Both the position numbers and the translations under genes were made by a program. The notes beneath the pieces are model-generated. The model made no database searches. It saw only the letters and a list, made by a program, of their open reading frames with translations, and had not been told where the DNA came from. From a virus, in the IMG/VR virus record IMGVR_UViG_3300027911_000049, positions 1 through 29,724 of that record: a DNA stretch of 29,724 nt. The stretch is one strand, 5' to 3'. Of the stretch, positions 1-29,724 are shown one piece after another (within the stretch, counting starts at the first letter, position 1; each line of letters starts with the position of its first letter).

Positions 1-264
1 TCATGCGACCTCCTTCAAGTGCTGGCGGTAGTACGCCATGACGGTGTCCGCGGCGTCGATGATCTGCTCGCGGTTCGGGTAGCCGTGGCCGAGCGCCATG
101 CGGCGCCGGGCATAGTTACGGACGGACCACCGGAACTCGATGTAGAGGTTGGCCTTCGCGGCGCGGCAGCGGTTGTCGTAGGTGAGGCCGCACTGGTCGC
201 CGTTGCCGTCGTTCACGATGGTGGTCACGATGTCATCGACCACCGGGTCGATATGGAAGGTCAT
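1..264 (-). CDS. Hypothetical early protein, 87 aa
   Basis: Complete ORF from ATG at 264 to TGA at 1-3, last visible gene of the leftward operon that starts near 755. I do not recognise the family. The protein is soluble-looking, with Cys25 and Cys33 and a basic stretch (NYARRRMALGHGY) in the middle. It follows the 64-aa gene with only 4 nt between stop and start, so it is probably translationally coupled. The upstream ribosome binding site is weak (GAGTG). No membrane segment or known motif is visible. It is likely an accessory early protein controlled by the phage repressor through the operators at 762-794. Confidence 0.65.
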   Translation of the reverse strand: MTFHIDPVVDDIVTTIVNDGNGDQCGLTYDNRCRAAKANLYIEFRWSVRNYARRRMALGHGYPNREQIIDAADTVMAYYRQHLKEVA

Positions 265-268
265 GGCA

Positions 269-463
269 TCACTCGACTGCGACTGTCAACCCGCAGCCCT
301 CGCAGAACTCCACGAAGGCCGGGGCAAAGGACTTGCGCAGGCTCGCGCCCACGGCGCCGGCGCCGAAGCGTTCAGCGAAGGTGGCCTTCGCGGCCGGGGT
401 CAGGGCGGCGACCTCTACGTCGGTCTTGGAGAAGTCGCCAAAGGTCATCAGGATGTCGGGCAT
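269..463 (-). CDS. Hypothetical early protein, 64 aa
   Basis: Small ORF starting at ATG 463 with a good GGAGGC ribosome binding site 6 nt upstream. The protein begins MPDILMTFGDFSKTD and is rich in Ala, Phe and Val, with two cysteines in a C-terminal FCEGCGL motif (CxxC), possibly a metal or redox site. No family is recognised. It is the second gene of the leftward operon under the 762-794 operators, between a 73-aa and an 87-aa gene. Confidence 0.65.
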   Translation of the reverse strand: MPDILMTFGDFSKTDVEVAALTPAAKATFAERFGAGAVGASLRKSFAPAFVEFCEGCGLTVAVE

Positions 464-488
464 GGAAGCCTCCGGGGTGGTGGGTGGG

Positions 489-710
489 TTAGGCGGTCAG
501 CGCGCTGTACTCGTTGAGGCCGGTCTGGACCATGTCCCGCACGGAGCCTGTCGCGCACTCGGTGCAGATCGCGGCCACCATCTCGTCCCCGGTCATCAGT
601 TCCAGCACAATCCGGGCAACTTCGCGGTTGCGCTCCAAACCGAGTTCCATGTTGTTCACTTCGGTCTGGGCAATCCCCATCGCGCGCGTCAGGCTCATCG
701 TGTAGGTCAT
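489..710 (-). CDS. Hypothetical early protein, 73 aa
   Basis: First gene of the leftmost leftward operon. The ATG at 710 is chosen because GGAGAG lies 4 nt upstream and because the longer reading frame runs back through the promoter and operators at 756-794. The protein (MTYTMSLTRAMGIAQTEVNN...) looks alpha-helical, with one CTEC motif (CxxC) near residue 50. No family is recognised. The 5' untranslated leader would be about 40 nt if the promoter at 756-784 is used. Confidence 0.65.
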   Translation of the reverse strand: MTYTMSLTRAMGIAQTEVNNMELGLERNREVARIVLELMTGDEMVAAICTECATGSVRDMVQTGLNEYSALTA

Positions 711-755
711 GTCGCTCTCCGTTTCGTGGGTGGTGGTTACGTTCACAACACCACC

Positions 756-784
756 ACAATACAAGCGGCACTTGCGCATGTCAA
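756..784 (-). promoter_or_regulatory. Leftward early promoter PL1
   Basis: On the minus strand the sequence reads TTGACA (779-784), a 17-nt spacer, then TATTGT (756-761). This is close to the sigma-70 consensus, at optimal spacing, 46 nt upstream of the 73-aa gene. It lies within the operator pair 762-774 and 782-794, so it should be repressed by the phage repressor. It is the best-formed of the three leftward promoters. Confidence 0.75.
762..774. promoter_or_regulatory. Repressor operator, copy 1
   Basis: CAAGCGGCACTTG, a 13-bp site with the inverted arms CAAG and CTTG. It fills most of the spacer between the -35 and -10 boxes of promoter PL1. It is one of eight such sites in four control regions. 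Confidence 0.65.
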
Positions 785-794
785 GCGGTACTTG
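782..794. promoter_or_regulatory. Repressor operator, copy 2
   Basis: CAAGCGGTACTTG, same 13-bp palindromic pattern. It overlaps the -35 box of PL1. Its start is 20 bp from that of copy 1, about two helical turns, which fits cooperative binding of two repressor dimers. Confidence 0.65.
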
Positions 795-817
795 CGTTCG
801 TGGGCAAAAAAAGGGGG

Positions 818-1045
818 TCAGACCGACGGACGGTAGGTCGCCGCCTTCGGCGCCCACTTGGGCAGGCGCCTCGCCAGTTCCCCGGCGCGCGCGTCGCATT
901 GGTCCGCCAGCACCGTTAGATCGCATACGCAGATCCCGACGCTGTGGTCGCACGGCCCGAGTGCGCCGCCGAGTTCGCGGAGCTTGCTCGCGGCCTCCGC
1001 CAGCGTGCCGGCGGTGGCGGTGAGGGTTTGGAGCAGGGGGTTCAT
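818..1045 (-). CDS. Hypothetical early protein, 75 aa
   Basis: ORF from ATG 1045 with a TAGGAG ribosome binding site. Last gene of the middle leftward operon. The N-terminal half looks like an amphipathic helix (LLQTLTATAGTLAEAASKLREL) and the centre holds a Cys cluster (GPCDHSVGICVCDL). The C-terminus is translated from the 19-bp control repeat, so the gene runs right up to the next operon's regulatory region. Family not recognised. Confidence 0.55.
   Translation of the reverse strand: MNPLLQTLTATAGTLAEAASKLRELGGALGPCDHSVGICVCDLTVLADQCDARAGELARRLPKWAPKAATYRPSV
821..839. repeat. 19-bp control-region repeat, copy 1
   Basis: GACCGACGGACGGTAGGTC, upstream of leftward promoter PL1 and separated from operator copy 2 by 26 bp. 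The same sequence occurs at 3346-3364 and, with one change, at 5255-5273. The GACC and GGTC ends are inverted. Here the repeat also encodes the last residues (YRPS) of the 75-aa gene. A run of seven A follows at 805-811, so on the minus strand the region could also help terminate the upstream operon. Confidence 0.7.
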
Positions 1046-1053
1046 GGCGACTC

Positions 1054-1482
1054 CTATCCGTAGACGATGTCGTTGAGCAGCGCCACCTGCACGATGATGT
1101 CCGCCAGCTCGGCGTCGATGTTGCCGGCGTCTTTCTCGACCACGGCCTCGAGGGTCGTGGTGCGGTAGCGCATCGCCACCTTGAGGTCATTGCCGAAATC
1201 CAGCATCCGCGAGAGCCCGAGGACGATGGCGGCGCGGTCCAGCTTGAGCGGGTGGGCCTCGTCGTACCCGGACTCGTCGTCGTTCGACTGGTACAGGACG
1301 CACTCGCGGTAGCGCCAGTTGCACTCCGGCCGCATGGTGAGTACGACGCCGTACTCCGACTCCCGCACGATCTGGTCCGCCTGCGACCAGTACCCGATGC
1401 CGCCCTCGAGGGCGACCGCAATGATGTCGGACAGGAACTCGTCGTCCACTTCGACCGTCGCTGCCAGCTTGATGCTCGCCAT
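1054..1482 (-). CDS. Hypothetical early protein, 142 aa
   Basis: Starts at ATG 1482 with GGAG 7 nt upstream and sits in the amidoligase operon between the cyclotransferase-like gene and the 75-aa gene. It is acidic, with an N-terminal beta-like stretch (MASIKLAATVEVDDEFL) followed by mixed alpha/beta sequence. It contains no transmembrane segment and no motif I can name. Its place in the operon makes it a candidate substrate or accessory of the amidoligase system, but nothing in the sequence proves that. Confidence 0.65.
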   Translation of the reverse strand: MASIKLAATVEVDDEFLSDIIAVALEGGIGYWSQADQIVRESEYGVVLTMRPECNWRYRECVLYQSNDDESGYDEAHPLKLDRAAIVLGLSRMLDFGNDLKVAMRYRTTTLEAVVEKDAGNIDAELADIIVQVALLNDIVYG

Positions 1483-1510
1483 TGTCGTCTCCGAATTGGT
1501 GGTGGTTGGA

Positions 1511-2149
1511 TCAAGCCTCTTGCCGCTCGCGTCGCGGCATGTGAGGCCACTTGTACGTCGTGGTGAGGGGTTGGCCGCGCTCGTCGATCAGGACTCCCTG
1601 ACGGCCCTTCTTGGGCGCCTTCTTGGCAGCCTTCCGGTCCCGGCGCTCCCACGCGCTACCGAGTTGCGGGTAGCGCAGCTTCACGTCCGTGACCGGCATG
1701 CGGGTCGGCAGTTGCGACTCCGCCAATTCTGCCTCATGGATCGCGCGGTTGATCTGCTCGATGGGCATGTCGAAGTCGCCGTATCCTTCGCGCAACGTTT
1801 CCTGGTAGCTGACGTAGGGCACGAAGCTCCCGCTCGCGTTGTTCATCACGTAGAACATCCCGTACCGCTGCGACCCGTCGTCCTGCGTCAGCACAAAGTC
1901 CCGCTTCACGTACAGGCTCGGGTAGGACTCGAAGTGGTCCAGCGCCCGCTCGCACTTGGGCGTGATCTCCCAGAGGGCAACCCAGAGCTCGGCGCCCGTC
2001 TGCGGCACCACGTCGGCCACGCCGCGGAACATCAGCTTCCAGCCAAAGATCCGGGCGGCGCCCACGGGCACGGCGTCCGGGCAGCGGCGCTCCATCGCCC
2101 GGATGTTCGTGTTCGCTCCATACGCCGCGTACAAGGTGGTCCCGCGCAT
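1511..2149 (-). CDS. Gamma-glutamylcyclotransferase (AIG2/GGCT)-like protein, 212 aa
   Basis: The N-terminal ~115 residues match the GGCT/AIG2 fold: LYAAYGANTN (residues 6-15, the YGSN-type substrate loop), ERRCPDA (20-26), GWKLMFRGVADVVP (36-49), the ALWEI strand (58-62) and LDHFESYP (70-77). Glu74 is at the position of the family's catalytic acid. Known members remove gamma-glutamyl groups by cyclising them to 5-oxoproline. The ~80-residue C-terminal extension ends in a Lys/Arg-rich stretch (RKAAKKAPKKGRQG) and is unlike short family members. A strong GGAGGG ribosome binding site precedes ATG 2149. The gene lies two genes downstream of an amidoligase, a pairing described for phages and bacteria. 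Substrate unknown. Confidence 0.75.
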   Translation of the reverse strand: MRGTTLYAAYGANTNIRAMERRCPDAVPVGAARIFGWKLMFRGVADVVPQTGAELWVALWEITPKCERALDHFESYPSLYVKRDFVLTQDDGSQRYGMFYVMNNASGSFVPYVSYQETLREGYGDFDMPIEQINRAIHEAELAESQLPTRMPVTDVKLRYPQLGSAWERRDRKAAKKAPKKGRQGVLIDERGQPLTTTYKWPHMPRRERQEA

Positions 2150-2150
2150 C

Positions 2151-2411
2151 TCAGTTCCCTCCGCCGATGGTAATGTGGCCGGCCGTCTCGAGGTCGGCCA
2201 AGAAGTTCTCGTAGGTGTCCGTGCGGACTGTCACGTGGTCCATCCGGCGGCACCGCCTCGCGACGCCGCGCATGTAGGGGATGTTTTCCTTCTGGTGGGT
2301 CAGAAACCCGTCCTCCTTGATCCGCTCCACCACGTCCTGCGCGGTGAGTCCCGCGTATTGCCTGCCGTCCATTGTGGTAATCACAGTCGCGCCTCCGTTG
2401 ATGTTGGTCAT
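2151..2411 (-). CDS. Hypothetical early protein, 86 aa
   Basis: Small soluble protein between the amidoligase and cyclotransferase-like genes, ending 1 nt before the latter's start. I chose ATG 2411 because GGAG lies 7 nt upstream. A GTG at 2417 in the same frame, overlapping the amidoligase stop, is an alternative that adds two residues. The protein starts MTNINGGATVITTMDGRQYAGL, ends in HITIGGGN and has an RRCRRMDHV basic patch. Family not recognised. Coupled translation with both neighbours suggests it acts with them. Confidence 0.6.
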   Translation of the reverse strand: MTNINGGATVITTMDGRQYAGLTAQDVVERIKEDGFLTHQKENIPYMRGVARRCRRMDHVTVRTDTYENFLADLETAGHITIGGGN

Positions 2412-2413
2412 GT

Positions 2414-3253
2414 TCACGCTCCACCCAAGGACCGCGGCCGGCGGGCAAACCAGTCCCGGCGCGTGGTCAGAAACCTGCGGCTCGGGGCGCTCGCATGCGC
2501 CAGCGCCACGTCAAAAGTCACCGTGGAGGGCCGCACCGCCTTCCACTTCATCGAGTATTCCACGAGGCTCACGCACCAGTCGATCCACGCGGACATCTTC
2601 TCGAAGGTCACGGTCCCGCTGTGCTGGCGGAACTCCAAGGTCCCGTGGCGGTCCAGCGCCTCCATGTTCAGGCGGCGGTAGCGGCTGCCGCCGCAAAGCT
2701 CTTGCAGCGCGCGGCGCGTCTCGCAGGTGTCAATCGCCTTGAACACCGCCTTCATGCTCGTGTCCACGGCGTAGCGGTCAAAGTCCGCGGCAAACCCGGA
2801 ATCGCGGCGCGCGTTCTGCACCAAGCGCGCGCGGATGCAGTCCAGCACCGGCACGCAATAGCTGTTGTCCCGGCGGGTCGCGGGCATCACCAAATTGATC
2901 TGCTCTTCGCGCTCCACGTAGAGCTTCAGGGCGTTGCGCAGGTTCAGGACCTCCATGTCGCGGGCGTCCACGTGTACGTGCAGGCCGCAACTGCTGTTGA
3001 CCTTCGCGCCCTTGGCTGCCAGCACCGCGCAGACCTTCTGGATCTGCTCAATGCCGTCGCGCCCGGACAGCACCGGGGACACCAGTTCAAACGGGTTCCG
3101 GCCGCGCACGCTGCCGTCACCGACAATCTTCCAGCCCGTCACCGCGCCGCCTTCGTGCAGCATGCGGATCCCGGCGGCAATCAGCGCCTCGCGCAGTTCG
3201 TAGCGGGCCACGCCGTTCGCCTCAATCTCAATTCCAAACTTCCTGTCTTTCAT
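2414..3253 (-). CDS. Amidoligase-family enzyme, 279 aa
   Basis: Matches the amidoligase family (Amidoligase_2, COOH-NH2 ligases with a glutamine-synthetase-like fold). Seen in order: FGIEIEAN (6-13), the GWKIVGDGSV strand (40-49), FELVSPVLSG (55-64), CGLHVHVDARD (89-99) with its His pair, and TLEFRQHSG (205-213). These contain the Glu, His and Arg residues expected to bind ATP and metal. Family members are predicted to join a carboxylate to an amine, for example to make peptide tags or modified metabolites. It is the first gene of the middle leftward operon, with ribosome binding site GGAGG before ATG 3253 and the operator pair just upstream. The C-terminus is Arg-rich (RRFLTTRRDWFARRPR), which may contact nucleic acid. 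The substrate cannot be told from sequence. Confidence 0.82.
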   Translation of the reverse strand: MKDRKFGIEIEANGVARYELREALIAAGIRMLHEGGAVTGWKIVGDGSVRGRNPFELVSPVLSGRDGIEQIQKVCAVLAAKGAKVNSSCGLHVHVDARDMEVLNLRNALKLYVEREEQINLVMPATRRDNSYCVPVLDCIRARLVQNARRDSGFAADFDRYAVDTSMKAVFKAIDTCETRRALQELCGGSRYRRLNMEALDRHGTLEFRQHSGTVTFEKMSAWIDWCVSLVEYSMKWKAVRPSTVTFDVALAHASAPSRRFLTTRRDWFARRPRSLGGA

Positions 3254-3284
3254 GCGCGCCTCCGTTTTGGGGTTAGTCAGTCAA

Positions 3285-3297
3285 CAAGTGCAGCTTG
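3285..3297. promoter_or_regulatory. Repressor operator, copy 3
   Basis: CAAGTGCAGCTTG, matching the CAAG-N5-CTTG pattern. It starts 33 bp (three helical turns) from copy 4 and covers the expected -10 region (CAAGCT on the minus strand) of the middle leftward promoter. Confidence 0.6.
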
Positions 3298-3314
3298 CGC
3301 CTTCAAGTGAAGTC

Positions 3315-3320
3315 TGTCAA
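3315..3320 (-). promoter_or_regulatory. -35 box of leftward promoter PL2
   Basis: Perfect TTGACA on the minus strand, about 60 nt upstream of the amidoligase start and overlapping operator copy 4. The -10 at 17-nt spacing would be CAAGCT, a poor match, so the promoter may need an activator or may start elsewhere. Confidence 0.5.
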
Positions 3321-3330
3321 GCGGCACTTG
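3318..3330. promoter_or_regulatory. Repressor operator, copy 4
   Basis: CAAGCGGCACTTG, identical to copy 1. Overlaps the TTGACA box of PL2 exactly as copy 2 overlaps that of PL1. Confidence 0.65.
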
Positions 3331-3345
3331 TGTCTGAGGCCAACG

Positions 3346-3364
3346 GACCGACGGACGGTAGGTC
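3346..3364. repeat. 19-bp control-region repeat, copy 2
   Basis: GACCGACGGACGGTAGGTC, identical to the copy at 821-839. It is separated from operator copy 4 by 15 bp, exactly 11 bp less than the 26 bp seen at the other two control regions. Confidence 0.7.
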
Positions 3365-3368
3365 GAGG

Positions 3369-3698
3369 CTATCCCCGGGTCACGAGCCAGTCGCGCCGCG
3401 AAGCGTTGCGCTCCGCTCCCTCCGCGCTCGTCAGCGCGAGGCGCACGCGCGCGGTGGCCTTGGGGGCGTCCGCATCCTTCAGGAGTTCACGCGCGCGCCG
3501 TAGGTGCCAGATCGCGTTCTGCACCTTCTTGCGGTACGTGCCGTCATCGTCGTAGATGGCGCCGCGGGTGATCGCGCGCATCACGATCTTGGCCTGCTCG
3601 GACGCATCGTCGCCGGAGAAGTCCCCGCGCGTCGCGAGCCCGCTGTCGATGACCTGCCGAATCACGTCGTCCATGAACTCACACGCGCCATAGCTCAT
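3369..3698 (-). CDS. Hypothetical early protein, 109 aa
   Basis: Starts at ATG 3698 with GGAGG 5 nt upstream, in a leader (AAAACGGAGGC) almost identical to that of the amidoligase gene. Last gene of the right-hand leftward operon, ending just before the 19-bp repeat. The protein is charged and helical (MDDVIRQVIDSGLATRGDFSGDDASEQAKIV...), with a basic middle (YRKKVQNAIWHLRRARELL). No family is recognised and no membrane segment is visible. Confidence 0.6.
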   Translation of the reverse strand: MSYGACEFMDDVIRQVIDSGLATRGDFSGDDASEQAKIVMRAITRGAIYDDDGTYRKKVQNAIWHLRRARELLKDADAPKATARVRLALTSAEGAERNASRRDWLVTRG

Positions 3699-3937
3699 CG
3701 CTGCCTCCGTTTTGGCCTATCGACGCCGGGGATGCCGGCGTAGTCGGACGGCGCCGCGTAGCGCCGAATGTCTTGGATCTTGTTCAGGTGCCCGCGCGTG
3801 TCGCTGCATGACAGCGGGGTGATGATTACGGCGCCGCTCGGGGCGATCAGCCGGCCGTGCCGTCCGCCGACCTCGTACCGCCAGCCGTGCTTCCGGAGCT
3901 TGCGCACTAGAGCGGCCATCTCACTTGCACTGCTCAT
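3695..3937 (-). CDS. Small HicA-like protein, 80 aa
   Basis: ATG 3937 is chosen because upstream sequence in this frame is antisense-like and overlaps the neighbouring Cys-rich gene. The sequence MAALVRKLRKHGWRYEVGGRHGRLIAPSG resembles the HicA/YcfA double-stranded-RNA-binding-like fold, in which a conserved His lies on a GxH strand. The later ITPLSCSD...IRR stretch is typical of phage proteins related to that fold. No HicB-like partner is adjacent, so a toxin role is doubtful; it could be a lone RNA-binding protein. The stop overlaps the next start (3695-3698), indicating coupling. Confidence 0.5.
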   Translation of the reverse strand: MSSASEMAALVRKLRKHGWRYEVGGRHGRLIAPSGAVIITPLSCSDTRGHLNKIQDIRRYAAPSDYAGIPGVDRPKRRQR

Positions 3938-4146
3938 GCCGGCATCCTTTCCAGCGGGCACCAGTCGGGGATCCCGCCGGTTTGGCTGGCGGTGCAAAAG
4001 CCGGCCGTGCTGGCGTCGACCGTGTATGGCAGATCCTTGTTGGCATTTCGGCAAACGGGGATGTAAGCGACGCGCCCGAAGGCGCCCTTGTGATCCAGAT
4101 GCGGGCAGTCCCCGCAGTCATTCACGCGGATCATTCGAATGCTCAT
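3934..4146 (-). CDS. Cys-rich small protein, 70 aa
   Basis: The protein MSIRMIRVNDCGDCPHLDHKG... has CxxC at residues 11-14 with nearby His, and further cysteines in VCRNANKD, GFCTAS and DWCPLE. This pattern suggests a bound zinc ion or a rubredoxin-like knuckle. Its function is not recognised. ATG 4146 is used. The stop overlaps the start of the downstream HicA-like gene by 4 nt. Confidence 0.6.
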   Translation of the reverse strand: MSIRMIRVNDCGDCPHLDHKGAFGRVAYIPVCRNANKDLPYTVDASTAGFCTASQTGGIPDWCPLERMPA

Positions 4147-4147
4147 G

Positions 4148-4435
4148 TCAGTAGTCCCCGTCGTCCGGCAGGTGGGCGAGGCTAACCTGCGGCTCGGTCC
4201 ACTTCGAGGACCAGTGCGCGTCCGCGGCCTTGCGCTTGCCGTGGTTCTGCGCGATCCACGCGCGCGCCTCCGCCTCGTTGACGGCGCTCTCGAGGAACAC
4301 CTTGCGCGCCTGCCCGGCGAGGACGGAGCTTCGCGGGTAGGTGCCCCATCCGTAGATGCTGACGCTGGTGTCGTAGCGGGACTGCGACAGGGTGAAATAA
4401 TCGAAACGCTCGGTGGTGCGGATTCCGTGGGCCAT
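4148..4435 (-). CDS. Hypothetical early protein, 95 aa
   Basis: Starts at ATG 4435 with a very strong AGGAGGA ribosome binding site. The protein (MAHGIRTTERFDYFTLSQSRYDTSVSIYGWGTYPRSS...) has an N-terminal beta-rich half and a C-terminal helical half with a basic NHGKRKAADAHW patch. No family is recognised. It is the third gene of the right-hand leftward operon. Confidence 0.6.
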   Translation of the reverse strand: MAHGIRTTERFDYFTLSQSRYDTSVSIYGWGTYPRSSVLAGQARKVFLESAVNEAEARAWIAQNHGKRKAADAHWSSKWTEPQVSLAHLPDDGDY

Positions 4436-4461
4436 GTCATTCCTCCTGATGGGTGGGTAGG

Positions 4462-4806
4462 TCAACGCTGGTAGCCGAAGGCGCGGAGTTCGGCGCGCTC
4501 CTGCGCCGCCCACATCTCGCGCTCGCGGGCGGCGCGGCGCAGTTCGACGAGCTCGCGGCGCTGCGCGAAACTGCACCGGGCCACGTCGGGGATCTGGACC
4601 TTGCCGTTCTGGCAGTGAGGGCAGGGGCGGTCGTACCGACCCGCCATGTAGTCCTCGCGGAAGTCCTCGTCCTGCTCGGCCCACTCGCTCGCGGTGAAGC
4701 CGCCGCCGTCGCATTCGACGTGGCGGGTGGTGGTCCCGTGACCTTGGCAGTGGTCACAGATCGACCACTGGAAGGGGATGCCCGGGGGCAGAGTGGCGCG
4801 GCTCAC
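4462..4806 (-). CDS. DnaJ-type zinc-knuckle protein, 114 aa
   Basis: Contains CDHCQGHG (17-24) followed by ECDGGG and a later CPHCQNGK, the CxxCxGxG-type repeats of the DnaJ central zinc domain, without any J domain. A C-terminal Arg/Glu-rich helix (RRELVELRRAAREREMWAAQERAELR) looks like a coiled coil. The GTG start at 4806 overlaps the preceding stop (GTGA). Small free-standing zinc-knuckle proteins of this kind are frequent in phage early regions, where their role is unknown; protein-protein or nucleic acid binding is likely. Confidence 0.65.
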   Translation of the reverse strand: MSRATLPPGIPFQWSICDHCQGHGTTTRHVECDGGGFTASEWAEQDEDFREDYMAGRYDRPCPHCQNGKVQIPDVARCSFAQRRELVELRRAAREREMWAAQERAELRAFGYQR

Positions 4807-5150
4807 GCCGTCACCTTCGCGGCGGCACGGTCAAGGCTCGGGCCGTAGACCTCGCGCAGATAGGCGGCTTTGCCGGCGGCGGTCAGCGGGTAGCCCGCTT
4901 CGCGAAGCGCCCTCCGAACGTGGGGTTGCAGGTAGCCCTTCGATTCCAGAACGGTCAGCGGCGCGCAACCCGCGGCGATGGCGGCAAGGTATTCCTCGAC
5001 CTCGAAGTGCGCGGTGAGGAATGACTGGAAGCCCCTCGCGCTCGACCGCTGGTACTTGAAGCGGGCAATGAAGGTGGGGCGGGCATCGCCGGGGACCGCG
5101 TAGTACAGGTACTCGCCGGACCTGCTGAACAGCGCCGGGTCAAATCTCAT
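4803..5150 (-). CDS. Hypothetical early protein, 115 aa
   Basis: First gene of the right-hand leftward operon. ATG 5150 has AGGAGG 7 nt upstream, which favours it over the in-frame ATG at 5210 that lies inside the control region. The sequence MRFDPALFSRSGEYLYYAVPGDARPTFIARFKYQRSSARGFQSFL suggests a compact beta-rich N-terminal domain. The C-terminal GYLQPHVRRALREAGYPLTAAGKAAYLREVYG could be a small winged-helix-like segment. Family not recognised. Confidence 0.6.
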   Translation of the reverse strand: MRFDPALFSRSGEYLYYAVPGDARPTFIARFKYQRSSARGFQSFLTAHFEVEEYLAAIAAGCAPLTVLESKGYLQPHVRRALREAGYPLTAAGKAAYLREVYGPSLDRAAAKVTA

Positions 5151-5182
5151 GTCATGCCTCCTGTGGGTGGGTTCGCAACGTA

Positions 5183-5195
5183 CAAGCGCAGCTTG
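5183..5195. promoter_or_regulatory. Repressor operator, copy 5
   Basis: CAAGCGCAGCTTG, CAAG-N5-CTTG pattern, 33 bp from copy 6, covering the expected -10 region of the right-hand leftward promoter. Confidence 0.6.
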
Positions 5196-5212
5196 GACCT
5201 TCGCGGGCACGA

Positions 5213-5218
5213 TGTCAA
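5213..5218 (-). promoter_or_regulatory. -35 box of leftward promoter PL3
   Basis: Perfect TTGACA on the minus strand, 62 nt upstream of the 115-aa gene and overlapping operator copy 6. As in PL2 the -10 at 17-nt spacing is CAAGCT, a poor match. Confidence 0.5.
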
Positions 5219-5228
5219 GCGGTACTTG
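5216..5228. promoter_or_regulatory. Repressor operator, copy 6
   Basis: CAAGCGGTACTTG, identical to copy 2, again overlapping a TTGACA box. Confidence 0.65.
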
Positions 5229-5254
5229 TATTCGAGGGCGTGCTTTTTTGCTCG

Positions 5255-5273
5255 GACCGACGGACGGCAGGTC
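5255..5273. repeat. 19-bp control-region repeat, copy 3
   Basis: GACCGACGGACGGCAGGTC, one base different from the other two copies. It is 26 bp from operator copy 6. Here the inverted ends are extended to CGGACC...GGTCCG (six pairs), so a hairpin or a dimeric protein site is possible. Confidence 0.7.
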
Positions 5274-5275
5274 CG

Positions 5276-5301
5276 AAAAAAAAGGGAGGCCGAAGCCTCC
5301 C
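5276..5301 (-). terminator. Rho-independent terminator after the repressor gene
   Basis: On the minus strand: GGGAGGC, loop TTCG, GCCTCCC, then eight T. The hairpin is perfect and ends 20 nt beyond the repressor stop codon, so it should separate repressor transcription from the leftward operon. Confidence 0.9.
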
Positions 5302-5321
5302 GTGTCAGTTTCAGGTAACGA

Positions 5322-6089
5322 TCAGTTGATCGCCGTCGCGCCCCACGAGGTCAGCACCCGCCCAAGGATGCGCGCCTCGCCGCGCTGGATCGTGGACTCG
5401 CGGAACTTCGAGTTGTCGGGGATCACGCGCAGCATCCCCGGGCCTTCGCGCTGAAGCCGGCGCACGTAAAAATCGTCGTGCAGCACGTAGCAGTAGACGG
5501 CATCCGCGCGGACATCCACCGTGCCGCGGTCCACCAACAGGATGTCGCCTTCCGCAATCGTCGGGTCCATCGCCGCGTCCTGCGCGGTGACGATGCCAAG
5601 GTTCTCGACTGCGACGTTCGGGGGAGCAATGCGTTTCAACCACGCCTGCGCGATTGCCATGCGAGCCACCGTCTCGACATGGGCCTCGAAAATCTGCGCC
5701 GTTTCCTGCGGCGCCGAAAGTTTCATTGAGGGTACGTCCACGTATTCTCCTGTTCGCGGGGTGACGGGCTCCCGGCGGCGTTCCGCTTGCATGGAAACGG
5801 TCCCGTGAGCAGGCATGCTAACACTACTTGACACCCGTGAGATTACTTCACGTTCATGTTCATTGACTCCGAACATCAAATGGGCAGGCGACGTGCCGAG
5901 AAAATCGGCCACCTTCTCCACGTGTTCCGCTCGGATCATCCCCCCGTGCATCCAAAGATTCACTGCGCTGCGCGACACGCCCACCGCTCGAGCGAGATCG
6001 AGTTGCGAGTAGTTCTTATCGGACAGCAAATCCTTGATGCGCTTCGCCCTCGCGCGGTCTGCTGCCGGCTTCGACTTGGCTTGGCCCAT
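5322..6089 (-). CDS. cI: CI/LexA-type phage repressor with apparently inactive S24 domain, 255 aa
   Basis: ATG 6089 follows GGAGGGAG. The upstream extension of the frame crosses the operator region and is rejected. Residues ~15-72 form a Cro/C1-type helix-turn-helix (YSQLDLARAVGVSRSAVNLWMHG). Residues ~160-250 are an S24/LexA-like peptidase domain (IVTAQDAAMDPTIAEGDILLVDRG, then DDFYVRRLQREG, then PDNSKF). In cleavable repressors the nucleophile is the Ser of a D-S-M-x-P motif and the base is the Lys of VKRL. Here the codons give Ala173 and Arg210. No Ala-Gly cleavage site is obvious in the linker. The protein should bind DNA and dimerise but not self-cleave. It is probably the regulator of the eight CAAG-N5-CTTG sites. 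Confidence 0.88.
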   Translation of the reverse strand: MGQAKSKPAADRARAKRIKDLLSDKNYSQLDLARAVGVSRSAVNLWMHGGMIRAEHVEKVADFLGTSPAHLMFGVNEHEREVISRVSSSVSMPAHGTVSMQAERRREPVTPRTGEYVDVPSMKLSAPQETAQIFEAHVETVARMAIAQAWLKRIAPPNVAVENLGIVTAQDAAMDPTIAEGDILLVDRGTVDVRADAVYCYVLHDDFYVRRLQREGPGMLRVIPDNSKFRESTIQRGEARILGRVLTSWGATAIN

Positions 6090-6158
6090 AACTCCCTCCG
6101 TGACAGTTCGTTGACAACCAGCCCCGTTGATCGAGACGGGATCGGCGGAGCATGGCGT

Positions 6159-6171
6159 CAAGAATAGCTTG
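6159..6171. promoter_or_regulatory. Repressor operator, copy 7
   Basis: CAAGAATAGCTTG in the cI-cro intergenic region. On the minus strand its CTTG arm continues as TTGACG, a possible -35 for repressor transcription. On the plus strand a TTGACA follows at 6175-6180, but no well-spaced -10 was found for it. Confidence 0.6.
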
Positions 6172-6228
6172 CCCTTGACATTTCGCGCAAGAGCGTATTT
6201 GCACGACCCCATTTTCCGGGAGGCGGTA

Positions 6229-6241
6229 CAAGGGACGCTTG
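6229..6241. promoter_or_regulatory. Repressor operator, copy 8
   Basis: CAAGGGACGCTTG, overlapping the -35 of the rightward early promoter in the same way as the leftward operators overlap theirs. Confidence 0.65.
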
Positions 6242-6267
6242 ACAGATTCAAGTGAGGCTGGCAAACT
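6239..6267 (+). promoter_or_regulatory. Rightward early promoter PR
   Basis: TTGACA (6239-6244), 17-nt spacer, CAAACT (6262-6267). Transcription would start near 6274, about 40 nt before the chosen start of the YdaS/Cro-like gene. The -10 is weak but the operator overlap and position support it. Confidence 0.6.
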
Positions 6268-6315
6268 GCGCCTGTGCCGGTGAAAAAGCCGGCCAACGCA
6301 GCGAGCGAGGAACAA

Positions 6316-6522
6316 GTGGAAAACCCGATGGAGAAGGCGGTCCGCATTGCGGGCGGCCAGAGCGAACTGGCCCGGATTCTGGGCGTCACCCGGGAGGCCG
6401 TTCGGCAGTGGGTCGTGTCGGGCCGCTGCTCCTACCTGCGGGTACTCGACGTGGAAAAGGCCACGAAGGTGCCCCGGCACATCCTGCGGCCTGACCTGTA
6501 TCCGAAGCCCTCGGCGCGCTGA
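6316..6522 (+). CDS. YdaS/Cro-like DNA-binding regulator, 68 aa
   Basis: GTG 6316 is chosen because AGGA lies 5 nt upstream and because the earlier GTG at 6274 would coincide with the expected transcript start. The protein reads MENPMEKAVRIAGGQSELARILGVTREAVRQWVVSG...VEKATKVPRHILRPDLYP. This is the YdaS antitoxin/Cro-type helix-turn-helix pattern, including the characteristic ending RHxLRPDxYP. Such proteins act as Cro analogues that shut down the repressor promoter during lytic growth. It is divergently oriented to cI, as expected, and begins the rightward early operon. Confidence 0.82.
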   Translation: MENPMEKAVRIAGGQSELARILGVTREAVRQWVVSGRCSYLRVLDVEKATKVPRHILRPDLYPKPSAR

Positions 6523-6526
6523 GGCC

Positions 6527-6871
6527 ATGGCCTCATTCCCGAAGCCGCACACCTTCCGGTGCGCCCGGCTTCGAGAACTCATCAACACGCTCGGCGCCCG
6601 CCGGGAACTCGCCTGCATGGACTGCGGGGCGAACGACGGCACCGTCGTCGCCGCGCACTCGAACTACGGCAAGGGCGGCGCCATCAAGGCGAGCGATTCG
6701 TCGCTGTGCGCCCTGTGCTTCACCTGCCACTCCCGACTGGACCAGCCCGGGCTCGACGCCCGGCCCAAGGCGGAGCGGCGTGAATACGAGGCGCGAATGA
6801 ATCTCGCCACGCTCCGGCACCTACTCGAGCGCGGGTTCCTGATTGTCACGTTCAAACCCACGGAGGCATGA
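6527..6871 (+). CDS. YbcO-like HNH-fold nuclease (DUF1364), 114 aa
   Basis: The core CMDCGANDGTVVAAHSNYGKGGAIKASDSSLCALCFTCHSRLD carries the paired cysteines, the AHxN motif, the KxSD motif and the CxxCH of the YbcO/DUF1364 family. That family comprises phage HNH-like nucleases found in the nin-type region of lambdoid phages and thought to act on single-stranded or branched DNA in recombination. ATG 6527 is used. The start lies 4 nt after the stop of the Cro-like gene and the end overlaps the next gene (ATGA at 6868), showing tight operon coupling. Confidence 0.75.
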   Translation: MASFPKPHTFRCARLRELINTLGARRELACMDCGANDGTVVAAHSNYGKGGAIKASDSSLCALCFTCHSRLDQPGLDARPKAERREYEARMNLATLRHLLERGFLIVTFKPTEA

Positions 6872-7038
6872 CCATGCAGACCGCACGATCCAAGTCCAGC
6901 CGGTTCAGCGCCGGCAGCACGAACGCCGTCCAGCGGTACGAGCAGGAGAAGGGCCTGTGGGACGCCGCCCATCCCGAAGCCAAGGCCAGCGAGCGCGACT
7001 GCGCGCTTGCCGGGCTGGCCCGCCGCCTCGGACTGTAG
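6868..7038 (+). CDS. Small hypothetical protein, 56 aa
   Basis: Short ORF with ATG 6868 overlapping the stop of the YbcO-like gene and GGAGG just upstream. It encodes MTMQTARSKSSRFSAGSTNAV..., ending in a helical ERDCALAGLARRLGL segment. It fills the gap exactly: it begins at the preceding stop and ends 3 nt before the next start, which is why I accept it. Family not recognised. Confidence 0.6.
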   Translation: MTMQTARSKSSRFSAGSTNAVQRYEQEKGLWDAAHPEAKASERDCALAGLARRLGL

Positions 7039-7041
7039 GCC

Positions 7042-7923
7042 GTGCGCCCCACCTTGCAACTGGCCCATTCCGCCCCGCTCCCCGATCCTCCCTACCCGGA
7101 GGGCACGAAGGCGGCCGGCTGGCGTTTCCAGTTCGATCATGAGCGGTGCGAGGGCTCCGACACGTGGGCGCTCGCGCCAGCCGAGATCAAGCCTTGGCTC
7201 CTGATGATGTGGTATCGGGCATGGACGGCCACGCCCTGCGGCACCTTCTCGAACGATGACGCCATCATCGCGGCGCGCATCGGCATGCCGTTGACGCTGT
7301 TCCAGATGAACCGGGATGTCCTGCTGCGCGGCTGGACTCTTCACTCCGACGGGCGCCTTTACCACCACGTCCTGACGCAGCGCGTAACCGAACTGCTCGA
7401 GTTCCGCGGCAAGCAGAAGGCTCGGATCGATAAGCGTTGGGAGCGTGTGCGCGCAACCGCAGGGGCCACCCCGCAGGATACCGGCGGTATACCGCGGTAT
7501 TCCACCGTAGTTCCGCTGGATACCATACCAATACCAATACCTATAGAAAAACAAACCCATACGTCCCCGGCCGACCTCACGCTGGCGCCTGCGCCGGCTG
7601 TCGCCGGCCCTGCGGTGGCGGGGTGCCCGCATGACGCCATCGTGGCGCTCTATCACGAGATCCTGCCCGGCAACCCCCGCGTCATGGTCTGGAACGCGCA
7701 GCGCCAATCCATGCTCCGCCAGCGGTGGCGGGAAGAGCCGAAGCGCCAGAGCCTCGACTGGTGGCGCGGGTACTTCGAGTTCTGCACGAAATCCCCGTTC
7801 CTCATCGGCAAGGCGCCGCCGAGCCCCGGCCGGCCTCCCTTCGTGGCCGACCTTGAATGGCTGATCGGCGCGCAGCACTTGCCGCACGTGATCGAGGGTC
7901 GCTACCACCGGGGGAACACATGA
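7042..7923 (+). CDS. Replication initiator-like protein (phage O / DUF1376-like), 293 aa
   Basis: GTG start at 7042. The N-terminal ~125 residues (GSDTWALAPAEIKPWLLMMWYRAWTATPCGTFSNDDAIIAARIGM...) resemble the winged-helix domain of phage replication proteins of the O/DUF1376 type. A low-complexity linker (IPIPIPIEKQTHTSPADLTLAPAPA) follows. The C-terminal domain (YHEILPGNPRVMVWNAQRQSMLRQRWRE...WWRGYFEFCTKSPFLIGK) is the module common to such proteins, probably helicase loading. It lies immediately upstream of dnaB with a 4-nt overlap. The linker-coding DNA contains an origin-like repeat block. Confidence 0.75.
   Translation: MRPTLQLAHSAPLPDPPYPEGTKAAGWRFQFDHERCEGSDTWALAPAEIKPWLLMMWYRAWTATPCGTFSNDDAIIAARIGMPLTLFQMNRDVLLRGWTLHSDGRLYHHVLTQRVTELLEFRGKQKARIDKRWERVRATAGATPQDTGGIPRYSTVVPLDTIPIPIPIEKQTHTSPADLTLAPAPAVAGPAVAGCPHDAIVALYHEILPGNPRVMVWNAQRQSMLRQRWREEPKRQSLDWWRGYFEFCTKSPFLIGKAPPSPGRPPFVADLEWLIGAQHLPHVIEGRYHRGNT
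7478..7562. other. Candidate replication origin inside the initiator gene
   Basis: Six ATACC repeats (starting at 7478, 7489, 7520, 7525, 7531 and 7537), a 12-bp palindrome GCGGTATACCGC (7484-7495) and a following AT-rich stretch (about 7542-7562) stand out from a very GC-rich background. Phage lambda keeps its iterons and AT-rich unwinding element inside the O gene in the same way. Function is inferred from position and composition only. Confidence 0.55.
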
Positions 7924-9290
7924 GCCTGAACGAACTGACGCCGAAGTCCCTGATCGCGGAGCGTTCCCTGCTCGGCGCCGTGCTGCTGGATGGGAAGTGT
8001 TTCGAGTCCGTGTCGGACATGCTGGTGCCCGAGGACTTCGGGCTGCCGGAACACCGCACGATCTTCGCCGTCATGGCCTCGATCTTCGACCGCGGCCAGC
8101 CGATTGACCCGATCACCGTCTGGAACGGTGCGGGAAGCCCGCGCGGCGGGGGCGACGAGTCGGCCGCGACGCTGCCCTACCTGAACGCGATGGCGCAGAA
8201 CACGCCGGGCTCCACCAACGTTCGGCGCTACGCGGAACTCGTGCGCCGGTACGGCCTGCTCCGCCGTATCTGGGAGATCAGCAATTCGGCGGCGGTGAGC
8301 GCCGGCGCGCCGAACACTGAGCCCCACGAGCTCGCGGAGAAAACTGAGGCGGACCTGATCCGGGCGATGGACCGGAGCGAGGGCGACCCGGTGCCGCTCG
8401 CGGAGGCCGTCAACGAGGCGATCACCTACGCCAACGAGCGCACGGAGTCCGGGCAGTCCATGTCCGGCGTGTCCTGCGGGCTGGACGGGCTGGACCGCTT
8501 CACCAACGGGCTCGAGCCGGGACAGCTTGTCGTGGTGGCCGCGCGCCCGAGCATCGGCAAGACGGCGCTCGCCTGCTGCATCACGAGCGCGATGTCCGCG
8601 GCCGGGCGAAAGGGCCTGTTCTTCACGCTCGAGATGAGCCGCCGGGAGATCGGCCAGCGCATCCTCGCGCTGCGCTCCGGGGTGTCCACCCACGCGATGC
8701 GCAGCGGGACGAAGGAGGACCGGCACTGGCTCCGCATGGTGGACGCGCAGGAGCGCATCCAGCCCGAGCAGGTCTTTATCGACGACACGCCGGCCGTGAC
8801 CGTGGGCTACATCCGCGCGAAGGCCCGGCGCCTCGCCCGCCGCATCGGCCTCGACTTCGTGATCGTGGACTACATCGGCCTCATGCGCGGGCATGGCGAG
8901 AACCGGACGCAGGAGATCGGGAGCATCAGCCGCGGCCTGAAGGCGCTCGCCAAGGAACTCGCGGTGCCCGTCATCGCGCTGGCGCAGTTGAACCGGGACG
9001 TGGAGCGCCGTGGTGACGCGCGCCCGCTGCTCTCCGACCTGCGGGACTCCGGCGAGATCGAGCAGGACGCGGACATCGTCGTGATGCTCCACCGCCAGTC
9101 CAAGCACGGCGGCGGGCCGGAGTGGGACGGGCTCGCTGAACTGCTCGTGCGGAAGAACCGCAATGGCCCCACCGGGGACGCGCTGCTCTTCTTCAACGAC
9201 GAGATCGGGTCGTTCGGTGACACCGACCGCCAAAACCCGCGCGGCCTGAGCCAGCCTCCGGTCAACCGCGCGATCACCTACGACCGCTGA
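7920..9290 (+). CDS. dnaB: Replicative DNA helicase DnaB, 456 aa
   Basis: ATG 7920 overlaps the preceding stop (ATGA). Residues ~9-110 are the DnaB N-terminal helical domain (AERSLLGAVLLDGKCF...). Residues ~180-450 are the RecA-like motor: CGLDGLDRFTNGLEPGQLVVV (187-206), Walker A ARPSIGKTA (208-216), Walker B FVIVDYIGLM (313-322), AQLNRDVERR (355-364), LLSDLRDSGEIEQDADIVVMLHR (370-392). All catalytic elements are intact and the length is normal. It should form the hexameric helicase at the phage replication fork, loaded by the initiator encoded just upstream. Confidence 0.97.
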   Translation: MSLNELTPKSLIAERSLLGAVLLDGKCFESVSDMLVPEDFGLPEHRTIFAVMASIFDRGQPIDPITVWNGAGSPRGGGDESAATLPYLNAMAQNTPGSTNVRRYAELVRRYGLLRRIWEISNSAAVSAGAPNTEPHELAEKTEADLIRAMDRSEGDPVPLAEAVNEAITYANERTESGQSMSGVSCGLDGLDRFTNGLEPGQLVVVAARPSIGKTALACCITSAMSAAGRKGLFFTLEMSRREIGQRILALRSGVSTHAMRSGTKEDRHWLRMVDAQERIQPEQVFIDDTPAVTVGYIRAKARRLARRIGLDFVIVDYIGLMRGHGENRTQEIGSISRGLKALAKELAVPVIALAQLNRDVERRGDARPLLSDLRDSGEIEQDADIVVMLHRQSKHGGGPEWDGLAELLVRKNRNGPTGDALLFFNDEIGSFGDTDRQNPRGLSQPPVNRAITYDR

Positions 9291-9300
9291 AAGGATCGAC

Positions 9301-9927
9301 ATGCACACGCACTTGGCTTTGATCGTGGACCGCTCCGGCTCGATGGGCGGCAAGGTGAATGACGTGGTCGGCGGAGTCAACCAGTTCATCAAGGAGAACT
9401 GCGAGGCACCGGGCACTGCGGCGCTCACGATCATGCAGTTCGACGACCAGTTCGAGATCAAGCACCACGACGATGTCCGCTACGTCATCCCGTGGGGTCC
9501 CGAGCACTACAAGCCGCGCGGAAGCACGGCGCTGCTCGACGCCATCGGCCGGACGATTCAGGAAGTCGGCCGCGCGCTCCAAGCCGCGCCCGCGGAAAAG
9601 GTGATCGTCACGGTCATCACGGACGGGCAGGAGAACGCCAGCCGGGAATACACCAGCGAGCGGATCAAGGAAATGATGGCCCACGCCGAGAAGCACGGCT
9701 GGACCTTCCTCTTTATCGGCGCCGACAAGCAGGCCGTGGTCGCCGCGCAGGGCATGGGGTTCAACTCCATGCATACCTCGAGCTACGCAAATGACTCCAT
9801 CGGCACGACCTCCGCGTACTCCGCCTCCGCCGGCGCGACGGTGATGATGCGGTCCGTCCCGGACGCCCACGTGAACATGGGCGTGCTGGTCGCGGACCAA
9901 GACGCCAAGCTGCGGGGCGCGAAGTGA
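9301..9927 (+). CDS. VWA (von Willebrand factor A) domain protein, 208 aa
   Basis: A single VWA domain covers nearly the whole protein. The metal-ion-dependent adhesion site is complete: DRSGSM (Asp10, Ser12, Ser14), Thr76 in GSTALLDAIG, and Asp108 in VITDGQEN. These bind Mg or Mn and a partner's acidic residue. There is no signal peptide, so it acts in the cytoplasm, probably as a scaffold or chaperone for a phage or host protein. It starts 10 nt after dnaB and overlaps the next gene by 4 nt, so a link to replication or nucleotide metabolism is possible. Such proteins recur in phages but their role is not established. Confidence 0.87.
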   Translation: MHTHLALIVDRSGSMGGKVNDVVGGVNQFIKENCEAPGTAALTIMQFDDQFEIKHHDDVRYVIPWGPEHYKPRGSTALLDAIGRTIQEVGRALQAAPAEKVIVTVITDGQENASREYTSERIKEMMAHAEKHGWTFLFIGADKQAVVAAQGMGFNSMHTSSYANDSIGTTSAYSASAGATVMMRSVPDAHVNMGVLVADQDAKLRGAK

Positions 9928-10382
9928 AGCAGGTCTACCTCGCGGGACCGATCACCGGGCTCCACTTCACGGGCGCGCAGGGCTGGCGCCAGCACGCCAT
10001 GGAAGAACTCGCGCAGCACGGCATCCGCGGGCTGACGCCGCTGCGCGGGAAGGAATACCTCGCGAGCCTCGCCAGCATCAGCGGGCACGGCCGCGAGTAC
10101 GAACACATGGGCGTCCTCTCCACGCCGCGCGCCGTGATGACGCGCGACCACTTCGACGCCACGCGCTGCGACGTGCTGCTCGCCAACCTGCTCGGCGCCG
10201 AGCGCGTCTCCATCGGCACCGTCATGGAGATCGCGTGGGCGCACACGCACCACATTCCGGTCGTCTGCGCCATCGACGACGAATCGAACCCGCACTGGCA
10301 CATGATGGTCCTCGAGGCCATCGGTTTTCGCGTGCCGGACATGCGGGCCGCAATCGACGTAACCGTGGGGATCCTGCGATGA
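9924..10382 (+). CDS. Nucleoside 2-deoxyribosyltransferase-like protein, 152 aa
   Basis: Begins KQVYLAGPITGLHF, the YLAGP motif of the nucleoside 2-deoxyribosyltransferase/Rossmann-like superfamily. It has the later CDVLLANLLGAERVSIGTVMEIAWAHTHHIPVV stretch, in which the SxGTxxEIAWA Glu corresponds to the catalytic residue that attacks the sugar. Family members exchange or hydrolyse the base of deoxynucleosides or deoxynucleotides. GTG 9924 overlaps the VWA stop. The next gene carries a dATP/dGTP-diphosphohydrolase domain, suggesting these two reshape the nucleotide pool. Exact substrate unknown. Confidence 0.75.
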   Translation: MKQVYLAGPITGLHFTGAQGWRQHAMEELAQHGIRGLTPLRGKEYLASLASISGHGREYEHMGVLSTPRAVMTRDHFDATRCDVLLANLLGAERVSIGTVMEIAWAHTHHIPVVCAIDDESNPHWHMMVLEAIGFRVPDMRAAIDVTVGILR

Positions 10383-11344
10383 GTGAAGCAAAGAAGGAAT
10401 TGGAGCGGGTCGGCTGGTTCGGGTTTCAACAGCCGCCCGTGCGCCCGGGGTGGTACGAACTCGGGAACAGCGTGGCGGGCGCCGTCTGCCGCGCGTACTG
10501 GAACAACGGGTGGCGCACCGAATACCCGCAGGACTCGTGGCGCATTCAGGACGAGTCGCGGTACTCGTGGGCCTGCTACTGGCGCGGCATCTCCGAGCGC
10601 GCGCGCGCGCAGGCGTTGAACGAGACGCCGGCGATGTCCGCGGACCCGGACCCGGATGACATCGGCCGGCACGGCGTCGAACCCGATGCGGACGGCGGGG
10701 ACGGCAAGGTGAAGATCGGGGAGGTCCGCTTCGAGGTCGATCCCGCGCTCGGCACCATCGAGTTGCAGACCGCCATCGACGACGTGATGGACGCGCTGGT
10801 CCGCGAGGTCATCGACACGAAGGAGCAGGCCACGCGCGCGGCGCTTATCAAACTCGGCTGGACGCCGCCGCTCGAGAAGTACACCGGCTTGATGGACATG
10901 CAGGAGGAACAGAAGTCGATCACCGGCGCGTACCTCAAGAAAGCCGGGTTCTCGGACGCTGAGGCGCAGTCGATGATGGCAAGCGGGACGGTGTATCGCC
11001 CGGCAACCCCCGCGACCGTGCTGCCCACGGGCTCGGAAGCCCGCAAGGCCATCCCCATCGGCACCGGGTTCATCGACTACTTCCCGGCCGCCATCGTGGA
11101 AGCCGCGAAGGTGAGCAAGGCGGGGAACGACAAGCACAACCCCGGCCAGCCGCTCCACCACGCGCGCGGGAAGTCGATGGACCACGCCGACTGCATCATG
11201 CGGCACTTCATCGAGCGCGGCACCATCGACCCGGAGGACGGGCTGCGCCACACGGCGAAGCTCCTGTGGCGCGTCGGCGCTCTGCTTCAGGAAGAGATGG
11301 AAGCGGCCGGCGCCCCGCTCGCGCGCGCGGCGAAGGTGGCCTGA
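10379..11344 (+). CDS. Protein with C-terminal dATP/dGTP diphosphohydrolase-like domain (DUF5664), 321 aa
   Basis: ATG 10379 overlaps the preceding stop. Residues ~1-80 form a Trp-rich module (GWFGFQQPPVRPGWYELG...YWNNGWRTEYP...SWRIQ...YWRGIS) found in many phage proteins. A linker follows. The C-terminal ~110 residues (SEARKAIPIGTGFIDYFPAAIVEAAKVSKAGNDKHNPGQ...RGKSMDHADCIMRHF...RHTAKLLWRVGALLQEEME) match the helical MazG-like domain named dATP/dGTP diphosphohydrolase. Such proteins cleave purine dNTPs to monophosphate in phages with altered purine pools. The combination with the Trp-rich module is less usual. It may share a pathway with the preceding deoxyribosyltransferase-like gene. Confidence 0.75.
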   Translation: MSEAKKELERVGWFGFQQPPVRPGWYELGNSVAGAVCRAYWNNGWRTEYPQDSWRIQDESRYSWACYWRGISERARAQALNETPAMSADPDPDDIGRHGVEPDADGGDGKVKIGEVRFEVDPALGTIELQTAIDDVMDALVREVIDTKEQATRAALIKLGWTPPLEKYTGLMDMQEEQKSITGAYLKKAGFSDAEAQSMMASGTVYRPATPATVLPTGSEARKAIPIGTGFIDYFPAAIVEAAKVSKAGNDKHNPGQPLHHARGKSMDHADCIMRHFIERGTIDPEDGLRHTAKLLWRVGALLQEEMEAAGAPLARAAKVA

Positions 11345-11457
11345 TGGACGCCACCCTCAATACGTTCGCGGCCGTCTTCGTGCTGGTCATCGGCCCGGTG
11401 GCGATCATCGTGCTGGCGGTCTGGGCGCTCAACGGGCAGTGGAAGGCGCGGCGATGA
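11344..11457 (+). CDS. Single-span membrane peptide, 37 aa
   Basis: Tiny ORF joined by TGATG to the preceding gene and by ATGA to the next. The sequence MDATLNTFAAVFVLVIGPVAIIVLAVWALNGQWKARR is one transmembrane helix followed by a basic end, so an N-out/C-in topology is expected. Function unknown. Confidence 0.6.
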   Translation: MDATLNTFAAVFVLVIGPVAIIVLAVWALNGQWKARR

Positions 11458-11639
11458 GCGAGCCCACGAAGTTCATCCCGGTCATGCAACTCCCGGTCGG
11501 GGTGCGCGGCCCGCGGGACACGCTGCTCCTGATGGCGAACGCGGAGGACATTCCCCCGCGGTGGCGGAAGCTCGCCATCAACGCCGTCGAGTTGATCGAC
11601 GCGGCGAGCCGCCCGCCGTGCGGAGGGCCGACAGCATGA
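11454..11639 (+). CDS. Hypothetical protein, 61 aa
   Basis: ATG 11454 overlaps the stop of the 37-aa membrane peptide, and the end overlaps the next start by 4 nt. The sequence MSEPTKFIPVMQLPVGVRGPRDTLLLMANAEDIPPRWRKLAINAVELIDAA is soluble. It is flanked on both sides by single-span membrane peptides of similar size. Family not recognised. Confidence 0.55.
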   Translation: MSEPTKFIPVMQLPVGVRGPRDTLLLMANAEDIPPRWRKLAINAVELIDAASRPPCGGPTA

Positions 11640-11746
11640 GCGTCATCTTCACGGACCTCTGGGCCTTCGCCGCGGCCGTGTTCCTGATCCTGCTCATCGG
11701 GAACGTCGTCGAAAGCTGCATCAAGACGTGGAAAGGGCGGCGGTGA
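11636..11746 (+). CDS. Single-span membrane peptide, 36 aa
   Basis: MSVIFTDLWAFAAAVFLILLIGNVVESCIKTWKGRR: one hydrophobic helix (about residues 8-24) and a basic tail, the same architecture as the 37-aa peptide two genes upstream though not clearly homologous. Overlaps both neighbours by 4 nt. Function unknown. Confidence 0.6.
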   Translation: MSVIFTDLWAFAAAVFLILLIGNVVESCIKTWKGRR

Positions 11747-12063
11747 ACCGGCGCGGCTTCCTCGGCGCCTGCCTCGCGCTCGCCGCCGCACCGGCCATCG
11801 TCAAGGCGTCGAGCCTGATGCCGGTGCGCGCGCCGCGCGGGTGGGTGCGGAACCCCATGGGCGGATTCATGCTGCCCGGGCAGCGGGTCTACGCGGCCGA
11901 GTTCGGGGACATCCCGGCCGGCCGCATCGTCGCCGCCACTGACGTGCCCATCGACTTCGAGGAACTGATCGGGGCGTTCTGGCGCGATCACCAGATGATG
12001 CCCACGCACATTTACGTCAAGGACGAACACATCGCACGGCTTGCGCGCGCGGCTGCGCGGTGA
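11743..12063 (+). CDS. Secreted protein with twin-arginine (Tat) signal, 106 aa
   Basis: The GTG start overlaps the previous stop. The N-terminus MNRRGFLGACLALAAAPAIVKAS has the RRxFL twin-arginine motif, a hydrophobic core and an Ala-rich cleavage region ending near residue 22. The mature part (~84 aa: GWVRNPMGGFMLPGQRVYAAEFGDIPAGRIVAATDVPIDFEELIGAFWRDHQMMPTHIYVKDE) is not recognised. Tat export would place a folded protein in the periplasm, which is unusual for a phage early gene. A fortuitous signal is possible, but motif spacing and composition are typical. Confidence 0.7.
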   Translation: MNRRGFLGACLALAAAPAIVKASSLMPVRAPRGWVRNPMGGFMLPGQRVYAAEFGDIPAGRIVAATDVPIDFEELIGAFWRDHQMMPTHIYVKDEHIARLARAAAR

Positions 12064-12533
12064 CGGGCGACCACCTGTCCTCGGAGGCATGGCGGCACGA
12101 GTGTGAGGCGAGGCACCTGCTCGATGGATTCCCGAACGGGGAGGCGCGGGCGCGGTACTTGGACGGCGTGGAGAAGAAGCGGGGCAGGGCGGCACGGGTC
12201 GCGCTCAGCCAGAAGGCCGTAGAGATCCGGGAAAGTCGAAAGGGTACGGCCATGACGGTTTTCGCTGCGAGCAATCGGTGCTACATGAAGGCGCGGTGCG
12301 CGGCCACCGGCCGCTGCATGGATCGCGGGCGGTGCAACCCGGCGACGGACCCGGACTACGCCCCGGTGGACCACGACGTTGTCCTGACGGGCACCGGCTC
12401 CCCGGCCGGCATGCCGCCGATGCTCCCGGACACGTGGGACTTCGGGTCCTCGGACTGCTCGAGCTCGTCGTCGGACCCGGGATCCTCCTACTCGAGCTCG
12501 TCGGACTCGGGAAGCTGCGGGGGTGGGGAGTGA
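12060..12533 (+). CDS. Hypothetical protein, helical N-terminus and Ser-rich C-terminus, 157 aa
   Basis: The GTG at 12060 overlaps the Tat-signal gene's stop. Residues ~8-60 (SSEAWRHECEARHLLDGF...ARYLDGVEKKRGRAARVAL) resemble a short helical domain seen in other phage proteins (DUF7696-like, from memory). After an internal Met (ATG 12252) comes a Cys-rich segment (NRCYMKARCAATGRCMDRGRCNP). The C-terminal tail is almost only Ser, Asp, Gly and Cys. The second half could be a separate gene starting at 12252 or a fusion. Function unknown. Confidence 0.55.
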   Translation: MTGDHLSSEAWRHECEARHLLDGFPNGEARARYLDGVEKKRGRAARVALSQKAVEIRESRKGTAMTVFAASNRCYMKARCAATGRCMDRGRCNPATDPDYAPVDHDVVLTGTGSPAGMPPMLPDTWDFGSSDCSSSSSDPGSSYSSSSDSGSCGGGE

Positions 12534-12913
12534 GCCGGCAGGAGCGGCGCGCCGCCGGGCAGCGCGGGCCTGCCGCCATCATCGCGCTCCTGCTGGACAC
12601 GGAAACGACCGCCCCGGCGGAGGGCGAGACGGCAGCCCAAACAGGGGTCTGGGGCCACCTGCGCCTGATCGCCGCCAGCCGGAAGCACCGCTTCGTGCTG
12701 GCCGCTGGCGGGGAACACGGGACGCTGACGCACTGCCTGACCGCGCTCAACGAGGACGCGGCGATGGCGGGCGTCATCGAGATCCAGTCCGCGCTCCACG
12801 CCAAGCTGCACGGCAAAGCGACGGTGCGCTGGATCGTGAAGGGAGAGCCGGCGCTGCGCGAGCGCGTCGTCTCCGTCCTCAATCCCGTGCCCATGCCGGC
12901 GGGGGAGGCGTGA
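12530..12913 (+). CDS. Hypothetical protein, 127 aa
   Basis: The GTG overlaps the previous stop and the end overlaps rusA by 4 nt. The N-terminus is basic (MSRQERRAAGQRGPAAII). The rest reads as an alpha/beta domain (WGHLRLIAASRKHRFVLAAGGEHGTLTHCLTALNEDAAMAGVIEIQSALHAKLHGKATVRWIV). No family is recognised. Its position directly before rusA suggests a role in DNA processing or only co-expression. Confidence 0.55.
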   Translation: MSRQERRAAGQRGPAAIIALLLDTETTAPAEGETAAQTGVWGHLRLIAASRKHRFVLAAGGEHGTLTHCLTALNEDAAMAGVIEIQSALHAKLHGKATVRWIVKGEPALRERVVSVLNPVPMPAGEA

Positions 12914-13359
12914 TCCACGTCGTCACCTTCGCCATCCCCGGGCCGCCGGTCGCCAAGGGCCGGCCCCGGTTCGCCCGGGTGGGCGGCTTCGTCCGCACCT
13001 ACACCCCGAAGGGCACGGTGGTCTACGAGAAGCTGGTCGCGATGTACGCCCGGCAGGCGATGCAGGCCGCGGCCAAGAAGCCGGTCGCCGGCCCCGTCGT
13101 GGTCGGCATCGACATCCATCTCGAGCCGCCCGCGAGCTGGTCCAAGAAGAAGCGGGCCGACGCGCTGCTCGGCCTTACCCACCCCACGTCCAAGCCCGAC
13201 CTCGACAACTTCACCAAGGTCGTCCTCGACGCCTGTAACGAAATCCTCTGGATCGACGACTCGCAGGTGGTCAGCCTGCGGATCACGAAGAAATTCGCGC
13301 CGTCCGCGCGGATGGAAGTCGCAGTTTTCTCCCCCACCACGGAAGGAATCGCAGCATGA
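12910..13359 (+). CDS. rusA: RusA-type Holliday junction resolvase, 149 aa
   Basis: GTG start overlapping the preceding stop. Motifs: IPGPPVAKGRPRF (9-21), KPDLDNFTKVVLDACNE (95-111) and WIDDSQVV (114-121). Asp97, Asp99 and Asp116/117 correspond to the metal-binding acidic residues of RusA, and Lys103 to its catalytic lysine. The enzyme is a dimer that cuts four-way junctions symmetrically, resolving phage recombination intermediates before packaging. The length is slightly above the 120 aa of E. coli RusA. Early operon location is typical. Confidence 0.92.
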   Translation: MIHVVTFAIPGPPVAKGRPRFARVGGFVRTYTPKGTVVYEKLVAMYARQAMQAAAKKPVAGPVVVGIDIHLEPPASWSKKKRADALLGLTHPTSKPDLDNFTKVVLDACNEILWIDDSQVVSLRITKKFAPSARMEVAVFSPTTEGIAA

Positions 13360-13589
13360 AGGATGACATTCGGGTTGCCTCGGCAATGGGTTGGCGCGCC
13401 GCGGCGGGACGCGGGATGCCATGGCACGAGCGGGAAATGTTCACCGTCGGGGAGATCAAGTGCGTCTACACCATCGGCCGGGAGGGCGTGCCGCTGATCC
13501 ACCTGCCCGGCGGCATGTACGGAAGCCCTGAGCACCTTCGCTCCATGGGCTACCGGGTGACGCCCCCGCTCGTGATGCGCGGGGTCTAA
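13356..13589 (+). CDS. Hypothetical protein, 77 aa
   Basis: ATG 13356 overlaps the rusA stop. The sequence MKDDIRVASAMGWRAAAGRGMPWHEREMFTVGEIKCVYTIGREGVPLIHLPGG... is beta-rich and Gly-rich, with one Cys. Family not recognised. It lies between rusA and the putative late regulator. Confidence 0.55.
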   Translation: MKDDIRVASAMGWRAAAGRGMPWHEREMFTVGEIKCVYTIGREGVPLIHLPGGMYGSPEHLRSMGYRVTPPLVMRGV

Positions 13590-13592
13590 GCC

Positions 13593-14150
13593 ATGTTCCG
13601 AAGCGCCCACGAGGCCCTGATCTTCTGCTTCCGGCACTCCGCGCAAGCCTACGAGCGCCCGTCCCTCAACAAGATGGGCGCCCCTCCCACCGGGCGCCCG
13701 CGCGGGCTCGGCGGTCTGGATGGCGCTGCGCAGGCCGGGATGGTCCGGGCGGAGATCCACGCCCTCGGCTCCATCAGCGAAGCCTGCCTCGTGGTGCGCT
13801 TCGCCCCGCAGCGGCTCGAGGAATGCTGCGCCCTGTGCGGGAGCCAGCGCGCGAACCGGGAGTGGATCGACTACCTGAACTGGCTCGCCACGCACATCGG
13901 GGAAACCGCTCTCAAGGACCAGCGCGCGGACCTGCGCACGCGCCGGGCTCTGGTCGCCCGGCACTTCGCGCCCCAGAAGGAGCGCCCGACGCTTGAGGAT
14001 CTGGGGGCCGCCTGCGGCTGCTCCGTGCGCTCCGCCAGTGACTACGCCAGCAAGGCGAGCAAGGAACTGATGAAGCTGGACCGGATCGCCTACCGCCAGA
14101 TCACGGAGCGGCTGCGGGAGGTCGGCATGCTGGAAGAGGAAGGGACGTGA
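13593..14150 (+). CDS. DNA-binding protein, putative Q-type late regulator, 185 aa
   Basis: The N-terminal part reads MFRSAHEALIFCFRHSAQAYERPSLNKMGAPP...GLGGLDGAAQAGMVRAEI, a signature I remember from proteins annotated as DNA-binding at this place in Burkholderiales phages. A CCALCG motif (CxxC) with nearby EWIDYLNWLA could bind zinc. Near the C-terminus LEDLGAACGCSVRSASDYASKASKELMKL looks like a sigma-region-4-type helix-turn-helix. The gene is the next-to-last of the early operon and lies about 250 nt before a strong promoter with a terminator right behind it, the arrangement expected for an antiterminator Q. Biochemical function is inferred from context. Confidence 0.6.
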   Translation: MFRSAHEALIFCFRHSAQAYERPSLNKMGAPPTGRPRGLGGLDGAAQAGMVRAEIHALGSISEACLVVRFAPQRLEECCALCGSQRANREWIDYLNWLATHIGETALKDQRADLRTRRALVARHFAPQKERPTLEDLGAACGCSVRSASDYASKASKELMKLDRIAYRQITERLREVGMLEEEGT

Positions 14151-14365
14151 CCCGGCACCAGATCGCGGAGGCCATGGCGCGCGAACTCCACATCTCCGGG
14201 CCGTACAGCCCGATTGTGGCCTCCCGCCTCATGGCCGCAGCGGACGCCATGCTCGCGCTCATGGAAACCGCGGCCGTCGTCGGCCAAGGCGGCGCCATCC
14301 TGCCCGGAAAGGGAGCGATCCTGCCCGTTGGCACGAAGCTCTGGAAATGGCGCAGTCCGGCTTGA
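14147..14365 (+). CDS. Hypothetical protein, 72 aa
   Basis: The GTG overlaps the preceding stop. The protein MTRHQIAEAMARELHISGPYSPIVASRLMAAADAMLALMETAAVVGQGG... is helical and soluble. Last gene of the early operon; its stop codon is followed after 1 nt by the parS-like palindrome. Family not recognised. Confidence 0.5.
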   Translation: MTRHQIAEAMARELHISGPYSPIVASRLMAAADAMLALMETAAVVGQGGAILPGKGAILPVGTKLWKWRSPA

Positions 14366-14366
14366 A

Positions 14367-14382
14367 TGTTCCACGTGGAACT
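14367..14382. promoter_or_regulatory. parS-like palindrome
   Basis: TGTTCCACGTGGAACT contains the perfect 14-bp palindrome GTTCCACGTGGAAC and matches the GC-rich form of the chromosomal ParB site, known from pseudomonads, at 15 of 16 positions. It lies in a non-coding gap 19 bp upstream of the late promoter -35 and about 930 bp upstream of a ParB-domain gene. Confidence 0.7.
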
Positions 14383-14401
14383 TGTCGCGTACACGCAACA
14401 C

Positions 14402-14431
14402 TTGACAAGTTGCATGTTCCGCATGTAAAAT
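14402..14431 (+). promoter_or_regulatory. Late promoter
   Basis: TTGACA (14402-14407), 18-nt spacer, TAAAAT (14426-14431). This is the strongest plus-strand sigma-70 match I found in the window. It is placed between the early operon and the late genes, so it probably drives 14520 onward, subject to the terminator just downstream. Confidence 0.82.
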
Positions 14432-14453
14432 GGCGCTTGAAAAGGTAAGTACC

Positions 14454-14496
14454 AGCACTACGCCCGGGCTCAACGCGCCGGGCGTTTGTGCTTTTT
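14454..14496 (+). terminator. Terminator right behind the late promoter
   Basis: Hairpin AGCAC..CGCCCGG, loop of 10, CCGGGCG..GTGCT, followed by TTTT. The stem has an inner loop but seven strong GC pairs. It begins about 15 nt after the expected transcript start, so late transcription would stop here unless antiterminated. Confidence 0.78.
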
Positions 14497-14519
14497 GGCC
14501 CACCACTTTCGGAGTCCAC

Positions 14520-15059
14520 ATGAACGAACCGCAAGCCCACGAGGACCATCCCGACCACGAGCAGCATCAGGACGAACAGCCCGAATCCACTGCCGTCAGC
14601 CTCGCCGCGCATGCGGAACACCTTCAAGTCTCCGCCGCCCATCTCTCGGATGCCGTCGCCAACGGCGACTCGCACGAGGTCATCGCCGTCCACGCCGCGG
14701 CGGTCGAAAGCGCGGCCCACGAGGTCGCCATCGCCCACGCCGCCCATCAGGAAGCCGTGAACCCGCAGGGCACGCCAGTCCATGACGAGGCGCAGGCCGT
14801 CCACGCCCAAGCCGCCGCCGATCACGCCATCGACCTGCACGAAGCCGTCACGGCCGGCGCGCCCGAGGATGTCATCGCCGCCCACGTCCAAGCGACCGCC
14901 GCGTCCCTGTCCCACGTCGCCCCGGATGTCGTGCGCCACATCAGCCAGATGCCCGCCGCGGCCCCGGCCAAGTCCGCCGCCCCGATGATCGTCGGCATCC
15001 TCTTCACCCTCGCCGGCGCTGGCGCCGCAGTCGCGCACTTCGCCTTCCACCTGTTCTGA
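14520..15059 (+). CDS. His/Ala-rich protein with C-terminal membrane anchor, 179 aa
   Basis: First gene of the late operon. ATG 14520 is the first start after the terminator. About 140 residues are Ala/His/Glu/Val-rich helical repeats (for example AAHAEHLQVSAAHLSDAV, AAVESAAHEVAIAHAAHQEAV). I count 21 His in 179 residues. The C-terminus (APMIVGILFTLAGAGAAVAHFAFHLF) is one transmembrane helix. The long soluble part is therefore probably tail-anchored at the inner membrane. Position suggests lysis (holin- or spanin-related) or a membrane-remodelling job, but no known lysis family is recognised and no endolysin is adjacent. Confidence 0.65.
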   Translation: MNEPQAHEDHPDHEQHQDEQPESTAVSLAAHAEHLQVSAAHLSDAVANGDSHEVIAVHAAAVESAAHEVAIAHAAHQEAVNPQGTPVHDEAQAVHAQAAADHAIDLHEAVTAGAPEDVIAAHVQATAASLSHVAPDVVRHISQMPAAAPAKSAAPMIVGILFTLAGAGAAVAHFAFHLF

Positions 15060-15120
15060 TACCGGTCGCCCGAAGCGCGCGCAGGGGGAGGGCGGATGCA
15101 CCCGTCCTCCCCCACTGACC

Positions 15121-15306
15121 ATGTCCCTCGACCAGTCCATCAAGCACCGCAAGGAACACCGCCAGCCCTACCGCGGGGCCGCGCGCGTCGATAAGTCCTG
15201 CCGGAACCACGGCGGCGGCAACGCCCACCCGTGCCCGTACTGCACCCGGAATCGCACGATCCAGTCAAAGAAGCTGGACGCCCAAGCCCGACTCGCCGCC
15301 GAATAG
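15121..15306 (+). CDS. Small basic CxxC protein, 61 aa
   Basis: MSLDQSIKHRKEHRQPYRGAARVDKSCRNHGGGNAHPCPYCTRNRTIQSKKLD. Very basic, with a Cys/His cluster ending in CPYC that probably binds zinc. I remember similar short proteins (SIKHGKEHRKPYRG...SCRNHG..CPWC) from other proteobacterial phages, which supports it as a real gene despite a weak ribosome binding site. Likely nucleic acid binding. Confidence 0.65.
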   Translation: MSLDQSIKHRKEHRQPYRGAARVDKSCRNHGGGNAHPCPYCTRNRTIQSKKLDAQARLAAE

Positions 15307-15315
15307 ATCCCCCAT

Positions 15316-15930
15316 ATGAAACACGCCGATTTCCAGCCGCAGATCGAGCAGGTCGCGCTCGAGAAGCTGTTGCCGTATGCGCGCAACTCGCGCACGCACA
15401 GCGACGAGCAGGTCGCGCAGATCGCCGCGAGCATCCGGGAGTTCGGGTTCGTCAACCCGGTCCTCATTGACGCCCGGGGCACGATCATCGCCGGCCACGG
15501 CCGCGTGCTGGCCGCCCGCAAGCTCGGGATGGACGAGGTCCCGGCGATCCAGTTGACGCACCTGAGCGATGCGCAGCAGCGCGCGCTCGTGATCGCGGAC
15601 AACAAGCTGGCCCTGAACGCGGGGTGGGACTACGACAAGCTGGCGGTCGAGATCGACGCGCTCAAGGACGACAATTTCGACGTGAACCTGCTTGGGTTCA
15701 CGGGCAAGGAACTCGCGGAACTCGTTGGCACGCCGAACACCGGCCCCGACGAGGGCAACGACGGGCAGCAGGGCTTCGGCGTCAGCTACACCATCGTGTT
15801 CGACGATCAGGAGCAGCAGGACAAGTGGTTCGCGTTCTGCAAGGGCCTGAAGACGCGCTACCCGCTGCACGAAACGCTCGGTGCGCGCATCACCGCCTAC
15901 ATCGAGGAAATCGGCCTCGCCAATGGCTAA
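15316..15930 (+). CDS. ParB/Spo0J N-terminal domain protein, 204 aa
   Basis: Residues ~10-120 are a ParB N-terminal domain: LLPYARNSRTHSDEQVAQIAASIREFGFVNPVLID (18-52), TIIAGHGRVLAARKLG (56-71, the GHxR nucleotide-binding motif) and VIADNKLALNAGWD. This subtype is usually fused to a DNA methylase in phages. Here the methylase part is absent and replaced by an ~80-residue C-terminal domain (GVSYTIVFDDQEQQDKWFAFCKGLKTRY...). ParB domains bind CTP or ATP. The stop overlaps the start of the PAPS-reductase-like gene by 8 nt, which places it in a four-gene module. Confidence 0.82.
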   Translation: MKHADFQPQIEQVALEKLLPYARNSRTHSDEQVAQIAASIREFGFVNPVLIDARGTIIAGHGRVLAARKLGMDEVPAIQLTHLSDAQQRALVIADNKLALNAGWDYDKLAVEIDALKDDNFDVNLLGFTGKELAELVGTPNTGPDEGNDGQQGFGVSYTIVFDDQEQQDKWFAFCKGLKTRYPLHETLGARITAYIEEIGLANG

Positions 15931-16984
15931 GGCGAAGCGGTACATCGAGGCGACTGTACTCGATGAGGCGAAGAAGCGCATCCACCACATCTTCGACATC
16001 TTCGATACAGTGGTCGTGATGTTCAGCGGCGGCAAGGACAGCCTTGCCACGCTGCACCTGACGCGCGAAGTCATGCTCGAGCGAGGCATCACCAAGCCCC
16101 TCGACGTGGTGTTCCGCGACGAAGAACTGATCCCCGATGAGGTCATCGACTTCGTGGACGGCTACCGGAAGCTGGACTGGATCAACATGATCTGGTTCAC
16201 CGTCCCGCTCAAGTCCACGAAGTACGTCCTCGGCGTCTGCCACAATTACGTCCAGTGGGACCCGAACCGCCCGTGGGTGCGCGAGAAGCCGGCGTGGGGC
16301 ACGAACCTCGCCCCGGGCGACGAGCGCGTGTTTGACCAGTACACCATGGACGCCTACACCGCCCAGAACTACCGCGGCAAGATCGCGTTCCTCACCGGCA
16401 TCCGCGCCAGCGAATCCATCATGCGATTCCGGGCCTGCGTGAACAAGCTGAACGAGAACTACATCAACGCCGTCAGTGACCCGTCCTGCAAGCACGTGTC
16501 GCTCTGCAAGCCCCTCTTCGATTGGGAAGAGAACGACATCTTCCGGTACTTCTACGACCGCAACATCGCGTATTGCTCGCTCTACGACATGCAGATGTGG
16601 GCCGGCAACGGCCTGCGCGTCTCGACGCCTCTGCACGCGGAGAGCGCCAAGCGGTTCGACAAGATCCGCAGCACCACCCCGGGCTTCTACGAGCGCGTCA
16701 TCGCCGTGTTCCCCGAGATGCTGGCCCACGAGCGGTACTACCGCGAACTGGACAGCGAGGCGATCCACCGTCGGTACGGCCAGTCCTACGAGGGCGTCCG
16801 GGCGTGGATCGAGGAACACATCACGGAGGAATCGCAGTACGACCTCGCCGTGGATCGGTTCGAGTCCGTCATGTCGCGCGCGCGCAAGACGCCTGACAGC
16901 TACCCCCCGCGCCACCTGCTCAACGCCTTCATGGGCGGCGGGTTCAAGCGCGAGATCCTTCCGCTCGGAAAGGGCGCGCAATGA
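15923..16984 (+). CDS. PAPS-reductase-like PP-loop ATPase (IbrA-type), 353 aa
   Basis: ATG 15923 inside the end of the ParB gene. The adenine-nucleotide PP-loop is seen at VVVMFSGGKDSLAT (30-43), and FLTGIRASES (156-165) is the second conserved motif of the phosphoadenosine phosphosulfate reductase family. The C-terminal half (CKPLFDWEENDIFRYFYDRNIAYCSLYDMQMWAGNGLRVS...) matches the larger IbrA-type proteins rather than CysH, which needs a C-terminal ECGLH cysteine. Enzymes of this fold activate a substrate with ATP and often transfer sulfur (DndC, thiouridine enzymes). IbrA with IbrB is known genetically as a prophage gene activator pair in E. coli. The next gene is IbrB-like, overlapping by 4 nt. 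Confidence 0.85.
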   Translation: MAKAKRYIEATVLDEAKKRIHHIFDIFDTVVVMFSGGKDSLATLHLTREVMLERGITKPLDVVFRDEELIPDEVIDFVDGYRKLDWINMIWFTVPLKSTKYVLGVCHNYVQWDPNRPWVREKPAWGTNLAPGDERVFDQYTMDAYTAQNYRGKIAFLTGIRASESIMRFRACVNKLNENYINAVSDPSCKHVSLCKPLFDWEENDIFRYFYDRNIAYCSLYDMQMWAGNGLRVSTPLHAESAKRFDKIRSTTPGFYERVIAVFPEMLAHERYYRELDSEAIHRRYGQSYEGVRAWIEEHITEESQYDLAVDRFESVMSRARKTPDSYPPRHLLNAFMGGGFKREILPLGKGAQ

Positions 16985-17496
16985 AGTTCGACGACCCGAT
17001 CACGAAGATTGAATGGCGCGACGCCTCGACGCTGGAAGCGAACGGGTGGAACCCGAACGTCGTCTTCGGCCCCGAACTGAAGCTGCTCGAGCGGTCCATC
17101 CTGACCTGCGGCTGGATCCAGCCCATCATCGTGAACCCGGAGGGCATCGTCATCGACGGCTTCCACCGCTGGAAGCTCTCGTCGGACTCGCCGGCGCTGC
17201 GCAAGCGGTACGGCGGCAAGGTGCCGTGCGTCGTGATGAACCTCGACCGCCCGGCCGCCATGATGCTCACCATCCGCATCAACCGCGCCAAGGGCACGCA
17301 CGTCGCCGTCCAGATGGGCGTCATCGTCCGCGAGCTCATCGACAAGCACGGCATCGACCCTCAGCAGATCATGGCCGAGATCGGCGCCACGAAGGACGAA
17401 GTGGACCTGCTGTATCAGGACGGCGTGTTCAAGATGAAGAACATCAAGGACTACGCCTACTCGAAGGCGTGGTATCCCTATGAGAAGCGGGCGTGA
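16981..17496 (+). CDS. ParB-fold partner protein (IbrB-type), 171 aa
   Basis: Short ParB/sulfiredoxin-fold protein: EWRDASTLEANGWNPNVV (11-28), LERSILTCGWIQPIIVNPEGIVIDGFHRWKL (36-66) with the IDGxHR nucleotide-binding motif, then RINRAKGTHVAVQMGVIV (99-116). The first half resembles IbrB, which always pairs with IbrA. It lacks the ParB helix-turn-helix and dimer domains, so it is not a classical segregation protein. The ATGA overlap with the IbrA-like gene and GTGA overlap with the methyltransferase-like gene indicate a single functional unit. Confidence 0.82.
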   Translation: MKFDDPITKIEWRDASTLEANGWNPNVVFGPELKLLERSILTCGWIQPIIVNPEGIVIDGFHRWKLSSDSPALRKRYGGKVPCVVMNLDRPAAMMLTIRINRAKGTHVAVQMGVIVRELIDKHGIDPQQIMAEIGATKDEVDLLYQDGVFKMKNIKDYAYSKAWYPYEKRA

Positions 17497-18050
17497 GGTA
17501 CGACGCGACGGAGTATCTGGAAGCGTGGCAGGAGACGGGCAAGTTCCCGCGCATCCACGATGCCATGGCGAGCGCCTTCGCGGCCTTCGCAACGCGAGAT
17601 CGCCTGCTGGACCTGTGCTGCTGCCATGGCCTGCTCGGCGCGCGCCTGAGCGTGCAGCCGCCCGGCCTCGAGTGCGTCGTTGGCGTGGATGCAGACCTCG
17701 CAGCGATTGAGCGCGGGCGCGCCGCCGGCGTCCCCATCGAGCTTCACCACATGCGGATCACGCTCGAAACTCTGAAAGACCTTGCGTCCCTCATTGACGC
17801 GCGTAAAATTGACGTGTTGGTGGCACGCCGCGCGATGCCTGAGCTTTGGGGTCAGGACACGCACGAAGGCATTGAGTTCTCCCGAACCATGGCCGCCGCC
17901 GGCATCCGCGAAATCTTCTTGGAGGGCCGAGTGAAGTCCGCGCGCGCCACGAACGCCCTTGCCAGCATCGACGACGAGATCGGCCTGTTCGCCCACGAGT
18001 ACGCGGTCGCAAAGCGCCACGGCGCCGTCGCGTACCTGCGGCGCCGCTGA
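17493..18050 (+). CDS. SAM-dependent methyltransferase-like protein, 185 aa
   Basis: GTG start overlapping the previous stop. Residues 37-48 (RLLDLCCCHGLL) look like the glycine-rich SAM-binding loop of class I methyltransferases, with Cys replacing the usual Gly-Cys-Gly spacing. CVVGVDADLAAIERG (61-75) is the following strand with the ribose-binding acid. KIDVLVARRAMPELWG would be strand 4. No NPPY/DPPY motif is present, so an amino-methylating DNA enzyme is not supported. It could modify a nucleotide, RNA or protein, or be a non-catalytic relative. It closes the ParB/IbrA/IbrB-like module and overlaps the next gene (TGATG). Confidence 0.6.
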   Translation: MRYDATEYLEAWQETGKFPRIHDAMASAFAAFATRDRLLDLCCCHGLLGARLSVQPPGLECVVGVDADLAAIERGRAAGVPIELHHMRITLETLKDLASLIDARKIDVLVARRAMPELWGQDTHEGIEFSRTMAAAGIREIFLEGRVKSARATNALASIDDEIGLFAHEYAVAKRHGAVAYLRRR

Positions 18051-18472
18051 TGGGTCCGTACAACGGCTTCACCCCGACGCAGCGCGAGCGCGCGCAACGC
18101 TGGCTCAACGGCCAGTGGGCCGCGGGCACGCTCACCAAGCCTCACCAGTGCATCGCCTGCGGGCAGACGAAGGGCATCTTTGACGCCCACGCGGAGGACT
18201 ACTCCGAGCCGTTCGCCGCGGGCAAGACCGACCAGTTCCACCTGTGCTTCCGTTGTCACATGATGGTCCATTGCCGCTTCCGCAACCCGGGCGCGTGGGC
18301 CAAGTACAAGGCGGAAGTCATTGCCGGCGCGCAGTTCGCGCCATTTTTCAAGCGCGATTTCCCGGGCCTGAAGCGTCAGCATCTCGACGCTTGGGCGCCG
18401 CAGTACACCGCTGACCACGAGCGGGGCGAACGTCTTTTCCACGCGCGCGACGTACTGAGCGAGATCGCGTGA
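18050..18472 (+). CDS. HNH-like zinc protein next to terminase, 140 aa
   Basis: CIACGQTKGIFDAHAEDYSEPF followed by LCFRCHMMVHCRF gives a CxxC...DAH...CxxCH...H pattern as in HNH endonucleases that hold a structural zinc and a catalytic His-metal site. HNH proteins next to the terminase are common in tailed phages and can be needed for DNA cutting during packaging. TGATG overlap with the preceding gene; the terminase small subunit starts 10 nt downstream. Confidence 0.7.
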   Translation: MGPYNGFTPTQRERAQRWLNGQWAAGTLTKPHQCIACGQTKGIFDAHAEDYSEPFAAGKTDQFHLCFRCHMMVHCRFRNPGAWAKYKAEVIAGAQFAPFFKRDFPGLKRQHLDAWAPQYTADHERGERLFHARDVLSEIA

Positions 18473-18482
18473 AGGAGTTCGT

Positions 18483-18896
18483 ATGCCCGCAGGCCGTCCC
18501 GCGTTCGAGCCGAACGAGAAGCAGCGCACCGCAGTAAGCATCCTCGCCGCGTGCGGGACCGCTCACGAAGTCATCTGCACCCAGATCGTCAATCCCCAGA
18601 CCGGGAAGCCGATTGACGACAAGACCTTGCGCAAGGTGTTCCGCCGTGAACTGAAGGACGGCAAGGAGCGCGCGAACGCGATGGTCAAGAAGTCCCTGTT
18701 CATGAAGGCCACGGGGAACGGCAACGGCGCGACCGCGGCTGCGATCTTCTGGCTCAAGACGCAGTGCGGCTGGAAGGAGCCTGCGCAGGGCCACGAACTC
18801 ACCGGCAAGGATGGCGCGCCGCTCGCGCCCCCGAGCGTCGAAGTCATCTTCAGCGCCGCCGCCGGACCGGACGATGAGCCCGAAGCTCCGGGTTGA
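18483..18896 (+). CDS. terS: Terminase small subunit, 137 aa
   Basis: The N-terminus MPAGRPAFEPNEKQRTAVSILAACGTAHEVICTQIVNPQTGKPIDDKTLRKVFRRELKDG is a helix-turn-helix-like DNA-recognition segment typical of small terminases, followed by helical oligomerisation sequence and an acidic tail (PDDEPEAPG). It should recognise the packaging site on phage DNA and hand it to the large subunit. Ribosome binding site AAGGAG; the 3' end overlaps the large subunit start by 23 nt. Confidence 0.82.
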   Translation: MPAGRPAFEPNEKQRTAVSILAACGTAHEVICTQIVNPQTGKPIDDKTLRKVFRRELKDGKERANAMVKKSLFMKATGNGNGATAAAIFWLKTQCGWKEPAQGHELTGKDGAPLAPPSVEVIFSAAAGPDDEPEAPG

Positions 18897-20175
18897 CATC
18901 CCGAGCGCCTTCGAGGAACTGTTTCGGGCACACCGATACCACGTTTACTACGGAGGGCGCGGGTCAGCGAAGTCGTGGTCCGTTGCGCGCGCGCTGGTCC
19001 TGAAGGCATACCGATCCCCGCGGCGCATTCTCTGCACGCGCGAGATCCAAGGCTCCATCGCGGAATCCGTGCATCACCTGCTCGAAGAGCAGATCAACGA
19101 GATGGGACTGGCGCCGTGGTTTGACGTGCGCGAGCGGTACATCGCCTGCCGCCTCAACGGCTCCAACTTCCTGTTCAAAGGGCTGCGCCACAACGTCACC
19201 GAGATCAAGTCCACGGAAGGCGTGACGGACTGTTGGGTCGAGGAAGCGGAGAAGGTGAGCTCGAGGTCGTGGTCGGTCCTGATCCCCACGATCCGCATGC
19301 CCGGCTCCGAGATCATCGTCACCTTCAACCCGGCCGACGAGAAGGACCCGACCTACCAGCGGTTCGTCGTGAGCCCGCCGCCGGACGCCTTCGTGAAGAA
19401 GGTGTCGTGGCGGGACAATCCGCACTTCGGCAAAACGACGCTGCCGGCGGAGATGGAGTACCTGCGCCGCGTGGACATGGACGCCTACCTGCACGTCTGG
19501 GAGGGCGAGTGCCGCGTGGCGAGCGCCGCGCAAGTGCTGAACGGCAAGTGGACCATCGACACCTTCGAGCCGGTGACGCGCTCGGATGATCGGTCGCAGG
19601 TCTGGGACGGCCCGTACTACGGCGTGGACTTCGGCTTCGCGGAAGACCCGTCCACGATGCTCCGCGTCTGGGTTCACAACCGCAAGCTCTACGTCGAGCA
19701 TGAAGCCTACGGTCTGAAGGTCGAGAGCGATGACCTGCCGAGGCTGTTCGACAAGGTGCCCGGCGGCAAGGACTACGTGTCGCGCGGCGACTGCGCGCGC
19801 CCGGAAACGATCAGCTACCTCCGCCGCAACGGCTATCCGCGGATGGTTTCCGTGGACAAGTGGCCCGGCAGCGTGGAAGATGGCATCGCGCACCTGCGGC
19901 AGTACGAGCAGATCGTGATTCACCCGCGCTGCCCGCGCACCGCTGAAGAGGCGCGGCTTTGGAGCTACAAGCAGGACCGCCTGACGGGCGACGTGATGCC
20001 GGATCTGGTGGACGCGAACAACCACTGTTGGGACGCCATCCGGTACGCGCTGGCGCCGCTGGTGAAGCGCAGCACGCCGGGCGAGGGCTTCTTGGCCTAC
20101 GCCGCTGATGCGCTCGCGCGCAAGCGCGCGGAAGACGAATCACGTTCACGCGATCCGAAGCACGTGAAGGCATGA
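18874..20175 (+). CDS. terL: Terminase large subunit (PBSX/Terminase_3 type), 433 aa
   Basis: ATG 18874 is chosen inside the end of terS; the longer frame upstream would repeat terS DNA in another frame. ATPase: Walker A GGRGSAKS (27-34), ILCTREIQGSIAESV (52-66), CWVEEAEKVS (120-129, the acidic Walker B region), VTFNPADEKDP (149-159). Nuclease (RNase H-like): YYGVDFGFAEDPS (248-260) with Asp252, and Asp387 in HCWDAIRYAL. All motor and nuclease motifs are intact and the length is normal for the family. It drives DNA into the prohead and cuts it. Confidence 0.95.
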   Translation: MSPKLRVDIPSAFEELFRAHRYHVYYGGRGSAKSWSVARALVLKAYRSPRRILCTREIQGSIAESVHHLLEEQINEMGLAPWFDVRERYIACRLNGSNFLFKGLRHNVTEIKSTEGVTDCWVEEAEKVSSRSWSVLIPTIRMPGSEIIVTFNPADEKDPTYQRFVVSPPPDAFVKKVSWRDNPHFGKTTLPAEMEYLRRVDMDAYLHVWEGECRVASAAQVLNGKWTIDTFEPVTRSDDRSQVWDGPYYGVDFGFAEDPSTMLRVWVHNRKLYVEHEAYGLKVESDDLPRLFDKVPGGKDYVSRGDCARPETISYLRRNGYPRMVSVDKWPGSVEDGIAHLRQYEQIVIHPRCPRTAEEARLWSYKQDRLTGDVMPDLVDANNHCWDAIRYALAPLVKRSTPGEGFLAYAADALARKRAEDESRSRDPKHVKA

Positions 20176-20573
20176 CGATGCAGACAATGCGGTGCCCAAT
20201 CCGGCTGTCCGGCGACGCGCGCGAGGACATCTGGGTTGACGCCGTTGGCCGCTGGCCGCTGCACCACTGGCCCTTCGCGCCGCTGCGCGTATGCAGCCAT
20301 TGCGGCGGATTCCACCCGGAAGACGTGGTGCGCCTGATGCGCGACCACGGATACCACGGCATCCCGGGCGGCCCCGAGGGCAAGCTGTTCCTCGTCCCGC
20401 CGGGGATGGTCGAACACGAGATCGCGCGCCAAGCCGGCGCAGTGCTGCCGGCCAGCATCAAGGGGCCGCCGGCCAAGACGTACCTTCAGCATTTCGACCC
20501 CGAGGCCGGGGCGGCGCTCATGTGCGCCATCATGGTCCGGGAAGCGACGCGCTCGAGCCGCGTCAAGCAATGA
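20172..20573 (+). CDS. Hypothetical protein, 133 aa
   Basis: ATG 20172 overlaps the terL stop. Contains VCSHCGGFHPEDVVRLMRDHGY, a CxxC with nearby His that could bind zinc, and ends in a helical segment. Ends 4 nt before the tRNA. The family is unnamed as far as I know, but a protein of this size between terminase and structural genes recurs in related phages from memory. Confidence 0.65.
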   Translation: MTMQTMRCPIRLSGDAREDIWVDAVGRWPLHHWPFAPLRVCSHCGGFHPEDVVRLMRDHGYHGIPGGPEGKLFLVPPGMVEHEIARQAGAVLPASIKGPPAKTYLQHFDPEAGAALMCAIMVREATRSSRVKQ

Positions 20574-20577
20574 ACAT

Positions 20578-20652
20578 TGCGGGGTAGTGCAGAGACAGCA
20601 CGTCGGCCTCATAAGCCGAAGGTCGTGGGTTTGATTCCCACCCCCGCTACCA
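20578..20652 (+). tRNA. tRNA-Met (CAT), initiator-like
   Basis: Cloverleaf drawn by hand: acceptor strands 20578-20584 and 20642-20648, D arm GTGC/GCAC with a 7-nt loop, anticodon arm TCGGC/GCCGA with loop CTCATAA (anticodon 20610-20612), T arm GTGGG/CCCAC with loop TTTGATT, encoded CCA at 20650-20652. The first acceptor pair is T-T, that is unpaired, as in bacterial initiator tRNA. Much of the sequence (GCGGGGT start, CGTCGG, CTCATAA, CCGAAGGTCGT, CCCCCGC, ACCA) is the same as E. coli initiator tRNA. The D loop is short and lacks the usual GG. Confidence 0.85.
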
Positions 20653-20728
20653 GTTTGCAGCGCTTCTAGGGCATAGCCCGCGACATCGCCCCTTGGCAGT
20701 ACGGTGGTGGGCGCCGCAACTTTCCATC

Positions 20729-20751
20729 AGCCGCCCCCGAGGCGGCTTTTT
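20729..20751 (+). terminator. Rho-independent terminator after the tRNA
   Basis: AGCCGCC, loop CCCGA, GGCGGCT, then TTTT. Perfect 7-bp stem between the tRNA and the first structural gene. Late transcripts need to be antiterminated to pass it, or it releases a separate packaging/tRNA transcript. Confidence 0.85.
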
Positions 20752-20767
20752 CCATTGGGAGATCGTA

Positions 20768-21442
20768 ATGCGCAAGATCCTGAACCTCTTTGAAGCCGCG
20801 CTGCTCGCGCTCCTGATGCAACTCGGGGCCGTGCGCTTCGCGATCCAGTACAGCACCACGCACCGCACGAACAACATGGCGGACATCACGACGCAGCTTG
20901 GAACCACGGCGTTCCTGCTCATCTACACCGGCTCCGCGCCGGCGAACTGCGCCGCTGCGGCGACCGGCACGCTGCTCGCGTCCCTCGCCTGCTCGAACCC
21001 CTTCGCCGGCGCTCCGGCGTCCGGTGTTCTGACCGCTTCCGCGATCACCGCCGCCACGGCTGCCGCGACCGGCACCGCCGGCTACTGGCGCCTCTGCACG
21101 TCCTCGGCCGGCACGACTTGTATCGCGCAGGGCACGGTGTTCCCGACGACCACCCTGACGACCTCTTCGTTGACCGCTGCCAACGGCTCGGTCCTGAACT
21201 TCGCCTCCGGCGGCACCGCCGCGGTGGCGGGCATGACCGTGTCCGGAACCGGCATCCCGGCGGGCACGACCGTCGTGTCCTCGACCGCCACGACCGTCCA
21301 GCTTTCGCAGGTGTCCACGGCTGGCGTCGCCGCCGCCGCGGTCATCACTTTCGGCGGGGACCTGTCGCTGAACTCGACCGCGATTTCCTCCGGTCAGACC
21401 GTCTCGGTCACGTCCTTCGTCCTGACCGCCACGGGAGCCTGA
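20768..21442 (+). CDS. Putative virion protein, Ala/Thr/Ser-rich, 224 aa
   Basis: ATG 20768 has GGGAG upstream and is preferred over ATG 20876 (MADITTQLGTTAF), which lacks a ribosome binding site but could be the family start. Very rich in Ala, Thr, Ser and Gly. The body ...TAGYWRLCTSSAGTTCIAQGTVF...GMTVSGTGIPAGTTVVSSTATTVQLSQVSTAGVAAA is beta-rich and includes a G-T-G-I-P-A-G-T motif typical of phage surface or fibre-type beta modules. Likely a head decoration or tail-associated protein. The first 20 residues are hydrophobic and may not be in the mature protein. Confidence 0.6.
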   Translation: MRKILNLFEAALLALLMQLGAVRFAIQYSTTHRTNNMADITTQLGTTAFLLIYTGSAPANCAAAATGTLLASLACSNPFAGAPASGVLTASAITAATAAATGTAGYWRLCTSSAGTTCIAQGTVFPTTTLTTSSLTAANGSVLNFASGGTAAVAGMTVSGTGIPAGTTVVSSTATTVQLSQVSTAGVAAAAVITFGGDLSLNSTAISSGQTVSVTSFVLTATGA

Positions 21443-21443
21443 C

Positions 21444-22007
21444 GTGCGCCCGAATGTCCCGATCCTTCTCGCCTCCGCCGTAGCGGACGGCACGGCGCTC
21501 ACCGCCAGCGTCACCGCGACCTCGATCCTCCACGGCTCGGGGAAGGCGCAGTTGAACGGCGGGGTGCTGGACATCGGCACGACGCTCAAGGCGTTGATCC
21601 GGGGCCGCATCTCCACGGTCGCTACCCCCGGCACGCTCACCTTCGACTGCCGCCTCGGGCCGACGGGGAACATCGTCCTCTCCGCCTTCGGCGCGCTCAA
21701 CCTGAACGCCACGGCGACGACGAACCAGTCCTTCGAGCTCGAGATCGAGGCGACGATCCGCGCCCTCGGCACCGGCACGGGCGCGAACGCGCTCTGCACC
21801 GCGCGCTTCTCGTCCCGCTCGCTCATCGGCTCGGCTGCTGTCGCGGCCGGCGGCGTCGGCGTCATCACCCTGCCGGACACCGCCCCGGCGGTCGGCACGG
21901 GCTTCGATTCCACCGTGGACAACACCTTCGACGTGTACGCCACGTGGGGCACGAACAACGCGAACAGCATTCAGGTGCATCAAAGCTGGCTCTGGATGCT
22001 GAACTGA
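21444..22007 (+). CDS. Putative virion protein, 187 aa
   Basis: GTG 21444, starting 1 nt after the previous stop. The sequence MRPNVPILLASAVADGTALTASVTATSILHGSGKAQLNGGVLDIGTTLKALIRGRIS...FDCRLGPTGNIVLSAFGALNLNATATTNQSFELEIEATIRALG...IQVHQSWLWMLN looks like an all-beta jelly-roll-like domain. I remember this kind of protein from many proteobacterial phages, annotated only as hypothetical. A structural role is inferred from the location in the head-gene cluster and the composition. Confidence 0.65.
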   Translation: MRPNVPILLASAVADGTALTASVTATSILHGSGKAQLNGGVLDIGTTLKALIRGRISTVATPGTLTFDCRLGPTGNIVLSAFGALNLNATATTNQSFELEIEATIRALGTGTGANALCTARFSSRSLIGSAAVAAGGVGVITLPDTAPAVGTGFDSTVDNTFDVYATWGTNNANSIQVHQSWLWMLN

Positions 22008-22021
22008 CGTAGGGGCAGGAC

Positions 22022-23623
22022 ATGGCTGGTATCCCGATCCAGCCGATGCCTCTCGGGATCGGCGCGCAACTTCCGACCGCTAACCCGCGCCAGCTCACGC
22101 AATACCTGATCAGGCGCGGCGTCCTCGGCATCGGGGGCGCGGCCCCGGCCAGTTCCATCTCCGGCTCGGCGGCGATCACCGAGTCGGCGGACAGCGTTCC
22201 CGCTACCGGCACGACGACCTCAGCCGGTACGGCTTCAATCGCGGAGAGAGGCGATCCCTCTACCGCGTCGGGCACGTTGGCATCGAGCGGCACGGCTTCG
22301 ATCACGGAGTCGGCCGACTCGCCCGCGGCCACAGGCTCGGTAGTAGCCGCCGGCATCAACGCCAGCGCCGCGCTGCTCGAAACGCCTGACGCTGTAACGG
22401 CTTCCGGCGCCAGCGCCAGCGCCGGCTCAGCGTCGGTCAGCGAGGGCTCGGACGCGCTTTCCGCCCCGGCTGCGCTCACGAGCGCGGGCACGGTGGCGGC
22501 CACGGACCTCATTGACGCTCTCGCGGCGTCCGGGGCGCTGACCTCGAGCGGCACGGCTGCCCTGCTCGAGTCCGCCGACGCTCTGGCCGGCACCGGCGCC
22601 AGCGCGTCCTCTGGGACGGCGGGCGCCACGGAATCGCAGGACACGGCTGCGTCCGTGGCGAGCGTGACCAGCGCGGGTGCGCTGGCCGCCAAAGAATCGA
22701 ATGACGCCCTCGCCAGCGCGGGGGCTTTGCTCACGAGCGGTACGGTCACGGCGACCGACGCAGCGGACACGCCGACCGCTACTGGCGCGCTCACGTCCTC
22801 CGGGACCATCAGCGCCCCGGAGGCCAGCGACGCACTCGCCGCCTCCGGCTCGGCCCTATCCGGCACAGCCGGCAGCGCGGCGCTCGGGGAGTCGGTAGAC
22901 GCCATCGCGTCCTCCGGCTCCGTCACCGGCTACGTCCTCACCGGCGCGCCGCGGGACGGCGTGGACGCACTGGCGGCTGCCGGTGCGGTCGTGACGGCGG
23001 GCTCGGCGGCGATCACGGAAGGGCTGGACCCCGTCACCGCGGTCGGCGGCGACGCCAGCGCGGGCGCGGAAGCACTGACGGAAGGCGCGGACCTGCTGGC
23101 GGCTGCCGGCGGCCTCACGAGCAGCGGCGCGATTGCCAGCGCGGAAGGCCGGGATGCGGCTTCCGCCACGGGCTCGGCGCTCTCGGGTGTCAGCGGCGCG
23201 GCCCCGATCACGGAAGGCGCTGACGCGGTTTCCGGCGCCCTGAGCAGCCTCACCGCGGGCGCCATCTCGACCCCTGACCCGGTCGATGCCCTGATCGCTG
23301 CCGGCAGTGTCTCGACCCCGACCGCGACCGCAATCGCCGCGATCACGGACTACGTGGATCGCGTGGTGGCGAGCGGTGGGATCTTTGCCACCGGCACGGT
23401 CAACGCACTCGAGCCCGTGGACTTCGCCATCGTCCTCGGGCTGACCGGCTTCCTGCCGGCCGATTCGCTCTTCTCCGTCCCTGCGCCCGCGCGAAACATG
23501 ACCGCGGCGGCGCCCGGCCGGCAATACGCCATCGCCGGCGCGGCCGAGAACACGGCTGCCGCACCCGGGCGCGCAATGACCGTCGGCGCTCCGGCGCCCA
23601 CGAAAGCTACAAGGCGATCCTGA
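22022..23623 (+). CDS. Virion protein built of about twenty 21-residue repeats, 533 aa
   Basis: Ribosome binding site GGGGCAGG before ATG 22022. After a 40-residue head (IPIQPMPLGIGAQLPTANPRQLTQYLIRRG), residues ~45-460 are tandem degenerate repeats of the form G-T-A-x-I-T-E-S-x-D-A-L-A-A-T-G-A-L-T-S-S. The C-terminal ~70 residues hold two copies of an AAAPGR motif. The regular Asp/Gly spacing suggests stacked beta turns or repeated beta-sandwich strands, forming an elongated fibre or lattice cement. Composition is about one third Ala and low in aromatic residues. Between terminase and portal, it is likely a head-exterior or neck protein. Confidence 0.7.
   Translation: MAGIPIQPMPLGIGAQLPTANPRQLTQYLIRRGVLGIGGAAPASSISGSAAITESADSVPATGTTTSAGTASIAERGDPSTASGTLASSGTASITESADSPAATGSVVAAGINASAALLETPDAVTASGASASAGSASVSEGSDALSAPAALTSAGTVAATDLIDALAASGALTSSGTAALLESADALAGTGASASSGTAGATESQDTAASVASVTSAGALAAKESNDALASAGALLTSGTVTATDAADTPTATGALTSSGTISAPEASDALAASGSALSGTAGSAALGESVDAIASSGSVTGYVLTGAPRDGVDALAAAGAVVTAGSAAITEGLDPVTAVGGDASAGAEALTEGADLLAAAGGLTSSGAIASAEGRDAASATGSALSGVSGAAPITEGADAVSGALSSLTAGAISTPDPVDALIAAGSVSTPTATAIAAITDYVDRVVASGGIFATGTVNALEPVDFAIVLGLTGFLPADSLFSVPAPARNMTAAAPGRQYAIAGAAENTAAAPGRAMTVGAPAPTKATRRS
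22154..23420 (+). repeat. Coding tandem repeats of about 63 bp
   Basis: About twenty diverged units encoding the 21-residue protein repeats. The DNA reads as repeated modules around SGTA-TES-DAL-ATGALTS with codon variation, so expansion is old rather than a recent slip. Units 11-13 and 16 have 2-3 residue insertions or a shorter length. Confidence 0.7.
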
Positions 23624-23928
23624 TGACCTCACGCTTCCTGCCGCTGGCGCCCACCGAGGCCCGCGTCCTCACCTTCGACTTCACGCAGGACATGGCGACG
23701 GGCGAAACCCTCACGGGCTCGCCCACCGCCGCCGTGAGCGTGGACTTCGGCACGGACGCATCGCCGCAGGCCATCGTGAAGCAGGTGACGATCAGCGGCC
23801 TGACCGTCCTCGTCGCCGTGAGCGGGATGCAGAACAACGTCGATTACCACATCACGGTCACGTGCCCGACCTCCAATGCGCTGAAAACGCTGACGATGGC
23901 CGGCATCCTGCCCGTGCGGAGCGCCTGA
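23623..23928 (+). CDS. Small beta-sandwich virion protein, fibre-adaptor-like, 101 aa
   Basis: Coupled by TGATG to the preceding gene. The sequence MTSRFLPLAPTEARVLTFDFTQDMATGETLTGSPTAAVSVDFGTDASPQAIVKQVTISGLTVLVAVSGMQNNVDYHITVTCPTSNALKTLTMAGILPVR has the pattern of small Ig-like phage proteins annotated as fibre-tail adaptors (FDFxxDxATGETLTG, then VxGGxxNxxYxITxxxxTSxG). It probably bridges a fibre or appendage to the particle. It overlaps the portal start by 1 nt. Confidence 0.65.
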   Translation: MTSRFLPLAPTEARVLTFDFTQDMATGETLTGSPTAAVSVDFGTDASPQAIVKQVTISGLTVLVAVSGMQNNVDYHITVTCPTSNALKTLTMAGILPVRSA

Positions 23929-25523
23929 TGGGTGAACGCACCGCCAACGCCGGCAAGCCAATCGAGCCGGGGATGCTCGCGCGCGTGGTGGCGGGCGTGC
24001 GCTACGCCGTCAGCGGTGTCACGCCGGAGAACTGGTTCGGCCCCGCGCAGCCGCTCAAGCCCATCGCGCAGGAGCAAGCGGAAGGCAGGCGCTTCGACTA
24101 CCCGGTCGCGCGCAACACCCGCTTCACGCCCCGCCTCGAGGAACGGTTCAGCTTCCAGACCCTTCGCAACCTCGCGGACACCTGCGACGTGCTGCGCATC
24201 GTCATCGAGACGCGCAAAGACCAGATCGAGAGCTTCGAGTGGGAGATCGTCGAGAAGGACAAGGACGACGCGCCCGCCGGCAAGAAGAAGAAGGAAGGCC
24301 CGGAGCCGGGCGTGCAGGAGCAGATCGACGCCGCGACGGCGCTGATTATGCAGCCGACGCCGGACCTTGATGGGCCGCAGTGGATGCGCGCGTTCCTCGA
24401 GGACCTGTTCGTCATCGACGCCGTGGCGATCTACCCGCGGATGACGAAGGGCGGGGACCTTTTCGCGCTCGAGCTCATCGACGCGGCCACCATTCACCGC
24501 ATCATCGACCCGACCGGCCGCACGCCGATGCCCCCGGACCCGGCGTATCAGCAAGTGCTGCACGGCGTCCCCGCGGTGGATTACAGCGCCGACCAGTTGG
24601 TCTACACGATGCGCAACCCGCGCACGAACCGCCTGTACGGCTACTCGCCCGTCGAGCAGATCGTCACCATCGTCAGCACGGCCATCAACCGCGCCACGAG
24701 CCAGCTTCAGCACTACTCGGAAGGGAACATCCCGGAGGCCATCGCCGGCCTGCCGCCCGAGTGGTCGATGACCCAGATCAAGGAGTTTCAGGACTGGTGG
24801 GACAACCTCATCGCCGGGGACACCGCGCAACAGCGCCGCATGAAGTTCGTGCCGCTGGACCCGACGAAGATCAAGGAGACGAAGTACGGCCTCGACCTGA
24901 AGGACGCCTTCGACGAATACCTCGTGCGGGTGATCTGCTTCGCCTTCGCCGTCGCGCCCTCCGCGCTGGTGAAGGACAACAATCGCGCCACCGCCCAGAC
25001 CGTCGGCGTGCAGTCCAAGGAAGAGGGGATGATGCCTTGGCTGCGGTTCATGAAGCGCCGCATCGACTACCTGCTTCAGCGGTACGGGAAGTTCGACAAG
25101 GTCGAGTTCCGCTGGAAGATCGAGGATGTCGTCGATCCGCTGACGCAGGCGCAGATCGACCAAATCTACATCGCCACCGGCGTCAAAACGGTGGACGAGA
25201 TCCGCGCCGAGCGGTTCGGTGACGAGCCTCTGGACACGAACCAGAAGTTCGAGGCCGGGCTGCCCGACGCCAAGGACAAGCCGAAGCCGGGCGAAGGCCC
25301 GGTGCCGGGCGTGCCCGCGATGCCCACCCCGGGGCAGACGCAGGGCGAAGCGAAGACGCAGGCGAGTGGCGGCAATCAGCCGCCGGACAACTCCACCGAC
25401 AAATTTGCGCACGGCCCGCTGCACGGACTGAAGCTGGTCGTCGCCCCGAACATCAATCTTGGCGACAACATCGTGCAAGTTCCCGAAGCGCGCATGCACG
25501 TGGTTGTCGAGGGGAATCAGTAA
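23928..25523 (+). CDS. Portal protein, 531 aa
   Basis: ATG 23928 is in a TGATG overlap; the longer frame is rejected because it duplicates the previous gene's DNA. Portal features: ARNTRFTPRLEERFSFQTLRNLADTCDVLRIVIETRKDQIESFEWEI (N-terminal wing), a Lys-rich loop (GKKKKEGPEPG), FLEDLFVIDAVAIYPRM, LYGYSPVEQIVTIVSTAINRATSQLQHYSEGNIPEAI (the stem-clip region of HK97/PBSX-type portals), VRVICFAFAVAPSALVKDNNRATAQTVGVQSKEEGMMPWLRFMKRRID. The last ~110 residues are Pro/Gly-rich and disordered. It forms the dodecameric ring through which terminase packs DNA. Confidence 0.9.
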   Translation: MGERTANAGKPIEPGMLARVVAGVRYAVSGVTPENWFGPAQPLKPIAQEQAEGRRFDYPVARNTRFTPRLEERFSFQTLRNLADTCDVLRIVIETRKDQIESFEWEIVEKDKDDAPAGKKKKEGPEPGVQEQIDAATALIMQPTPDLDGPQWMRAFLEDLFVIDAVAIYPRMTKGGDLFALELIDAATIHRIIDPTGRTPMPPDPAYQQVLHGVPAVDYSADQLVYTMRNPRTNRLYGYSPVEQIVTIVSTAINRATSQLQHYSEGNIPEAIAGLPPEWSMTQIKEFQDWWDNLIAGDTAQQRRMKFVPLDPTKIKETKYGLDLKDAFDEYLVRVICFAFAVAPSALVKDNNRATAQTVGVQSKEEGMMPWLRFMKRRIDYLLQRYGKFDKVEFRWKIEDVVDPLTQAQIDQIYIATGVKTVDEIRAERFGDEPLDTNQKFEAGLPDAKDKPKPGEGPVPGVPAMPTPGQTQGEAKTQASGGNQPPDNSTDKFAHGPLHGLKLVVAPNINLGDNIVQVPEARMHVVVEGNQ

Positions 25524-27448
25524 TGGTTGCGACGATCTCGCAGGTCACTCTCTACCCGCCCGCGGGCGGCACCACCACGACGGTCAACGGCCGCTCGTAC
25601 ACGGCAGCGGACTCCGTCGGGATCGTCGTCCCGATTGGCGACGCCATCGAGCTCGAGGCGAACGGCTGGTTCCGCGCCCCGCTCTACGGCGGCGGCGGGG
25701 GCGGCTCGCTCACCGCGGCGGCGCTTCAGGCGCTCCTGAACGCCAACATCTTCTACGGCACCTTCGTGCCGCGGAACGGCCTGTTCTCGTCGGTGGGATC
25801 GCTCTCCCTCGCGGCGAACGACAATGAAGTCGGCGTGATCCTCGACCCCCAGACCGGCGGCGTGATGTCGTGGGACAACACCGGGGTCGGGCACGCGATG
25901 TTCGGGTTCGAGACGCCGCAGGTCCTCACGTTCGCTTCGACCTCGGCCACGTCGCTCGCGATCACGAAGCTGACCGGCATCATCCGCATCAAGTTCCCGA
26001 CCGGCTTCACGTCCCCGTCGGTCAACGTCACGCTGCCGACCCCGGCTTCGGCCGCTGCACTCGAGGGGATGCAGGTCACGCTCGAGTTCCCGATTCCGCC
26101 GACCGGGAATCCACTTACTGTCCAGATCAACGGCACCACCGTCGTCACGAACTTCGCAGCAGGCTACATCGGCGGGATGACGGTGCAGATGAAGTGGAAC
26201 GGCTCCGCGTGGTACGTCCTGAACGTCCTCGGCTTCGCCACCACCGGGCACCTTGGAACCGCTGTCTTCGGCGGCCTCGCATACTACGAAACCGATCTCG
26301 CGATCGGCTATCAGGCGCAGGCGCAGGCTTCCGGTGGTCTGGGGGCCGGGTGGGGGGCGTTCGCGTTCGGACCGCAGGCGACCGCCTCTGGGAATGCTGC
26401 CGTCGCTGTCGGAGGTAGCGCGAAAGCCATCGGCACTAGCACCATCTCCTTCGGAGGTAACTCGTACGGGCAGGCGTCATTTGCCGCAGCGGGCGCGACC
26501 ACATATGCCGGGTACTCAATCGCCATTGGACTCGGCGCCAGCGGCCCGCTATCACAAACCTTCATCGTTACTGTCGCTCCGTCCCTCGCCGGGCTGACTG
26601 CTGGCTCCGTCGTCACGCTGACGGTCGCGGCGTCCGCTGCTGCTCAGTTCAAGGCTGGCGACACCGTAATCGTGAGTCCGGGCGGTCCCGGATCGACCGT
26701 TACTGGCAGCCCGGAATTCGAGTTCACCGTCACGAGCGTCACATCGGTCACGCCGTTTCAGGTGATTGGAACGTTGAGCAGCGCGCTACCCGCTGGATCC
26801 ACCTACGGACTCGGCACGCAGTTCTGGAACACGAACGTGTGCTTTGCTTCTGTGGCACTCGGGGCCGGGCAATTTTCCAGCGGCAATGAATTCGTCATCA
26901 GCACGCTCATCAACAACGCTGGCGCTCAGAAATCGCACTTCCAGCTTTATGCGGCAACGACCGGCGCTACGGCGCTGCAAATCGGCACGGACGGCCAGAC
27001 GGCCCTCAACACCCAGACGACGGCGGGCCTCAACCTCGGAACCGCGCTCGGCTCCCACAACCGCATCTACCTCGCGATCAACCGAGTCCACAAGATCAAG
27101 CTGAAGGCCATCGCCTTCCAAGCTCTGCCGACGCAGTCGATGGCGGCGGGCGCGGTCATGGTGATCGAGCGCGACATGATTATCGCGAACGACAACGGGA
27201 CTCTGCGCCAGCTTCAGGCCCCCGTCACCGTGGGCACGGACCTGAACTTCACGGGCGCGACGGCGCCGACCGGCACGACGCTGCTCTCCGCGACGCCGGG
27301 CACGACGCAGCCGACGGTGACGACCACGACCAGCATCGGACTGCTGATGAACTCGGCCTACCAATCGCTCGACGTGACGGTCCTCGGCCTGACCTCGACG
27401 AACACCTACCACTGGCACATTTTCATCGAAGACGTTCAGTGCGTGTAA
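25523..27448 (+). CDS. Tail fibre/appendage-like protein with YadA-head-like repeats, 641 aa
   Basis: TAATG overlap with the portal gene. Residues ~4-50 (ISQVTLYPPAGGTTTTVNGRSYTAADSVGIVVPIGDAIELEANGW) form a small module shared with the 100-aa protein at 29141. A glycine linker (GGGGGG) follows. Residues ~258-340 (DLAIGYQAQA...GWGAFAFGPQATASGNAAVAVGGSAKAIGTSTISFGGNSYGQASFAAAG...YSIAIGLGA) carry repeats like the left-handed beta-roll of YadA-type trimeric adhesin heads. The C-terminal ~300 residues are beta-rich. Probably a trimeric fibre; host receptor unknown. Being directly after the portal is unusual for a fibre. Confidence 0.7.
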   Translation: MVATISQVTLYPPAGGTTTTVNGRSYTAADSVGIVVPIGDAIELEANGWFRAPLYGGGGGGSLTAAALQALLNANIFYGTFVPRNGLFSSVGSLSLAANDNEVGVILDPQTGGVMSWDNTGVGHAMFGFETPQVLTFASTSATSLAITKLTGIIRIKFPTGFTSPSVNVTLPTPASAAALEGMQVTLEFPIPPTGNPLTVQINGTTVVTNFAAGYIGGMTVQMKWNGSAWYVLNVLGFATTGHLGTAVFGGLAYYETDLAIGYQAQAQASGGLGAGWGAFAFGPQATASGNAAVAVGGSAKAIGTSTISFGGNSYGQASFAAAGATTYAGYSIAIGLGASGPLSQTFIVTVAPSLAGLTAGSVVTLTVAASAAAQFKAGDTVIVSPGGPGSTVTGSPEFEFTVTSVTSVTPFQVIGTLSSALPAGSTYGLGTQFWNTNVCFASVALGAGQFSSGNEFVISTLINNAGAQKSHFQLYAATTGATALQIGTDGQTALNTQTTAGLNLGTALGSHNRIYLAINRVHKIKLKAIAFQALPTQSMAAGAVMVIERDMIIANDNGTLRQLQAPVTVGTDLNFTGATAPTGTTLLSATPGTTQPTVTTTTSIGLLMNSAYQSLDVTVLGLTSTNTYHWHIFIEDVQCV

Positions 27449-27463
27449 CTGGGAGCTTCAGCG

Positions 27464-29110
27464 ATGGGCTTCCAATTTGGCGCCGGCGCGACTTTGAATG
27501 GATGGGGGCCGGGCACTGACTTCGGTGTCGCGTTCTCGGCCCCCGTCACCGTCACGAACTACGGCGCTGGCAACCAACTCGTCCGCGATATGTCCATCGC
27601 GGTGTCCGCGTACTCGACGACTGACACGACGTTTCAGGCCACGCTCACGAACTCGACGCTCGGGGCGGCCTACCTGACGGACCTCGACAACGGGACCGTC
27701 GTGACCATTGACGGAACGGGGACGGCGCACATCGTCGCCACCGGCCTGACCTTCAGCGGGACCGCGAACATCGAGGTCAACGTGCCCTCGGCGCCGATCC
27801 TTGGCGTGCGCAAGTACCAACTGCCGATCACGCGGACCTACCAGCCGCCTGCGACGCAGACCTTCAACAACTATCAGGCGGGATCGCTCGCCGCCGACCT
27901 TTCGGCAATGCTGGACGGCGTGGTTCCCGCGGGCGGGCACACGTCCACGAACTGCCTCGTCTTTCCGGGCATCGCGGCGGCCCGGCCGTATGCGCCGCCG
28001 GGGAACACGAGGAACAGCGCCCTGTGGTGCGCGGGCGTGATCGACCTCACGGGCGCGACCCGCGAGCAGATGACGGTGATCGACGGCACGGGCACGCTGG
28101 TCGGGTACGAGCCCTACGGCTTCCTCATCAGCCCGCACCACCTGATCGGCAACGCGCACACCATCGCGGGCGGCCTCCTGACCGGGGTTGGCGGCAACGC
28201 CGGGGGCGGCCTCGTCGGGTGGGTGGACGCGAACGGGGTTGGCTACGCGGGCGTCGTCATCAACTCGAAGAAGGTCGCGGGGCTCTATAACCCGGCGACG
28301 GACGGCGTCGTCCTGTACGTCAACGATTTCTGCCCGGGCCACGCAACGCTCGGGACTTCCGCGCAGGTGATCGCGGCGTACAACGCGGCGCACTCGACCT
28401 CGGTGGCCGCGACGCAGCCCCTCAGCGCCGCGTTTCCGTCCGGGCAACAGCCGAAGCTGAAGCCCTTCGCGTTCTTCCCCGCGAACGTCTGGGAGCCGAC
28501 CGGGACGAGCGCGCTGCCGCTTTACAACTCCCCCGCCGGGAAGATGCAAGTCCCGGTGTTCGCCTTTAGCTCCGGCGTGGTCATGGTCGAGGAATTGGTC
28601 GGCGGCGGCCCGATTCCCGGAGCCTCGGGCGGGCGGTTCGACTGGTCCGACGGCCTCGGCCTCGTGGCATACGACACTCAAGCCGTTGGCCTCGGTGAGC
28701 CAACCGGCGGCGCCATCACGGACTCCGCGCTCCGCTACGCGATGTCCCGTCCCGTCGTTCTACCAAGCGGCGGAGTGCTTTCTGGCGACGGCCTGCTCAC
28801 GGCGATCCCCGCAGGCTCGAAGCTCGCATCGTTCAACTCGGGGATCGACTTTTCGGCCAGCGGGATCACCACGCACGTCACGACGAGCGGATCCACCACG
28901 ACGGTCGGCTACCCGATCTTCCTGTACTCGAAATTCACGATTGAGGGCGGCCCGTTCTTCGCCGCCTACACGGGCGCGGGCGGCCCCATCGCACTCGCGA
29001 TGCAGGCCACTGCGCAGGCGTTCAACGCATTGCCCGGAGCCATCTCCGACCCGCTCGCAAGCTCCTATGCCCCGGCGACCGTAAGCCTCGCCGGATACAC
29101 CGCTTTCTGA
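27464..29110 (+). CDS. Virion-associated protein with possible trypsin-like protease domain, 548 aa
   Basis: Good spacing from the previous gene, ATG 27464. Residues 1-150 are beta-rich and fibre-like. Then YGFLISPHHLIGNAHTIAG (218-236), NPATDGVVLYVND (276-288) and GPIPGASGGRFDWSDGLGLVAYD (382-404) follow the order His, Asp, Ser of chymotrypsin-fold peptidases (TAAHC, DxALL and GDSGG motifs). Candidate triad: His232, Asp280, Ser388. The C-terminal part is beta-rich and Gly/Thr-rich. It may cleave a virion or host-surface protein, or be a protease-derived binding fold. Assignment is from motif order only. Confidence 0.5.
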   Translation: MGFQFGAGATLNGWGPGTDFGVAFSAPVTVTNYGAGNQLVRDMSIAVSAYSTTDTTFQATLTNSTLGAAYLTDLDNGTVVTIDGTGTAHIVATGLTFSGTANIEVNVPSAPILGVRKYQLPITRTYQPPATQTFNNYQAGSLAADLSAMLDGVVPAGGHTSTNCLVFPGIAAARPYAPPGNTRNSALWCAGVIDLTGATREQMTVIDGTGTLVGYEPYGFLISPHHLIGNAHTIAGGLLTGVGGNAGGGLVGWVDANGVGYAGVVINSKKVAGLYNPATDGVVLYVNDFCPGHATLGTSAQVIAAYNAAHSTSVAATQPLSAAFPSGQQPKLKPFAFFPANVWEPTGTSALPLYNSPAGKMQVPVFAFSSGVVMVEELVGGGPIPGASGGRFDWSDGLGLVAYDTQAVGLGEPTGGAITDSALRYAMSRPVVLPSGGVLSGDGLLTAIPAGSKLASFNSGIDFSASGITTHVTTSGSTTTVGYPIFLYSKFTIEGGPFFAAYTGAGGPIALAMQATAQAFNALPGAISDPLASSYAPATVSLAGYTAF

Positions 29111-29140
29111 CGTAGCGAACCGCAGCAAAGGATCGAAAGG

Positions 29141-29443
29141 ATGTCCTCCATGTCAACCGTAGCCCTTCTCGCCCCCGCCAACGGGGCAACCACCATCGTG
29201 AGCGGTCGCACGTACACCGGCACCGCTGGAACGATCATCAATGCGCCGGACTTTGACTCGGGTGAGCTCGAGTCGAATGGCTGGCTCCCCGTGACCGGCA
29301 ACGCCGCGCACGCCACGGGCACGACGGCGCAGCGGCCGGCGCGCCCCAAGAAGGGGGACAAGTACGCGGACTCCACGCTCGGCCTCGTCGTGCTGTTCGA
29401 CGGGCAGACGTGGCGCCACACCCTCACGGGCGCCTCGACCTGA
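29141..29443 (+). CDS. Small virion protein sharing the N-terminal module of the fibre-like protein, 100 aa
   Basis: ATG 29141 has GGATCGAAAGG upstream; ATG 29150 (MSTVALL) is an alternative. Residues ~4-50 (MSTVALLAPANGATTIVSGRTYTGTAGTIINAPDFDSGELESNGW) align with residues 4-50 of the 641-aa protein at 25523 (the GRxYT, then D-x-x-E-L-E-x-N-G-W motifs). A C-terminal RPKKGDKYADSTLGLVVLFDGQTWRHTLTG resembles short phage appendage ends. Probably an assembly or capping subunit of the same structure. Confidence 0.65.
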   Translation: MSSMSTVALLAPANGATTIVSGRTYTGTAGTIINAPDFDSGELESNGWLPVTGNAAHATGTTAQRPARPKKGDKYADSTLGLVVLFDGQTWRHTLTGAST

Positions 29444-29446
29444 GCG

Positions 29447-29629
29447 ATGGACCAGTTCATTCTGGACCTCGACGACTGGCTCGCCTCGCGGGGAGCCAAC
29501 GTCTACGCCTCCCGGAAGATGGTGGAAGCGTGCCGCATCCGCGACTATTGGGCGGACTGGCTCGCGCGCCAGCGCGACGCGGATGGGATGCCGAAGCACG
29601 TGGAGTTGCCGGCGCCAGAGGCGGCGTAA
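29447..29629 (+). CDS. Hypothetical protein, 60 aa
   Basis: ATG 29447 lies 3 nt past the previous stop. MDQFILDLDDWLASRGANVYASRKMVEACRIRDYWADWLARQRDADGMPKHVELPAPEAA is helical and soluble with Trp-rich turns. Family not recognised; located among virion genes. Confidence 0.55.
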   Translation: MDQFILDLDDWLASRGANVYASRKMVEACRIRDYWADWLARQRDADGMPKHVELPAPEAA

Positions 29630-29724
29630 TGCGCCTCACGATCTACGTGGGGGCCGACCTCAAGCCGGCCTGCTCCTGCTTCGCCACCATGAGCAAGGGC
29701 AAGCCGCGCCGTCGCCGGCGCAAG
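29629..29724 (+). CDS. Unknown protein, cut by window end (first 32 codons)
   Basis: TAATG overlap with the preceding gene. The visible part is MRLTIYVGADLKPACSCFATMSKGKPRRRRRK, with a CxC pair and a run of basic residues. The remainder lies outside the window, so no family can be named. Confidence 0.5.
   Translation, partial: MRLTIYVGADLKPACSCFATMSKGKPRRRRRK

Follow-up and report, generated by a model that had tools for sequence, protein, structure and literature searches.

Chromosomal parS sites of the ParABS system are described in a pseudomonad form, TGTTCCACGTGGAACA, and a universal form, TGTTTCACGTGAAACA. Plasmids are stabilised by a single parS with par genes (PMC7022226). The phi29 chromosome is entrapped in spores by Spo0J, as stated in the portion of PMC9437464 that cites Meijer 2005, and SGI1, according to excerpts of PMC10954446, hijacks the parABS of an IncC plasmid, a mobile element thus using the partition system of another replicon. 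AlpA and Q load at promoters followed by a pause element and a terminator and let RNA polymerase pass the terminator; their elements are located between -35 and -10 (PMC9371919, PMC7969949).

The window analysed here, a stretch of 29,724 nt, is the entire IMG/VR virus record IMGVR_UViG_3300027911_000049 and carries a parS-like site beside a late promoter. The site is like chromosomal parS in 15 of 16 bases, in its 14-bp core and in the preferred flanks, but is present as a single copy, is not clustered near oriC and has no parAB beside it. With phi29, the record shares the situation of a phage without its own ParB and, presumably in the window, dependent on that of the host; phi29, however, is virulent and has a sporulating host, whereas the phage in the window is lambda-like, has a CI repressor and probably infects Betaproteobacteria. 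SGI1 differs, as far as the excerpts go, in being an integrative element that uses a plasmid system, not a phage using chromosomal ParB (PMC10954446). For an action of ParB on the late promoter, KorB and VirB would serve as the model, although they are proteins with binding sites of their own and strong repression by KorB requires its partner KorA. The likeness to P. aeruginosa AlpA and lambda Q lies in the predicted fold of one gene product (13593-14150) and in the order of promoter, pause and terminator; sequence identity is only about 20%, and the likeness concerns the neighbouring gene by which the late promoter is defined and does not extend to the palindrome.

The parS-like site and the phage record

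Gene content of the record comprises a CI-like repressor, an O-like replication protein with DnaB helicase, RusA, and then a late region with ParB_N-domain proteins, a PAPS-reductase-like protein, terminase and portal. The CI-like repressor suggests a temperate lifestyle; its true start probably lies near residue 100 of the open frame. No tyrosine integrase was found in the record, which is possibly incomplete, and a nucleotide search found no DNA-level match to known phages. The features referred to below are as follows.

5322..6389, minus strand: open frame with CI-like repressor (Pfam and PHROGs); HTH at residues 114-170, peptidase S24.
13593..14150, plus strand: putative AlpA/lambda-Q-like antiterminator gene, 185 aa (predicted structure, Foldseek, VIA-align).
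14147..14365, plus strand: small ORF, 72 aa (ORF list); overlaps the antiterminator stop codon (GTGA) and ends 2 bp before parS.
14367..14382, no strand: parS-like site TGTTCCACGTGGAACT (direct sequence, pattern search, flank profile of viral parS sites).
14402..14431, plus strand: sigma70-type promoter; TTGACA at 14402-14407, spacer of 18 bp, TAAAAT at 14426-14431; 11/12 matches (promoter scan).
14444..14453, plus strand: likely sigma-dependent pause element GGTAAGTACC in the initially transcribed region (aligned promoter regions).
14454..14496, plus strand: intrinsic terminator hairpin and T-run, about 20-60 nt past the transcription start (terminator scan).
14520..15059, plus strand: first gene downstream of the late promoter; product of 179 aa, rich in His and Ala, C-terminus hydrophobic.
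15316..15930, plus strand: ParB_N-domain protein, 204 aa, without ParB HTH (Pfam PF02195, E 6e-8).
16981..17496, plus strand: second ParB_N-like protein, 171 aa, without ParB HTH (PHROG 2159, E 1e-71; Pfam weak).

The 16-mer TGTTCCACGTGGAACT was read directly from the window sequence and contains a perfect 14-bp palindrome at 14368-14381. It lies in the gap between the end of the 72-aa ORF (14365) and the start of the promoter (14402). An earlier, sequence-only reading had reported 15/16 identity to pseudomonad parS TGTTCCACGTGGAACA, a perfect palindrome and a late promoter 19 bp away; sequence, coordinates and spacing (16-mer end at 14382, TTGACA start at 14402, 19-bp gap) all proved correct. 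Compared with TGTTYCACGTGRAACA, 15 of 16 positions of the palindrome agree and the 14-bp core is perfect; the mismatch to pseudomonad parS is one outer base, which counts against the parS reading. No relatives of the products of the flanking 72-aa ORF and of the 179-aa gene were found by tblastn against all loci.

When up to three mismatches to TGTTCCACGTGGAACA were allowed, a pattern search gave this single match in the window, and shuffled sequences gave a mean of 0.06. Under a first-order Markov model of the GC-rich window, the exact 14-mer is expected 1.2e-4 times and any of four GTTYCACGTGRAAC variants 3.3e-4 times, which bears out the earlier statement that a chance match is very unlikely. 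Eleven other perfect 14-bp palindromes occur in the window, every one different in sequence and none with the sequence of parS, so that palindromy alone is unremarkable and the parS identity is what is remarkable. The palindrome is very probably a host-type parS.

parS sites in viral contigs and named phages

Since no close relatives were found that could show conservation, the test was run on whole collections. Among viral contigs, the perfect 16-mer TGTTCCACGTGGAACA is present in at least 120 stretches, and two scrambled palindromes of the same composition with the CACGTG core kept are present in 10 and 1. Redundancy among the viral sites is low (of 116 with sufficient flank, 108 are non-redundant), and their GC contents range over 0.23-0.71. 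Among named phages, two forms of an extended parS query match 159 and 356 records, respectively, and two scrambles match 0 and 0; in both collections parS is thus commoner than scrambled palindromes of its own composition. By gene content (terminase, portal, head genes), the parS-bearing contigs are phages.

Flanks of T and A are found on 60 of 121 viral exact 14-mers and on 10 of 57 copies of a control 14-mer palindrome (Fisher P 4e-5), and the wider flanks of viral parS give a weak consensus, RA-parS-TY, to which the window site, with AA before and T after, fits in part. Sites with one matching outer base, the type seen in the window, number 43 in no more than about half of the collection, compared with 22 in the entire collection for the control, an excess of roughly four-fold or more; 14-mers in which neither outer base matches are near the control level (18 in roughly half of the collection, compared with 25 control sites in the full collection). 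Intergenic placement was rejected as evidence because control palindromes are intergenic just as often (viral parS 55/127, control palindrome 21/57, P 0.42).

Named phages with matches include those of Pseudomonas, Bacillus (phi29, PZA, B103), Mycobacterium, Listeria, Microbacterium, Gordonia and Arthrobacter. Among the Pseudomonas phages with the site are the phiPsa374 and KoPa-4 groups and KPP25. In the phi29 group, the extended-parS matches fall, for instance, in the upper collar gene, and they may or may not be the sites that Spo0J uses. Spread samples of 60 rows each from the named-phage matches held no Escherichia or Salmonella phages; enterobacterial phages in them were few, all with genomes of 109-350 kb. 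Escherichia and Salmonella are hosts without chromosomal ParABS (PMC7022226), and the absence of their phages, relative to a collection of unmeasured make-up, suggestively fits this. A parS-like site in a phage has one known precedent, phi29, and is of a kind found in many phages; the general pattern, over-representation of parS in viral genomes without ParB, was not found described in searches of open-licence literature. With parS strongly over-represented in such genomes, the question can be approached in many cultured phages of the seven host genera listed above.

A tyrosine integrase was found in 0 of 39 parS-bearing viral records and in 9 of 40 control records (Fisher P 0.002; 0/39 and 7/40, P 0.012, when controls over the cut-off are counted), records that are fragments and drawn from sets that may differ in other ways. 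The deficit may mean that parS is selected against in phages that integrate, or may come from sampling, and it would fit the chromosomal cost of an ectopic parS (PMC5098823).

Several particular cases were noted in these searches. In Pseudomonas phages phiPsa374, phiPsa267, phiPsa300 and phiPsa347, parS-like sites lie in the direct terminal repeat; in Vibrio phage phi 3, of a group unrelated to the phiPsa374 phages, they lie in terminal repeats as well, a location that puts a copy at both genome ends. Several Microviridae, with genomes of 4-7 kb, have extended parS sites, which is striking at such a small size. Five perfect parS 16-mers, 1-2 kb apart, were found in a single viral record, at 4324, 6308, 8135, 9161 and 10442. 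Many copies of the control palindrome GTCTCACGTGAGAC occur in IMGVR_UViG_3300035698_001390 and IMGVR_UViG_3300046678_000264, where they form an unrelated dispersed repeat.

The late promoter and its probable antiterminator

The product of 13593-14150 has no family in Pfam, NCBIfam or PHROGs. Its AlphaFold model (pLDDT 87.9) is matched by Foldseek to 7xyb (P. aeruginosa AlpA; E 7e-4) and by VIA-align to 7xya (AlpA as well) with Z 13.9 over 151 residues and, more weakly, to 7ubn (lambda Q) with Z 7.2; the unrelated rows that follow score below 7. On the strength of this model, the protein appears to have an AlpA or Q fold. Its locus also holds a candidate target promoter with a pause-like element and an intrinsic terminator downstream. 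The pause role of GGTAAGTACC is proposed by analogy with AlpA/Q promoters (PMC9371919); at the same place, the aligned promoter regions of relatives have GCTAAGTACCC and GATAAGTACC. The hairpin at 14454-14496 (RNA fold -30 kcal/mol, z -3.0) is present in relatives too.

Relatives of the antiterminator gene number 98 in viral contigs, and in most of those read downstream the gene is followed by a promoter of the TTGACA type, an early motif resembling a pause element, and an intrinsic terminator, in the order seen in the window. The late promoter named by the sequence-only reading is therefore real and, by the predicted fold of the gene product and the architecture recurring in relatives, of the Q/AlpA type; its switch is very probably antitermination. 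Counting 23 bacterial genome contigs in addition to the viral relatives, the AlpA/Q-like proteins form a family that has gone without a Pfam, NCBIfam or PHROG entry. A dyad in the promoter spacer was considered as the binding element of the antiterminator and set aside: it reached P<0.05 in 11 of 23 promoters, but the window's own spacer gave P 0.61.

No parS-like site was found at the late promoter in the loci checked (52 of 80 antiterminator-gene loci and 35 terminase loci), all of distant relatives whose proteins are 28-45% (antiterminator) and 38-55% (terminase) identical to those of the window, too distant for the absence to refute the site. The late promoter architecture is complete in relatives without parS, from which it follows that parS is not a needed part of the late switch.

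The parS stretch and the promoter spacer (14362-14388 and 14410-14436) share a 27-nt stretch that is 74% identical (TTGNATGTTCC...); within it a near half-parS, GTTCCGC, falls inside the promoter, possibly by chance.

Ligand, host and role of the site

No partition operon was found among the ORFs scanned, and HTH_ParB is absent from the record, its best match being sub-threshold and overlapping the HTH of the CI repressor; a phage-encoded partition system of the P1/N15 type, with its own ParA and an HTH-bearing ParB beside the site, was thus not found. HTH_ParB was likewise found in 0 of 50 parS-bearing viral records. Both results agree with the earlier remarks that the phage's ParB-domain proteins lack the ParB HTH and that host ParB is the likelier ligand, and host ParB is, by these domain searches, the likely ligand of the site.

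The 23 bacterial genome contigs with antiterminator relatives bear, wherever the title names a clade, betaproteobacterial names. A pseudomonad host, which the sequence-only reading implied, is not supported, as the prophage relatives of the antiterminator occur in Betaproteobacteria and the IMG/VR record is without a host. Among 21 bacterial genomes carrying related antiterminator genes, and thus candidate hosts, 19 have parS of the same class; in the betaproteobacterial genomes checked it is mostly TGTTTCACGTGAAACA (TT/AA) or mixed, not CC/GG. P. aeruginosa ParB binds both GTTCCAC and GTTTCAC half-sites (PMC10419367), so the form of parS need not restrict the host.

We infer ParB binding, clamp loading and a benefit to the phage, and hold with moderate confidence that the palindrome is a genuine host-type parS at which host ParB binds and slides as a clamp, the phage DNA being held or shared by this means; the site is probably one that recruits host ParB for tethering or partition. 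Chromosomal ParB of the host would bind the site during infection or lysogeny, close as a CTP-dependent clamp and slide into the adjoining phage DNA, which would connect the phage genome to the host ParA/SMC machinery. Phage DNA might then be kept at the nucleoid, or be positioned and divided among the daughter cells, with no need for a phage-encoded ParB, and the position beside the late promoter may most simply be a matter of available intergenic space. Counted against tethering or partition are the presence of one site only and the burden expected for the host, since an ectopic parS in an integrated prophage should be costly (PMC5098823), as well as the distant antiterminator and terminase relatives in which the site is missing and the parS form of the betaproteobacterial genomes checked. 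If host ParB does load via a borrowed parS, phages would have a simple way to be positioned, retained or shared at division, parallel to the use of ParB by phi29 in sporulating cells.

Alternatively, ParB sliding from the site might cover or crowd the promoter and lower late transcription, for example in lysogens or early in infection. The site centre is about 63 bp upstream of the likely late transcription start, and 19 bp separate the site from the -35 element; P. aeruginosa ParB represses promoters adjoining parS3 and parS4 (PMC5521831), expression from a test promoter falls when parS is placed upstream of it (PMC7022226), and promoter regulation by ParB-type clamps is seen with KorB and VirB (PMC11790492, PMC10770331). 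Promoters do not, however, recur near viral parS beyond chance (0.60/kb within 40 bp, compared with 0.44 near the control palindrome and 0.34-0.45 at greater distance), and the whole late promoter is present in relatives that have no parS. The parS-TTGACA pattern is found in at least 119 viral stretches, but these are mixed with coding sequence and the spacing is not fixed, so that the pairing was not accepted as a positive argument. Repression by sliding clamps alone is weak, as with KorB lacking its partner (PMC11790492). The spreading of ParB over the late promoter that the sequence-only reading had proposed is thus unsupported, and such a gate appears unlikely here; tethering or partition is preferred over it with moderate confidence, given the missing promoter enrichment, the weak repression by KorB alone and the phi29 precedent. 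The fuller proposal, that phages without ParB widely borrow the host centromere site and that here it is placed so that the ParB clamp gates the Q/AlpA-type late promoter, is doubtful; were the gate true, lytic gene expression would be linked to the state of host chromosome segregation.

A palindrome present by chance and without a ligand would be consistent with the eleven other perfect palindromes in the window, with the many motifs inspected in many windows, with relatives that are all too distant to demonstrate conservation, and with the near-control frequency of viral 14-mers lacking both outer bases; in view of an expectation of about 1e-4 to 3e-4, the large excess of the motif in viral contigs and named phages, and flanking AA and T that agree with the viral profile, it is rather improbable. 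An operator of the CI-like repressor or of the AlpA/Q-like antiterminator has in its favour that the phage encodes both, that the site has dyad symmetry and lies upstream of a promoter, and that the partly similar 27-nt stretch overlaps the promoter. Yet no second copy is present near the CI gene at three mismatches or fewer, and a CI operator was rejected for this reason and for want of a clear operator repeat near the repressor; Q/AlpA elements sit between -35 and -10, where relatives have dyads of their own (PMC9371919, PMC7969949), and the motif is common to unrelated phages that do not necessarily possess either regulator, all of which makes an operator very unlikely. Least probable, to the point of being nearly negligible, is a site for the phage's own ParB_N-domain proteins: their genes lie 1-3 kb downstream in the same orientation, but the record is without HTH_ParB, phages commonly have members of this family as ParB-nuclease or methyltransferase-linked proteins (PMC12704722), and ParB_N occurs in no larger share of parS-bearing viral records (1/50) than of controls (3/40).

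The model of the 204-aa ParB_N protein has a predicted ParB fold, a linker and then low-confidence helices; its C-terminal part was set aside because of too low a confidence. At 15316-17496, the ParB_N protein, the PAPS-reductase-like protein and the second ParB_N-like protein form a cassette, possibly linked to DNA modification or counter-defence.
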